Of a stretch of DNA of 51,394 nt, positions 1 through 51,394 are shown one piece after another. Numbering within the stretch: the stretch's first letter is position 1; each line of letters opens with the position of its first letter. The DNA lies in the IMG/VR virus record IMGVR_UViG_3300028490_000011, positions 1 through 51,394 of that record. The stretch is one strand, 5' to 3'. This stretch comes from a virus. Below the pieces are notes generated by a model that made no database searches, was not told the DNA's origin, and saw only the letters and a program-made list of their open reading frames with translations. Made by a program: the position numbers and the translations under genes.

Positions 1-204
1 TTTCATACTGACCAACTCTTCCGTAACGTATATCATCGTAATACTCAGTCACCTCATCATTAAGTTTACGCTTCTGCTTAATCATCTTCTCAGTTTCAGC
101 AACGTACTCAGGCTTATTAACACGATAGCCCATCACATTTGCAACAGTCTGTCTTTCACCAATTACACGCACCAACTCATTATGTCGGTCTACAACATTT
201 TTTA
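1..204. repeat. Direct repeat, left copy (partner 50480-50683)
   Basis: Bases 1-204 match 50480-50683 at 201 of 204 positions. The differences (128, 134, 158) are all at synonymous third positions of the helicase reading frame. Homology stops abruptly just inside the helicase start, where the upstream replication genes differ completely. The right copy is followed by about 700 further bases, so this is not a simple assembly end overlap. Confidence 0.95.
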
Positions 205-217
205 AATCACTACTCAT
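1..217 (-). CDS. DnaB-like replicative helicase, N-terminal fragment cut by the window edge
   Basis: The frame opens with ATG at 217 and runs off the window at base 1, giving 72 residues that begin MSSDLKNVVDRHNEL. From residue 6 on it is identical in protein to residues 8-74 of the complete helicase at 49641-50702; only the first few residues differ (MSSDLKN against MTKDNNVKN). The underlying DNA differs at three positions, all synonymous. The start overlaps the end of the replication gene at 210-920 by 8 bases, so the two are translationally coupled. Either this is the true 5' end of the helicase gene in a circular genome, with the other copy an allele, or a real partial duplication; the first reading is favoured. 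Confidence 0.85.
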   Translation of the reverse strand, partial: MSSDLKNVVDRHNELVRVIGERQTVANVMGYRVNKPEYVAETEKMIKQKRKLNDEVTEYYDDIRYGRVGQYE

Positions 218-920
218 TTTCTAACTCCTCAAATTGTATTTCTATTTCTGTTTCTATTGTTGGTATCACAGTAATAAAGTTTGGTATATAATAATTTCCA
301 TCCTTTTTCTTAGCATATCCTTCTGATAGAAAACCCGATATATAGTTTGCAAAATCTACACCACTAATGTCTGAAATTCTTGCAATATTTTTCCACATTG
401 TTTTAAACGCTGTTCTTGTAGGTTGCTTCTTGCCACCATTTCCTCTGTCTGTAAGATTACGAATGGCTTTATATTGTTGCTTCCATAGTTCCTCAAACAC
501 ATACTCAATATATTTTACGTCAACCTTCCCACATTTTTTTGACCCTTCCTCTTCCATAGACATAGTACTAACTGAACTCTTATATGGTTTACTATCTATA
601 GTCTCTAAACCACAGTTGATAGCACTTTTTCCACAGTTGATAGCACTTTTTCCACAGTTGATAGTAATTGTTCTTCCAAAATTCCTTTTAGTGTGAGAAT
701 TATCTATATCAATCAATCCTTTCTCTTTAAGACTGTTTAATGCTTTAGAGACTCCTTGTGGTGATATTCTCAGCTTATCGGCAAAGTGTGCATTTGACGC
801 AACACACCCTGCCTTTAGTATTTCTAATTGTGATATTTCAGACATCAATATTCTCTGAGTCCAAGTAATGTCAAGCTCCATATATTCTAGTGGAATCCAA
901 AATCCTTTATGCTTGCTCAT
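210..920 (-). CDS. Winged-helix replication initiator/helicase-loader-like protein
   Basis: 236 residues. The N-terminal half (about 20-90) looks like a winged helix-turn-helix: a helical stretch around ADKLRISPQGVSKALNSL followed by KEKGLIDI and a basic wing. A seven-residue unit INCGKSA recurs at about residues 87-105, encoded by 21-base DNA repeats. The C-terminal part contains an FEELWKQQY segment and ends in an acidic tail. It lies directly upstream of the helicase and overlaps its start, the usual place for a phage replication initiator or loader (the lambda O position). No lysogeny-type regulator context is present. The replication role is inferred from fold and position; a transcriptional regulator is the alternative. 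Confidence 0.6.
   Translation of the reverse strand: MSKHKGFWIPLEYMELDITWTQRILMSEISQLEILKAGCVASNAHFADKLRISPQGVSKALNSLKEKGLIDIDNSHTKRNFGRTITINCGKSAINCGKSAINCGLETIDSKPYKSSVSTMSMEEEGSKKCGKVDVKYIEYVFEELWKQQYKAIRNLTDRGNGGKKQPTRTAFKTMWKNIARISDISGVDFANYISGFLSEGYAKKKDGNYYIPNFITVIPTIETEIEIQFEELENE
610..664. repeat. Three 21-bp iteron-like repeats inside the replication gene (candidate origin)
   Basis: CCACAGTTGATAG occurs at 610-622, 631-643 and 652-664, exactly 21 bases apart (two helical turns). The last two copies are preceded by TTTT, giving TTTTCCACA, one base from the DnaA box TTATCCACA. In-gene iterons are how lambda and relatives place their origin inside the O gene; here the repeats lie in the presumed initiator gene. 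Confidence 0.6.
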
Positions 921-1495
921 AAATCACGACCTATTTCAGGATTCTCTAGTGCAACCAGATAAGACCTCATTAATTCCATAGTGCAGGTTTTTGAGTATTT
1001 TAGTGCATCACGCATATTTTCATATACATCAAGTTCAAATTCATCATTAAATACTACCCTAGATAACGGCATAACTGTCAAAGTAGGAGTCACTAGGTGT
1101 ATATCTTCAACGCTATCTACTCCAAATTCACGCATGATGTATTCTTCAACCTCTATTGTATTGTGTAATTCATCCACTAGAATATTATCTATAGGCTGTA
1201 GCTTAGTTATATAATATCTTTCTGCATCTGTAAGCATATTTTCCTCATTATCGTCAAAACTCATAACATCTATTCTTTTTGCATATTTATATTTTTTACG
1301 AATGTGTGTTGTAAGCCTTGATGCAATATTTTTGCTTTGTCCTACGTACATTAACTCATTTTTATCATTATATATGAAATACAATCCAATAAGTTTCTTG
1401 CTACTTGTAATATCATAGAAAATATTACAAAATTTATTGTATAGTGCTTTATAATCAAGTGATTCAACCTGATGTTTATAAAAATACTTAACCAT
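917..1495 (-). CDS. GIY-YIG nuclease-domain protein
   Basis: 192 residues from the ATG at 1495 (an in-frame GTG at 1555 would add 20 poorly conserved-looking residues). The GIY-YIG signature appears as GLYFIYN then MYVGQSKN, followed by RLTTHI and an ERYYITKLQPIDN segment carrying the conserved glutamate and the terminal asparagine. Such domains occur in homing endonucleases, UvrC-like nucleases and phage nucleases. There is no recognisable intron around it and no clear C-terminal DNA-binding motif, so it may be a free-standing endonuclease. It overlaps the following replication gene by 4 bases (ATGA), placing it in the replication transcript. Confidence 0.75.
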   Translation of the reverse strand: MVKYFYKHQVESLDYKALYNKFCNIFYDITSSKKLIGLYFIYNDKNELMYVGQSKNIASRLTTHIRKKYKYAKRIDVMSFDDNEENMLTDAERYYITKLQPIDNILVDELHNTIEVEEYIMREFGVDSVEDIHLVTPTLTVMPLSRVVFNDEFELDVYENMRDALKYSKTCTMELMRSYLVALENPEIGRDL

Positions 1496-1496
1496 T

Positions 1497-1637
1497 TTAT
1501 AGTCTTTCGCCAATATGTATTTGTGGGAGTGTGGGGAAGTTTGGCGACTTCGCACTCTTAGTCCACATGATTAAACCCTCAGTAAGCAGTGCAGGTGTCG
1601 CCAAGAAACCATTGAACTTACTAAAGGGCTTAATCAT
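1497..1637 (-). CDS. Possible 46-residue small ORF upstream of the GIY-YIG gene
   Basis: ATG at 1637, stop one base before the GIY-YIG ATG, product beginning MIKPFSKFNGFL. It sits just after a hairpin carrying a -10 sequence and could be a leader peptide coupled to the nuclease gene. There is no good ribosome binding site before ATG 1637; an internal ATG at 1568 has GAGGG in front and would give 23 residues. Coding status is uncertain. Confidence 0.25.
   Translation of the reverse strand: MIKPFSKFNGFLATPALLTEGLIMWTKSAKSPNFPTLPQIHIGERL
1541..1604. repeat. 8-bp inverted repeat TTGGCGAC/GTCGCCAA
   Basis: TTGGCGAC at 1541-1548 pairs perfectly with GTCGCCAA at 1597-1604 across 48 bases. It lies over the start region of the GIY-YIG gene and may be an operator or RNA structure. 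Significance is uncertain. Confidence 0.35.
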
Positions 1638-1649
1638 ATAGAATAACAA

Positions 1650-1673
1650 GTAGGGAATTATAACACTCCCTAC
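1650..1673 (-). promoter_or_regulatory. Extended -10 promoter embedded in the loop of a 7-bp palindrome
   Basis: GTAGGGA (1650-1656) and TCCCTAC (1667-1673) form a perfect stem. The loop read on the minus strand holds TGTTATAAT (1665-1657), a perfect extended -10 element. The stem after gene 1698-2048 could also work as a terminator, although its T-tract is weak. It may therefore end one leftward unit and start the next, which covers the GIY-YIG and replication genes. Confidence 0.5.
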
Positions 1674-1697
1674 CTTAAATCTTAGTTGTATGACAAT

Positions 1698-2048
1698 CTA
1701 CACTCTGTCTGTACGTTCATAAATCATCTCCAATTCGCCTTCAGCTTTATCTGTTACAAAATCTTCTACAATCATGGTGTGCTTCCCCTCACCAAAATCA
1801 TCATCAATCAACTTCTCACTGAGAATTTTTACCAACTCTTCTGCATAATTTTCTCCTAAAAACTGTGCAATATTTTCCGGAGTATCGCCTAGCATAATAT
1901 ATTCTGTCATAGGGTCATCTAACAACTCTTCTACAATTGCTGTATAAATATCATCATATTCGTATGTTATTTCCCAATCTGTAGCCTTACCGTGTGCAAA
2001 GCTTTCACCATCTACGGGGTATGCACCACCAATTTGTCTCTCAATCAT
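1698..2048 (-). CDS. Hypothetical acidic protein
   Basis: 116 residues, beginning MIERQIGGAYPVDG. Strongly acidic (EELLDDPMTEY, IDDDFGEG), with no Cys and no membrane segment. Its start overlaps the end of the preceding gene by 4 bases. It is the last gene of the run of small early genes before the 1650-1673 hairpin. I do not recognise the family. The acidic character suits an anti-host or DNA-mimic role, but nothing specific supports that. Confidence 0.75.
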   Translation of the reverse strand: MIERQIGGAYPVDGESFAHGKATDWEITYEYDDIYTAIVEELLDDPMTEYIMLGDTPENIAQFLGENYAEELVKILSEKLIDDDFGEGKHTMIVEDFVTDKAEGELEMIYERTDRV

Positions 2049-2254
2049 GCTACCACCTCTGTACTAATTATTGCTCGCATCGCTTCAACCTCATCTTTTC
2101 CGTAACCTTTCCACCATGCCAAATACTGCTGTCTAGCATCTTCAATACTCATGTCGGTATATGTAAGTGAGTCGTTACCCATAAACATACTGTCAAATGT
2201 AATCTTTACTTCTCTTACGGTCACTAACGCACTCATTGGTTTGTCTTCAATCAT
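2045..2254 (-). CDS. Hypothetical small protein
   Basis: 69 residues starting MIEDKPMSALVTVREVKITF. A beta-rich N-terminus is followed by a helix with a QYLAWWKGYGKDEVEAMRAI segment. Both ends overlap neighbouring genes, so translation is coupled within the early cassette. Family not recognised. Confidence 0.7.
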   Translation of the reverse strand: MIEDKPMSALVTVREVKITFDSMFMGNDSLTYTDMSIEDARQQYLAWWKGYGKDEVEAMRAIISTEVVA

Positions 2255-2492
2255 CTTGTAATCCTAATTTTAAACTTTGTGACTTGAGCCATAATTCGGC
2301 AACCTCTTCTTTTGTTCTATACAGTGAAGTTTCAGCCCAATTGCAATCACCACCAATACCTAGTTTGTACGTCACTACAATTTTACTGCCGTGGCTCTCT
2401 TCTCTCATGTAAAACCCCGTAACTCTCATTTTTTCAATGTTCCTACTATTGTTTAGAAAATAAACAATTTCACCTATTTTAAATTTAGTCAT
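2247..2492 (-). CDS. Hypothetical small protein
   Basis: 81 residues starting MTKFKIGEIVYFLNNSRN. The first half (FKIGEIVYF..., MRVTGFYMR..., IVVTYKLGIG) looks like a small beta-barrel of the kind seen in many phage proteins with a GD/GE-x-V-Y start; the end is helical (KEEVAELWLKSQSL). It overlaps both neighbours by 4 to 8 bases. Function unknown. Confidence 0.72.
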   Translation of the reverse strand: MTKFKIGEIVYFLNNSRNIEKMRVTGFYMREESHGSKIVVTYKLGIGGDCNWAETSLYRTKEEVAELWLKSQSLKLGLQDD

Positions 2493-2842
2493 TCTATTTC
2501 TCCATATTGTTTTAAAATTTCATCAGCACTTAACTGATAGATTGTTTTTATCATTCGTCTTGATATACTTATTTTTACATTCGATAGTCTGCATGAGTCA
2601 TAACCGTTATACTCTGTAAGGGATAGATACTGACCCAACATCGAGCCTGTAGAAATTTGTTTGTAAGATTCTTTGCGTTCCCTTACATGGTGTCGTCTGA
2701 ATTTGTCTGCATCGTATGGAATATACTCAGGACTCAAGACGTGATAGCCTACTGTGCTTGAATACCTAACCTCATCTTCTGACGATACATAGACTTGCTC
2801 AGGTAACGGGTAATCCCCATCATCATACTGTGTCGCCTTCAT
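2489..2842 (-). CDS. Hypothetical protein
   Basis: 117 residues from ATG 2842 (MKATQYDDGDYPL), chosen because AAGGA lies 8 bases upstream. A longer frame to 2893 would overlap the previous gene by 71 bases and is less likely. The product is rich in Tyr and Ser, including STVGYHVLSPEYIPYDADKFRRHHVRERK. No family recognised. The start overlaps the end of the 2823-3128 gene by 20 bases. Confidence 0.7.
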   Translation of the reverse strand: MKATQYDDGDYPLPEQVYVSSEDEVRYSSTVGYHVLSPEYIPYDADKFRRHHVRERKESYKQISTGSMLGQYLSLTEYNGYDSCRLSNVKISISRRMIKTIYQLSADEILKQYGEIE

Positions 2843-3128
2843 CTTCATCATCCTTGTAGACTGCATTTTCTTCCATGTTATGACTGTAAGCATCCCACAT
2901 ATCGCTAATCACATCACTTCCAAATTCTTCTACCCACTCTTTAGCTTCAAGCTCAGAGTAGTTGTAGTTTTCCATAATATCGCTTTCCATTTCATCGCCT
3001 AACGCTTTATCGTTAATTGCATAAGTATTGACGTGTTCATGTAGCTCATTTACACACTCTTCAACTGTCTTATCTGTCCAATTGCCGTTACCGTCTGATA
3101 ACAGTTCAATCATTTGCTCTTTAGTCAT
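2823..3128 (-). CDS. Hypothetical highly acidic protein
   Basis: 101 residues starting MTKEQMIELLSDGNGNWTD, with an acidic tail (KDDEDEGDTV). Mostly helical, no Cys. Its ATG shares one base with the stop of the preceding gene (TAATG). A small acidic early protein of unknown function. Confidence 0.72.
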   Translation of the reverse strand: MTKEQMIELLSDGNGNWTDKTVEECVNELHEHVNTYAINDKALGDEMESDIMENYNYSELEAKEWVEEFGSDVISDMWDAYSHNMEENAVYKDDEDEGDTV

Positions 3129-3466
3129 TATCTATCTCCTTGAAATAATACTCTCATATTTGTTCGGACATTTTTTACTAAATCGTCCATAGCCTCTGCA
3201 TCTTTTTCGTAAGCCTCACATACATCGCCATCAACGGTGTAAATCTCCTGAGTAACACACAACATCGCTTCATTCTCTAATTCACTGAGTTTGTCGCCCA
3301 TCGTGTCAATCATATACTCAAGTGACTCAATTTTGTTTTGGTATTTCTTACACGTTGTAAGTGTAGTTTCTATGTCTAACTCCAATAGTGCTATTCCATT
3401 TTCACCTGAATAGCAACCTGACTCATGTTTTGCCAACGCTAATATGTTTATTAAAATCTCTTCCAT
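3128..3466 (-). CDS. Hypothetical helical protein
   Basis: 112 residues starting MEEILINILALAKHESG. A long helix around KKYQNKIESLEYMIDTMGDKLSELENEA has heptad-like spacing and could form a coiled coil. One-base overlaps (TAATG) at both ends show tight coupling to its neighbours. Function unknown. Confidence 0.72.
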   Translation of the reverse strand: MEEILINILALAKHESGCYSGENGIALLELDIETTLTTCKKYQNKIESLEYMIDTMGDKLSELENEAMLCVTQEIYTVDGDVCEAYEKDAEAMDDLVKNVRTNMRVLFQGDR

Positions 3467-3576
3467 TATAAAAATCTCCTTGCCATAATCGGCTTACCAT
3501 TCTCATTGTATTCAAAGACATACAAATAGCTGTCTTTCGGTGTATATCCAAACCATCTTTTAATCCATTTAATCAT
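3466..3576 (-). CDS. Small ORF, 36 residues
   Basis: ATG at 3576, preceded by GAGG at good spacing, gives MIKWIKRWFGYTPKDSYL and ends in ARRFL. The start overlaps the previous stop as ATGA and the stop overlaps the next start as TAATG, so it fits exactly between its neighbours. This packing is the main evidence that it is coding. A basic, aromatic N-terminal helix may contact membrane or nucleic acid. Confidence 0.7.
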   Translation of the reverse strand: MIKWIKRWFGYTPKDSYLYVFEYNENGKPIMARRFL

Positions 3577-3884
3577 TTAATCCTCTTTACGTTTCTAACT
3601 TTTTTAATGCTGAACTTCTTAACCTGAACACAATCATCGTTAATGCCAACATACTGCCGAATAGTGCAAGTAAACTCAATTACCTCACCTTGCTTAAAAC
3701 TAAAATAATCAATCCAATTTTTGCTAGGATTAAACCACAAGTGGTCTTTATCAAGTGGGCTGAAAATCTCATCGTTAATCTGAATAGAAGGCATCGTTAA
3801 ACACTGCTTCTCTTTAGTGGAGTCATAAGCACCAATAACGGCTCTCATGACCACATTTGTTTTACCAATGAATTGCTCAATCAT
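3573..3884 (-). CDS. Hypothetical protein, beta-rich
   Basis: 103 residues from ATG 3884 (MIEQFIGKTNVVMRAV), chosen because AGAGGT lies 8 bases upstream and the overlap with the previous gene is then only 8 bases. Alternating hydrophobic residues (GEVIEFTCTIRQYVG) suggest an OB-like or beta-barrel fold, and the C-terminus is basic (KKFSIKKVRNVKRIK). It could bind nucleic acid; not recognised. Confidence 0.7.
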   Translation of the reverse strand: MIEQFIGKTNVVMRAVIGAYDSTKEKQCLTMPSIQINDEIFSPLDKDHLWFNPSKNWIDYFSFKQGEVIEFTCTIRQYVGINDDCVQVKKFSIKKVRNVKRIK

Positions 3885-4116
3885 TCCAAAGCACCTCTTT
3901 AATTTTATCAGTATCAACATCATGTTTAGCCATCGTAGCCAACACAGTCTGTACCTCTTGCATCACAATCTCTTTGATTTCATTATGCTTACGTTCCCAA
4001 ACCTTTTGTGTACCTCTTGAAATATCAAGTTTAGCACAAATAGTTTTCTGAAGTAAGTTACCGTTACCAATCGCATCTTTATATTTAAAGTAGTTATATT
4101 GTTTATGCTCTGCCAT
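3877..4116 (-). CDS. Hypothetical small helical protein
   Basis: 79 residues starting MAEHKQYNYFKYKDAIG. A central basic stretch (ISRGTQKVWERKHNEIK) precedes a long amphipathic helix. LLQKTICAKLDISRGTQKVWERK resembles a helix-turn-helix, so a small DNA-binding protein is possible. Its start shares a base with the previous stop. Confidence 0.68.
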   Translation of the reverse strand: MAEHKQYNYFKYKDAIGNGNLLQKTICAKLDISRGTQKVWERKHNEIKEIVMQEVQTVLATMAKHDVDTDKIKEVLWND

Positions 4117-4502
4117 TACCGTGTCACTCCTGAAATTTCAAGTTTACCAATCATATCTAAACACTCATCAAGCTTCTCAACCGTATCAAACCACAGTGTG
4201 TTACCCTCGTCATCAGTTTCACTCAATGAAAAGATAATAGACCCTGCTAATGGACAGTCACCAACTTTAGAAACCACGTTACCACTAACAAGGAGTCCTT
4301 CGTCCGAAACCCATGCAAGTACGCCATTTGGCAAATATGCAACCGTTACTGTTCTACACTCAATATGCTTATACAACCAATCCAATGTACCGTCTTGTGT
4401 AGGAGCTTCTAACACTTCTGTATTAATTTTGATACGTTTACCTCTTGGTGTATCTAAAATCTCATAACTCACTTTTACTGCTTTGTTTATCGTATTACTC
4501 AT
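4116..4502 (-). CDS. Hypothetical protein
   Basis: 128 residues starting MSNTINKAVKVSYEILD. Alternating beta strands (VTVAYLPNGVLAWVSDEGLLVSG) with conserved-looking Gly and a C-terminal helix (VEKLDECLDMIGKLE). No catalytic motif recognised. It follows the gap 4503-4615 and probably has its own ribosome binding site (AAAGGATTAG). Confidence 0.7.
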   Translation of the reverse strand: MSNTINKAVKVSYEILDTPRGKRIKINTEVLEAPTQDGTLDWLYKHIECRTVTVAYLPNGVLAWVSDEGLLVSGNVVSKVGDCPLAGSIIFSLSETDDEGNTLWFDTVEKLDECLDMIGKLEISGVTR

Positions 4503-4615
4503 GACTAATCCTTTATATTTAATTGTTTAGTATCTCAGTCAAAAATACTAATCAGCTTGCACCACTTTCAATGCAAACCAATTAATGTTTTATTTTATTT
4601 TATTAAGGCTCACTT
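4503..4615 (-). promoter_or_regulatory. Intergenic gap with possible promoter
   Basis: This 113-base AT-rich gap contains, on the minus strand, a TTGACT hexamer about 18 bases before an ATATAA-like hexamer and the ribosome binding site AAAGGA before ATG 4502. It also has a (TTTTA)3 run around 4590-4605. A weak internal promoter is plausible. Confidence 0.3.
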
Positions 4616-4972
4616 TTAGGCTACCATATTTACCTCAATTTTGGTAGCGATATGACCCGTAGCCATAATGGAAATCATAGCCATTCTGTACTGTTTATTG
4701 CTATAGACATAATATGCCGACTCAATAGTAAGTGCGTTGTCTAATCTTTGCATGATGTTTTTAGAATTACCATCAACATCATGAGTTGCTACATTTTGGT
4801 AATCAGGCATAGACCCACCTTCTGCAACTGCTACAGCAACCCAACTTCTCTGACCTGCTCTCTTAACCAAAAACCAATGACCGTCAATAGTTTTCACCAA
4901 TACTCTATCGTTATCACTCATAGCTCTATCTTTAGGGCTGAATATTTCTGTGTGGTCGTATTTATAAATCAT
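4616..4972 (-). CDS. Hypothetical protein
   Basis: 118 residues starting MIYKYDHTEIFSPKDRAM. Strand-rich N-terminal half (DRVLVKTIDGHWFLVKRAGQRSWVAVAV) and a helical second half. It lies directly downstream of the AAA+ ATPase and DUF7192-like pair and may belong to that module. Family not recognised. Confidence 0.7.
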   Translation of the reverse strand: MIYKYDHTEIFSPKDRAMSDNDRVLVKTIDGHWFLVKRAGQRSWVAVAVAEGGSMPDYQNVATHDVDGNSKNIMQRLDNALTIESAYYVYSNKQYRMAMISIMATGHIATKIEVNMVA

Positions 4973-4974
4973 AA

Positions 4975-5838
4975 TTAAGCCTTTTTATTTTCAAATAATA
5001 TATCTTGCAATTCATCCATCGCTCTCTCATCAAATATCGGTGTAATCTCACGATAGTTAAATACTCCACCCATACCATAAGTAGGTGATAATTTCTTATC
5101 TAACAATACCTCTCTAAGCATGAACATACCACGTCTTTGTAGTGACGGGCTAACCATCGCACTCATCTTTGCATAATTGATAGACTCGTTAAAATCCTTA
5201 ACCGTCATAACAGTTAGCAAGTCAATCTTATTTTTAGCACCCGACTTGGTAGCTCTCTCAGTGTATAGCCAATTTTCAAGTTTAACCTTATAACCATCTT
5301 TCTCAAGTTTATCAATCATCCCTAATACTCTCCCTGCACCCTTGATAATCTTCTTAGCATTAGTTGAACTACTTGCAAGTGTGGTAATTCTAACCGTAAT
5401 CTCATCCGGTAATTCTGCTTTAGACGGCTTAACCCAACATTCAGGCTCACCACTCAAAACTTTACCAATATCAAAATACAATCCCTCAGTATCATACATT
5501 GAACTATTTGTTACAAGCGTAGCAAATTCTTTACTTGCTTTTTTCTTCTCAACGATAATCTCGTTCATCACGTTCTTGTCACCACGCTTAATCACTTGCA
5601 ACCAATCTTCAACCGTATCAGACCCTCTCCAACCCGTATAGTCCACGTCCATAGACCGATTATGCTTTATGTTGGCATGGACTTTATCATCCATTGTAGT
5701 TTGCATCCAATTACCCAAATCATTTATTGACTTGATAACAAATACAGCACCCACAGTTTTCTTTACATCGCCTAACGTAATTTCTTTATCAAGTTGGACG
5801 GTTACACCCGTTCCAAAATACTTTAGATTATTTTTCAT
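4975..5838 (-). CDS. DUF7192-like partner protein of the AAA+ ATPase
   Basis: 287 residues from ATG 5838 (MKNNLKYFGTG), which shares a base with the ATPase stop (TAATG). The segment LYFDIGKVLSGEPECWV matches the pattern I associate with phage DUF7192 proteins (vDvg.yl.GePecm). RGMFMLREVLLD and a hydrophobic core around it are typical of that group. Such proteins accompany CobS/MoxR-type ATPases in phages; their function is unknown. The family name is from memory of the motif and should be treated as probable. Confidence 0.5.
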   Translation of the reverse strand: MKNNLKYFGTGVTVQLDKEITLGDVKKTVGAVFVIKSINDLGNWMQTTMDDKVHANIKHNRSMDVDYTGWRGSDTVEDWLQVIKRGDKNVMNEIIVEKKKASKEFATLVTNSSMYDTEGLYFDIGKVLSGEPECWVKPSKAELPDEITVRITTLASSSTNAKKIIKGAGRVLGMIDKLEKDGYKVKLENWLYTERATKSGAKNKIDLLTVMTVKDFNESINYAKMSAMVSPSLQRRGMFMLREVLLDKKLSPTYGMGGVFNYREITPIFDERAMDELQDILFENKKA

Positions 5839-6908
5839 TATTCCCAATCTCCTAACATATCATCAATTGTTGGCTCATCATCGTTATCAGCTACAACATC
5901 TACAATCACCTCTTTAGGCTCAGGTATTACAACATCATCAATTGTTGGCTCAGTCGCATCCTCAGTGACTACAGCCACATTTTTACGGTTAGCTTCAATC
6001 ATCGTTACCAATTTTGTGTTATCGTCAATAACATTTTGCATAATCGTTCTGCCGTCATCGTCAATACCTTTAAACAGTGTAGCGTTCAAAATCTTATCAA
6101 GTGGTTGACTCGTGTTTTTCAGCAAGTTTGCAGTTTTATAGAACACTCTTGGAGTCAAGTTATACCCATCAATCGCAATCTCAACGTCCTCTTTAATCTT
6201 CATGATTAGGTCGAATAGTGGAGTGTTGTTAGTGTACAGCTTGACCAAATCCTCATCAAAGCCGTAATCAATCGCCACAAATCTATCTTGTGTAGCAAAA
6301 TCTAATTGTTTACGTCCATTATACTTGGCACTTGCACCGTTTAAATCAGTGTTAGCACAAGCTACTACTCGGAAATCCTCATGAGTGAATACTAATCCAT
6401 CAGGAGTGTCAATAAACCCGTTATCAATCAGTGAGTTAATCACCAACAATACTCCGGACTCCCCTGCATCAAATTCATCAAGTAAGGCGATTTTACCTAA
6501 TCTTGCACATTCTACTAATGAAGTGGGAACGTAATCACCATTCGCATTAATGAATCCAATAAGGTTGGATTGTGTAGTTTGTGAACTAAATGATACAGAC
6601 CTAAATTCAAGCCCTAAAGCATCAGCCAATTTTACAACACTTGAAGTTTTACCAACACCTGCACCACCAAATAGCAGTACGTTTTCTTTAGCGTTAACAT
6701 ACTCCAATAGTTCTTGAAATTGCTTATGTACAGCACCAATATTTTTTGTAGTGCCGTCAATACGCTTAATCTCTACAGTCTTGACCATATTTTGCGTTAC
6801 AGCTTCTAACTGTTTATTGATTAGCTCGTTAATATTTAACGCTTCTAATTTTCCGTTTACAGCATCAGTTACGATACCACCTAATGTTTCTTCTAATAAA
6901 TTACTCAT
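5838..6908 (-). CDS. MoxR/CobS-like AAA+ ATPase
   Basis: 356 residues. Walker A GGAGVGKT at about 81-88, Walker B KIALLDEFD at about 139-146, sensor 1 in VVACANTD near 181-188, and an arginine-finger-type TQDRF near 205. The C-terminal tail repeats EPTIDD twice in an acidic linker. This architecture is that of the CobS/MoxR branch, whose members remodel partner proteins; many phages carry CobS-like genes unrelated to cobalamin synthesis. The partner is probably the coupled 4975-5838 product. No von Willebrand domain protein is nearby, which is unusual for a MoxR system. Confidence 0.85.
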   Translation of the reverse strand: MSNLLEETLGGIVTDAVNGKLEALNINELINKQLEAVTQNMVKTVEIKRIDGTTKNIGAVHKQFQELLEYVNAKENVLLFGGAGVGKTSSVVKLADALGLEFRSVSFSSQTTQSNLIGFINANGDYVPTSLVECARLGKIALLDEFDAGESGVLLVINSLIDNGFIDTPDGLVFTHEDFRVVACANTDLNGASAKYNGRKQLDFATQDRFVAIDYGFDEDLVKLYTNNTPLFDLIMKIKEDVEIAIDGYNLTPRVFYKTANLLKNTSQPLDKILNATLFKGIDDDGRTIMQNVIDDNTKLVTMIEANRKNVAVVTEDATEPTIDDVVIPEPKEVIVDVVADNDDEPTIDDMLGDWE

Positions 6909-6981
6909 GGTAATCCTTCTATTTGAATTTTAAGCTTTTTACAGCTTATAAGTGGACTTCAGCAAATCCACCAATAAGATG

Positions 6982-7299
6982 TTATTTAATATTTGGAATC
7001 CAACATAAAGTGCCGTTATGCTGTACGTCCATAACTGTACCCAATCTTTCCAACTCGTTAATAAATTCATCATACTCAATCACAAAATCATAACCGTTCC
7101 AATCATCACCCAACAGCCCGTCATCCAAATCATCAAGCTGTACCAATGCCACCAAATTAATGACAGCACCCGTATTAAATACGTTAATATCAACATATAC
7201 ATATTTAGCTATATCGCAATTCAGTAGCTCGTTAATTTCTTTTCTCGTTACACTCTTATCGTTAATCAGTTCTTCAATCGTTAATTTTTTCATCATCAT
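6982..7299 (-). CDS. Hypothetical acidic protein
   Basis: 105 residues; three consecutive ATGs open the frame, with AAAGGATTAAAG just before the first. The core (VYVDINVFNTGAVINLVALVQLDDLDDG) is strand-rich and acidic. It is followed by the ATPase gene after 73 bases holding a ribosome binding site. Function unknown. Confidence 0.7.
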   Translation of the reverse strand: MMMKKLTIEELINDKSVTRKEINELLNCDIAKYVYVDINVFNTGAVINLVALVQLDDLDDGLLGDDWNGYDFVIEYDEFINELERLGTVMDVQHNGTLCWIPNIK

Positions 7300-7309
7300 C
7301 TTTAATCCT

Positions 7310-7402
7310 TTAAAATATTGTAATTTCTAATTTAGTGAATATTTCCATACCCACAGCTATAATCGCCATTCCCAATAGTGCAATTAATCCAATTTCAATC
7401 AT
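7310..7402 (-). CDS. 30-residue single-pass membrane peptide
   Basis: Starts MIEIGLIALLGMAIIAVGM, almost entirely a transmembrane helix, with a short polar end. The ATG overlaps the stop of the previous micro-gene as ATGA. Third of three chained micro-ORFs; chained overlaps support real coding. Possible membrane modulator of the host. Confidence 0.65.
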   Translation of the reverse strand: MIEIGLIALLGMAIIAVGMEIFTKLEITIF

Positions 7403-7479
7403 AGTTTACTCGTTTCGTAAAATCCAATACTCAAAATAGCGATTAATCCAACACTCCAAATAATTTCAAACTCAACCAT
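7399..7479 (-). CDS. 26-residue membrane peptide
   Basis: MVEFEIIWSVGLIAILSIG opens the product: an acidic N-terminus then a hydrophobic helix. The start shares a base with the previous stop (TAATG) and the end overlaps the next start (ATGA). Similar in size and shape to its downstream neighbour, possibly a diverged duplicate (GLIALLGMAI against GLIAILSIGF). Confidence 0.65.
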   Translation of the reverse strand: MVEFEIIWSVGLIAILSIGFYETSKL

Positions 7480-7589
7480 TACAGCCACCCCAAATTTCTC
7501 ATTTTGTTATGTGCTGTAACACTAAAATAACCCTTAATAAACGCTTTTCTCAGAATCTCAGCTCTGACTATTTTTAGTAAATTTTTCAT
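7479..7589 (-). CDS. 36-residue basic peptide
   Basis: Product begins MKNLLKIVRAEILRKAF; about ten Lys and Arg in 36 residues, no membrane helix. AAGGG lies 8 bases before the ATG. The stop is shared with the next micro-gene start. Basic amphipathic helix, function unknown. Confidence 0.65.
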   Translation of the reverse strand: MKNLLKIVRAEILRKAFIKGYFSVTAHNKMRNLGWL

Positions 7590-7631
7590 TTTTTACCCTT
7601 ATTTTGAATTTATAAGCACTCCTAAAAATGC

Positions 7632-7787
7632 TTAATTAATCCAAAATTTCCAATAATGCAATACTATATCTGATACTGTACTGCGTTGGAAATTTTTAGA
7701 ATAATAGCTATCGTGGATATATCCCGTCCACTCTTTACGGTTAGTTCGGAAGTATGGTATCAATGCGTATTTATAGCTATATCGCAT
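7632..7787 (-). CDS. 51-residue small protein
   Basis: ATG 7787 preceded by AGGAAG gives MRYSYKYALIPYFRTNRKEW, rich in Tyr, Trp and Phe. The composition is protein-like and differs from the AT-rich flanks, and the ribosome binding site is good. It would be the first gene of the leftward cassette after the untranslated stretch. No family recognised. Confidence 0.6.
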   Translation of the reverse strand: MRYSYKYALIPYFRTNRKEWTGYIHDSYYSKNFQRSTVSDIVLHYWKFWIN

Positions 7788-8105
7788 TACTTCCTATGTA
7801 CTTAACAACATGATTTTAATTTATCCTACCCTCTAGGACGCTATTCAAAAATTTCTATAATCGCATTATTCATAACCTAATTTCACTTTGGATTTTATCC
7901 TAATTACTGATTAATTTTTTTCGGGAATATACCGATAATAGATTAATTTTTCATAGCTACTTTTGTGGATTTTTTAATCCCTACTACTTTATGCCAAAAT
8001 TTTAATTTTTTACTGATTTATGGTAATCTCCAAACCTAGGAGAACAACCTTTAAAAATAATATTTCACTACTATTTAGTTTCTAAATTTATTCTAATTTC
8101 ACATT

Positions 8106-8154
8106 TTAAGCAAATTATTTTTGATTCGTTTTACCGTCCAAATAATTTGCTTAA
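8106..8154. repeat. 15-bp perfect inverted repeat
   Basis: TTAAGCAAATTATTT (8106-8120) pairs without mismatch with 8140-8154; the 19-base loop is TTGATTCG... to 8139. It is too AT-rich for a standard terminator core and has no T-tract of its own. It lies 14 bases beyond the terminator of the 8195-8860 gene. Confidence 0.75.
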
Positions 8155-8167
8155 TGATATGAAATAA

Positions 8168-8187
8168 TAGGAGATTCACATCTCCTA
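8168..8187 (-). terminator. Intrinsic terminator of the first leftward gene
   Basis: TAGGAGAT / ATCTCCTA, an 8-bp perfect stem with a 4-base loop, lies 7 bases past the stop of gene 8195-8860 and is followed on the minus strand by TTATTTC. It probably limits most PL transcription to the first gene, with readthrough or another promoter feeding the rest. Confidence 0.7.
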
Positions 8188-8194
8188 AAATTCT

Positions 8195-8860
8195 CTATTT
8201 TTCTTCAGATTTCTTCACTGCGATTCTATCAGCAAGTACAATTTTAAGTGATTCAAGTTGATTTATAGTCATCTCTAGGAACTGTACACCTTCAATGTCA
8301 GATTTACATTGATTCAAGTATGCAAGTTTTGATTCTGCAAGTACTGATTTTAAGGCTGAAATATACCCACTATTATCCTTTAATGTTTTACCGTCTACTT
8401 TATGCAATTTTCTTGCAGTCTTTAAGTCTGTACTGTTTATAAAATCCTCATATTTAGCAAGATTCTTGAAGATAGATAATGGAACTAACATATCAGATTC
8501 GATACCTTTTTTATTAGTGTAAGTTCCTGTATAAACCTTTAATTTATTACCATTAATGAAAAGTAGTAAGTCAACTATAACCATTTTTTTACCGTCCTTT
8601 TTAGGGTCTAATGTCATCATGTAATCATTTAGCAAGTCAACATTAATCTTATAAATAGAGGTATTATTCAGTAGGATTTCATCTTCCTTAATCATTGTAG
8701 CAGTTGATGTAATATACTTTTCAACATCTATAAATAAACCATTTACTTCTGTTTTTTCGCTATTTTTTAAAGATTCGATTTGATTCCATTTTGTTTGTAG
8801 GGTATCGAATTTTGAATCTAGGATTTTTGTGAAGTCTGTGATGTAGTTTGTGTTAGTCAT
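8195..8860 (-). CDS. Hypothetical protein, first gene downstream of PL
   Basis: 221 residues starting MTNTNYITDFTKILD. Largely helical with coiled-coil-like N-terminus (KFDTLQTKWNQIESLKNSE) and a central VIVDLLLFINGNKLKVYTG strand pair; C-terminus is charged (VKKSEEK). It is the only gene between PL and a strong terminator, so it should be made early and in quantity. That suits a host take-over or ssDNA/replication accessory protein, but no family is recognised. Confidence 0.75.
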   Translation of the reverse strand: MTNTNYITDFTKILDSKFDTLQTKWNQIESLKNSEKTEVNGLFIDVEKYITSTATMIKEDEILLNNTSIYKINVDLLNDYMMTLDPKKDGKKMVIVDLLLFINGNKLKVYTGTYTNKKGIESDMLVPLSIFKNLAKYEDFINSTDLKTARKLHKVDGKTLKDNSGYISALKSVLAESKLAYLNQCKSDIEGVQFLEMTINQLESLKIVLADRIAVKKSEEK

Positions 8861-8885
8861 TTTAAGCCTTTATGCTTGTGATTTC

Positions 8886-8985
8886 AAAACTGATTAATTA
8901 ATTTTGATAACCGTAGTTTACTCTTATTTTAATTATATGTCAAGTAAATCGTCGTTTCATTTCAGTTATGATGTTAATCAGTTTT
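8886..8985. repeat. 12-bp inverted repeat bracketing promoter PL
   Basis: AAAACTGATTAA (8886-8897) and its perfect complement TTAATCAGTTTT (8974-8985) lie on either side of PL, 76 bases apart. The arms are DNA-level features because only one arm falls inside the transcript. They may be paired operators for a looping repressor. Confidence 0.65.
8915..8943 (-). promoter_or_regulatory. Leftward early promoter PL
   Basis: On the minus strand TTGACA (8943-8938), 17-base spacer, TAAACT (8920-8915). Full -35 match and good -10, placed 55 bases before the ATG at 8860. Probably the main early promoter read by host sigma-70 RNA polymerase. Confidence 0.75.
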
Positions 8986-9100
8986 ATTTATGATTATTCC
9001 AGACCATAAAAAAAGAAATTCCCTTATATATGTAAGTAAACCGTAAAGCGTACTATATGCCATTTTAAGCGTGATTTAGTGGGTAGGTATACCGTGATAA

Positions 9101-9164
9101 GGGGGGGGGAGCGTTATAGGGCAGGGCAGGGCAGTCGTACCCCAAATCCCCCTCAAACCCCTAA
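9101..9164. other. G-rich then C-rich tract, G-quadruplex-prone
   Basis: Plus strand carries G9 (9101-9109) and three GGG runs two bases apart (9119-9131), enough for a quadruplex. Then C runs at 9140-9142, 9147-9151 and 9157-9160 put G runs on the other strand. This is a sharp departure from the AT-rich genome. Confidence 0.65.
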
Positions 9165-9221
9165 AAACATTGTACGACAAATACTTACAACCCCTAACTC
9201 ATGTACCCATTATTATACGAC
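9134..9221. promoter_or_regulatory. Candidate RHH operators, TACGAC repeats
   Basis: GTCGTAC (9134-9140, inverted), GTACGAC (9172-9178) and TACGAC (9216-9221) recur upstream of PR; the last abuts its -35. Ribbon-helix-helix regulators bind short repeated hexamers to octamers, and the first gene from PR encodes one, so autoregulation is likely. Confidence 0.5.
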
Positions 9222-9250
9222 TTGACACGAAAAAATTTTAATTGTATAAT
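9222..9250 (+). promoter_or_regulatory. Rightward promoter PR, full consensus
   Basis: TTGACA (9222-9227), 17-base spacer, TATAAT (9245-9250): an exact sigma-70 consensus. It precedes the RHH regulator and terminase genes. Such a strong promoter without a repressor would fire from infection onset, hence the interest of the adjacent TACGAC repeats. Confidence 0.85.
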
Positions 9251-9277
9251 GTATGACATTAAATATAGGATAATAAC

Positions 9278-9406
9278 ATGGAATTGCAGAAGAGAATCAT
9301 CGTCAGAATACCTGAAAAAGACCAAGTACGCTTAAAACAAGAGGCTATGGATGCAAAACTAGGATTCTCGGCATATATACGCACACTACTAGGCATTAAG
9401 GCTTAA
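9278..9406 (+). CDS. Ribbon-helix-helix transcriptional regulator (Arc/CopG type)
   Basis: 42 residues beginning MELQKRIIVRIPEKDQVRL. The pattern of a short strand (KRIIVRIP), helix A (KDQVRLKQEAMDAKL) and helix B (FSAYIRTLLG) is that of Arc/CopG-type RHH dimers, which insert the strand into the DNA major groove. It is the first gene of the rightward unit, 28 bases after PR. Likely role: control of PR and perhaps PL. Confidence 0.8.
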   Translation: MELQKRIIVRIPEKDQVRLKQEAMDAKLGFSAYIRTLLGIKA

Positions 9407-9409
9407 ATA

Positions 9410-9901
9410 ATGGACTCAGTTAGGTTATCTGAACCATACTTGGACATAAAAAGGAGAATCATACCTGCAAGGAACAAAATTGCTAAACATGATAAGCTGA
9501 AACCTCTATATGAGCAGTTTGGTGAGTCTAAACCTAGTACGCCACCTCATACAGGCAAATACTTCGGTTTTAGCTCATGGCAGGACGCTCCTGAAGAGGT
9601 TAAGGTAAGGCGTAATGCTAAACTAAACAAGAGGAGAGATATGCTGCTGAATCAGTCTCCAATGAAAAAAAGAGCCTTTATTCGCAATATTGTCAAGCAA
9701 AAAGACCTTAGAAATGGTGTTATGCAAGTCTGTTCGTCATGTGGTGAGAATTTACCTAGAGGTGCTTTCAATAGTAGGAGAGATTCTAGGTTGAAGCTGA
9801 AGCATAAGAGGTCGTATTGTGAGGTTTGCCGACAGCGTATGAACCGAGAATATTACCAAAAAAATAAAGAAAAGTGGGTAGGAATCAATGACTCCAAATG
9901 A
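9410..9901 (+). CDS. Zinc-finger protein upstream of terminase
   Basis: 163 residues. Basic N-terminal two thirds (VKVRRNAKLNKRRDMLL) and a C-terminal four-cysteine finger: CSSC at about 124-127 and CEVC at about 149-152, followed by NREYYQKNKEKW. It resembles the cysteine half of HNH endonucleases but has no HNH motif. Proteins like this often sit beside terminases, where HNH partners assist DNA cleavage. DNA binding is likely; nuclease activity is not supported. Confidence 0.6.
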   Translation: MDSVRLSEPYLDIKRRIIPARNKIAKHDKLKPLYEQFGESKPSTPPHTGKYFGFSSWQDAPEEVKVRRNAKLNKRRDMLLNQSPMKKRAFIRNIVKQKDLRNGVMQVCSSCGENLPRGAFNSRRDSRLKLKHKRSYCEVCRQRMNREYYQKNKEKWVGINDSK

Positions 9902-10505
9902 ATATGTAGATGAATTATCGTTAAAGCCTCTAACGAGTGTAGAGCTTGAGCGAGGTAAAGACAAACTTAGGATTTCGGGTACTGAGGATTTGATACCTTG
10001 GACTGAAGTTTATGCTAGGATTACAGCAGGAATGTCAATGTCAGACATAGCTGAGATATATGGTCAAGGTCGTAAGATTGCATTGTTTGCTATGGAAGAT
10101 GGTATCAGTTATGATGCTGTGGCTATGGACTTTTTGGATAATGAGATTAAGCAGCGTAAGGCTATGGCTACACTTGAAAGTACGAGTCCGGTTGTTGCAA
10201 AGACAATGAAGGAAATGGCTAACGAGTATGCACCTGATGTAATGAAAAGTATCTCAGAGTTGAGTACGGCTACGGTGAAGAGAGCACAAGAATTGATTGA
10301 AGAGTCTACTACAAATGATATGAAAAACATTTGGGATACTATGCAGAAGATGACAGACACACTTGAGTTGACTCATAGACACGCATCAGCTTCTAGTATC
10401 AGTATTGCAAATGCCGTAACGGGTGGAACTGAGTTTGTTGTAGAGATAGACCATCCACCTGAGCCAACAGATGCAGAGGTAATTGATGTCAGTAATCAGA
10501 GCTAA
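9888..10505 (+). CDS. terS: Terminase small subunit (putative)
   Basis: 205 residues. A helix-turn-helix segment (YARITAGMSMSDIAEIYGQ, about 43-61) is followed by helical oligomerisation-type sequence and an acidic C-terminus that would contact the large subunit. It directly precedes and overlaps the large terminase gene by 20 bases. Its role is to recognise the packaging site and start DNA translocation. The assignment rests on HTH plus position. Confidence 0.75.
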   Translation: MTPNEYVDELSLKPLTSVELERGKDKLRISGTEDLIPWTEVYARITAGMSMSDIAEIYGQGRKIALFAMEDGISYDAVAMDFLDNEIKQRKAMATLESTSPVVAKTMKEMANEYAPDVMKSISELSTATVKRAQELIEESTTNDMKNIWDTMQKMTDTLELTHRHASASSISIANAVTGGTEFVVEIDHPPEPTDAEVIDVSNQS

Positions 10506-11784
10506 AGCCTTACACTATCAGCATAAGTATATTACATCAAAGTCCACATTTCCTGCCCTAGTTGCAGGGTATGGTTCGGGGAAAACTCATGCTTTGACGT
10601 ATCGTGTAATGACGATGTTATTTACAGTACCAAACGCACAATTGGGAATCTATGAGCCAACGCATGACCTTATTAGGCAGATTATCATACCAAGAATGGA
10701 AGAGATATTTCAGAGTTTGCGTATCATATATAAGCTGAATAAATCAGAGGGTGTGATTGATGTTTGGATGCCTATGGGTAAGTGTAGAATAATCATGCGT
10801 TCAATGGACAACCCTCAGAGGCTTATTGGTTATGAACATCATCATGCTTTTGTGGATGAGATTGACGTAATGGCTGCCGATAAAGCTATGGACGTTTGGG
10901 TAAGAATCCTAGCACGTAATAGAAAACGGATTAAGTTTCAGGATGGCACTTATGGGAAAAATACTGTGGGGATTACAACGACTCCTGAAGGCTTTGGCTT
11001 TGTATATAAAATGTGGGTTAAAGACCATGCAGATAATCCTGAATATGAATTAATCAAAGGACGTACTCAAGACAACTTTCACCTAGACCCTGAGTATGTA
11101 AACACACTTAGACGAACATACCCACCTCAACTTTTGGAAGCATATCTTAATGGTGAGTTTGTAAACCTCAAGGGAAATACTGTATATGATGGGTTTGATA
11201 GATTTGCGTCCAACACGAACTTGACGATGGATGATTTCTTTTCTGATGCGACTATACATATAGGGATGGACTTTAACGTGCACCGTATGGCGTTGGGAGT
11301 TTTCATGAAGTCTGCTGACAATGATGACCGGATTTATTTGGTTGACGAGTTCCATCACCTAGTAGATACGCCTGCTGCCATTGAAGCAATTAACGCTAGA
11401 TACCCTAACAGAACTATTGTAGTTTATCCGGATGCGTCAGGTGGTTCACGAAAATCCGTTGACGCTTCTAAGTCAGATATTAAATTACTTAGAGCTGCTA
11501 AGTTCAGAATCAATGCTCCAAGGAAAAACCCACCTGTAAGAGAGAGAGTTGTAAGTATGAATACTCTATTTTTGAATGGCGAAGGAGAGAGAACTTTATT
11601 CGTGAACGTGAGCAAATGTCCTCATGCCACCGAACAACTTGAGAAGCAAGTGTATGACGATAATGGAATACCAATCAAGAATAATGAAGAAGACATACTT
11701 GATGCTATGGGCTATTGTGTAAACCGTATTAGAGGACTTGCAAAACCAACCACGGTCATCGGCAGAATGAGAGTCGGAGTCTAA
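10486..11784 (+). CDS. terL: Terminase large subunit
   Basis: 432 residues from ATG 10486. Walker A AGYGSGKT at 27-34, Walker B HAFVDEID at about 120-127 with the catalytic glutamate, and an RNase H-like nuclease domain starting at IGMDFNVH near 259-266, with further acidic residues in VVYPDASGG and in EDILDAMGYC. It packages DNA into the prohead and cuts it. The motifs are clear and the length is in the usual range (about 420-500). Confidence 0.95.
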   Translation: MSVIRAKALHYQHKYITSKSTFPALVAGYGSGKTHALTYRVMTMLFTVPNAQLGIYEPTHDLIRQIIIPRMEEIFQSLRIIYKLNKSEGVIDVWMPMGKCRIIMRSMDNPQRLIGYEHHHAFVDEIDVMAADKAMDVWVRILARNRKRIKFQDGTYGKNTVGITTTPEGFGFVYKMWVKDHADNPEYELIKGRTQDNFHLDPEYVNTLRRTYPPQLLEAYLNGEFVNLKGNTVYDGFDRFASNTNLTMDDFFSDATIHIGMDFNVHRMALGVFMKSADNDDRIYLVDEFHHLVDTPAAIEAINARYPNRTIVVYPDASGGSRKSVDASKSDIKLLRAAKFRINAPRKNPPVRERVVSMNTLFLNGEGERTLFVNVSKCPHATEQLEKQVYDDNGIPIKNNEEDILDAMGYCVNRIRGLAKPTTVIGRMRVGV

Positions 11785-12093
11785 GCATAGTATAAGGCTC
11801 TTTGTCATACAATATAATACTGAAACAAACAATGCGTGGGTCATACGGTTTGGGTTGAGGATTCTCGGCTGCCGTACACGTACCGAGACTTGCAGATAGC
11901 GTCTGTATTTGTTGAGGGTAAAGGTTTGAACTAGGTTGAGATTGTCGCTATCGTGGTGAAATTGTGCACTGAAGAAGGTTCGATTCCTAGACGGTCAATA
12001 AGGTGCGTGAGCAAGTCCACTTGCAATAATCGTACCACCAATCTTTACAAAGGCATAGGTGGGTATCACTCTATGTCTTTATAAGGATTTGAA
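11785..12093 (+). ncRNA. Structured intergenic RNA region between terminase and early structural genes
   Basis: About 310 bases with no gene. A TATAAT at 11813-11818 may start a transcript. Downstream are paired segments: TCTCGG/CCGAGA (11863-11888), GATAGCG/CGCTATC (11895-11901 with 11946-11952), GCAAGT/ACTTGC (12011-12024) nested in GGTGCG/CGTACC (12003-12036), and AAAGGCATAG/CTATGTCTTT (12049-12058 with 12071-12080, one G-U). GGTTCGATTCC (11977-11987) resembles a tRNA T-loop, but no cloverleaf forms. GC content is higher than the flanks. Confidence 0.45.
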
Positions 12094-12417
12094 ATGAAAA
12101 AATTAGATGATTTAATTAACGACTTAGGTAATGTAAAACCATTTTTATCTAGCGACCCATTAATGGAATATGGAATTACTTATAAAAGTCATGCTGAGAT
12201 TATGGAAGCGTTGCAGGAGATTCAGGCTGACCTTGCTGAGTTGCACAAGTGCGTAGAAGCAGAGACTCCACATCAGTTTTCAGCACAGTTAGCTAACGAG
12301 TTAGGTGTACCAATGAATTTTAAGAATTGGTCATTACAAGAGTTTGACGTTGAAGCTGTCCCTAATGACTTACCAAAACTAACTGCTACATATATTTATA
12401 TAGGGGTTCGTGTATGA
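12094..12417 (+). CDS. Hypothetical protein
   Basis: 107 residues starting MKKLDDLINDLGNVKPFL. Helical middle (AEIMEALQEIQADLAELHK). AAGGA precedes the ATG and a stem-loop at 12049-12080 lies just upstream. The end overlaps the next gene by 4 bases. Not recognised. Confidence 0.7.
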   Translation: MKKLDDLINDLGNVKPFLSSDPLMEYGITYKSHAEIMEALQEIQADLAELHKCVEAETPHQFSAQLANELGVPMNFKNWSLQEFDVEAVPNDLPKLTATYIYIGVRV

Positions 12418-12686
12418 ATGAACTAGATGCAAAACTAATTGAATTAGAAAAAATTACAGACAATGATAAATTGTTAGAGGAGTGTATTGACCTACTGCTT
12501 AACCTACAAAAAGATTTCAACCATGCTATAATGAGTAAAGATGCAGACATACTTATTCTTGAAGACTATTCGCACCAAAAAGATAAACAACGTATAGCTT
12601 TACGTGAAGATGTAAATAGAATATTAGCCGATAAGGATGCCATTATTAAATACCTAGAAGGAAAACTAGATGCTACTTTTAATTAG
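12414..12686 (+). CDS. Hypothetical coiled-coil protein
   Basis: 90 residues starting MNELDAKLIELEKITDN, almost wholly charged helix with heptad-like leucines. Coupled to its upstream neighbour by ATGA and overlapped by the next small gene. Function unknown. Confidence 0.68.
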   Translation: MNELDAKLIELEKITDNDKLLEECIDLLLNLQKDFNHAIMSKDADILILEDYSHQKDKQRIALREDVNRILADKDAIIKYLEGKLDATFN

Positions 12687-12849
12687 GTTTGATAATGGTG
12701 ATAAGATTTGGTACGATAAAATAGGTACAGTTTCCCGTGAAGGAGAGGTGCTTATGGTCAGTAATGGTGGTGGTGAAGTTTTAACATACACAATGAACCG
12801 GATAGCAAGTTTTAACGTATATAGTGACGAAGGCAGGAAAGTGACATGA
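12670..12849 (+). CDS. 59-residue small protein
   Basis: ATG 12670 with AAGGA 8 bases upstream gives MLLLIRFDNGDKIWYDKIG. Strand-rich, no Cys. The start overlaps the previous gene by 17 bases and the stop overlaps the next start as ATGA, which together support coding. Confidence 0.65.
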   Translation: MLLLIRFDNGDKIWYDKIGTVSREGEVLMVSNGGGEVLTYTMNRIASFNVYSDEGRKVT

Positions 12850-13049
12850 TTGTTGAGCTAGATGAAATAAGTAAAGATACTTGGCGTTGGACTGATAGTG
12901 CAGGATATAATTGGGATATACTTTTATCTGAAGGCAATACTCCTATCCCTGCACCTATGTCGGACAAGGCAACACTAAAAGCAATTATTAAACTCAAAGA
13001 TGCAGGGTTTGATGCAGACGAAATAATGATACTATTGGAGAAACTATGA
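12846..13049 (+). CDS. Hypothetical small protein
   Basis: 67 residues starting MIVELDEISKDTWRWTD. The C-terminal half (KDAGFDADEIMILLEKL) is helical and resembles protein-interaction motifs of helical adaptors. ATGA overlaps at both ends. Confidence 0.68.
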   Translation: MIVELDEISKDTWRWTDSAGYNWDILLSEGNTPIPAPMSDKATLKAIIKLKDAGFDADEIMILLEKL

Positions 13050-13210
13050 GACTAGAATTATCAGATAAAGAGTTAGAGCTTGTAAGAGATACACTTGAAG
13101 AAGCTATGGCTGTAAGCAACCAACTCAAAACACAAGTGCCTGAGTCACAGCGACCTAAATTTAAGAAGCAAGCAAAAGACATAGATAAGCTTTTAAAGAG
13201 ATTGAAATAG
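13046..13210 (+). CDS. 54-residue helical protein
   Basis: ATG 13046 overlaps the previous stop. Product starts MRLELSDKELELVRDTLEEA and ends in a basic helix (KQAKDIDKLLKRLK). Looks like a short antiparallel helical hairpin. It stops just before the promoter of the portal gene. Confidence 0.65.
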   Translation: MRLELSDKELELVRDTLEEAMAVSNQLKTQVPESQRPKFKKQAKDIDKLLKRLK

Positions 13211-13214
13211 TTTA

Positions 13215-13223
13215 TGCTATAAT
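13215..13223 (+). promoter_or_regulatory. Late promoter, extended -10, upstream of portal
   Basis: TGCTATAAT with no clear -35. First of a series of similar elements before late units. The ATG follows 20 bases after the -10, so the leader is very short. Confidence 0.6.
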
Positions 13224-13242
13224 TGCCTAAAAAGGTTTTCCT

Positions 13243-14790
13243 ATGTCAGTAACACACGTTAAAGATTTTACGCATCGTACACTATCTAAGGATGATGTAT
13301 CGCAGCACCACATAGAGTATGACCAACACGTACACCAAGTGCGTTTAATCAATGACGTGTATGATGGTATTGACTCGGCAGTTCAGTACCTTTTCTCGTT
13401 TCCACAAGAGATACCTGAGACATTTGAAACAAGACAGGCTAGAGCCACACTTCGTAACTTTGTAAAGAGAGCAGTCCAAGCCTTTACGGGTATGATTTTT
13501 CGTAAGCCACTAGAGATTGATGGTTATGGGCTTAGGACTACAAAACTTTTCAAGACGATTGACACAAACCAAACTATCGAAAACTTCACAAAAGAGATTA
13601 CCGGAGCACTTACCAAAGATGGTGTGACTTATATTTTAGCCGACTCTCCTCAGAAGGGAACAGACGGAAAACCATACCTGATGCACATTGACCGTTCACA
13701 AGTAATCAATTGGCGTAAAGATGAGTATGGTAGATACACAATGGTTGTAATAGAAGAAATTGTTGCAGAGCCTTATGGTGAGTTTGGAACTGAGTACATC
13801 AAGCAGTGGAGAGTCTATAAGCTAATTGAAAAAACAGTTACCATAACTTTGTATCGTGCCAACACAGCAGGAGCAACTACCACTAAAATCAAAACCACAA
13901 AACTCAATACGGGAACATACGTTGCAGCAGACCCAATCGAAACTGAGTTTAATTCTATCCCCCTAATTGAGATTGTTGTAGATAAGACACCTATCCTTTA
14001 TGACATAGCAAAACTGAATGTCAAACACCTAAACAGACTATCACATAAAGACCGTTACTTGACAATGGCAGCATTACCTATTCCCGTTATTTGGGGTGCA
14101 GATGTTGATGACCACGGTAATACAAATACGGCTAAACCTGCATTGGTTATTGGGGTTGATGAAGCGTTTATCTTCTCATCAAAAGAAGAGGGTGACTTTC
14201 AGTGGAGAGAGCTTAGTGGTGATTCAATTGACCAATTAGAGAATGACCTTAATTCAATTGTTGAAGATATTACAACGGGTATTTTGAGAGCAGCAGAGTC
14301 AGCAAACAGTGTGCAGAAGACAGCTACAGAGGTTCAACTACTACAAGCAGAAGCATCAAACAGAGTTACGGCTATTGCAAATGCTGTTGAGGTTGGCATG
14401 AAGACTGCACTCGTTATCCTATCTGAGATTAACAATGAAGCTGTACCTGAGAAGGCTGCGTTCATTATCAACAAAGACTTTAACGCTGCACTTATGGGTT
14501 CTGATGGAGCACGTATTGTTATGGAGAGTTACTTAACGGGTATGATTTCTATGGAGACTTACCTACAGGCTATGTCAGATATGGAGCTTATTAATATCGA
14601 CTCGGCTAAGGATGAGATTGCGAGAATTGCAGCAGACAATTTTGTTCCCGTTCCAAAGATAGCACCAACAGAAAAAACTGTATCAGATAAAACGGATAAC
14701 AAGTCTGAGCTTAAAGATGACGGTAAAACTGATAAAGAAAAAGCAGATAAAAAACTAGACAAAAAGACAGACGAGAAGCCTAAAGAATAA
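13243..14790 (+). CDS. Portal protein (DUF4055-like)
   Basis: 515 residues. ARATLRNFVKRAVQAFTGM and IFRKPLEIDG near residues 66-96 fit the DUF4055 group of phage portal-like proteins. Long helical segments near 355-420 (VEDITTGILRAAESANSVQK) match portal stem/wing helices. The last about 30 residues are a Lys/Asp-rich low-complexity tail, probably disordered. It follows terminase and precedes scaffold and capsid, the standard portal position. It forms the dodecameric channel for DNA entry. Confidence 0.8.
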   Translation: MSVTHVKDFTHRTLSKDDVSQHHIEYDQHVHQVRLINDVYDGIDSAVQYLFSFPQEIPETFETRQARATLRNFVKRAVQAFTGMIFRKPLEIDGYGLRTTKLFKTIDTNQTIENFTKEITGALTKDGVTYILADSPQKGTDGKPYLMHIDRSQVINWRKDEYGRYTMVVIEEIVAEPYGEFGTEYIKQWRVYKLIEKTVTITLYRANTAGATTTKIKTTKLNTGTYVAADPIETEFNSIPLIEIVVDKTPILYDIAKLNVKHLNRLSHKDRYLTMAALPIPVIWGADVDDHGNTNTAKPALVIGVDEAFIFSSKEEGDFQWRELSGDSIDQLENDLNSIVEDITTGILRAAESANSVQKTATEVQLLQAEASNRVTAIANAVEVGMKTALVILSEINNEAVPEKAAFIINKDFNAALMGSDGARIVMESYLTGMISMETYLQAMSDMELINIDSAKDEIARIAADNFVPVPKIAPTEKTVSDKTDNKSELKDDGKTDKEKADKKLDKKTDEKPKE

Positions 14791-14804
14791 TTGTAGTACA
14801 AATA

Positions 14805-14813
14805 TGTTACAAT
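14805..14813 (+). promoter_or_regulatory. Late promoter upstream of scaffold
   Basis: TGTTACAAT, an extended -10 with one mismatch in the hexamer, 48 bases before the scaffold ATG. No -35 seen. Confidence 0.5.
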
Positions 14814-14821
14814 GACCGATA

Positions 14822-14859
14822 GCGATGGATTTCGCAATAAACTTATGATGGAGTTCATA
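14822..14859 (+). promoter_or_regulatory. Two GGA-loop hairpins in the scaffold leader
   Basis: GCGA-TGGATT-TCGC (14822-14835) and TATGA-TGGAGT-TCATA (14844-14859). Different stems present nearly the same six-base loop, which suggests a conserved RNA element. In the second, the ribosome binding site GGAG of the scaffold gene lies in the loop, one base before the ATG region. The A-N-GGA loop is the known recognition shape of CsrA/RsmA. Confidence 0.5.
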
Positions 14860-14860
14860 T

Positions 14861-15598
14861 ATGACAATAGCAGACGTAGCAGCAACACTGCAAAGCACAA
14901 ACCCCGAAGCGGCTCAAGCCCTTACGGATTATCAGACAAACTTTAATAACACTCTTGGTAGAGTGGCGACATTAGAAAAAGACATTAAGGGTGCTGCTGA
15001 AAAGCGTGACTCTTTGAAGACAATCATTAGAAACGCAACCGGACTTGAAGACGTTAATGAAAATGCTCTTACTGAGTTCTTAACTTCTAAAGGTGATGGA
15101 CAAGCAGACATATTCAAAAAAGAGATTACTGAATTACAGACTCGTTTGAGTGAAGGTGCTAACGCAGTTGATGAAGTATCCAATAAGTATGAAGGTCAAA
15201 TCTTTGGTCTTAAATTAGATAGAGCCGTTAATATGCTTGGTGCAAGTAATGAAGTTCATTCTCCTCACGCATACGGAGTAATTCTTGAAGAGTTAGCTAG
15301 AGGTGCAAACTTTGATGGTGACGAGATTGTATATAAAAATCAAGACGGTACAAGTGTGTTCACTCAAGACGGTCAGCCTGCCGGAATTAAATCTCGTTAT
15401 GAGGAAATGAAAGCTGATGAAAAGTTCTCATACTTATTTAAAGAGCAGTTCAAGTCAGGTGGTGGTAAAGCACCAAGTGGTCCGACAACAAACGACCAAG
15501 GTGCAACACTCAAGCGTTCAACAATGACGGACGTAGACAAGGCAAAGTATATTGCTAAAAATGGCATGGCTTCTTACAAGGGCTTACCTCTAAAATAA
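14861..15598 (+). CDS. Capsid scaffolding protein (putative)
   Basis: 245 residues, acidic and helical in the first 120 (VATLEKDIKGAAEKRDSLK), Gly/Lys-rich toward the end (KEQFKSGGGKAPSG). No Cys. It lies between portal and major capsid genes, the usual scaffold slot, and looks like the helical, low-hydrophobicity scaffold type. A protease domain is not seen, so it is probably a non-cleaved scaffold. Confidence 0.7.
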   Translation: MTIADVAATLQSTNPEAAQALTDYQTNFNNTLGRVATLEKDIKGAAEKRDSLKTIIRNATGLEDVNENALTEFLTSKGDGQADIFKKEITELQTRLSEGANAVDEVSNKYEGQIFGLKLDRAVNMLGASNEVHSPHAYGVILEELARGANFDGDEIVYKNQDGTSVFTQDGQPAGIKSRYEEMKADEKFSYLFKEQFKSGGGKAPSGPTTNDQGATLKRSTMTDVDKAKYIAKNGMASYKGLPLK

Positions 15599-15607
15599 CT
15601 TCCGTTT

Positions 15608-15697
15608 CCTGTGCACAGGTTGGTCTTTGTCTGCCGTAAAACATTGTGAGACTTTATACACCTCACGTAGCAACTCCAATTGCTAATCTTCTATGTG
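15608..15697 (+). other. Hairpins after the scaffold gene
   Basis: A 12-bp palindrome CCTGTGCACAGG (15608-15619) is followed by alternative stems: TAGCAA/TTGCTA (15668-15685) or the larger CACGTAG/CTATGTG (15664-15670 with 15691-15697, one G-U) followed by ATTTTTG. The latter can act as a terminator; the two are mutually exclusive. Confidence 0.4.
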
Positions 15698-15708
15698 ATT
15701 TTTGTTAG

Positions 15709-15740
15709 ACGGTGCTATCCTTTCAAGCACCGTTTGACTT
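15709..15740 (+). terminator. Terminator-like hairpin before the tRNA-like element
   Basis: ACGGTGCT / AGCACCGT, 8-bp perfect stem (15709-15716, 15726-15733) with a 9-base loop, followed by TTGACTTT. It would end the portal-scaffold transcript. Confidence 0.6.
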
Positions 15741-15743
15741 TAT

Positions 15744-15825
15744 GGTGTGGTATCTCAGTTGGTAGAGCACTACCCTTACTTAGCTGTAACGGCAGCCGTC
15801 CTCGGTTCGAGTCCGAGCCACACCT
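15744..15825 (+). tRNA. tRNA-like element with an abnormal anticodon arm
   Basis: Acceptor GGTGTGG/CCACACC (15744-15750, 15818-15824), D-arm CTC-AGTTGGTA-GAG (15754-15767) and T-arm CTCGG-TTCGAGT-CCGAG (15801-15817) are all normal, with five variable bases CCGTC. The anticodon stem CTACC/GGCAG (one A-C mismatch) encloses 16 bases (15775-15790) instead of 7, and inside them TTAC pairs with GTAA, leaving a six-base loop TTAGCT. No standard anticodon loop exists. The CCA end is not encoded (TCA follows). Isotype cannot be assigned; it may be a structural decoy, a processing signal or a decayed tRNA. Confidence 0.7.
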
Positions 15826-15832
15826 CATTTTA

Positions 15833-15897
15833 TGGCTTCGTGTTATCCCCCATACTAACTGCGTGATGCACTCTTGTCAAACGAGAGCGAAGCCACC
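15833..15897 (+). ncRNA. Second, truncated tRNA-like element
   Basis: TGGCTTCG (15833-15840) pairs with CGAAGCCA (15888-15895). Immediately inside the 3' strand is a T-arm-like hairpin CTCTT-GTCAAAC-GAGAG (15871-15887) keeping C56 and A58 positions of a T-loop; ACC follows the acceptor. Only 30 bases remain for the other arms, too few for a full tRNA. A plain hairpin terminator is the alternative. Confidence 0.4.
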
Positions 15898-15900
15898 TAT

Positions 15901-15930
15901 TTGACTTTATAATATAATCTATGCTATCAT
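15901..15930 (+). promoter_or_regulatory. Major capsid gene promoter
   Basis: TTGACT (15901-15906), 18-base spacer, extended -10 TG-C-TATCAT (15922-15930). The leader to the capsid ATG is about 130 bases and contains the GGA-loop hairpins. Confidence 0.6.
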
Positions 15931-15940
15931 TTCAATATAT

Positions 15941-16024
15941 GTTCTTGGATGAGGACTAATAATAAATGATGGATTTCATTTTGATGACCCTAACCTGATG
16001 TGAGCAACAAAGATGGATTTCCTT
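15941..16024 (+). promoter_or_regulatory. Three GGA-loop hairpins in the capsid leader
   Basis: GTTCT-TGGATG-AGGAC (15941-15956), AAATGA-TGGATT-TCATTT (15964-15981) and AAGA-TGGATT-TC(C)TT (16010-16024, one bulge). Stems differ while the loop keeps TGGAT, matching the scaffold leader hairpins. The capsid ribosome binding site (AAGGAAATAAATT) lies outside them. A CsrA-type protein or a phage factor may bind here. Confidence 0.5.
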
Positions 16025-16068
16025 AGAGCTTCTAACTAAAAAAACACAAAACTATAAGGAAATAAATT

Positions 16069-17040
16069 ATGTCAACAACTTTCGCAACTGACTTAGTAAT
16101 TGATAACGAACTTGTACGTTTAGGTATTGTTGAAACTCTCGAACAAAATGTCGATGGTTTTAATGCTTCTTCAAATGGTACAATCACACTTGGCTCTGTA
16201 GCCCTAGAAAACGACTTCGCAGATGAGTCATTCATTAAAGCACTTGCTAGTGCAGACCTTGTTCAGCGTAGAGATTACCTTGGTACAGGAACAGTAGCAC
16301 CTAAGAAACTCGTAGAAGATGCAGTTAACACTGTTAAACTTTCTCGTAGATATGGTCCATTCTCAACATCTTACGATGCTTGGAATAGAAGTAACCGTTC
16401 TGTAGAAACATTCTCATTGGCAATTGGTAAGCAACTTGGTGTTGCAATCGCTGCTGATATGTTGAACACTGTTCTTGGTGCAGGTGTTGCAGGTATTCAA
16501 GCGACTCAGGCAGCTATCGGTGACGGTACAGCAGTATTTGATTATACTAACATCGTTGACGGTCTTGCATCACTTGGTGATAAAGCAGGTAGAGTTGAAA
16601 TGCTAGTAATGCACTCTAACACTTACTTCTCAACAGTTGACAAAGGGCTTTCTATGAACGCACTTGAAAATGTTGGTGGTATGACTATCCGTGAGGGTGG
16701 AGCTTACTCACTTGGTCTTCCTGTTCTTGTAACTGACTCACCTGCACTTGATAATGGTGATGGTACATTTAACGTACTTGGTCTTACTAACGATGCTCTT
16801 AGAGCTATTGAGTCTGACGACACTATCATGAAAGCACAAGACGTTCTTCTTAATGAGAACATTGAGCATATCATTCAAGGTGAAGGTTCATTCAACGTAG
16901 GCGTTAAGGGTTGTAAATTTGACCCATCTAAAGCTAACCCTATTGATGCTGACCTTGCAACTGTAGCAAATTGGACTTACTTGTTCTCTGATGTTAAATC
17001 AGGTGCAGGTTTCATGCTAAAGCTAAAAGCTAGAGCGTAG
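16069..17040 (+). CDS. Major capsid protein
   Basis: 323 residues. Features typical of HK97-fold capsids: an early ANTI-like LGIVETLEQN region, a QRRDYLGTG-APKKL segment, helix-rich IGKQLGVAIAADMLNTVLGAG, and a late GAYSLGLPVLVTDSPAL segment like the P-domain strands of coat proteins. Position after scaffold, own promoter and long leader indicate the most highly expressed structural gene. No N-terminal protease-cleavage delta domain is evident. Confidence 0.88.
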   Translation: MSTTFATDLVIDNELVRLGIVETLEQNVDGFNASSNGTITLGSVALENDFADESFIKALASADLVQRRDYLGTGTVAPKKLVEDAVNTVKLSRRYGPFSTSYDAWNRSNRSVETFSLAIGKQLGVAIAADMLNTVLGAGVAGIQATQAAIGDGTAVFDYTNIVDGLASLGDKAGRVEMLVMHSNTYFSTVDKGLSMNALENVGGMTIREGGAYSLGLPVLVTDSPALDNGDGTFNVLGLTNDALRAIESDDTIMKAQDVLLNENIEHIIQGEGSFNVGVKGCKFDPSKANPIDADLATVANWTYLFSDVKSGAGFMLKLKARA

Positions 17041-17056
17041 GGCTTCGACCCCCTAC
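17037..17056 (+). terminator. Hairpin at the capsid gene stop codon
   Basis: GTAGGG (17037-17042, containing the TAG stop) pairs with CCCTAC (17051-17056). Followed by AATCTTT. Partial terminator or mRNA-stabilising 3' structure. Confidence 0.45.
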
Positions 17057-17079
17057 AATCTTTAATAGACCTATTCTAC

Positions 17080-17106
17080 GCAGGGGTTAAACACCCTTGC
17101 ACTTTT
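17080..17106 (+). terminator. Terminator after the capsid gene
   Basis: GCAGGGGT / ACCCTTGC (17080-17087, 17093-17100; one G-U) with a five-base loop, followed by ACTTTT. Good intrinsic terminator shape. Confidence 0.65.
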
Positions 17107-17121
17107 CCCCAATAAAAATTA

Positions 17122-17149
17122 TGTTATACTTTTGAATTAACTTCAAAAG
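17122..17149 (+). promoter_or_regulatory. Promoter plus leader hairpin for the FN3 protein gene
   Basis: TGTTATACT (17122-17130), extended -10. Directly after it CTTTTGAA/TTCAAAAG (17129-17136, 17142-17149) forms an 8-bp stem overlapping the start site and reaching the ribosome binding site AAAAGGA. Confidence 0.5.
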
Positions 17150-17156
17150 GACTCCC

Positions 17157-18095
17157 ATGAATATTAAAGTAATCGCAGGTACGCAAGAAGCCAAAGTAGG
17201 TTTCAAACTGTACGAATTCGGTTCAGTTATCCCCGATAAAATAAACAAATCATTAATCCAATCTATGTACTCTGAGAACGGTACACTTACTGTTGATGCA
17301 GGTATCGACCTTGGTGAAGCACTTAAAGTTACAGGAGCTAACGGTTCTGTTACACTTGTTAAAGGTGAAGGTACAGCATACGAAGGTCAATCTACTGCTG
17401 ACATTTCTTCTTACGATGAGATTTCATTTGAGCTTGGTGAGGGTGTTGCACCTATCAAGAAGCCAAGTGGTTTTGCCATTCCAACTATTGCTGACCTTAC
17501 TGATGTTTCATTCACTGTAAGATGGACTGCACCTACGGGTGGCGATGCTGTAAACGGTTATGCTGTTACAATTGATGGCGTTGATGGCTCACCATTTGCT
17601 GTTACACCTAACAAACTTGAGCTTGCTGTTTCAGGGCTTACTGAGAAGACCTCTTACGATGTAACTGTTGCAGCGTTTAACGAGGGTGGCGAAGCTGTTA
17701 AAGGCGTTAACGCTACAACAGCCGAAACTATCCCTGATGTAATTGCACCATCTGATTTTGCTGACCCAACAATCGGTGAGATAACTAAATCAGGCTTTAC
17801 TGTTGCATGGACTCCACCTGCTGTTGGCGATGCAGTTGAGAGTTATGCGATGGTTGTAAAAAGCTATGGTACAGAGATTGTAGGTTCACCCTTTACATTT
17901 GGTGTTGACGACACCACTAAGGTACTAGACGGGCTTGCTGCTGATAGTGACTTCGGTATAACTATGACAGCAACAAACAGTGCAGGTAGTGTAGATACTA
18001 ACGCTGTATCTACTCACACTTTGGCTGATACAATTGAGCCAAGTGACAATATTAAACCTGCCACTAAGAAAACTAGAAAGACAAAGGCTAAATAA
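17157..18095 (+). CDS. Capsid decoration-like protein with two FN3 domains
   Basis: 312 residues. The first about 100 form a small beta domain. Two fibronectin type III-like repeats follow (about 103-195 and 198-290), each with the W-x-x-P pattern (RWTAPTGGDAVNGYAV; AWTPPAVGDAVESYAM). The end is Lys-rich (PATKKTRKTKAK). Immediately after the capsid gene, such Ig/FN3 proteins are usually head decoration or fibres displayed on the capsid and thought to bind carbohydrate. No enzymatic motif is seen. Confidence 0.65.
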   Translation: MNIKVIAGTQEAKVGFKLYEFGSVIPDKINKSLIQSMYSENGTLTVDAGIDLGEALKVTGANGSVTLVKGEGTAYEGQSTADISSYDEISFELGEGVAPIKKPSGFAIPTIADLTDVSFTVRWTAPTGGDAVNGYAVTIDGVDGSPFAVTPNKLELAVSGLTEKTSYDVTVAAFNEGGEAVKGVNATTAETIPDVIAPSDFADPTIGEITKSGFTVAWTPPAVGDAVESYAMVVKSYGTEIVGSPFTFGVDDTTKVLDGLAADSDFGITMTATNSAGSVDTNAVSTHTLADTIEPSDNIKPATKKTRKTKAK

Positions 18096-18622
18096 TGTTA
18101 GTTGAATTAATCCTAATCGTAGGGCAGCATCCCAATCAAGATAACGTGGTTGGGTATCACTCCGTTAATCCTATGTTTGGCTCACTGTCTCCACGTAGGG
18201 CAGACCTCACTAAACAAAGTCTGATTACTCAGTTTGATGTAAGTATTTCAGATGGCGAAGTAATTATTACAGATGGTGCAGCATCATTAGGTGCGACACC
18301 AACACTAACAACAGCTACGGGTATTGTTGTTCAGATGAGTTACGTTGGTGATACATACATTGGTAGTTCGATGCCATTCGTAACCCATCTACACAAACAT
18401 TTAGGTGGAGTCGTGAATATTATTGCTGACACTGAGGCTATCGTAAAACAAGCCAAGGATGCACAGCAAACAACATCACCAATCTCTCAAACAAACCCAA
18501 CTAAAGATATTAATTTAATGACAAAGCCTGAACTACTACAGTACCTAAAAGATGTTGGTGCTGTAGGAGTTGACCCTATGTTGCCGGTAGATATAATTAG
18601 AAACATTGCACAAGGAGCATAA
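18095..18622 (+). CDS. Hypothetical virion-associated protein
   Basis: 175 residues starting MLVELILIVGQHPNQDN. Strand-rich centre (GEVIITDGAASLGATP) and a C-terminal helical hairpin LMTKPELLQYLKDVGAVGVDPMLPVDIIRNI resembling SAP/Rho-N type folds. The ATG shares a base with the stop of the FN3 gene. Possibly a minor head protein. Confidence 0.6.
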   Translation: MLVELILIVGQHPNQDNVVGYHSVNPMFGSLSPRRADLTKQSLITQFDVSISDGEVIITDGAASLGATPTLTTATGIVVQMSYVGDTYIGSSMPFVTHLHKHLGGVVNIIADTEAIVKQAKDAQQTTSPISQTNPTKDINLMTKPELLQYLKDVGAVGVDPMLPVDIIRNIAQGA

Positions 18623-18623
18623 T

Positions 18624-19364
18624 ATGAAAAATGAACTAGATAACATACTCGCAGAGAACACAATAATCCCTGAAGCCGAACATGGTACTGACGTAACTGA
18701 ATGGTACAACACAGAAAAAGATGGAGAGGTAACACTTGTAAAAGTTTTTGCTGCTAAAAAAGCTGAAGCTGCTAGGCTTGCTGAAGAGTTTGTTGCGTAC
18801 ATTAAAGCATCGGACAGTACCCTGTTTATTCAGAACAGTCTTGATTGGGCTACTTATGATAGTGGTCGCATGAACTACTGCGTAACATTGTCTGTTGGTG
18901 ATGAGGGTGCTATCATAGAACCTACACCCATTGAGCCTGATGCCAAAGAAGGAACAATTACTTGTGGAACATCTGAAGCAGGTGACGCAGTTGGTTATCA
19001 TAAAGCCGACACTGATGAGTACGGTAAAGGTGATGTGACTATTGACGGTATGAAGGTTGTTCAGCTTAGAGCATTGAATGGCTCACTTAGATTAAGATTT
19101 GACCAAGATGCTGCACCACAAGGCGTTGTGTCTGTTAATATTGGTGGTGTTATTGTTGACTTCATTCGTGAAGACGGACAGCATAGATATAACGCTGTTG
19201 ATGCAGAAGCAAGTGCGTTATTTGTAGATGGTGATACTCTTGATGTTTCTAAGGGTGAAGTTGATAATGGTGGTGGAACAATTGAACCACCTGAAAATGG
19301 TGATGATGACGGAACGATTGAGCCACCAAAAGAAACTAAGCCGGCTAAGAAAAAGCAGAAGTAA
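18624..19364 (+). CDS. Hypothetical, possible second decoration protein
   Basis: 246 residues from ATG 18624, chosen for AAGGAG upstream. The C-terminal half (about 107-215) is beta-rich; linkers repeat GTIEPP and the tail is Lys-rich (KPAKKKQK), like the FN3 protein two genes upstream. This shared basic tail suggests both attach to the same acidic partner, perhaps the capsid or DNA. Family not recognised. Confidence 0.55.
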   Translation: MKNELDNILAENTIIPEAEHGTDVTEWYNTEKDGEVTLVKVFAAKKAEAARLAEEFVAYIKASDSTLFIQNSLDWATYDSGRMNYCVTLSVGDEGAIIEPTPIEPDAKEGTITCGTSEAGDAVGYHKADTDEYGKGDVTIDGMKVVQLRALNGSLRLRFDQDAAPQGVVSVNIGGVIVDFIREDGQHRYNAVDAEASALFVDGDTLDVSKGEVDNGGGTIEPPENGDDDGTIEPPKETKPAKKKQK

Positions 19365-19684
19365 TGAGACTCATATCACTTAGTGTCATCGCAGCATTTG
19401 CACTAAGTGGTTGTGCAGTGAACAGTTTTTTGTTTGAAGCACACGAGAATAGACCAATTGTTGCGATTGATTATCCACCAAACAGACTAGCGTATGGTGG
19501 ACATTTAAACGAAGAAGATGTTGAAACACTTACTAAGGTTATTGGTGCGATGAGTAGGTCTGCCTATAGACCACATCACTATAAATATCCTATGGGAATT
19601 TCAACTGACCTATCAAATAAAGATGACAATACTAATAGCTTCCAAGGGTCATCAACACTAACAGTAAAAAGGAAAAGAAGATGA
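19364..19684 (+). CDS. Small lipoprotein
   Basis: 106 residues with a signal peptide MRLISLSVIAAFALSGC; the lipobox LSGC puts the lipid on Cys17. The mature part is polar with a basic end (LTVKRKRR). It opens the lysis and envelope cassette. Candidate outer-membrane spanin or superinfection-exclusion lipoprotein. Confidence 0.65.
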   Translation: MRLISLSVIAAFALSGCAVNSFLFEAHENRPIVAIDYPPNRLAYGGHLNEEDVETLTKVIGAMSRSAYRPHHYKYPMGISTDLSNKDDNTNSFQGSSTLTVKRKRR

Positions 19685-20484
19685 GAAAAGCTTTTATAGA
19701 GAATTGGTTTCCAACAGCAGTAATTGCCGTAGGTGTTATAGTTATTATTGGGCTATTTAATGGTTGCTCTAATCCTGCACCTGTTCCTGAAACCACACCA
19801 CCAACAGAAGTAGTACCTGCACCAAATCCCCCACCAAGTTCGTGTAGCGTCTACTATACACAAAGTAAGTTGAGTACCATATTTACGAGTTCATCAGCCA
19901 CAAACATAGAAAAGTTTTCTAAAGGGTTTGCTTATGCGTGCAAGTTTGGTATCAAAGATAAAAGCCACGAGGCGATGTATTTAGCAACTGTATTAACAGA
20001 AGTTGGAACAGACTTAGTTGGTGTTAGAGAAAATTTAAACTATAGTTGTGACGCTCTACCTAGTATCTTCTCATATTATAAAGACCACGGGGGATATAAT
20101 GACGATGGAAGATGTAACGGGCATGATGCAAATCAACCCACCATTGGAGCTAAGATTTATGCTAATCGTCTTGGTAACGGTGATGTGGGTACAGGCGATG
20201 GATATACTTATCGTGGTGGTGGATATGCTCAGACCACGGGTTACTATAACTATAATGTTATCGTTGTTGGGGTCAATAATCGTGTTGGCACTTCTTACAC
20301 TACTCATAATTTTGCTGATAACATTACCAATACATACGTTGCCAATTTAGGTGGCATGGGTTATTGGTTACAGGTAGGTGCAGAAAATTGTAGTACAATG
20401 TCGTGTGTAACTGATAAGTGGAATATGTACACCGAGTCTCGCCAAGAACGTGAGAATAACTACAATAGAATTATGGGAATGTAA
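19681..20484 (+). CDS. GH19 (chitinase-like) endolysin with N-terminal membrane anchor
   Basis: 267 residues. A hydrophobic segment at about 11-28 ends in NGC (Cys29), either a signal-anchor or a lipobox; a Pro-rich linker (30-52) follows. The catalytic domain shows the phage GH19 pattern: YLATVLTEVG with Glu107, RENLNYS with Glu117, and YANRLGNGDVGTGDGYTYRG near 160-179. GH19 lysins cleave peptidoglycan glycan strands. The anchor would allow export without a holin or keep the enzyme in the periplasmic face of the membrane. Confidence 0.85.
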   Translation: MRKAFIENWFPTAVIAVGVIVIIGLFNGCSNPAPVPETTPPTEVVPAPNPPPSSCSVYYTQSKLSTIFTSSSATNIEKFSKGFAYACKFGIKDKSHEAMYLATVLTEVGTDLVGVRENLNYSCDALPSIFSYYKDHGGYNDDGRCNGHDANQPTIGAKIYANRLGNGDVGTGDGYTYRGGGYAQTTGYYNYNVIVVGVNNRVGTSYTTHNFADNITNTYVANLGGMGYWLQVGAENCSTMSCVTDKWNMYTESRQERENNYNRIMGM

Positions 20485-20741
20485 TGCCTGATTTCGTTAA
20501 ACACTCTAACGGTGAACTTGATTGGTCAAAGCTCTTTATGGGCTTTGCTATGGCGATTGTCTTAATTATTCAACAGTTTCAGACTTATCATATAGCTGAC
20601 CTCAAGGCACAAGCTGCTATTCAAGAGAAGGTGTTTATGCCTAAAGAGCGTGTACTTCGCAAAGAAGCTGAAGCACTTAAACGACTAGATGATGTTGTAA
20701 CTAGACTAAAAAATCTTGAGGGTTATCATGGAACTAAGTAA
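20484..20741 (+). CDS. Holin- or spanin-like membrane protein
   Basis: 85 residues: short N-terminus, one membrane helix (LFMGFAMAIVLIIQQF, about 17-32), then a long charged helix (KEAEALKRLDDVVTRLKNLEG). This is the layout of inner-membrane spanins and of some single-pass holins. It lies between the two lysin genes, overlapping the next by 14 bases. Confidence 0.6.
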   Translation: MPDFVKHSNGELDWSKLFMGFAMAIVLIIQQFQTYHIADLKAQAAIQEKVFMPKERVLRKEAEALKRLDDVVTRLKNLEGYHGTK

Positions 20742-21171
20742 CAAAGGCGTAAAACTAATTCAACAGTTTGAAGGCTTCTGTAGAAGTCCCTACCTAGACC
20801 AAGCACTTGTGCCTACTATTGGCTACGGCACAACTCACTATCATCATCGAGCAGTTAGGATGAGTGACAAATCAATAACAAAGTCAGAGGCGACATATCT
20901 TATGCGTTCACAGATTGATATGACTTACGGTAAGGCAGTAAACCATCTAGTAAGAGTTCCCATCACTCAAAACCAATTTGATGCCCTAGTAAGTTTCACT
21001 TATAATGAAGGTGTAAATGCACTAAAGACCTCAACATTGTTAAAACGGTTAAATAATGGTAAAATACTTAAAGCAGATAAAGAATTTGCAAAGTGGAATA
21101 AGGCAAACGGTAAAGTAAATCGTGGTCTAACAAACAGAAGAAAAAAAGAAGCAAAATTATTTCTTGCGTAG
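20728..21171 (+). CDS. GH24 lysozyme (T4-type endolysin)
   Basis: 147 residues from ATG 20728 (GAGGG upstream). The catalytic triad spacing is canonical: Glu15 (FEGF), Asp24 (YLD), Thr30 (PTIGYGT). The C-terminal helical domain contains the usual NQFDALVSFTYNEG segment. It hydrolyses MurNAc-GlcNAc bonds. No signal peptide, so it needs a holin. A second lysin beside GH19 is uncommon. Confidence 0.92.
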   Translation: MELSNKGVKLIQQFEGFCRSPYLDQALVPTIGYGTTHYHHRAVRMSDKSITKSEATYLMRSQIDMTYGKAVNHLVRVPITQNQFDALVSFTYNEGVNALKTSTLLKRLNNGKILKADKEFAKWNKANGKVNRGLTNRRKKEAKLFLA

Positions 21172-21176
21172 TATTG

Positions 21177-21197
21177 GGGGTTGCCTTATTCAACCCC
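21177..21197 (+). terminator. Terminator-like hairpin after the lysozyme
   Basis: GGGGTTG / CAACCCC, 7-bp perfect stem with a 7-base loop. No T-tract follows, so termination may be partial. Confidence 0.5.
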
Positions 21198-21241
21198 TAG
21201 TAGTGTGCAAACACAATTTTATGAACGAATAAGGAGTTCGG

Positions 21242-21457
21242 ATGAAGAAGATTATTTTAGGTATGGCTGTGTTAGCGATGCTTATGTTGAATGGTTGTGC
21301 AGCAGGAACGAATGGAGTAAGTGCTCCACTAGGTGCTCATGGCAAGGAAAGTATTTTGTCAGACAACAAGATTGAGGGTCTATATCTATTTAAGATTGAG
21401 ACTAACCAAAATAATATCACTGTTAATTCAGGTGGCGATGCAAAGGTAGGTATGTAA
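21242..21457 (+). CDS. Small lipoprotein
   Basis: 71 residues: signal MKKIILGMAVLAMLMLNGC with lipobox LNGC, then a polar domain ending VNSGGDAKVGM. AAGGAG precedes the ATG. Its stop shares a base with the next lipoprotein start. Confidence 0.7.
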   Translation: MKKIILGMAVLAMLMLNGCAAGTNGVSAPLGAHGKESILSDNKIEGLYLFKIETNQNNITVNSGGDAKVGM

Positions 21458-21879
21458 TGAGAAAGTTTGTAATGAGTTTAGTAGCGTTAGGGTTTCTAAC
21501 AGCACCAATGTTGATGCTTCAGGGCTGTGGTAATTTAGCTACAGGTGATACAGTAAATAGCGTAGCTAACGACAATAGTGGTCAAGACAACAGTGTGTAC
21601 AATAACTATCCGGATGGCACTGTACTGACTTGTACTGATGCTAACTGTACAATTTCAACAACAGATGATAACTCTGATAACAGCGTGATTAGTTCTGATG
21701 AAAATGGAACTGTTGATGAAGGTGATGCACAAGAAGCTATCGCAAGTGGCGACACTGTTGTTGGCGTTTATAGTGACACATACAATCAAACAGAGTGTGG
21801 AGCAGCAGGTTTCTTTTTCTGTACTATTGAACAGATGTGTCTTAACCAACCATTAAACAGTGGTACGTGTTCAAATTAA
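21457..21879 (+). CDS. Lipoprotein with Asp/Asn-rich and Cys-rich parts
   Basis: 140 residues: signal with LQGC lipobox near Cys24, an Asn/Asp/Ser-rich middle and a C-terminal Cys-rich end (CGAAGFFFCTIEQMCLNQPLNSGTC). The extra cysteines suggest disulfides in the periplasm or on the surface. Candidate receptor-masking or superinfection-exclusion lipoprotein; outer spanin is the alternative. Confidence 0.65.
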   Translation: MRKFVMSLVALGFLTAPMLMLQGCGNLATGDTVNSVANDNSGQDNSVYNNYPDGTVLTCTDANCTISTTDDNSDNSVISSDENGTVDEGDAQEAIASGDTVVGVYSDTYNQTECGAAGFFFCTIEQMCLNQPLNSGTCSN

Positions 21880-21885
21880 TTAAGG

Positions 21886-21891
21886 TATAAT
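21886..21891 (+). promoter_or_regulatory. -10-like TATAAT upstream of the neck genes
   Basis: TATAAT after AAGG, 18 bases before the ATG at 21910; AAAAGGA serves as ribosome binding site. No TG extension and no -35. Confidence 0.45.
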
Positions 21892-21909
21892 TCTTTAAAA
21901 GGATTTTTA

Positions 21910-22350
21910 ATGCCACTAATTATTTACCCCGATGCAAATGCTGACAGTTTTATATCTGTCGCAGATGCAACTACAACCATAGAGCAGTTCACTTTAGACA
22001 GTGCTTTATGGACTGTTCATACAATCCCCGAACAAGAAGCTCTACTTCGTATTGCATATCAAGATATTATTGGTAACAGTCAATCACCTCTTCCAACACC
22101 ACTACCTGCGTGTGTACCAAATGCTCAAGCACTCATGGCAGTATGGGATAGCAAGTATGGTATTAGCTCAGACACAAGAACAAACTCTCAAGTCAAGAAA
22201 AACAAAGTCGGTCAAATCGAACAAGAGTTTTTTTACAATCGTGCTGCATCAAAAACTGCTTCAAGAGTACCGGACACAGTTCGTTCATGTTTAGAGCAAA
22301 TTGGTTATTCATTTCCAAAGATGGGTCAGCTTCACTTAGGTAGAATGTAA
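21910..22350 (+). CDS. Head-tail connector (adaptor) protein
   Basis: 146 residues. The N-terminus MPLIIYPDANADSFISVADA with a following W, and helices YQDIIG and PNAQALMAVW, match the DnaT-like/gp6-type adaptor proteins that sit under the portal. It begins the neck gene cluster in standard order: adaptor, stopper, tail completion, terminator, tube. Confidence 0.7.
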   Translation: MPLIIYPDANADSFISVADATTTIEQFTLDSALWTVHTIPEQEALLRIAYQDIIGNSQSPLPTPLPACVPNAQALMAVWDSKYGISSDTRTNSQVKKNKVGQIEQEFFYNRAASKTASRVPDTVRSCLEQIGYSFPKMGQLHLGRM

Positions 22351-22715
22351 TGGGTCAATTTTCAAGAGATATGCGTAAGACTGCCACTGACTTGATAAAA
22401 CAATTCGGAGATAGTTGTGTATTGACGAAGGTATCAAAGAACGGTGAGTATGACCCAAATACGGGAAAGACGATTAAGACAACAAAGGACTTTGCTATTT
22501 TTGGCTCAGTTAATTCTGACGTTAATAATCATTTCGCAAGCTTACAGAACTCTAATCTGTTGGCGTTTACAAGTACGTCAGTGATGATTGCTTGGTTTGG
22601 CGAAGAGGTAGACTCAACATGGTTGTATAATGGTCAGAATATCATAACTGTTACACCAATTAGAACGCAGAATGATATTGTTGCATACACACTAAGTATA
22701 GGTGAGAAGGACTAA
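22350..22715 (+). CDS. Head-tail stopper-like protein
   Basis: 121 residues; beta-rich with CVLTKVSKNGEYDPNTGKTI and TVTPIRTQNDIVAYTL, consistent with the small beta-barrel of stopper (head closure) proteins such as SPP1 gp16 or lambda FII. Start overlaps the adaptor stop (TAATG). Assignment mainly from order and size. Confidence 0.6.
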   Translation: MGQFSRDMRKTATDLIKQFGDSCVLTKVSKNGEYDPNTGKTIKTTKDFAIFGSVNSDVNNHFASLQNSNLLAFTSTSVMIAWFGEEVDSTWLYNGQNIITVTPIRTQNDIVAYTLSIGEKD

Positions 22716-22718
22716 CAA

Positions 22719-23222
22719 ATGGCTGTTGCTAGAGTAGGATTAAATAACCAAAAGTTCTTTAAAAAACTATCTGCTAGAGCAAGAAAAATAGCTGATGATG
22801 AGAGTTTTATTATGGCTCACAACATGAAGGACCAACTTGTGTCAAGGCGAAGTATGGCTAAGGGTCTAGGAAAGTCGCCATTGTGGGATTTACCTAAACC
22901 TAAGTCAGGACGTTCACACCTGAAATGGTATGTTAGCAAGGCTAAGAGTGGTCAGTATTCTCTTATTAACAACGCACAAAACCATAATGACGACCACTAC
23001 TACGCACGACATTTTCTTACGGGTAACGGTTGGAATCCCGATGTTGTTAAAAATGCAGGTGGAACTACACTTAGTGGAAGACCATCACGATTAGTTAGAG
23101 TCGGTAACAAATATTTCTCTACTCAGATGCCAAAAGGTATTAACCCTTGGCTGAGACTGAAGAGAGTACAATTAAAAAATAATATTAAACGAGAGTTTAA
23201 AAGATTAGGAGTTGAGGCATGA
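22719..23222 (+). CDS. Tail completion/minor tail protein (HK97 gp10-like)
   Basis: 167 residues, basic, starting MAVARVGLNNQKFFKKLS. Position between stopper and tail terminator, and the ending with KRVQLKNNIKREFKRLG helices, fit the gp10 group. No specific motif seen. Confidence 0.5.
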   Translation: MAVARVGLNNQKFFKKLSARARKIADDESFIMAHNMKDQLVSRRSMAKGLGKSPLWDLPKPKSGRSHLKWYVSKAKSGQYSLINNAQNHNDDHYYARHFLTGNGWNPDVVKNAGGTTLSGRPSRLVRVGNKYFSTQMPKGINPWLRLKRVQLKNNIKREFKRLGVEA

Positions 23223-23629
23223 GTTCATTACAAGAAACAAAACTGATTATAGAAGAGCTATTCAAAACCAATTGGACAGATACACCAATACATTTTTCAG
23301 GTCAAGAATTTGATGCAAGAAAGATGCCACAGTGGATTAACTTGATTATTAGACCGTCTAGGATTACAAGGGCATCCGTAAGTAATGGTAGGTCTATTAT
23401 GTCGCTAGATGTATATGTTCCATGTTGGTCAGATACCGAGGCTGAATCTTTTGAGCTTGCAGATAAGATAATTGCATTTTTCAATAGTAAAGTTGGGTCT
23501 TCTGCAATCAAAATACTTATGCCAAACAGCATAGATAGCGTAACAATTATAGACCAAGGCTGGAATGAGGCAAATAAGAGTTTTGTTGTTCCAATGTTCT
23601 CAATGACTGTACAAGTTGGAAATTGTTAA
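23219..23629 (+). CDS. Tail terminator protein
   Basis: 136 residues. Layout of helix, WINLIIRPSRI strand, YVPCW, then ELADKIIAFFNSK helix and a C-terminal beta strand matches tail terminators of the lambda U and DUF4128 type, which cap the tail tube and join it to the head. Overlaps the preceding gene by 4 bases. Confidence 0.65.
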   Translation: MSSLQETKLIIEELFKTNWTDTPIHFSGQEFDARKMPQWINLIIRPSRITRASVSNGRSIMSLDVYVPCWSDTEAESFELADKIIAFFNSKVGSSAIKILMPNSIDSVTIIDQGWNEANKSFVVPMFSMTVQVGNC

Positions 23630-23636
23630 GATAATA

Positions 23637-23645
23637 TGATATACT
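23637..23645 (+). promoter_or_regulatory. Late promoter upstream of the tail tube gene
   Basis: TGATATACT, extended -10, 43 bases before the ATG. Matches the late promoter family. Confidence 0.6.
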
Positions 23646-23687
23646 TTCATCAGAATAGGTCGAAATATTCAAAATTAAGGACTTAAT

Positions 23688-24155
23688 ATGAAAACAACTG
23701 ATGTTCAAGGTACAAAAACCTACATCTTAGACGTACCTGCAACAGCTTGGACTGATTGTTCAGCAGCCGTTACAGCAATTCAAAGTGGTGCTGAAGCACT
23801 ATGTCCACAATCTCTAGGTGACTTGACTCGCTCAAGAAACGTAACAGAGTATTCATGTATCTCATCTAATGACTCTCGTAAGTCTACAGGTAAGATTACT
23901 TATGGTGACTTTACTATTGAGCTATTGTTTGACCCTTCTGATGCAGCAGGTCAAAAAGCACTTTATGATGCTATGGAGAACAACACTCCAATCATTCTTG
24001 CTATGGAAAGCCCTGCTACTACAGGAAATGGCGACATCGTTTGGACTGAAGCACTTGTATCAGGTGACTCAATTTCTTACCCTGTTGATGGTCTTGTTGG
24101 TTACTCAGTAACACTTGCACCTTATGGTGGTTACACTCGTTGTCCTGCTTCGTAG
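23688..24155 (+). CDS. Major tail tube protein
   Basis: 155 residues. A single beta-domain with SGKITYGDFTIELLFDPSD and a C-terminal VDGLVGYSVTLAPYGGYT pattern, typical of lambda gpV/TP901-like tube proteins. Own promoter, and placed between terminator and chaperone genes. Forms the hexameric rings of the long tail. Confidence 0.82.
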   Translation: MKTTDVQGTKTYILDVPATAWTDCSAAVTAIQSGAEALCPQSLGDLTRSRNVTEYSCISSNDSRKSTGKITYGDFTIELLFDPSDAAGQKALYDAMENNTPIILAMESPATTGNGDIVWTEALVSGDSISYPVDGLVGYSVTLAPYGGYTRCPAS

Positions 24156-24164
24156 GCAAACTCA

Positions 24165-24181
24165 GGGGATAGTTTATCCCC
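24165..24181 (+). terminator. Hairpin after the tail tube gene
   Basis: GGGGATA-GTT-TATCCCC, a 7-bp perfect stem with a three-base loop, 9 bases past the stop. Little T afterwards; partial terminator or 3' stabiliser. Confidence 0.55.
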
Positions 24182-24232
24182 ACCCTCTTACACAAAAACC
24201 CTCATACACTTTACTTCTTAAAAATCTTTAGC

Positions 24233-24238
24233 TATAAT
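24233..24238 (+). promoter_or_regulatory. -10-like TATAAT upstream of the tail chaperone gene
   Basis: TATAAT in TTTAGCTATAATTG, 26 bases before ATG 24265. Fits the late promoter family without the TG. Confidence 0.5.
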
Positions 24239-24264
24239 TGTACTACAAACACTAAAGGACAAAG

Positions 24265-24624
24265 ATGAAAAACATTTTCGCACAATTCGCAGGAGCTACT
24301 GAAAAAGAAGCTACACTAACTACTGAGCCATTGAAAGGGCAGAAGATTAAATATCGTGAGCTTACAATGATTGAGTCTGATGATTTTACAAAGAAGCTTG
24401 TTAAAGGCTATGATGGTGACGGAAAACCTGAACTTGATATGGAAGGTCTTACAGAGGCTAAGTATGAAAAAGCTGCCCTATGTCTTATTGACCCTGCCGT
24501 AACTGTTGAAGAGTTAAAAGAATTCGATAGTTCTTTTGCTGCCGTACTTACTGAAATCAATGGATTGATTGATGGTAAAGAAGACGATGTAGAAGATGAA
24601 GAGGGAAACGACTCAGAGAAGTAG
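24265..24624 (+). CDS. Tail assembly chaperone, G-like
   Basis: 119 residues, ending in a strongly acidic tail (DGKEDDVEDEEGNDSEK). Precedes the tape measure gene. In lambda, gpG and the frameshift product gpGT coat the tape measure and recruit tube protein. The frameshift site near the end of this gene and the overlapping downstream frame confirm the assignment. Confidence 0.85.
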   Translation: MKNIFAQFAGATEKEATLTTEPLKGQKIKYRELTMIESDDFTKKLVKGYDGDGKPELDMEGLTEAKYEKAALCLIDPAVTVEELKEFDSSFAAVLTEINGLIDGKEDDVEDEEGNDSEK

Positions 24625-24899
24625 AGTTTGAGATTGCTGAAATCTTAGGGATGCCTGTAGCTGTAATGAAGCAGGTACTAACCCATTCAGAATTCAGAGG
24701 TTGGATTACATACATTCGTAACAAGCCACCGTCAATTCAAGAACATCAACTAGCAGTTATTTCCACAATTTTAGTTAATTCTAACGGTGGAAAATCAAAA
24801 CACACTGATTTTTTAGTCAGTAAACAACCCAAATCTACACGCAAAGAAGCGACAGCATTTGACTCGTTCAACGCTGCTGCTCGTGACTTCGGTACATAA
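24265..24899 (+). CDS. Tail assembly chaperone GT, product of -1 frameshift
   Basis: Slippage at GGGAAAC (24603-24609) moves ribosomes into the -1 frame, open from 24600 to 24899, adding about 96 residues beginning RLREVEFEIAEILGMP. The joined protein is about 211 residues. The T-part lacks a ribosome binding site of its own. Typical gpGT organisation. Confidence 0.85.
24603..24609 (+). promoter_or_regulatory. Programmed -1 frameshift heptamer GGGAAAC
   Basis: In the zero frame the codons are GAG GGA AAC, so the heptamer reads G GGA AAC, the X XXY YYZ arrangement. Lambda uses GGGAAAG at the same place. The zero-frame stop follows 12 bases later. Confidence 0.9.
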
Positions 24900-24906
24900 C
24901 CCCACT

Positions 24907-24941
24907 AATACTTTTTATGATATAATGTTTTAAAAAGTATT
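24907..24941 (+). promoter_or_regulatory. Tape measure promoter inside a 10-bp palindrome
   Basis: AATACTTTTT (24907-24916) and AAAAAGTATT (24932-24941) are perfect complements enclosing TGATATAAT (24918-24926), an ideal extended -10. Same arrangement as at 1650-1673. Could also terminate the chaperone transcript. Confidence 0.65.
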
Positions 24942-24952
24942 GGAGTCCTCCC

Positions 24953-27900
24953 ATGAACGAAGACTTACTCATATCCATCGGTGCTGACATAACGAGTTTC
25001 ACTGCTGCAACGCAGAAAATGAAGAAACAATATGACACTATTGCAAAGAACCTACTCAATAAACCGTTACAACTAAAATTCAAAGAGCAGGGTGGTTCTT
25101 TTGTTAAACAGATGGCTAATATCGAGAAAGAAGCAAAGGAAACATCTAAAATAGTTAAAGCAGAAATGGAGAAAATGCTTAACTTTAAACGCTCTAGGAA
25201 TGTTAAAACAGGGCAAATGGTCTTATCCAAAGAGGATGAGGCAACTCTTGATAGATACTTTAAGGAATACACAAACCATATTTCAAAAATCGAAAAGAAA
25301 AATGAAGCACTTACAAAGGCTAACGAAGCTGCTCGCATTGCTAGTGAACAAAGAATTACCAAGGCAAATCACGATGCACGGTTAGCTTTTTGGCGTAATG
25401 AACAGCTAAAGATGAAACAAGTTGCTGCTAAACAAGAAGCACTAACCAAAAATCTTGCTGCTAAAAAGCAATTAATCTATGACCAAGAAACAGTTAGACA
25501 GCTTAACGCACAAAAAACACTTGCACTTAAACAAGAAGCTATAGACAAACGTGCGTCTGCAAAACGTAAACTAATCATAGACCAAGATGTAGCACGAGCA
25601 CTCGCAGCACAAAAAAGACTAGCACTAGCAGAAACTCGCTCAATAAAGAGTGCTGCAAATGCTAGACTTCAACTCACTAAAAAAATAATGGCAAAACGTG
25701 AAGAGCTTAGTAAGGCAGAATTCAATAGAGAAATGGCACGTATTCGTAAACTCTCCAATGCTCAGGCTAAAAAAGAAGTTAGAGCACCAAAGGCTAGTGG
25801 CGATAGTTCTTCTAAGTGGGGGAACATTGAAAGCATAACACACGCTGCAAAAACAACTGCACTATACGGTGCTATGGGTCAGGCATTATTTGGACTACAG
25901 AACGCATATCGTGCTGTTGGTGCAGAGATTATTCGGTTCGACCAATCACTTTATACAAACATGGCTGTACTTGGAACTAGCTACGAAGACTCTATGAAGC
26001 TAGCACACGGTGTAGAAAATCTAGCATCAACTTATGGAACTTCATCTGACGAAATACAAGGTGCTATGATTACTCTAGGTAGAGCAGGTGTTGATGGAAC
26101 TCAGCAATTAGGTGAGGCGACAAAAGTACTGACTGAGTTAGCTATGATTACCGGAGATAGTATGTCAGATGGTGCAGCAGGATTATCTACTATGCTATCT
26201 GTCTATCCTGAGTTAAGAGAAGAAGTTACATTGCTTGGCGACCAAATGGCAATTGTTGCAAACGCAACTCGATTAGGTCTTAAAGACTTTACTACTATCT
26301 CCAACTACGCACTTACAACGGCTGCAAGTATTGGTATTCAGTCAGATGCCTACCTTGCGTTAGCAGGTGCTATGTCAAAAGTCGGTCTTAACGCATCCAC
26401 AATAGGTACATCAATTAGGCGTTTGAAGAAGTTTACAGACTCATCTTCTGAGGCTATGGTTACATTCTTTAGATACATGGGAGCTTCACAGGGCGACTTT
26501 AGAGCTATGCTTAACAATACGGAAACCTCAACTGAAGCACTTGTTACATTTTCACGAAAATTAGCTGTTCTATCAAAGGACAAGGAAGCATACACTCGTG
26601 CTACTGCAAAACTCAACATTCAAGAGAAATCCACTGCTGACGTACTTGCACAAATAGGTAAAAATGAATACCTATCTGTTATGCTCTCAAAAGTAAAGGC
26701 TGTAACGGCTGAAACAAAAGAGTTGGAAAACCAAGCACGACAAATGGCTGTTGGTCTTGAGAAAGGATTTGCTAGAGTAGGAAGCCTTATTAAGCAGACA
26801 TTTAATGAAAGTTTCTTATCGGTTATGGAAACAATGTTTGGTGATGCTACTCGTGATGCAGAGAAGTTTACTGACATGATTAATACTGTTACAAAAACAA
26901 TCCTAGTATTGATGCAACAAATACCTATTGTCGTTGCAGGTTTTACAGCGTGGATTATAAAACAAAAGCTTTTAAATGTTGGTATCGCCACAACAAACTC
27001 ACTATTAGTTGGTATGTGGAGTGGTTTAAAGAAAATGGGTGGTGCGTTACTTGCTTTTGCTAGAGCCAACCCAATCATTGCAGGATTAACGATTGCCGCA
27101 ACATTGTTTAACGCAGCCTTGGTGTATCAAAAAGAATTATTGTCTGATGTAAATGACCTAATTGAAGCAGGTATTGTTCCGAGTGAGAAATACACTAAGG
27201 CACAACTAGAACTTGCTGATGATGCTGTTGTTGAGAATATTCAAAGCATAACGAAATCTATAAAAGACCTAAACGACCAAATGACGGGAGCAAATGACCC
27301 CGACAGCATGGGTGGACTTAGTGGTAAAGCATTAGCTAAAGCAACAGTTATGGTTGAGAAGCTTAATAAAAAGTTGGTTGAGCAGAATAGGATTTTAAAA
27401 GGTATTCGTGAAACAGAACTTGGCATATTTAAAAATGGTAAGTCTGAGTATCAATATTCTGCAAAAGAAGTAGCGATGCAAGATAGGATATTAAGTCTAA
27501 AATCTAAATCAGGTGTTTTAGTGTCCAAGTCTGTGCTTCAATACCAAAAGTTAGTTGCCAAAGCATCAGAAATGGCTACACTAGCTAAAAGCCAAGCAGA
27601 AGAAGTTGACAACGAGAAGGAAACTCTAAAGGCTAATTTAAAGTTGGCAGAAGCAGAATACGCACTAGAGTTAAAGCTTAAAGACATCAAGGAAGGTCTT
27701 GCAAAAAGTGAAGCATCCCTTGCACGTGCTAAGTTAAAAGCTGAGAAGGCTCAAAACCATACTCTTGATATAGAAGGTGAGTTAAAACTTATTGCTGAGG
27801 AGAGAGATGCAATCCAAGTACGTCTTAATGCTAAAGCACTAGAGAAAATGGGGTACGATAAGAATTCTAAAGAGTATGCCATAGCTCAAAAAGAGCAGAA

Positions 27901-30900
27901 TGAAGTTCTTGTTGAGTTGTATGGTAATTCAGCAACAAAAACTAGCATTATTGAGACTAATCTTCAAAATGGTTTATCTATCCTAAGACAAATGGGTGCA
28001 GCAGCAAGAACACTAGCCACAGAGTTAGGTAAGACGGCAGCAGCGATGGCTAACATGAAGATTGATAAGATGGTTATTGACGGAACGATTGATGAGTTTG
28101 AAGCAGTTAGCCTTAAAACAAATGTAAAAATTGGTCAAGTAAAAATTGCTGTAAAAAACATTGATAGTCAAATGTTAGAAATTAGTACAGGAATGGCTAA
28201 AGTTGAGGAAACGAGAAGGCTTACGGCTGAAGAAATCAGTGCAGGTAGCAGTAAGGCATTGATACTTCTTGAGCAACGCAAGCAACTTGAGATTAAAATA
28301 CAAGACATTGGTAACAAGTCTGTACTAAATGAACGAGAAAAAGCTAAAGAGCTTAGAAAAATTGGTGTACAGCTTGAAGTTAATGCTGCAAAGCAACAAA
28401 GTGGTGGAAAGAGATTTACATATACATCAGAATACACTACTGAAAGTAAAAAGCTTGCTAAAGAGATTGCAGAAATTAAAGAGAGAGGTGCTAAGGCTAA
28501 TCTCGATGCTGCTGTAACTAAAAAGGAAATAGTTGAGGCAGAAAAAGCATATAACGACCTTATATCTGAGCGTATATTAAAAGAGCAGAAGTTAGCTCAG
28601 GATGGTGCAAAAACGCTATCAAAAAAGAAAAAGACAACCAATGCAGCAAAAAAAGCAGCTAGAAAAGCAGATAAAGCAGCCAAAGATGCAATTAAAAATG
28701 CGTTACTGTTAGGTAAGATAGAATATCAGAAAGCTAAAAATGCTATGTTGCTTAAAGGTAGAGGATTAACACCTCAAGCTGAATATACATGGAAAGTAAA
28801 ATTACTTAAAATTGAAAAACGAATAGCTAAAGAAGCAATCGCAACAGCACAAGCGTTAGCTAATGGTCCAAAATCTGAGAAATTAGTTCTTGAAGCTAAA
28901 TTGAAGCTGCTAGAGGTTCAAGGTGATATAAACAAACTTACTCAAGAAAATCAAGACCAATGGATTGAAGTTGGTCAAAGTATTGCAGATGCGTTAGGTA
29001 ATGGTTTAGGTGACGCATTTAAAAGTATCATTGATTTTTACGACAAAGTTCAAAAAGCAGGTGATGCGTTTAGAGCCTACGAAGAAGCTAAGTCAGCAGC
29101 AAAATTAGCTACTGATGCTACGGGTGCAATGGTTAAGGCAGGTCAGCAAGGTGGTTATTACGGTATGGCTGTAATGGCTGCAATTCTAGCCGGACTTGGT
29201 GTTGCACAATCTATAGCAGGTATGGGTGATGGTGGTCAGGCTAAACTAGATGCTGCGAAACTTACTGCAACAGATAATGCTACAGTAAACTCTGAAACCA
29301 TGGAAGACTCGCTCAATATGCTTACGGAGATTGGAACACTTGGACTTGCGTATAGTTCAAAGATGGTCACAAGTCTACAACTTATTGCAGACCAAAGTTT
29401 ACTATCAGCTAAAAACATGAGTCCTGAAATAACTGGTGCGAACTTTAAAGAGTCGTCAACTAAAGGGTTTTGGAATGATAGTGAGACAAGTTTGCTTGAG
29501 TCAGGTATTGCGTTAGATAGTGCAACTATTGACCAAATTAATGCAGGTCAGATGACAGCCTCACAGTATCAAGTTACAGCAACAGAAAACTCAGGTTGGC
29601 TTGGTATCGGGTCAGGCGTTGATATTGACAGAACAGATGGTGCAGCAGTTGACCAAAGTGTTCTCGAACCTCTTAATAATGCGTACCGTGAAGGAATGGA
29701 AGTTCTTAGAACGTCTACTGAGGCACTAGGGGTATCTGCTACAGAATTTGACCAAGCTTCGGCAAGTTGGATAACATCTGCACAGGACTTAAACTTTGCA
29801 GGGCTTGACGCTCAAGAACGTGCTCAACTTATTCAAGGTGCAGTTGCAGGTGATATAGACGAATGGGCTTCATCAATCGAAAGCTTACAGCCTCTAATAG
29901 AAAAATACAAAATTGCAGGCGAGGGAGCAGGTGCAACAGTAATAAGAGTGACAACTACTTACGAGGTTGGTGCTAAGGCTATGAGAGATATGGGAGCTAC
30001 GTTACCACCTCTAACGGAGAATGGTTATGAGTTAGCAGATGCAATGATTAAAGCTTCGGGTGGTATTGACAAGTTCACTAAGTCTCAGAAGAAATGGAAT
30101 GACCAATTTATGACTGAGCAACAAAAAAATGCGATTAACACTCGTGACTTGACCATCAGTGCTAAAGCTATGGGTATTGTTCTACCTACCACTAATCAAG
30201 GTATGCTTGACCTTCATAATCAGTTGACTATACTTTCGGCTACATCACCCGAAGCTGCAAGACAGTTGAAGTGGCTTGATGACAACATTGACTCACTTGC
30301 TATGCACGCAGAACAGGCATCTGCAAAAATTGGTTCAGCAGCAGGGTCAATGAGTTCATGTGGTGCAGCAGCAAGTTCTTGTTCGTCGGCAACAAGCGAT
30401 ATGGCTCAATCGGCTGAAGATGCAGCAGAAGCAGCAAAACAAGCTGCACTAGACTTTGAAGCGTTACAGCGTAGTATTCTTGACCTAAAGGCTGAATGGT
30501 CTGATAATACTGTGAAGTCTGCACAAGCGATGCTAGATTTGGTTGTAAAACAGACAGGACTGAATGGTATTAATTACGATAATTTCTTAAAGAAGTTTAC
30601 AGCAGTTGCAGGGTCATTAAAAACAGCAGAGGATTTAACTCCTTGGCAAGATTTATCAAGTGCGTTACAAAATCTTCAGTCAGCAGTCGATGAGCAGACG
30701 CAAGCCGAAGTAGATATTGCAAACCAAGAGTTATCGTTCTATGAAGACCTTTTAAGAACAATACAAGATGCTTGGTTGGGAACTCTAAGCTACTTGTCTA
30801 AAGAAGAGAAGGCTGTTTATGCAGGGCAACAAGCAGAGGAAGCTATTAACGATGGAGATAGTGCCACATACTTTGAAATGTTATCAAAACAACTAGAATA

Positions 30901-31090
30901 TGAAAAATCTATGTCACGAACAAAGGAAGATTACATACCATTATTTGATGCGTACATGAAAGATGTGAGTGAAGCAGAGTTTGAACCTGACAAAAATACA
31001 GACGATGTTGTTGAGACTTTAGAGGAAATTTCTGCTAAAATAGAGGGATTACAAGATGCTATCGAGAAAGCATCATATCAAGGAGCGTAA
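24953..31090 (+). CDS. Tape measure protein
   Basis: 2045 residues. N-terminal about 280 are Lys/Ala-rich coiled coil; about 300-510 form a TP901-type tape measure domain (SYEDSMKLAHGVENLAS, MITLGRAGVDG, LGLKDFTTISNYALTTA). Hydrophobic segments near 645-720 (LVLMQQIPIVVAGFTAWI, ANPIIAGLTIAATLF) could form the membrane channel. More coiled coil follows to about 1350, a Gly/Ala hydrophobic segment near 1400-1430, and a Cys-bearing stretch near 1800. At about 1.5 angstrom per residue the tail would be roughly 300 nm. It sets tail length and helps DNA entry. Confidence 0.95.
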   Translation: MNEDLLISIGADITSFTAATQKMKKQYDTIAKNLLNKPLQLKFKEQGGSFVKQMANIEKEAKETSKIVKAEMEKMLNFKRSRNVKTGQMVLSKEDEATLDRYFKEYTNHISKIEKKNEALTKANEAARIASEQRITKANHDARLAFWRNEQLKMKQVAAKQEALTKNLAAKKQLIYDQETVRQLNAQKTLALKQEAIDKRASAKRKLIIDQDVARALAAQKRLALAETRSIKSAANARLQLTKKIMAKREELSKAEFNREMARIRKLSNAQAKKEVRAPKASGDSSSKWGNIESITHAAKTTALYGAMGQALFGLQNAYRAVGAEIIRFDQSLYTNMAVLGTSYEDSMKLAHGVENLASTYGTSSDEIQGAMITLGRAGVDGTQQLGEATKVLTELAMITGDSMSDGAAGLSTMLSVYPELREEVTLLGDQMAIVANATRLGLKDFTTISNYALTTAASIGIQSDAYLALAGAMSKVGLNASTIGTSIRRLKKFTDSSSEAMVTFFRYMGASQGDFRAMLNNTETSTEALVTFSRKLAVLSKDKEAYTRATAKLNIQEKSTADVLAQIGKNEYLSVMLSKVKAVTAETKELENQARQMAVGLEKGFARVGSLIKQTFNESFLSVMETMFGDATRDAEKFTDMINTVTKTILVLMQQIPIVVAGFTAWIIKQKLLNVGIATTNSLLVGMWSGLKKMGGALLAFARANPIIAGLTIAATLFNAALVYQKELLSDVNDLIEAGIVPSEKYTKAQLELADDAVVENIQSITKSIKDLNDQMTGANDPDSMGGLSGKALAKATVMVEKLNKKLVEQNRILKGIRETELGIFKNGKSEYQYSAKEVAMQDRILSLKSKSGVLVSKSVLQYQKLVAKASEMATLAKSQAEEVDNEKETLKANLKLAEAEYALELKLKDIKEGLAKSEASLARAKLKAEKAQNHTLDIEGELKLIAEERDAIQVRLNAKALEKMGYDKNSKEYAIAQKEQNEVLVELYGNSATKTSIIETNLQNGLSILRQMGAAARTLATELGKTAAAMANMKIDKMVIDGTIDEFEAVSLKTNVKIGQVKIAVKNIDSQMLEISTGMAKVEETRRLTAEEISAGSSKALILLEQRKQLEIKIQDIGNKSVLNEREKAKELRKIGVQLEVNAAKQQSGGKRFTYTSEYTTESKKLAKEIAEIKERGAKANLDAAVTKKEIVEAEKAYNDLISERILKEQKLAQDGAKTLSKKKKTTNAAKKAARKADKAAKDAIKNALLLGKIEYQKAKNAMLLKGRGLTPQAEYTWKVKLLKIEKRIAKEAIATAQALANGPKSEKLVLEAKLKLLEVQGDINKLTQENQDQWIEVGQSIADALGNGLGDAFKSIIDFYDKVQKAGDAFRAYEEAKSAAKLATDATGAMVKAGQQGGYYGMAVMAAILAGLGVAQSIAGMGDGGQAKLDAAKLTATDNATVNSETMEDSLNMLTEIGTLGLAYSSKMVTSLQLIADQSLLSAKNMSPEITGANFKESSTKGFWNDSETSLLESGIALDSATIDQINAGQMTASQYQVTATENSGWLGIGSGVDIDRTDGAAVDQSVLEPLNNAYREGMEVLRTSTEALGVSATEFDQASASWITSAQDLNFAGLDAQERAQLIQGAVAGDIDEWASSIESLQPLIEKYKIAGEGAGATVIRVTTTYEVGAKAMRDMGATLPPLTENGYELADAMIKASGGIDKFTKSQKKWNDQFMTEQQKNAINTRDLTISAKAMGIVLPTTNQGMLDLHNQLTILSATSPEAARQLKWLDDNIDSLAMHAEQASAKIGSAAGSMSSCGAAASSCSSATSDMAQSAEDAAEAAKQAALDFEALQRSILDLKAEWSDNTVKSAQAMLDLVVKQTGLNGINYDNFLKKFTAVAGSLKTAEDLTPWQDLSSALQNLQSAVDEQTQAEVDIANQELSFYEDLLRTIQDAWLGTLSYLSKEEKAVYAGQQAEEAINDGDSATYFEMLSKQLEYEKSMSRTKEDYIPLFDAYMKDVSEAEFEPDKNTDDVVETLEEISAKIEGLQDAIEKASYQGA

Positions 31091-32677
31091 ATGACAATAT
31101 CATTGCCTATACCACTTAGCTTTCAATCAAGCAATGTGGTAGACCTAACTGAAACACTAGCTGACAAAATTGTTGATTGTTCACAACTAATACTTGAAGA
31201 CGGTATGGAAGTGCAAGGTGACAATTGGATTTGGCAGTATAACGGTGATTACAAAATGATACCGTACTTTGACCAAGGCATTGCAGATGGTACTACACCT
31301 GCCAACGGCAAGGGTTACGCAGTTGGTGATATTCTCATGAAAGACTGTAAGATTGTAGAAATCACGGGTAAAGCGGGTGGAGGTTTTTCAACTGTGCAAA
31401 GACCAAAAGAGCCTGAAGATTACAGTGGTTGGGACGTAGACAAAAATGGCGTTATTGATTTCGATAAGTTTAGCCATAGATATTTTAGAGTTAAAGCATC
31501 TACTAAGGGTGGTTGGCTCAACAAGCAATGGAGGTCTAAAACGGGTAGACGATGGTATTATATGTTTTGGGAAGCTAGAGGGTATGGTGGTTGTACAGAT
31601 GGTGCATGGCGTTGGTCAAGTAAAGACATTAGTACATTCACACAAGGTCAACACCAAGCGTATTTACGTTCATGTTTAAAAGATGGGTACACAAGCAAAT
31701 ATGAGGCAGGTCGTGACGTTAGAGCGACTAAGCCAAATTGGGCTGCACCTTATGGTTGTCGTATTAAAGAGCCAACTTTGCAGTTTCATTCAATGATTGA
31801 GCGTGGTGGCTATTTCTATTTCAGAACACACTTGAAGATGAAGCCTGAGACAAAAGATATTACTGTTGGTACTAAGTTTAGCTACACATACTCTGATGTT
31901 CTTAGTCCTTCACAAATAGACGGGTTTACTAAGAAACGACTTATCAATGCACACAACCCATTTGACGGTAAGAACTATACGTACACCGAAGACGTACCAC
32001 CAACGGGTGCATCCATTTGGACAATGTTGGCAGCAGAGCCGTTTGACTGTATGGCGTTTGGTCGCATCGAGGCAGATAGCATCAGTATTAGAGTAATGGA
32101 CGCAGAGGGTAAAGTGATAGAGTCTATAACGAACTACCAAGTTGAGAATGAAGTTGCATCTACATCTGAACGTCAGTTCCCTGCAACAGTTGTACTTTAT
32201 ACGGGACGAAACAAAGACGGAAGTGTTCAACTCTTACCTGCTGAGTCTGTGATTGAGGTCACACTTAAAGGTGACAGAGTTAAAATTGGTGAAATAATTG
32301 CGGGTGAAGCACTAGACGCAGGGTTTACCAAGACAAACTTTAAAAATAAGTTTAAAGACTTTTCACCTAAAGAGCAAGACCAATGGGGTAATTGGCACTA
32401 TGTTGATGGTGTGCGTGTTGGTGTACACAGTGGTACTGTAGAATACCCTATCGTAAGCTACGATGAGTTAAACCGTCTAATGCTCCTTATCGGTGGTCGT
32501 AAGGTGATTATAAACTCATCTGACTCACTGTTAAACCAAGCACCCGATGGTAAGCACGTTTTTGAAGCGACTATGATGATTGCAAGGTTCTTGACTTTTG
32601 AGTTATCTGCAACAGAGAAAAATAAACGTATAGGTGAACGTGGTCTATACACATTTAACATTGAGGAGTTAGTATAA
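31091..32677 (+). CDS. Distal tail protein with an EF-hand-like loop
   Basis: 528 residues, starting directly after the tape measure. Aromatic- and Trp-rich (WYYMFWEARGYGG, WRWSSKDI). A DVDKNGVIDFDKF loop near 117-129 matches the Ca2+-binding EF-hand pattern except for Lys at position 12. Position suggests distal tail or hub protein at the tail tip; no endopeptidase motif seen. The exact family is not recognised. Confidence 0.55.
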   Translation: MTISLPIPLSFQSSNVVDLTETLADKIVDCSQLILEDGMEVQGDNWIWQYNGDYKMIPYFDQGIADGTTPANGKGYAVGDILMKDCKIVEITGKAGGGFSTVQRPKEPEDYSGWDVDKNGVIDFDKFSHRYFRVKASTKGGWLNKQWRSKTGRRWYYMFWEARGYGGCTDGAWRWSSKDISTFTQGQHQAYLRSCLKDGYTSKYEAGRDVRATKPNWAAPYGCRIKEPTLQFHSMIERGGYFYFRTHLKMKPETKDITVGTKFSYTYSDVLSPSQIDGFTKKRLINAHNPFDGKNYTYTEDVPPTGASIWTMLAAEPFDCMAFGRIEADSISIRVMDAEGKVIESITNYQVENEVASTSERQFPATVVLYTGRNKDGSVQLLPAESVIEVTLKGDRVKIGEIIAGEALDAGFTKTNFKNKFKDFSPKEQDQWGNWHYVDGVRVGVHSGTVEYPIVSYDELNRLMLLIGGRKVIINSSDSLLNQAPDGKHVFEATMMIARFLTFELSATEKNKRIGERGLYTFNIEELV

Positions 32678-35640
32678 TGACTATATACGAGGATACTGAA
32701 GACATCACCACTGCTGAGGTTGAAATTGAGCCTACTTTTGAAGGGTTTGTAGATTTTCCTAAAGGACTCTGCATCACACAAGAGGGGTATAGTGGAACGC
32801 AAGACTATGACACCGAGTATTTGGGGTTTAAACAACTATCCCAATATGCGTCTGTAAAATTAAGCTTAACTTTTAAGAGTAACGAGCAGTTAGTTGAATT
32901 CATGATTTGGTGGGATGGTGCACTTGAACGTGGTACGGGACACTTTTCCACAAAAACAACACTCTTTGGTAAATACGCAAAGTATGGTTTTAGAGAGAGT
33001 TCGGCATTAGTGCAAACCATTACGGGTGGGGTAAATAAACTTTCATTTACTGCTGAAGTTATTGCTAGTGAGGATATTAAAAACACACTACCAACAGCCA
33101 CACCTATACGTATTATACTTGAAACAAACAGTAGTGATAACTACATCAGACTTTCAGGTGAGGATGAGGACGGTGATTTCTTGTCCTATGAGTGTGACAA
33201 CAACTCTGCATTAGGTTTTGCACTCCGTGGTACACCACCAATGGTTTTGTATACACCACCTGCTGATTTTATTGGTGAAGACCACTTTGACTATTTCGTA
33301 AAAGATAAATTTGGTAGCTCCGCACCTGCAAGAGTGCATATTGAGGTTGTCGAGGAGCTTGTGCCTGATAGTGTTATTAGATATACAGTTGATAAACTAG
33401 ATGACAAGAAGCAAGGGTTAATTCAAGGTGAGCACGTGTCACTATCTAATGAGGGGTTATCACATTACAAAGCAACGCTTGACGGCTCAGGAATATTTAA
33501 TCTTTTCTTCTATGCCGATGCCGATGTTAATGATTATGCTGAAATAACAGTTGATTTTGACGGGTTTGACCCTCACATAGCTGAAATACGGCTACAAGGG
33601 TATTTCGATGACTCAAATATATTCTTCCCGTTTAGTGAACAAATACCCGTAAACGATAACGGTTCATTCACTGTTATTGTACCAATTCACGAGTTTAACG
33701 ATACAAAGAACTATGTTAAATTAGGTTTTGCCTATACAAAAAATGAGGGTGACGGCATTGGCACACCTACATACACGATTGACAACATATACACTAACAA
33801 GATTACAAAAGACCCACGTATAACTTTTGAGGGTAACTTTTGGTTCAAACTTGGAGCACGATGGGAACGTGCAAGTGGTTCACCTATCGAATTACCAATA
33901 GGTGTAAACTCAATAGACGTTTCATCTTATGATGCAATTGTTAAAGATAACAGTAGATGGCGAATACGCCATGTAGACATTATCTCAATGGCTAAACGAC
34001 AAGATATTGATGACTTATGTAGGGACATGGAAAACCTATTAAATGTATCTGTAGCATCAGACGCATTAGGTGGTACACTCAAAACAATGAGACGAGCCTT
34101 TATGAACACACCGCTGCTTACATCAATTAGTAAGTTTGATACTTCAAACGTAGAAGATTTTGAAGACTTTATGAACGCTTGTGGGTGTAAAGACTTACAA
34201 CCTTTTGATTATCGTAAAGGTGTAAACTTTGTTAGAGCGTTTAAGGGTTCAGCGATAGAACACTACGGTAAGATTGACTCATACCAAGGTCTGTATTTTG
34301 ATGAAATGTTTGCTTATTCCTCAGGTAAGTGTATTACTGCCATAGATACTCGAAAGAAAATCTCAACAACAAATATGTTTACGGGTACAAGCTTCTCTTC
34401 ACCAACATCAGCAGAGCAAACAGCAATTGTGAACGGTAGTGGGGCATTTAACGGTGCATCATGTGGGGTTAGAATTAACAACATATCTCATGTGTCAGGT
34501 GGCGTATGTGATATACCAACATTTGACGGTAAGTGTAAATCTCAAGCAAGGTACAAAATAAATGTTGAGTCAGGGTCTACTGTTGGAACTCTTAAATATA
34601 ACTGGGACGTATCTAATGGTGTTGTGTTGACACCAAGCCCACAAGGGGACAACTGCCTTATTGAAAGTCTTGAAAGTGGTGTTGACATAACGGTTTATGT
34701 TGGTTGTACAGTCACAGACGAGGGTACGGGTAAAACTGTATACTCAGGCGTATACTCATTTATACACAAGAGGCCACACTCATTTGCAGTGCTTGATTAC
34801 CCCGTTATGTCGGGTAAGACAAATCTTACAACATGGATTAAGAGTAAAACATCTAAGAAAGTTATACGAATTACAAACAACAGAGTTGTACCAACAATCG
34901 AAACGGGTAACTTATCAGGGTTAACGGTTGAGTTTATTAACAATGGTGACATACAAGCATACTCACGCTCAGATGGACAACTACTCGCTTGGGAAAAGAC
35001 TGCCTTTACTGTGTCAGCACCAATTAAGCTTATCAACAATGGTAAGATTATGGGTGCGGGTTGTAGGGCGGGTGCTGGAGGTAAAGGGTCAAACGACACC
35101 TACACCACAAGCCATACTACACAGAAATATTCTTTTGAAAAATACCAATGGCAGGTAAGAGGTGCTAACCCACCATCAAGACCGAAACCTGATATTGTGT
35201 TTTGGTGGAATGGTGGCAAGACCGTCCTTTCCTCAAGTACAACAAAACATAGTGCTGGTGGGTACACTTGGTACAAAGGTGATTATGTAAAAAAAGGTAT
35301 TTACAGATTAAAACGATACTATAAGAAGACACACTCAAGAACGGGTGGAGCGGGTGGTAATGGTGGCCAAGGGTGTGGTTATGGTAGGTCTGATGTTTGG
35401 ACTGGAAGCGATAGAACTGGTACGGCAGGTAAAACCTCTTCCCCTTCAGGTGGTTACAAGGGCGGTGCAGGTGGTTACGGTGGTTGGTGGGGATTATCCA
35501 ACAGCGACTACGATGGAAAACGGGGTGAAGGTAACGGTGCGGTTGGTGGAAAAGCATACGCAGCAGGTAACTCATTAACGGGTAAAAGCAAATTAACTTC
35601 GGGCAGTAAGCTTGGAACAACATACGGGAGAATATTATGA
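32677..35640 (+). CDS. Tail tip/fibre adhesin with cadherin-like, BspA-like and Gly-rich parts
   Basis: 987 residues. N-terminal about 130 probably attach to the tail. Residues about 160-225 look like a cadherin/tandem-95 type beta domain (GEDHFDYFVKDKFG). About 430-620 resembles BspA/DUF285 surface repeats (KFDTSNVEDFEDFM, MFTGTSF). The last about 200 residues are Gly-rich (GGAGGNGGQG, GGAGGYGGWWG), like the receptor-binding Gly motifs of T4-type gp38 adhesins. Probably receptor binding. ATG overlaps the previous stop. Confidence 0.65.
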   Translation: MTIYEDTEDITTAEVEIEPTFEGFVDFPKGLCITQEGYSGTQDYDTEYLGFKQLSQYASVKLSLTFKSNEQLVEFMIWWDGALERGTGHFSTKTTLFGKYAKYGFRESSALVQTITGGVNKLSFTAEVIASEDIKNTLPTATPIRIILETNSSDNYIRLSGEDEDGDFLSYECDNNSALGFALRGTPPMVLYTPPADFIGEDHFDYFVKDKFGSSAPARVHIEVVEELVPDSVIRYTVDKLDDKKQGLIQGEHVSLSNEGLSHYKATLDGSGIFNLFFYADADVNDYAEITVDFDGFDPHIAEIRLQGYFDDSNIFFPFSEQIPVNDNGSFTVIVPIHEFNDTKNYVKLGFAYTKNEGDGIGTPTYTIDNIYTNKITKDPRITFEGNFWFKLGARWERASGSPIELPIGVNSIDVSSYDAIVKDNSRWRIRHVDIISMAKRQDIDDLCRDMENLLNVSVASDALGGTLKTMRRAFMNTPLLTSISKFDTSNVEDFEDFMNACGCKDLQPFDYRKGVNFVRAFKGSAIEHYGKIDSYQGLYFDEMFAYSSGKCITAIDTRKKISTTNMFTGTSFSSPTSAEQTAIVNGSGAFNGASCGVRINNISHVSGGVCDIPTFDGKCKSQARYKINVESGSTVGTLKYNWDVSNGVVLTPSPQGDNCLIESLESGVDITVYVGCTVTDEGTGKTVYSGVYSFIHKRPHSFAVLDYPVMSGKTNLTTWIKSKTSKKVIRITNNRVVPTIETGNLSGLTVEFINNGDIQAYSRSDGQLLAWEKTAFTVSAPIKLINNGKIMGAGCRAGAGGKGSNDTYTTSHTTQKYSFEKYQWQVRGANPPSRPKPDIVFWWNGGKTVLSSSTTKHSAGGYTWYKGDYVKKGIYRLKRYYKKTHSRTGGAGGNGGQGCGYGRSDVWTGSDRTGTAGKTSSPSGGYKGGAGGYGGWWGLSNSDYDGKRGEGNGAVGGKAYAAGNSLTGKSKLTSGSKLGTTYGRIL

Positions 35641-38600
35641 TAGATGGATTAGCAGGAACTTTAAGCTCAGAAAATATGGTGTATATCCCACCATGTGCCC
35701 CCTTAGTAATTCTCAATATTGTTGAAACAGTCAATACTGCGTGTGAATTTGAAACGGGTCAAACTTGTGTTGCACATCATAAATTCAAAGCAGTTGTAAA
35801 TAACGTCTTTGGGGCTAAAACCTATTCGTGGTCTACGAATATTGGAGTAATTACGAGTAGCATAGATAGTGAAACATTCTCAGTTGATGTTGATGCCGCT
35901 CAAGATGTTATTCTTGAAGTCACTTTAACAGTTAATGATGCACGTAATATACCCGACACTGTAACGGAGTCATTCACTTCTAAGCATACTCTCTTATCTA
36001 ATTGTGTTACGACTGGAACAGATTGTGATTACATTGGTTACTCTAAAATGGGATTGCTTGGAGCACCGTTTGGTGCGATTGCTGTTGAAGAGGTTTATAC
36101 GGGAGATACTATTTATGCTGTTAAGTTTAACGCCACGGAGTTTATTATACAGTTTGGCGATAACGGAGATACACAAATGGACGCTGTTGAATTAATCACT
36201 ATCGGGTTTAACGGTGTGTACTATGCAACCCATTGGGACAACGTAGAAAAGTATTACACATCAACTGATATTGACCTGCTTATTGATTTAGCGACAACCT
36301 TTAATTCAGGTAACAAAGTGTTCTGTATTGAAATGGAATACCTACCATCATTGGTCGTGTACGCAGAGTTAGACCCACTAATAACAAGTGACGGAACAGA
36401 TGGTCACACCAAAGGTGATAGATATTTTAAAAACCATATCGCCTCAGTAAGCCCTATTTATGACGGACTTGCTAAAGCTTCAAGCCATATTTTCCTAGAC
36501 AGTGGGTTAAATCAAACAGTGGATATTCCCGTACCTCTTGAAAAGAAAATATTGTTTTATGACACGCCAAATAGAGAATATACGACCGATGCTACTACTG
36601 TTGCACCCTCAGGAAGAACTACCACACTAACGGGTGATGGTAAAATTGATGTACCTATTAATGCTACACTTGGGAACGAGTTGTTGTGTAATATAGCCTT
36701 TGCGGATAAGGGTTGTCAGGAATACAGGGGTAGACCTACGGTTACATACGCAAGTGGAGTTATGACAATAGTAAGAACAGACAGAAACTCGCCATATGCA
36801 AAACAAGAAGTGAGTTGTATCGTTGGTAGGAGTTATATAGCAGAAGTATTTGGTGAAGCTATAGGTGATGCAAACACGGGGGTACGCTTAGAGGTATTTG
36901 ATAGCACGGCTGCTGTGGGTTTGGATGAAGAAGGAATTGAGGGAGTTAGAAGAAAGTTAAGTGTTACTTTTATTGCAACTGAAACAACTATGATTATCAA
37001 GTTTGTAAACCAAACAAATGTTACTGGCAAAGTATGTACTTTTGAAAGTCCTACTTGTAAAGAAGTATTATCAGTCCAAGGCTCAGTAACCTATTGGGAT
37101 GAAACTACTAAGTCACTTGAACAAGTAGGTGCAGATGGTGTTGGTTCTAAAGAGTTGTTAGTTAATGGTGACTTCTCCGATACTGATATATCTAACTTTA
37201 TTGTTACAAGGGGTGACTTATCCGTTGCTAACGATAGAGCTGTGTTAGAAAACCCCTTAGGTGAGGTAACATACGTAAGGCAAGAACCTGACGTATTATC
37301 CCTATATAGAAGCTACATAGCGAGTATTGACCCAATTAACACTGAGCAGGGTACGGCGGGGAGTGACCCAAGATATGACGCAAGAGTTGATGATACAGAT
37401 AGTAGTTTTGCCCTTAACGGAGGTAAATACAGTTTTGTACCCACCACTTCAACTATATTTGGTATTAAAATTAGGGACTATAACAAGGTAGTTGGTTCAA
37501 CCATATACTTTGATAATATCTCCTTGAAACAAACCTTACCACTAAGCACAACATACACACTCAAAGACACTACAGTAGGTATAGTATGTCAATTAGCTAC
37601 TAACCAATTCACACAAGCTGACTTGGATGCATTGAATGCTAAGCCTGAATTGTTAGTAGGTTGGTACTTTGGTACAGCTACTCTACCAAGTGGTATAGTT
37701 AAAGGTGTAGATGATAAGGTTTATTATCCAGTAGATGGGTATTTGTTGGAGTTGACTTATAGTGAAGGTACTGAGATGTTGGATAACTCAGACTTTACTA
37801 CCGACCTAGCAGGATGGACACAAGGAGGTAGTGAGTGGACGTGGGAGAACGGCAAAGCTAAACTTAATGCTATAAGTGTAAGGAACTTTCTATACCAAAG
37901 CAAACTCAATAATATTGGTGGTATGTATAGATTGAATATAGTTATAGATAGTATAAGTGGAAGCTTAAAGGCTGAATATGGTTCTGATTCATACCCTTCA
38001 TCTAACGTATTTACTCAAACTAAAACTGCTTTTTTCAAGGCAGATAACGTGAAAAGGGTAAACAGACCACTAATAGGCAACATAGAGGCTGACACTACAG
38101 CACTTATTGATAGTATTAGTCTCAAACAAATTACCTCAGAATACCTAGAAATACAAGGAAAACACACTCAAAGCAATGACTCAAGATACGGGGTGCAGGA
38201 TTTAAGGCTAGACCACAATACAGCAGGAGTCCCAACGGGAGTTAGTACAGAACTTCCTTACACGTTCAAAACTAGCTTCTCACAAGTGTTTGTCTCAGAC
38301 AAGATACCAACGGGTGCAGACCTAGTTTACTTGAACGATAACGTAGATGCTCTGATGGACTTGTGGACGGGCAGAATGGCTCACCCTACCCTTAGCTTTG
38401 ATAAGAGTGATTTCTTGTCTTATTTCCCTTGTACTGACTCAGTGCTAGAGGATTTTTTAACTGATGCAGCAGGGGTGTCTAGTACAAACTTGGTTACGGG
38501 TTTTGAAATGGCAGGTGTTACAGTAACACCAATTACCGATGGGTTTAATATTAAGTGTACGTCAGTTGGTACTTACCAAATGGATTTTCTAACTTCCTCG

Positions 38601-39326
38601 CTAAAAGACATACTCAGCCCAGTAGCACAGATAGGTTTTACAGTCACTACAAAATCGGGAACATTACCTACACTTGTAAGTAACACCAGTGATGCAGGGG
38701 TAGTACCTTTAAATATCCTCCTATCAGAAGGTGCGGCAGTTGCACCATCGGTTATGTGGTTAAGTCAAGACAAGGCTCGATATGGGGTTAGGTTTGACAC
38801 TGTGTGTGAGTTTGATGTTACATCTCTTTCTATATATGCAATACCTAGTGTGAAGATAGAAAACTACACGCCACCATGTAGACTTAATTTAATTAGTGAG
38901 CCTTACGGAGCGACAAACCTATTGGTAAAACGTGACCTATATGGCTTTATCATTGGTCATGCAGAAGACCAAAAGTGGGAAGTTGGGGGTTATTTAACAA
39001 GCCTTAGTTTTGGTAGTCCTCTAACAAACGAAGGTTCGCTTGAGTGCGTAGTGTCAGGAATGTTCCACGACCTTGACGCAAACGGGGACTCTCTAGGTAC
39101 GGGTAGTTACCGTACTGAAAAAAGGGTACTTGAATGGGGTGGTGGGTTGCCATCTAAATACAGCATTAACGGTGTTGTGCAGCCATACGCACCGCTTACA
39201 CCTAACGAGGGTACACTAACCCTTTCTGATGTTGCTCTCATCGGCTATAGGGACAAAGTTACTACCGTTGGTACACCAAATAACACAGTTGAATACTACT
39301 CCGAAACGGGTCAAATTATTCCATAA
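35637..39326 (+). CDS. Large tail fibre with repeated carbohydrate-binding-like modules
   Basis: 1229 residues. Three related beta modules begin near residues 345 (NELLCNIAF), 506 (KELLVNGDFSD) and 711 (EMLDNSDFTTD); each has a later hydrophobic-aromatic core and the last two end in IS LKQ-type strands, as in jelly-roll CBM domains. The C-terminal about 200 residues are a separate beta-rich part. It overlaps the preceding adhesin by 4 bases and ends the late block. Likely a sugar-binding side or tip fibre. Confidence 0.65.
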   Translation: MIDGLAGTLSSENMVYIPPCAPLVILNIVETVNTACEFETGQTCVAHHKFKAVVNNVFGAKTYSWSTNIGVITSSIDSETFSVDVDAAQDVILEVTLTVNDARNIPDTVTESFTSKHTLLSNCVTTGTDCDYIGYSKMGLLGAPFGAIAVEEVYTGDTIYAVKFNATEFIIQFGDNGDTQMDAVELITIGFNGVYYATHWDNVEKYYTSTDIDLLIDLATTFNSGNKVFCIEMEYLPSLVVYAELDPLITSDGTDGHTKGDRYFKNHIASVSPIYDGLAKASSHIFLDSGLNQTVDIPVPLEKKILFYDTPNREYTTDATTVAPSGRTTTLTGDGKIDVPINATLGNELLCNIAFADKGCQEYRGRPTVTYASGVMTIVRTDRNSPYAKQEVSCIVGRSYIAEVFGEAIGDANTGVRLEVFDSTAAVGLDEEGIEGVRRKLSVTFIATETTMIIKFVNQTNVTGKVCTFESPTCKEVLSVQGSVTYWDETTKSLEQVGADGVGSKELLVNGDFSDTDISNFIVTRGDLSVANDRAVLENPLGEVTYVRQEPDVLSLYRSYIASIDPINTEQGTAGSDPRYDARVDDTDSSFALNGGKYSFVPTTSTIFGIKIRDYNKVVGSTIYFDNISLKQTLPLSTTYTLKDTTVGIVCQLATNQFTQADLDALNAKPELLVGWYFGTATLPSGIVKGVDDKVYYPVDGYLLELTYSEGTEMLDNSDFTTDLAGWTQGGSEWTWENGKAKLNAISVRNFLYQSKLNNIGGMYRLNIVIDSISGSLKAEYGSDSYPSSNVFTQTKTAFFKADNVKRVNRPLIGNIEADTTALIDSISLKQITSEYLEIQGKHTQSNDSRYGVQDLRLDHNTAGVPTGVSTELPYTFKTSFSQVFVSDKIPTGADLVYLNDNVDALMDLWTGRMAHPTLSFDKSDFLSYFPCTDSVLEDFLTDAAGVSSTNLVTGFEMAGVTVTPITDGFNIKCTSVGTYQMDFLTSSLKDILSPVAQIGFTVTTKSGTLPTLVSNTSDAGVVPLNILLSEGAAVAPSVMWLSQDKARYGVRFDTVCEFDVTSLSIYAIPSVKIENYTPPCRLNLISEPYGATNLLVKRDLYGFIIGHAEDQKWEVGGYLTSLSFGSPLTNEGSLECVVSGMFHDLDANGDSLGTGSYRTEKRVLEWGGGLPSKYSINGVVQPYAPLTPNEGTLTLSDVALIGYRDKVTTVGTPNNTVEYYSETGQIIP

Positions 39327-39332
39327 CATTTC

Positions 39333-39354
39333 TTAGAGCCGCTAACGGCTCTAA
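39333..39354. terminator. Shared hairpin between convergent blocks
   Basis: TTAGAGCCG-CTAA-CGGCTCTAA, 9-bp perfect stem, lies between the end of the late block (39326) and the end of the leftward block (39361). T-tracts are weak on both sides, but position indicates a bidirectional terminator. Confidence 0.7.
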
Positions 39355-39360
39355 AGGATA

Positions 39361-39945
39361 TTATCGGTTTGGGTGGACGGTCTTAACGTGAGACACACTT
39401 CCACCATTGCGTAAATACAAATCAGGATACTCTTTTACTAACCAATCGAAAAACTGATTATAATTTCTCATTGCAAACTCTGTATTACTTTCGGCATTAT
39501 GAAATCTTAAATCGCCATCTTGGTCTTTACCTAAGTAGGTAAATTCTGAGTCATCTAACCATCTTTCAATGGAATACCTCTCGTTCATTGGTTTCTGCTT
39601 TCGAGCTTCTTCCCATGTTTGAGGTGTTTGGTATTCTTCTTTTACTTCACGACCAAACCCTTTCATATCAAAGTGGTTTAAAAACATACTGTTGCAACTT
39701 ATATGGTGTAAGTGACTCTCACCCGTTTCAGGGTCAGTCTTTTCACCACCGATGTAAGCCATCATGTGTCTAAGCATTGCACCCTTGATGCGGTCTTGGT
39801 CATCAACTGATGTTGCCTTTTTCCAATTGTGTGCCTCGTACTTATCTGCACCAAAACTCAATACACGACCTAAACCTAAAATAAACTCAGGCTCTATTAA
39901 TTCAAGACGATTTTTCTTACCGTCAAACTTCTTAAACTCACTCAT
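39361..39945 (-). CDS. dATP/dGTP pyrophosphohydrolase-like protein (DUF5664)
   Basis: 194 residues. The N-terminal half follows the DUF5664 pattern: KFDGKKNRLELIEPE, LSFGADKYEAHNWKK, MLRHMMAYIGGEKTDPETGESHLHHISCNSMFL. This is a MazG-like all-alpha NTP pyrophosphatase family that hydrolyses dATP/dGTP in some phages. It may adjust nucleotide pools for phage DNA synthesis. The C-terminal 80 residues are additional and not recognised. Confidence 0.8.
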   Translation of the reverse strand: MSEFKKFDGKKNRLELIEPEFILGLGRVLSFGADKYEAHNWKKATSVDDQDRIKGAMLRHMMAYIGGEKTDPETGESHLHHISCNSMFLNHFDMKGFGREVKEEYQTPQTWEEARKQKPMNERYSIERWLDDSEFTYLGKDQDGDLRFHNAESNTEFAMRNYNQFFDWLVKEYPDLYLRNGGSVSHVKTVHPNR

Positions 39946-40220
39946 TTGTTCTCCCTTAATTCTCTTAGCTTTTCTTGTAACTCTTCAAAACGGTCTAAAC
40001 CCTCTTCAAATTCGGCTTGTGAGCGTTTTCTTTTCTTTTCCAACCACTTGTCTATCTGAACATCAGTAAAGGCAACTAAGCCCACAAAGAGCGTCAAGTA
40101 GCCTATAACGAGGTAGGTATTACCATTCAAGTTCTGAATAATAAACGTGTTAATCACCATAAACAGCAAAATTGCACCAATAATACCTGCAAACATCGTA
40201 AATCTTTTTAAATAAATCAT
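39942..40220 (-). CDS. Small membrane protein, two helices and charged tail
   Basis: 92 residues with membrane helices at about 9-28 (FAGIIGAILLFMVINTFII) and 35-53 (LVIGYLTLFVGLVAF), then a charged helix ending RELRENK. Overlaps the next gene by 4 bases. Unknown; may alter host membrane or signal. Confidence 0.7.
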   Translation of the reverse strand: MIYLKRFTMFAGIIGAILLFMVINTFIIQNLNGNTYLVIGYLTLFVGLVAFTDVQIDKWLEKKRKRSQAEFEEGLDRFEELQEKLRELRENK

Positions 40221-40229
40221 ATTTTTCCT

Positions 40230-40412
40230 TTAACTAAATTCGTAATCATAAATGATAAGCATCATCGCAATACAGATGGGTATCAGTAAACTAAAGGCTA
40301 TTGTAAAGCCATAGTCACCTTGACCATAGGTAAAATATATAGCAAAACCGACAGCCACAATGATTGCAGCAAAAGTGACTAAGAATATCCACGCAATTAA
40401 TTTTTGTATCAT
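40230..40412 (-). CDS. Small membrane protein
   Basis: 60 residues with two membrane helices (LIAWIFLVTFAAIIVAVGFA and FTIAFSLLIPICIAMML) joined by a short polar loop. Start overlaps the previous stop as ATGA. Function unknown. Confidence 0.7.
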   Translation of the reverse strand: MIQKLIAWIFLVTFAAIIVAVGFAIYFTYGQGDYGFTIAFSLLIPICIAMMLIIYDYEFS

Positions 40413-40540
40413 TTCTCAGCCTTGATAGTAACTTCAACACCATTGTAAGGTGGTCTAACGAGGTAATACTTACCCTTTACAACGCTAATATTGGCTACAT
40501 TTAGTTGTGCATTTAAAGCTCTTAGACTAAGCTCTATCAT
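40409..40540 (-). CDS. 43-residue small protein
   Basis: ATG 40540 gives MIELSLRALNAQLNVANISV, ending in VEVTIKAEK. ATGA overlaps at both ends support coding. Basic strand-rich peptide, unknown role. Confidence 0.65.
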   Translation of the reverse strand: MIELSLRALNAQLNVANISVVKGKYYLVRPPYNGVEVTIKAEK

Positions 40541-40776
40541 GTTAGCACCTCTAACGCTTCTGTAATTTGACCATCACAAAATTCAACAGCCTTTTTAATA
40601 TCGTCCATTCTAAACTCAAGCTCTCTTTGCTCAAGTGTGAAGTTTGATACATTAAAAGACGGTCTTAACTCCTTCATCAGTGCGAAGGCTTTTCGCTTTT
40701 TTCTAGTAAATAGTTCTAACTGTATCTTAGCAGTTACCTCATCTAATGAGCCGTACAATCTTTCACTTGTTTTCAT
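40537..40776 (-). CDS. Hypothetical helical protein
   Basis: 79 residues starting MKTSERLYGSLDEVTAK. Amphipathic helices with a basic middle (LFTRKKRKAFALMKELR). Overlaps both neighbours. Function unknown. Confidence 0.68.
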   Translation of the reverse strand: MKTSERLYGSLDEVTAKIQLELFTRKKRKAFALMKELRPSFNVSNFTLEQRELEFRMDDIKKAVEFCDGQITEALEVLT

Positions 40777-41062
40777 TATATCCTCCTAAAATATCATCAA
40801 AAATAACCTTGTCAACAACAAAGGCTTTGCTGTCATCCTCTAAGTGAGAATTAAACACCTCAATACCATTTAACCAAGGCATCTGATGGTAGTTGCACAC
40901 GAACATTCTACCGTTCTCCTCAACACGCACCTGCTGTCTGCCAATCAGCACCTCAATCAAAGACTGATGAAGCACCAAAGCTTTAGGCAAGTTTAATGCC
41001 TCACCCATAGACTTTGATGCCTTAATTAAATCATCGTAAGTAAGTTTAGTTGCCAAACTCAT
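40763..41062 (-). CDS. Hypothetical protein
   Basis: 99 residues starting MSLATKLTYDDLIKASK. Helical first half, strands in the second (QQVRVEENGRMFVCNYHQM). Not recognised. Confidence 0.68.
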   Translation of the reverse strand: MSLATKLTYDDLIKASKSMGEALNLPKALVLHQSLIEVLIGRQQVRVEENGRMFVCNYHQMPWLNGIEVFNSHLEDDSKAFVVDKVIFDDILGGYNENK

Positions 41063-41282
41063 CCCACTTTTTAGTCTTACATTTTTTCTCTTTGGTAGTT
41101 ACCTTGAAAATACCACTAACGAGCATCCAAATTAACCATGCACCAAACGCATACTTCCATGTAAAGGTCAAATCAAATGACCAACAAACGAGCCATGTAA
41201 ACCCTGCAAAGATACCAAAACCTATCGCCCAACCTATTGCAACCATTGCAACCACACCTATAAAAATTATAAACTTCTCCAT
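41046..41282 (-). CDS. Small membrane protein
   Basis: 78 residues with two hydrophobic stretches (FIIFIGVVAMVAIGWAIGFGIF and FAWLI-like segment near 50-62) and a basic C-terminus (TTKEKKCKTKKWDEF). Third small membrane protein of this cluster. Confidence 0.68.
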   Translation of the reverse strand: MEKFIIFIGVVAMVAIGWAIGFGIFAGFTWLVCWSFDLTFTWKYAFGAWLIWMLVSGIFKVTTKEKKCKTKKWDEFGN

Positions 41283-41410
41283 TATTTTCTCCTTAAATAT
41301 TTTTGTATGGCTTCTGCACCATCTTTAGCGTCTATATACACGCCACATACTTCCCATGATAACTTACCGTTACCCCGTTTACCGACAAATCTCGCTTTTA
41401 ATTCTTGCAT
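41282..41410 (-). CDS. 42-residue small protein
   Basis: ATG 41410 gives MQELKARFVGKRGNGKLSW; the stop shares a base with the next start (TAATG). Likely a small beta-alpha unit: strands ARFVGKRG and SWEVCGVYI followed by helix AEAIQKYLRRK. Coding judged from the overlap and composition. Confidence 0.65.
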   Translation of the reverse strand: MQELKARFVGKRGNGKLSWEVCGVYIDAKDGAEAIQKYLRRK

Positions 41411-41817
41411 GGTCTAATCCTTTTACTTGGTTCAAATTTAGTCCACCCTTTATCATAGTTAGTGAAGTGTTCATCTGTTAAATAAAAACTACTACTACCC
41501 CTGCCAAACACCCACTGCCATTCATACACCTCTTTTGGCTTAGGTCTGTATTCTATGGTGTCATCAAAGTCACCTGCCTCTGTATCATGCCAACCCATAT
41601 CCATTTTAAACTCTATCTCTTCACCTAGCGCAAATGCCTTACGGCTCTCAAAGTGTTTGTCTTGAACAATGTTTTCTAAATCATAATAGTGTTCTCCACC
41701 CTTTGCAAATTCCCTCTGAATTTCCCAACCAAATTCTACTGAGTGCCTCCACAACGCACCACCATTTGCAAAATGTGTTATAGCACCAAGTATTTCCTTA
41801 CATTTTTCTCTTGTCAT
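41398..41817 (-). CDS. Hypothetical phage protein with YRPKPK motif
   Basis: 139 residues starting MTREKCKEILGAITHFANGG. The segments EYRPKPKEVYEWQWVF and FALGEEIEFKM resemble widespread phage proteins of unknown function with repeated strand pairs. Start shares a base with the previous stop. Confidence 0.68.
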   Translation of the reverse strand: MTREKCKEILGAITHFANGGALWRHSVEFGWEIQREFAKGGEHYYDLENIVQDKHFESRKAFALGEEIEFKMDMGWHDTEAGDFDDTIEYRPKPKEVYEWQWVFGRGSSSFYLTDEHFTNYDKGWTKFEPSKRIRPCKN

Positions 41818-42311
41818 TATTTTCTCCTAAATCTATTATCCATATACTCATCACTCAACTGTCCACGACCTTTGAATTGACGGTAAATGTTCTTAGCAGT
41901 CCTAGATGTTGTACGCTTAATATCTACATCAAACGCCTCATCACTGACTGCACTATCAACTACGTCCACAAGACGATTAATCTTAGCCGACAACAGTATC
42001 TTTTCTGTGTGCGTACCATCTTCATCAACATACTCTCTAAGCATTAGCACGGCTAACAGAAAATTGTTAACCACAGTATGTTTATTGAGTAAGTTCTTAA
42101 CCATACCATCAATGAACGCACCTTTTTTCCTGAGAGTGTGTCCGTCAATATGCTTAATCTTATCGCCTACCCAATGGTAAATAGCAAGGGCATCTAACTC
42201 ACCCATATTACGCTTACCCTTGATAGGCTGACCTTTGGCATTCAGAAGCCCTACGTCTTGCATACTCAACTGTAAAAACCCATACACCCCAACTAGATAA
42301 TCAACTTGCAT
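41817..42311 (-). CDS. Hypothetical protein
   Basis: 164 residues from ATG 42311, chosen for AAAGGA upstream and small overlap. Starts MQVDYLVGVYGFLQLSM; helical, with basic C-terminus (TSRTAKNIYRQFKGRG and NRFRRK) that could contact nucleic acid. Not recognised. Confidence 0.65.
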   Translation of the reverse strand: MQVDYLVGVYGFLQLSMQDVGLLNAKGQPIKGKRNMGELDALAIYHWVGDKIKHIDGHTLRKKGAFIDGMVKNLLNKHTVVNNFLLAVLMLREYVDEDGTHTEKILLSAKINRLVDVVDSAVSDEAFDVDIKRTTSRTAKNIYRQFKGRGQLSDEYMDNRFRRK

Positions 42312-42510
42312 CTTCAGTCCTTTCAAAATCTGCACAATAGTAATCATCGTAAGTCAGGAATGAAAAGTGTTGTTTAGTACAAGCACCTATACTGTTCCAA
42401 TATGCACACTCCACACAAGTACCAATACTGTCATAGATTTCATCTATAATTAAATCGTCACCATTGCCTTGCTCATACGATATTTTCCTTGCGTCTTCTC
42501 TAGCTAACAT
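42301..42510 (-). CDS. Four-cysteine zinc-binding small protein
   Basis: 69 residues from ATG 42510 (GGAG upstream). Cys pattern CVECAYWNSIGAC...YYC with aromatic residues matches small phage zinc modules with C-x2-C-x-Y and a final D-Y-x-C. Role unknown; directly follows the larger zinc protein. Confidence 0.6.
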   Translation of the reverse strand: MLAREDARKISYEQGNGDDLIIDEIYDSIGTCVECAYWNSIGACTKQHFSFLTYDDYYCADFERTEDAS

Positions 42511-43204
42511 GAAGCTGACTCCCCGTTGTACTAATTGTACCACGAACCAAAAACTTTTGTGCTATCTTTTTAGTGGTAAAAGCTTTACCTCGCTTACCAA
42601 TAATCGTATGGTCACTTAGTCTCTCACTGCAATCACGACAATACTTACCACTACAAACAACAGTGTGGCAAATCTCACACGCTGTTTTTTTAGCAGCCCT
42701 TATACGTTTTCGATTAACTTTTTCTTTTACCTTAGCCATCTTAACGCTACACTCTTTACAGTACTTGTACCCGTCTTTAGGTGCAACATTACACTCAATA
42801 CATGGTGTAGGTTTTTTACGTTGACTTATCTTATGCTCTTTCGCCACAAGGTCTGAACACGGTGTACAGTATTTATAACCATCACGAGGTGCAACATTAC
42901 ACTTGATACATGGTTTTTTCTGACAACACACAACACACTTCTCAGCATTAGTCGTTCTAATTTTACAATCAGGACACGTAATTGCTGTCTCTTTTCTTAC
43001 CTTGCGTAATCTCTCACGGTTGGCTGTATTTTCAACATCTTTTTTACAAGACGTACAATATTTGTAGCCATCTTTAGGAATAATTTTACAGATAATACAC
43101 AAGCCCTGCTTACGTATTCTCAATCTCGTGGCTCGCCCAACACCCTCACAATTTGTACTACAATATGAACCTATACACTCTCTATTACATACTCTACATG
43201 GCAT
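42500..43204 (-). CDS. Multi-zinc-ribbon protein, 27 cysteines
   Basis: 234 residues with six CxxC-based modules separated by basic helices. Three share the core CNVAP(R/K)DGYKYC or its variant ICKIIPKDGYKYC, spaced about 50-60 residues. The last about 35 residues are different (GKRGKAFTTKKIAQKFLV). The array form suggests modular binding to nucleic acid or several partners. No catalytic motif. GGAG precedes the ATG. I know no named family for this architecture. Confidence 0.75.
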   Translation of the reverse strand: MPCRVCNRECIGSYCSTNCEGVGRATRLRIRKQGLCIICKIIPKDGYKYCTSCKKDVENTANRERLRKVRKETAITCPDCKIRTTNAEKCVVCCQKKPCIKCNVAPRDGYKYCTPCSDLVAKEHKISQRKKPTPCIECNVAPKDGYKYCKECSVKMAKVKEKVNRKRIRAAKKTACEICHTVVCSGKYCRDCSERLSDHTIIGKRGKAFTTKKIAQKFLVRGTISTTGSQLHVS

Positions 43205-43207
43205 AGT

Positions 43208-43444
43208 CTATCTCCTTCCCCACATTTCTATCTCTTCTCTTTTTGTTGATACAATCAACTCTGCAAACTGTTCTGCATCGTCAATTTCTGATAATGTTTC
43301 ACGTGTCGTGCCTGCTCTGTGTACTGTACCATTTGGCTCTAAAATTAGAATGTTAATAACGTATAAATTATCAACAAATGATACAACCCACTCGTCTTTT
43401 GTCACATAATCTGTATCAAAATCAACACCCATTACTTCATCCAC
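43208..43444 (-). CDS. Hypothetical small protein
   Basis: 78 residues starting MDEVMGVDFDTDYVTKD. Strand-rich (EWVVSFVDNLYVINILILEPNG) with C-terminal helix. Overlaps the preceding gene by 13 bases. Not recognised. Confidence 0.68.
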   Translation of the reverse strand: MDEVMGVDFDTDYVTKDEWVVSFVDNLYVINILILEPNGTVHRAGTTRETLSEIDDAEQFAELIVSTKREEIEMWGRR

Positions 43445-43776
43445 CCATCTTGCAACTCTTTTTGTGAAGGATTAGTGAAATTCGACTCTTTTTTAAATGC
43501 TTTTTCTTGCATGATTGACGGGTCGTTCATGTGACCTGCAATTGAGTGTCTTTCAGGTCTATCAATTGCATCGTGTCTTTCATCAGCCAATACTGCCATC
43601 CTTAAATCCATTTCAACCTCATCACCAACTTTCAAGTGAGAGTTAAGTGAGGTAATCGGTATCTCAATTCTAAGTGTTCCGTTTAATTCTTTGTATTTAT
43701 ACTCCATAATAAAAAAGCTGTCTAATCTATTTCTAACTCTTGCGTAAATCGCATCTGCTGTAATTGTTGTCTTCAT
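43432..43776 (-). CDS. Hypothetical protein
   Basis: 114 residues starting MKTTITADAIYARVRNRLD. Basic-acidic mixed, strand pair near 24-60 (LNGTLRIEIPITSLNSHLKVGDEVEM). Likely small beta-barrel. Function unknown. Confidence 0.68.
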   Translation of the reverse strand: MKTTITADAIYARVRNRLDSFFIMEYKYKELNGTLRIEIPITSLNSHLKVGDEVEMDLRMAVLADERHDAIDRPERHSIAGHMNDPSIMQEKAFKKESNFTNPSQKELQDGWMK

Positions 43777-43779
43777 TTT

Positions 43780-44025
43780 CTACCCTTTCGCTGTCTCATC
43801 ATTATAGTTTAGCGAACTCTCAATCGAATTCACTAGCGTTTCAACCTCGTTGTCTGACAAGTTATCGTTGTGTAACGAATAGTCGCTACCAATAGTATGT
43901 CGCCCACCACCAATAATCTCAAGTGAGTTTAAGCCATCCTCTTTTTTTTCTATTAGAATTGTAATATCACTTGCTATTTGGAAAAATGCCTTTCGTGCAT
44001 TAAATTGTAGTCTGTCAAATTCCAT
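43780..44025 (-). CDS. Hypothetical protein
   Basis: 81 residues from ATG 44025 (AAAGGAGTAAC upstream), starting MEFDRLQFNARKAFFQI. One base separates it from the stop of the nuclease gene. Unknown function. Confidence 0.68.
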   Translation of the reverse strand: MEFDRLQFNARKAFFQIASDITILIEKKEDGLNSLEIIGGGRHTIGSDYSLHNDNLSDNEVETLVNSIESSLNYNDETAKG

Positions 44026-44026
44026 G

Positions 44027-44464
44027 TTACTCCTTTGTGTATGGCTTGTAGACAATCTCATGTCTTGCAAACCTCTCAATGAATATATCTACACCTAAGT
44101 CTTTCATTAGGTATAAAAATATTCTACGTCTAAGCTTATATAGTGGAGTTTCAAACCCCTTGGATTCAACAATGGTATGTCTACCAAACTCATCTATATA
44201 GCTAAAATCGGGTGTATAGCTAACACTAGACTGCTTACTTTTTCCACTCTTCACCTTGCTTGAGAAAATCATAAACCCCTCAAGTAACTCAAATTGTGGC
44301 TGAAACACTAAATTGCTGATTTTTCCTGCCTTATTAAGCCGGATAAGTTCAGTCGCATGAGTAGCCTCAAGTTTGCTGTCAATTAGGAGTCTTTTGCCGT
44401 TAAACGTGATAACGGTCTTTTTAGCTCCATAATTATTAGTCTTAGTGCATCTGTATTTAGCCAT
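44027..44464 (-). CDS. DUF1064-like nuclease-fold protein
   Basis: 145 residues from ATG 44464 (MAKYRCTKTNN). Order of motifs: FNGKRLLIDSKLEATHATEL, FQPQFELLEGF, YTPDFSYID and IVESKGFETPLYKLRRRIF matches DUF1064, a PD-(D/E)xK-like phage family with D-x(n)-E-x-K type residues (PDF, ESK). Such proteins probably cut branched or recombining DNA (RusA-like role). Overlaps the helicase gene end by 8 bases. Confidence 0.75.
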   Translation of the reverse strand: MAKYRCTKTNNYGAKKTVITFNGKRLLIDSKLEATHATELIRLNKAGKISNLVFQPQFELLEGFMIFSSKVKSGKSKQSSVSYTPDFSYIDEFGRHTIVESKGFETPLYKLRRRIFLYLMKDLGVDIFIERFARHEIVYKPYTKE

Positions 44465-46067
44465 CTGTATTTTTCCAATCATCGGGTACATTCTTCAGAA
44501 TAATTATACCATGTCTTGCACGACTGACTGCAACGTACTGTGCCGACTTATCTGCACCATAAAAGCTGTCCTCACATATAATAATGCTTGGAACTGAAAT
44601 ACCTTGTGCCTTGGTAGTTGTACGGGAAATTGACGGTCTAGCTGAAACAACACTTTTGGCTGAATAAAGCTCAGTCCAACCTTTTTTTCTAAACTTTGTG
44701 TCATCATGAAGCTCGTACCAACTCATAAACTCTGACCTACTCATGAGAGTCATAGCACTTCTCACATCTGCATCTAGTAGGTGCATCTTAGCTTCGTCAC
44801 GCTTTTTACTGAAGTATGTTTTAATGGCTTGAAACTTCTGTAAGTATGGGAATAATTCACTAAAATAAAACTGTTCCATTTCCTTAAATTCACTCTCAAT
44901 ACCATCCCAAACTAGGGCAAAAGTGTCACCATTGATAACGCTAAGTGTTGTGTATTCAAGTACGTCTTCCGGTGGGAAACTAATCCAAAATTTAGGTGCT
45001 TTACTCTCATTTGCTTCACGCTCAATCGGTGCAGTAGAGTCTGTAATTATAATACCTTTTTTTGCTAATTTTAAATTCCATTTACCAAAACGTGCTGTCT
45101 TGTTAGCTACCAATTTTTTGGTTACATCTGTCAACTTAACAATGTCAACATCTTCACCATTGTAGTATGCTGTCTCTTGCACAAACTGTCTATCGTACCC
45201 ACCCCATTTGTTGAGGTCTTCTTTGCCCTTCTCTACAATCATCTTCGTAATATTAATACCAACATTCAAATTGAATCGTGTGTTTTCTTCAGATTTAAGT
45301 CTTGTTGCAAACTTCTCTACAAGCCTGTTTCTGTACCCAATGAAACATGACTCAGTACCTTTTGGTAATGGCTTGGTGTCTGCATAGTCCAACTCGATGA
45401 TGTTTCTACCATTGATATAATCACGAATATTGATATGCGTTCTGCTTCCCTCTTTATGCTCTCTAAAGTGGTCAAATACTCTAACAATATCAGCGTCTTG
45501 TGCTCTCATATTTCTGTGAAGATAGTACGACCATGAAACGTAGCTGTTCCAATCAACTTGAACATCTTTTACGGGTCTGAGCTGTGAAGTATCACCAACG
45601 AATAAAATATAAGGGAAACCAACTTTTGTAATCTCTCTCAATAGGCTCTCACCAATCATACTTGCTTCATCAATGATAAGTATGTCGGGAAAGTCCATGT
45701 CTTTAGGCTTTGCTGATAATTTAAACGCATCTTCTACTGACTGAGCATTTTCGTTTTCGTGCATTGATAATCCAATGTAACTGTGAATCGTTACACCACC
45801 TAACGCACTCGCTGCTTTTCCTGTAGAGGCTGTAACGGCACAAGTAATCTCATTTGCATCACAGTATTTCTTTAAAGCATTAATCAGAACCGACTTGCCT
45901 GAACCACCCTGACCATGCAGGAACGCCTTGCCACCACTAGCATACTTGCCAATAATATCACGGAATATGGGTGCTTGCTCATCGTTTAATTTACGCTTAC
46001 CACTTTTTACTATATGAGAATCCATACTCTCAAACATTTGTACTGACTCTCTAAATACATTACTCAT
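44457..46067 (-). CDS. SF1 DNA helicase, Dda/RecD-like
   Basis: 536 residues from ATG 46067 (AAGGA upstream). Walker A GQGGSGKS at 52-59, motif Ia TASTGKAA, Walker B ILIIDEAS at 129-136, motif III FVGDTSQLRP and motif VI YVAVSRARHGI near the C-terminus. Closest in shape to T4 Dda and PIF1-like 5'-3' helicases, which help start replication, remove proteins from DNA and drive recombination. It sits with the SSB, exonuclease and annealing genes. Confidence 0.9.
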   Translation of the reverse strand: MSNVFRESVQMFESMDSHIVKSGKRKLNDEQAPIFRDIIGKYASGGKAFLHGQGGSGKSVLINALKKYCDANEITCAVTASTGKAASALGGVTIHSYIGLSMHENENAQSVEDAFKLSAKPKDMDFPDILIIDEASMIGESLLREITKVGFPYILFVGDTSQLRPVKDVQVDWNSYVSWSYYLHRNMRAQDADIVRVFDHFREHKEGSRTHINIRDYINGRNIIELDYADTKPLPKGTESCFIGYRNRLVEKFATRLKSEENTRFNLNVGINITKMIVEKGKEDLNKWGGYDRQFVQETAYYNGEDVDIVKLTDVTKKLVANKTARFGKWNLKLAKKGIIITDSTAPIEREANESKAPKFWISFPPEDVLEYTTLSVINGDTFALVWDGIESEFKEMEQFYFSELFPYLQKFQAIKTYFSKKRDEAKMHLLDADVRSAMTLMSRSEFMSWYELHDDTKFRKKGWTELYSAKSVVSARPSISRTTTKAQGISVPSIIICEDSFYGADKSAQYVAVSRARHGIIILKNVPDDWKNTDG

Positions 46068-46215
46068 TGTCATCCTTCTCTTGTTCTGACTTTATCATCC
46101 AACCTAGCACCAAAATAGTATACGACCATACAGTGCCGTGCATTGAGTAGCCTTCATTTTTAACCTTTTTTTCAACCATTTCTTTGCATCTTAGTAGTAT
46201 TTGCTCATCACTCAT
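46060..46215 (-). CDS. 51-residue small protein
   Basis: ATG 46215 gives MSDEQILLRCKEMVEKKVKN, with a short hydrophobic stretch (VWSYTILVLGWMI) and acidic end. It fills the gap before the helicase and overlaps its start by 8 bases. Coding likely from packing. Confidence 0.6.
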   Translation of the reverse strand: MSDEQILLRCKEMVEKKVKNEGYSMHGTVWSYTILVLGWMIKSEQEKDDNE

Positions 46216-46223
46216 AAAATCTC

Positions 46224-46469
46224 CTAAAATACTAAACTTGCTTCAAGGTAATCCATGAAGTCTTGGTCATCCAATAACCCTCTAAGCTCATCAGTAATGA
46301 ACTCCATATTATCTGTAGTAAGTGCTTTAGAAAGGTCATCAGTTAGTTCGCCTTCGCTCAGATACAGTTTTGTGCTTGTGTGGCATGATAAAAAGAAGAT
46401 GTGAAATTCATCCCCTAATTTATCACTGCCTACCCCAAAAGATGTTACATTTAAGGGTAGGGTAGCCAT
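46224..46469 (-). CDS. Hypothetical acidic protein
   Basis: 81 residues starting MATLPLNVTSFGVGSDK. C-terminal half acidic (LRGLLDDQDFMDYLEASLVF). Shares a base with the stop of the putative SSB gene, so probably functions with it. Unknown family. Confidence 0.65.
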   Translation of the reverse strand: MATLPLNVTSFGVGSDKLGDEFHIFFLSCHTSTKLYLSEGELTDDLSKALTTDNMEFITDELRGLLDDQDFMDYLEASLVF

Positions 46470-47167
46470 TACTTTTTACCCCATCTTTTCTTAGGTGCTT
46501 CACCATCTGCTGTCTCTTCTTTTTTCTTACCAAAGCTAGATGAACGTGCAGGTGCTTCAACCTCTTTAACGATAAACTCTTTTTTGTTCTTCAACCATTT
46601 GTCAAGTTTAGTTCTATCGCTCTCAACCTCTCCACTCATAAGACCCGTTTCAAGGTCAAAGAAGTGTGCAATCTCTCCCCACTCTTTAGAATCAGTACCC
46701 GAAATCTCTCTTTTCATTTGAAGACAAATACCGATAGTCTTACCAACCAAATCAGGGAAACCTTCTGCCTTAGCATCAATCATAGATTTTGTATCTGCAT
46801 CCCAAGACTTAATATCAACTTCTTGTGGCTCAATATCAAAAATCTCTTTACCTAGTGCAATATCAAATAGTGTGTTAGCAACGCTAAGTCCGAAGTGCTG
46901 TTTTTTAACATCTTGACCTTTTGACTTACCCATGTAAAAAGTATTACCATCACGACCCGTTAAGGTAAATCTACTTCTGTTTGTGTCGCCATTTTCATCT
47001 TCAACAGATACATACAAACTCATCGACTTACTTTGTGCATCTTGACTATCTGCTACATACGCTTCTGTTACTTTCACTTCATAAGCATCAGTTGTCTCAA
47101 TCTTACTAAAATCACTCTCTAACTCTACTGCTACTTCTACTGCTTCATCTTTTTTAATCCATGCCAT
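46469..47167 (-). CDS. Putative single-stranded DNA-binding protein
   Basis: 232 residues. Beta-rich core about 20-180 (YEVKVTEAYVADSQDAQSK, SRFTLTGRDGNTFYM, VGKTIGICLQMKREI) of OB-like character, then a linker and a basic C-terminus (PKKRWGKK), unlike the acidic tail of bacterial SSB. Position between helicase and exonuclease/annealing genes supports an ssDNA-binding role; sequence alone does not prove it. Confidence 0.5.
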   Translation of the reverse strand: MAWIKKDEAVEVAVELESDFSKIETTDAYEVKVTEAYVADSQDAQSKSMSLYVSVEDENGDTNRSRFTLTGRDGNTFYMGKSKGQDVKKQHFGLSVANTLFDIALGKEIFDIEPQEVDIKSWDADTKSMIDAKAEGFPDLVGKTIGICLQMKREISGTDSKEWGEIAHFFDLETGLMSGEVESDRTKLDKWLKNKKEFIVKEVEAPARSSSFGKKKEETADGEAPKKRWGKK

Positions 47168-47234
47168 CTTTAATTCCTTAATTTTATTTGTTATAACGCT
47201 ATAACCTTTGCAGGCTACACATAATATTTACGAC
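47168..47234 (-). other. Intergenic gap with small palindrome
   Basis: GTTATA-ACGC-TATAAC (47190-47205) lies in the leader of the putative SSB gene, upstream of AAGGA. Possibly an operator or a weak terminator after the SSB promoter region; little else is visible. Confidence 0.3.
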
Positions 47235-48116
47235 CTATTTTGTCTTAATCTGACCAACGAGCATTTCATATCTGAACTTAAACTCTTTTTCAAATAATGC
47301 TACCGTTTCAATCATGTTTGATATAAACTCTTCGTCACGCTGAATAATTCTAACAATCATTTTTAGTGGTTGACCCGTAGTTTGCTGACATTGAACAAGT
47401 AAGTTTGTAGTATCACAATCTAACATGAACATCTGAACTTGCATCTGAGTATTGTATCTATGTGACACCTTATTGCTGTGAAGTTCTCCGATATATGTTT
47501 TCAGAAATACTGACTTTACTTCAATATTAATTCTATCACCACTGTCTAACTCAACAACACCATCCGGTGACATACCTAGCATCATTTCTTTTGCTACAAT
47601 AAATCCATGAGTATCAACTTTATATCCCGTAAGTGCTTCGTAATCCTCAATGGCATATATCTCCAAATCGTTACCTGCTTGCATAGCTTCTGATTTATAC
47701 GTTTCTGCAACTTCACCATCATTCTCTTGAATAAAGGCATCTGCAATTTTTTCATTTACATAGTCATCAAAGGTTGGAATAGGTAAACCCTTCACTGTAA
47801 ATGGAGTTTTACTAGCCGTAATCAATCCCATTCGTGCCTTTAACCACTCTTTAGACCCTTGCTCATACTCTGACTCAGAAGTGGCAACTATGTTCTTAGA
47901 ACGGGCAATTAGCGACTGCTCGATATGTTGCTTTTTTCTAAACTCTGCTACCTCATCAATAAAAGCATCTTCAAACTCCATAGCAAACTCAAAAACTCCA
48001 AACTCTACCCACTCACCTTCTACTGATGGCTTAATGCCATTATCGTCATTAGTGATTCTGTACTTACGGTGCAATCTCTTAGCACCCTTTAGTTTTTCTA
48101 TCCCAATTAAATTCAT
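47235..48116 (-). CDS. YqaJ/lambda-exonuclease family recombinase nuclease
   Basis: 293 residues. The YqaJ signature runs in order: EWLKARMGLITASK near 107-120, AGNDLEIYA, GMSPDGVVEL with the catalytic Asp, INIEVKS with the E-x-K pair, and YNTQMQVQMFML. A 5'-3' dsDNA exonuclease that makes ssDNA tails for the neighbouring Erf protein. The first about 100 residues form an extra N-terminal domain. Confidence 0.88.
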   Translation of the reverse strand: MNLIGIEKLKGAKRLHRKYRITNDDNGIKPSVEGEWVEFGVFEFAMEFEDAFIDEVAEFRKKQHIEQSLIARSKNIVATSESEYEQGSKEWLKARMGLITASKTPFTVKGLPIPTFDDYVNEKIADAFIQENDGEVAETYKSEAMQAGNDLEIYAIEDYEALTGYKVDTHGFIVAKEMMLGMSPDGVVELDSGDRINIEVKSVFLKTYIGELHSNKVSHRYNTQMQVQMFMLDCDTTNLLVQCQQTTGQPLKMIVRIIQRDEEFISNMIETVALFEKEFKFRYEMLVGQIKTK

Positions 48117-48125
48117 ACCAACTCC

Positions 48126-48587
48126 TTATTTAAGTGCATTTGGATTTTCACGAGGTGCAACATCTTTTTGCATATCCTCAACATCTTTGTCTGCTCCTGC
48201 AATACCTAGAATAGACTGAACTGCATATCGTCTGAGATAAGAAATACTTGACCCTAGCATACTCATATCTGTATCAGTTTTTTTAGTTGGGTCAATTAAC
48301 GGAAAGTTTAACTCAGTTTCAATCCACTCATCTTCACAACTCAATCTCGTAACTACCTTAACCCAAGGTTGCTCATCCACTACATCTACTGACGGGAATT
48401 GCATCATCGCAAGTTTGTGTTTACCCATGATAGGCATAACTTTTTCTAAAATACCTGCTAAATTTAGGTAGCTAAAATTGTACCCGTCTTTATTGACTGT
48501 AAATACACCCATTTCCATTTGGACGTTAGCCAATGCAAGTGCTACTTTTCCTGTGTTTGGTGAAATTGCTGTCTGTGGTTTTCTCAT
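48126..48587 (-). CDS. erf: Erf-family ssDNA-annealing protein
   Basis: 153 residues. Typical Erf pattern: DGYNFSYLNLAGILEKVMPIMGKHKL (YxYaxLxxIl...P.l.k.gL), VKVVTRLSCEDEWIETEL, MSMLGSSISYLRRYAVQSILGIAGADKD. Anneals complementary ssDNA in phage recombination, paired with the YqaJ nuclease. Length near the conserved Erf core; no extended C-terminal domain. Confidence 0.88.
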   Translation of the reverse strand: MRKPQTAISPNTGKVALALANVQMEMGVFTVNKDGYNFSYLNLAGILEKVMPIMGKHKLAMMQFPSVDVVDEQPWVKVVTRLSCEDEWIETELNFPLIDPTKKTDTDMSMLGSSISYLRRYAVQSILGIAGADKDVEDMQKDVAPRENPNALK

Positions 48588-48721
48588 AATGTTTCCTTCT
48601 CTTCTAATGATTTGGCTAACTGTGCCATGTATAATTTAATGGACATTCCTGCTTGTGCAGCTAACCCCTTAAAAATCCTATGTGTTCTCTCGTCTACGTC
48701 TAAATGTTTGCTTTTACTCAC
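48584..48721 (-). CDS. RHH-like small DNA-binding protein
   Basis: 45 residues from GTG 48721 (AAAGGA six bases upstream), or 50 from ATG 48736. Sequence SKSKHLDVDERTHRIFKGL then AQAGMSIKLYMAQLAKSL has the strand-helix-helix shape of Arc/CopG proteins. The stop overlaps the Erf start (ATGA). It may regulate the recombination unit from the promoter just upstream. Confidence 0.6.
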   Translation of the reverse strand: MSKSKHLDVDERTHRIFKGLAAQAGMSIKLYMAQLAKSLEEKETL

Positions 48722-48743
48722 TTTAAATCCTTTCATCTTTTAA

Positions 48744-48749
48744 AGTATA
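48744..48749 (-). promoter_or_regulatory. -10-like TATACT before the RHH-recombination unit
   Basis: TATACT on the minus strand. A start about 7 bases downstream would fall at the ATG 48736, making that codon leaderless, whereas the GTG at 48721 would have a proper leader with AAAGGA. This favours the GTG. Confidence 0.4.
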
Positions 48750-48797
48750 CCGTCTTTAATATTAACAGTAACTTAAACTTATTAAATTTGTCCTACT

Positions 48798-49637
48798 TTA
48801 ATACTTCCAAGCGTTCATAATGTTTTGTTGTGCCACATTTTGTTTGTCACCCCCTCTTCTATTAAATTCCTTCAGTAGATAGTCCACTGTAAAGTTTTGG
48901 TCAAATCCATCTTTTTTCATAATGGAACTTGCCTTGAATAATGCTACTGCTCTTTGACCTACAACATACTCATCATCTAAAAATTGCTGAATACCGATTA
49001 AGTGATTCTCTTCTGATGAGTTTCCACTTGAGTCGTTACCTACAAATACATCATCAACTTTTTCACCAAGCCATGAAGCCTTCACTGATGTTGTCTTAAC
49101 TTCTTGTGTCGGTTTTGTGATAGTGTCATCATCATCTTTTGGATTAAGTTTGGTCTTGTATTTAGAGCCACTATTCTTAATGACAATAGCATCTTTGGGT
49201 GAGCTATAGAAAAACCTGCTTACGTTTCGGCATGAGGTATCTATGAAGTCATACGTTTGAATAAAATTGTCATAAATCATTTCCATCTTCTGTCTAATAT
49301 GCACGGTTTCATCAAGTGGTATAAATAGTCTAAATCTATCACACACTACGTCATTTTTCAATTTTTGGTGAGATTTACTTGTGACGATGTAATACTCAAA
49401 CTTCTGAAAGATTAGCTTTGCCATGTCTAGGGTACAAGTATCATCAACATCAATTATAAGAACGTCCACGCACCCATCAAAGTTGTCATCAAGTCTATAT
49501 TCATCCACTAACTTACAAGCACAATAATTCATGCCACTCGTAACCATGTCGGGTATATCGTCAAAGTGAACATCTGAATATGGTACATAGCCGTTAGCAT
49601 CCCTAGCCCTTCCATGATTACAAACTGTAAAATTCAT
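48798..49637 (-). CDS. DNA primase, AEP-like
   Basis: 279 residues. DVLIIDVDDTCTLDMA (acidic DxD metal site near 60), YYIVTSKSHQK and DRFRLFIPLDE form the pattern of small archaeo-eukaryotic-type primases (PrimPol/RepB-like) in phages and plasmids. C-terminal QRAVALFKASSIMKKDGFDQNFTVDYL resembles a PriCT helical domain. Adjacent to the helicase gene (3-base gap), it should lay primers for phage replication. Confidence 0.7.
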   Translation of the reverse strand: MNFTVCNHGRARDANGYVPYSDVHFDDIPDMVTSGMNYCACKLVDEYRLDDNFDGCVDVLIIDVDDTCTLDMAKLIFQKFEYYIVTSKSHQKLKNDVVCDRFRLFIPLDETVHIRQKMEMIYDNFIQTYDFIDTSCRNVSRFFYSSPKDAIVIKNSGSKYKTKLNPKDDDDTITKPTQEVKTTSVKASWLGEKVDDVFVGNDSSGNSSEENHLIGIQQFLDDEYVVGQRAVALFKASSIMKKDGFDQNFTVDYLLKEFNRRGGDKQNVAQQNIMNAWKY

Positions 49638-49640
49638 AGC

Positions 49641-50702
49641 TTACTTCTTATTGAAGTGTTTAAAAGTTTTAAGCTCTACCCCACCATGACCAATGCCACC
49701 ATATTCCTTGAAGTTTGCAAGTTTCTCAATCTTGTGGGTAGTACGGTTATACTCAGTGATGATTCCCTTCTTAGCGTTCTCTTCAAAGATTCTGTTTTTC
49801 TCGCAGTGAATATGTCGCTTAGTGGTATCTTCTTCGCCATCAACTAACTTAATGAATATCGCTACATCAGATTCATACTTGAGTATGTTACCACCATGAA
49901 AGTCGTATACGTCATTGAAGCTGTCCGACTTTGAAATCTGACCAATGATAATAATTAGTATGCCTAACTCTTTTTTTAGAGTCGCTAACATATCAACAAC
50001 CTCTTTCATTTTTCTGAACTCATCTGCTCCTGCATAAATTGAAATATAGGAATCAATAACAAATGCTCGTACACCATCATCAAACCTAGACTGTATAGAG
50101 TTTGCTAAATCCTGCAAGTCACGACTATGAAAATCAAGCGTCAAATTATCTGAATACTCGCTGTCCATAATCTTCTCTAATTTATTTTTGGCTTGTGGAC
50201 TAATCTCGTTAAAGAATTGTCTATCACCCATTTCAAACGAAAAGAACTGACTCTTTACGCTTTGAATAGCCAACGATGCTATAATATTTAATGCAAGTGT
50301 GGTCTTACCTACACCGGAGTCTGCACCAATAGAAATAAGTGAGTTACTGAATACGCCCTTACCATTGAAGAACTCATCATCTATCGCATTGATACCCAAT
50401 TTGTAGTAAGTGTCAATTACAACACCATCATCATCAGTTTCTAGTGTGTTATTCATACGCTCAAGGAACTCAGTAACAGTTTCATACTGACCAACTCTTC
50501 CGTAACGTATATCATCGTAATACTCAGTCACCTCATCATTAAGTTTACGCTTCTGCTTAATCATCTTCTCAGTTTCAGCAACGTACTCAGGCTTATTAAC
50601 ACGATAACCCATTACATTTGCAACAGTCTGTCTTTCGCCAATTACACGCACCAACTCATTATGTCGGTCTACAACATTTTTTACATTGTTATCTTTTGTC
50701 AT
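49641..50702 (-). CDS. DnaB-like replicative helicase
   Basis: 353 residues. RecA fold with Walker A GADSGVGKTT at 126-135, motif around LTLDFHSRDLQDLANSI, RAFVIDSYISIY, and Walker B-type LGILIIIIGQISK. Short compared with DnaB (about 470), because the N-terminal domain is reduced to about 80 helical residues. Unwinds DNA at the fork with the primase next door. Its first 204 bases of coding region reappear at 1-217. Confidence 0.85.
   Translation of the reverse strand: MTKDNNVKNVVDRHNELVRVIGERQTVANVMGYRVNKPEYVAETEKMIKQKRKLNDEVTEYYDDIRYGRVGQYETVTEFLERMNNTLETDDDGVVIDTYYKLGINAIDDEFFNGKGVFSNSLISIGADSGVGKTTLALNIIASLAIQSVKSQFFSFEMGDRQFFNEISPQAKNKLEKIMDSEYSDNLTLDFHSRDLQDLANSIQSRFDDGVRAFVIDSYISIYAGADEFRKMKEVVDMLATLKKELGILIIIIGQISKSDSFNDVYDFHGGNILKYESDVAIFIKLVDGEEDTTKRHIHCEKNRIFEENAKKGIITEYNRTTHKIEKLANFKEYGGIGHGGVELKTFKHFNKK
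50480..50683. repeat. Direct repeat, right copy (partner 1-204)
   Basis: Second copy of the 204-base repeat, lying inside the complete helicase gene. It marks the point where the ends of the window can be joined into a circle of about 50.5 kb. Confidence 0.95.
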
Positions 50703-51394
50703 TATAGTTTCCTTCTAATACCTTCGTATAGTTTAGTTCATTGAATATAAGCCAATCAAGGGTAAACCAATTTCCACTTTGAATCAAGCTACTTTGTTTT
50801 GCTATGTGCATACACTCAATAAGATTATCTAAAAACTCCTCATCGTTTAAAATTCGAGTTTTGATTTTTTTCATTCTAGTTGCATTTATTGTACGCACTT
50901 CATTTAGACCCGTCAACCTAGCATTAGTATTCCACACTTCAATAAACTCAGAAGCAGAAGGAATATAAGGAGTCGTATCTATGTCGGGATTAGCATCGCT
51001 AATTTCAGAAGTTATCTCTATCTTAGTATCAACATTACCAACATTATCAACTTTACCACTACCGTTAGACGTATCTCTTACTACCTTCTTACTACATTCG
51101 TAAGAAAGTCTAGGAGTTTCCTTCTTTTCTAGTGCCAAGAGGTATATCTCGGCTCTTTTTACTAAGTCACGTGAGAACTTATCCATGTCACTTTGCTCAA
51201 TAGGAAATCTCTTTGAAATTGGATTTCTTCCTGCATTAAAACCGAAGAATAGAACGAGACTTATCTCCATTTTCTTGTGGTACTTAGACACGCTAACCTG
51301 TAAACTACCACCTGTAAAATCGTATGGACTGTAGTTAGTATGCGAAGTTATAATATTATCTATTACATTATCTTCTCCATCATACACATTATCT
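50689..51394 (-). CDS. Replication loader-like protein, truncated at window edge
   Basis: At least 235 residues; the frame is open beyond 51394, so the N-terminus is missing. The C-terminal about 80 residues have the pattern of phage replication/loader proteins: EFIEVWNTNARLTGLNEVRTINATRMKKIKTRI, then GNWFTLDWLIFN and TKVLEGNYNDKR at the end. No similarity to the 210-920 protein, although both precede the helicase start. The linker around 51030-51056 is encoded by 9-base repeats. Confidence 0.7.
   Translation of the reverse strand, partial: DNVYDGEDNVIDNIITSHTNYSPYDFTGGSLQVSVSKYHKKMEISLVLFFGFNAGRNPISKRFPIEQSDMDKFSRDLVKRAEIYLLALEKKETPRLSYECSKKVVRDTSNGSGKVDNVGNVDTKIEITSEISDANPDIDTTPYIPSASEFIEVWNTNARLTGLNEVRTINATRMKKIKTRILNDEEFLDNLIECMHIAKQSSLIQSGNWFTLDWLIFNELNYTKVLEGNYNDKR
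51030..51056. repeat. Three 9-bp repeats in the alternative replication gene
   Basis: CAACATTAC, CAACATTAT and CAACTTTAC follow each other directly (51030-51056). They encode a VDNVGNVD linker. They may be origin iterons like those at 610-664, but are shorter and less exact. Confidence 0.4.

Follow-up and report, generated by a model that had tools for sequence, protein, structure and literature searches.

The window, by which we mean the whole stretch of viral DNA analysed (a virus record of 51,394 bases), contains a head region with genes for the portal (13243-14790), a head scaffolding protein (14861..15598, plus strand; phrog_206, E 2.8e-12, with PF06810 below cut-off) and the major capsid protein (16069..17040, plus strand; phrog_247, E 5e-39). 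The latter two are the genes considered here as regulated, and a promoter is predicted in the leader of each. That of the scaffold leader is recognized by an extended -10 element, TATGTTACAAT (14803..14813, plus strand), located 12 nt upstream of the leader's first TGGA; that of the capsid leader is of the sigma-70 type (15901..15930, plus strand; TTGACT, 18 nt, TATCAT with extended TATGC), with 15 nt between its -10 and the first TGGA of that leader. Between the scaffold and capsid genes, directly 5' of the capsid promoter, there is a tRNA-Gly gene with anticodon ACC (15744-15826), similar to tRNA genes of Sulfurovaceae and other Campylobacterales. At a distance from the head genes, on the minus strand (4116-6908), a block encoding a DUF3846-like protein, a DUF7192 protein and an AAA_5 (phrog_249-like) ATPase is common to the window and the relatives G634, G636 and G637, and missing from G638.

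Hairpins in the scaffold and capsid leaders

The earlier note on this DNA had described five hairpins with a GGA loop in the two leaders. Four of them, all on the plus strand, are exact, with stems of 4-6 bp: scaffold-leader hairpin 1 (14822..14835; gcga-TGGATT-tcgc) and hairpin 2 (14844..14859; tatga-TGGAGT-tcata), and capsid-leader hairpin 1 (15941..15956; gttct-TGGATG-aggac, including one G-U pair), which has equivalents in six relatives, and hairpin 2 (15964..15981; aaatga-TGGATT-tcattt). The placement of the scaffold ribosome binding site in one of the loops is likewise borne out, in that the Shine-Dalgarno (SD) motif GGAG (14850-14853) lies inside the loop of scaffold-leader hairpin 2. 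The fifth site, 16010-16024, has the loop TGGATT but not a continuous stem, its local helix comprising 2 bp, an A-C mismatch and a further 2 bp (-0.4 kcal/mol). It is the core of a two-part capsid-leader hairpin 3 (16002..16031, plus strand), in which an outer GAGC/GCTT helix and an internal loop precede GA-TGGATT-TC. On its own this hairpin is weak in the window (-1.8 kcal/mol), and its equivalents in related phages are more stable (-7.0 kcal/mol in L004, -5.2 in L019, -4.7 in L035 and -3.5 in L020).

Hairpin 3 overlaps a segment, ATTTCCTTA (16017..16025, plus strand), complementary to the capsid SD region TAAGGAAAT (16055-16063); the pairing of the two, which excludes hairpin 3, appears in the fold of the window leader and has a counterpart in L020 (ATTCCTTTT/AAAAGGAAT). 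A full or partial complement of the capsid SD is found in L008, L019 and L020 and is absent in L004. A general switch between hairpin 3 and SD pairing was considered and rejected, the pairing being strong in the window, L008 and L020, weak in L019 and missing from L004. Single-sequence folds of the window leaders are no better than those of shuffled sequences (z 0.6, 0.0 and -0.9), indicating that the window hairpins are locally weak.

In the 326 nt of the window leaders there are four TGGA hexaloops with a stem of at least 4 bp, compared to a mean of 0.03 in shuffles (reached in 0 of 1000). Across the whole window, NGGANN hexaloops on stems of at least 4 bp occur about once per 3 kb, and four of them lie in the two leaders; TGGA hexaloop hairpins elsewhere in the window are rare, and none of these is in a leader. 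The enrichment extends to the leaders of related phages (2,901 nt), with 31 TGGA hexaloops on stems of at least 5 bp against a shuffle mean of 0.17 and a maximum of 2 (0/1000), that is, about 180-fold, and with 38 against 0.44 at stems of at least 4 bp (0/1000); some of these leaders come from closely related phages (L044/L046 and L041/L058), so the counted sites are in part non-independent. U is the first loop base in all 38 NGGANN hexaloops of the relatives' leaders. When the loop was not preset, TGGA still began 34 of the 57 sense-strand hexaloop hairpins in all leaders, and hexaloop hairpins on the antisense strand of the leaders gave no comparable TGGA peak.

Covariation and spread among related phages

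Relatives of the window were collected with capsid, scaffold, portal and terminase profiles, and examination of their leaders, as the earlier note had proposed, revealed UGGA loops that are kept on stems that differ. The loop persists even across phages whose scaffold proteins match that of the window at only 26-33% identity. Scaffold-leader hairpin 2 of the window recurs unchanged in L008, in which the counterpart of capsid-leader hairpin 2 carries a compensatory pair change (AACGA-TGGACT-TCGTT, as compared to AATGA-TGGATT-TCATT in the window). Both the portal gene and the capsid gene of L008 are interrupted by a shift of frame (tblastn pieces in different frames), most simply through assembly or sequencing errors. 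The capsid leader of L004 bears three hairpins with stems unrelated to those of the window (ggcg-TGGATG-cgcc, gtcg-TGGATT-cgac and tcg-TGGACT-cga). In L020, the scaffold leader combines an exact copy of window hairpin 1 (GCGA-TGGATT-TCGC) with GGTA-TGGATT-TACC, and the capsid leader has three further TGGA hairpins; a tRNA-Ser (GCT) gene is located in this phage at 3924-4015, between the terminase and portal genes. In L019, cgttta-TGGATT-taaacg spans the scaffold start codon. Equivalents of scaffold hairpin 1 with other stems are found in L022-L026, L044-L046, L061 and L066.

A second clade (L021-L026, L041-L046, L058 and L061-L066), with portal proteins 42-48% identical to that of the window, has two tandem hairpins between the portal and scaffold genes, the second spanning the SD and the start codon (e.g., ggacaTGGATAtgtc, with the ATG in the 3' side). 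The element is also present in the capsid leaders of L035 and L037, and the UGGA hairpin was not found in the scaffold leaders of L032, L035, L036 and L038. The nearest cultured phages (TerL 44-50%, portal below 27%) were rejected as close relatives, and in the four of them that were inspected the head leaders are without TGGA hairpins.

The 5-nt stem arms of 39 unique hairpins are of 33 kinds, and these hairpins are closed by A-U in 18 cases, G-C in 14, U-A in 5 and U-G in 2. Loop positions 1-4 were preset in this tally, their support deriving from the unbiased count of 34/57, and of the two remaining positions the fifth is U in 30, C in 4, G in 4 and A in 1, the sixth A in 17, U in 15, G in 7 and never C. 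In an alignment of the tandem scaffold leaders (A9; its L025 row is slightly misaligned at hairpin 2), 7 of 13 pairs show compensatory changes on both sides, 90% of the cells are paired, a share that falls to 39-48% if one strand is shifted against the other, and none of 500 shuffles attained the covariation score. RNAalifold, given no structure, recovers the same two helices and additionally pairs loop positions 1 and 6 (U-A/U-G), which suggests that the UGGA loop could be a tetraloop, GGAN, closed by a U-N mismatch or pair. The claim that GGA-loop hairpins of the scaffold and capsid leaders are under selection at the RNA level is thus upheld: the loop is kept, the stems covary and the frequency is far above that in shuffles. 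Comparative analysis at the sequence level establishes a covarying, sense-strand hairpin family conserved at head-gene leaders, definable as a putative RNA operator repeat in which a stem of 4-10 bp and free sequence carries the hexaloop U-GGA-Y-(A/U/G).

The place of the repeat within the predicted transcripts is also conserved. The distance from the extended -10 (TATGNTATAAT-like) to the first TGGA is 12-17 nt, with a mode of 14, in most leaders, and that from the capsid -10 is 13-17 nt in L004, L008, L019, L020, L035 and L037. Assuming a start 6-8 nt past the -10, this spacing, as judged from the predicted promoters, would put hairpin 1 right at the 5' terminus of the head mRNA. The last scaffold-leader hairpin usually contains the SD, the start codon or both. 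In the capsid leaders of the window, L008, L019, L020 and L004, TGGA sites are 22-28 and then 37-45 nt apart, and the last is about 46-55 nt before the start codon; in phages of the window type, the three-hairpin capsid leader is situated 45-125 nt upstream of the capsid start and hence clear of the ribosome footprint.

Probable hosts and the CsrA question

The hosts are probably Sulfurovaceae. L004 is a contig in a Sulfurovaceae metagenome-assembled genome (MAG) that includes a second phage contig, and the late region of the window has matches of at least 450 bases at 67-73% identity in 3 of 175 Sulfurovaceae genomes; among 180 genomes of the order, such long matches occur in the same MAG only. 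Short phage contigs can be misplaced in MAG binning, which is why the assignment is given as probable. No convincing spacer-type match to the late region was found in Sulfurovaceae, most short matches being to the tRNA-Gly gene. The possibility that the hosts use the tandem element in a regulon of their own was rejected, the covariance model of the tandem scaffold leader having returned only noise (e.g., coding regions) in 175 Sulfurovaceae genomes and 387 genomes of the phylum. From this result, the element looks phage-borne.

The earlier note had suggested host CsrA as a possible reader of the loops, either timing scaffold and capsid synthesis or being soaked up by the leaders. The resemblance to known CsrA targets is real: the leader hairpins have GGA in the loop, and their layout is like that of the Campylobacter jejuni flaA 5' UTR (PMC4894983), in which a pair of small GGA hairpins with hexaloops is spaced about 21-23 nt apart, the second covers the ribosome-binding site, compensatory changes occur and an abundant structural protein is regulated. 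Moreover, hairpin 2 reads CAUGGA in many relatives, which is compatible with the C. jejuni CsrA SELEX consensus mAwGGAs (PMC6692469), and CsrA could, judged by motif, bind some of these hairpins in a CsrA-bearing host. In detail, the loops differ from CsrA sites. The flaA sites are ANGGAN-type hexaloops (PMC4894983), with GGA at loop positions 3-5, whereas the phage loop is U-GGA-Y-N, with GGA at positions 2-4, a base pair right before the U and no fixed A. Of the 39 unique sites, 18 have A two bases ahead of GGA, 14 have G and 7 have U; in L004 all three sites have G. A at this base was present in 51 of 51 SELEX ligands (PMC6692469).

The genomic evidence likewise argues against CsrA. PF02599 was detected in 1 of 120 Sulfurovaceae genomes compared to 76 of 120 genomes of the order, the latter count demonstrating that the search works in this group; csrA is thus nearly missing from Sulfurovaceae though present in most sampled Campylobacterales. 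It was found neither in the MAG containing L004 nor in the window, nor in any of 14 records of related phages, of which several are fragments. A is lacking at more than half of the sites, the register differs, the probable host family is nearly devoid of csrA and none was found in the phages; unlike CsrA/RsmA sites, moreover, the element tracks phage head genes. The CsrA claim is thus not supported. That host CsrA occupies the GGA loops to repress scaffold, as on flaA, and tunes the capsid mRNA or is sequestered by it, is in our judgement unlikely for this phage. The repeated GGA-loop hairpins are reminiscent of CsrB/RsmZ-type sponge RNAs, but are located in mRNA leaders, in only two or three copies and without an Rfam match; if CsrA is absent, the sponge idea loses its basis.

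A putative translational operator of head assembly

Based on the collective evidence, we consider it rather probable that the leaders carry a translational operator for a putative RNA-binding protein, encoded more likely by the phage than by the host. The phage is favoured as the source because the element follows the phage clade, a host regulon is lacking and the obvious host reader is missing. The scaffold leaders of the window and its relatives share a feature of phage translational operators of the gp43, RegA and coat type, namely a hairpin with a conserved loop that covers the ribosome-binding site or is close to it. A close analogy is with the DNA polymerase (gp43) operator of T4 and RB69 (PMC3014915), where an mRNA hairpin at or next to the ribosome-binding site keeps its loop while the stem differs between species. 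The gp43 operator is read by a protein (PMC3014915), as is proposed here for the UGGA hairpins, and it consists of one hairpin at a replication gene, unlike the two or three copies at head genes found here. By the mechanism proposed, a dimeric or multimeric RNA-binding protein would read the UGGA loops. Its binding to the scaffold hairpin that holds the SD or start codon would keep ribosomes out and so repress scaffold, and capsid also where it is in the same operon. At the capsid leader of the window-type phages, its binding would shield the mRNA or activate it, or else the leader would titrate the protein, with the net effect that scaffold and capsid output would be balanced.

As regards the reader itself, the genes that hairpin-bearing phages share and that are absent from G638, the one hairpin-free relative compared, encode an AAA_5 ATPase, a DUF7192 protein, a protein weakly similar to DUF3846 and two small proteins of the structural region. 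None of the genes shared by four hairpin-bearing phages is annotated as RNA-binding, the AAA_5 ATPase, DUF7192 and weakly DUF3846-like proteins included. The scaffold or capsid protein is a possible reader as well. The specific proposal that a phage-encoded, non-CsrA protein reads the UGGA hexaloops, represses scaffold, is bound by the capsid leader and so sets the scaffold-to-capsid ratio is put forward tentatively, as possible rather than probable.

The hairpins might instead act without any trans factor, as 5'-terminal stem-loops that shield the mRNA from decay, with a weak SD stem to tune translation. The start of hairpin 1 at the predicted transcript start and the SD or start codon under hairpin 2 are both consistent with that; yet such a role requires stems and not a constant loop, when it is the UGGA that is kept while the stems vary, and up to three copies occur, of which two lie clear of the 5' end as well as of the SD, making this option improbable. 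A fixed promoter-proximal position and a loop conserved over the stem are characteristic of boxB-type signals, and the same features here would agree with a boxB- or put-like signal for processive antitermination or pausing on the nascent RNA behind the head promoters. Translation control accounts better for the copies that cover the SD and start codon of scaffold, and no N-, Q- or LoaP-like gene was detected among the scanned proteins, so that we regard such a signal as very improbable. Even less credence is given to cleavage of the loop by an endoribonuclease that cuts at GGA, such as T4 RegB, or to its pairing with a small antisense RNA whose own loop reads AUCCA. RegB does cut GGAG/U, best with GGA unpaired, but it acts on early mRNAs, and the late transcripts of T4 are all resistant (PMC3014915); the predominant U at loop position 5 would allow pairing with AUCCA, but a recurrent ATCCA-loop hairpin beyond the element's own antisense was not found in four phages.

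The translational operator thus remains the preferred reading, and the UGGA element is a new RNA element, outside Rfam, of a kind already known. Rfam matches in the window only the tRNA (15744-15825) and, at E<=5, nothing relevant in the leaders; a literature search, in which subscription journals were scarcely covered, found no report on capsid-leader RNA motifs, on CsrA acting on capsid mRNA or on the element. Control of the scaffold-to-capsid ratio in dsDNA phages is known in detail for a few models only. In P22, the scaffolding protein regulates its own synthesis at the post-transcriptional level in relation to coat assembly, and we know of no repeated UGGA hairpin operator in that phage.

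Lastly, our study has importance in identifying a compact, reused and covarying RNA element as a mark of head-gene leaders across an entire clade of uncultured phages. It cautions that a GGA hairpin does not necessarily imply CsrA, and it offers a defined bait for a new phage RNA-binding regulator. If the tentative reading given above, with a phage-encoded protein other than CsrA, is true, head assembly in phages of Sulfurovaceae and relatives would have a post-transcriptional operator system of its own.
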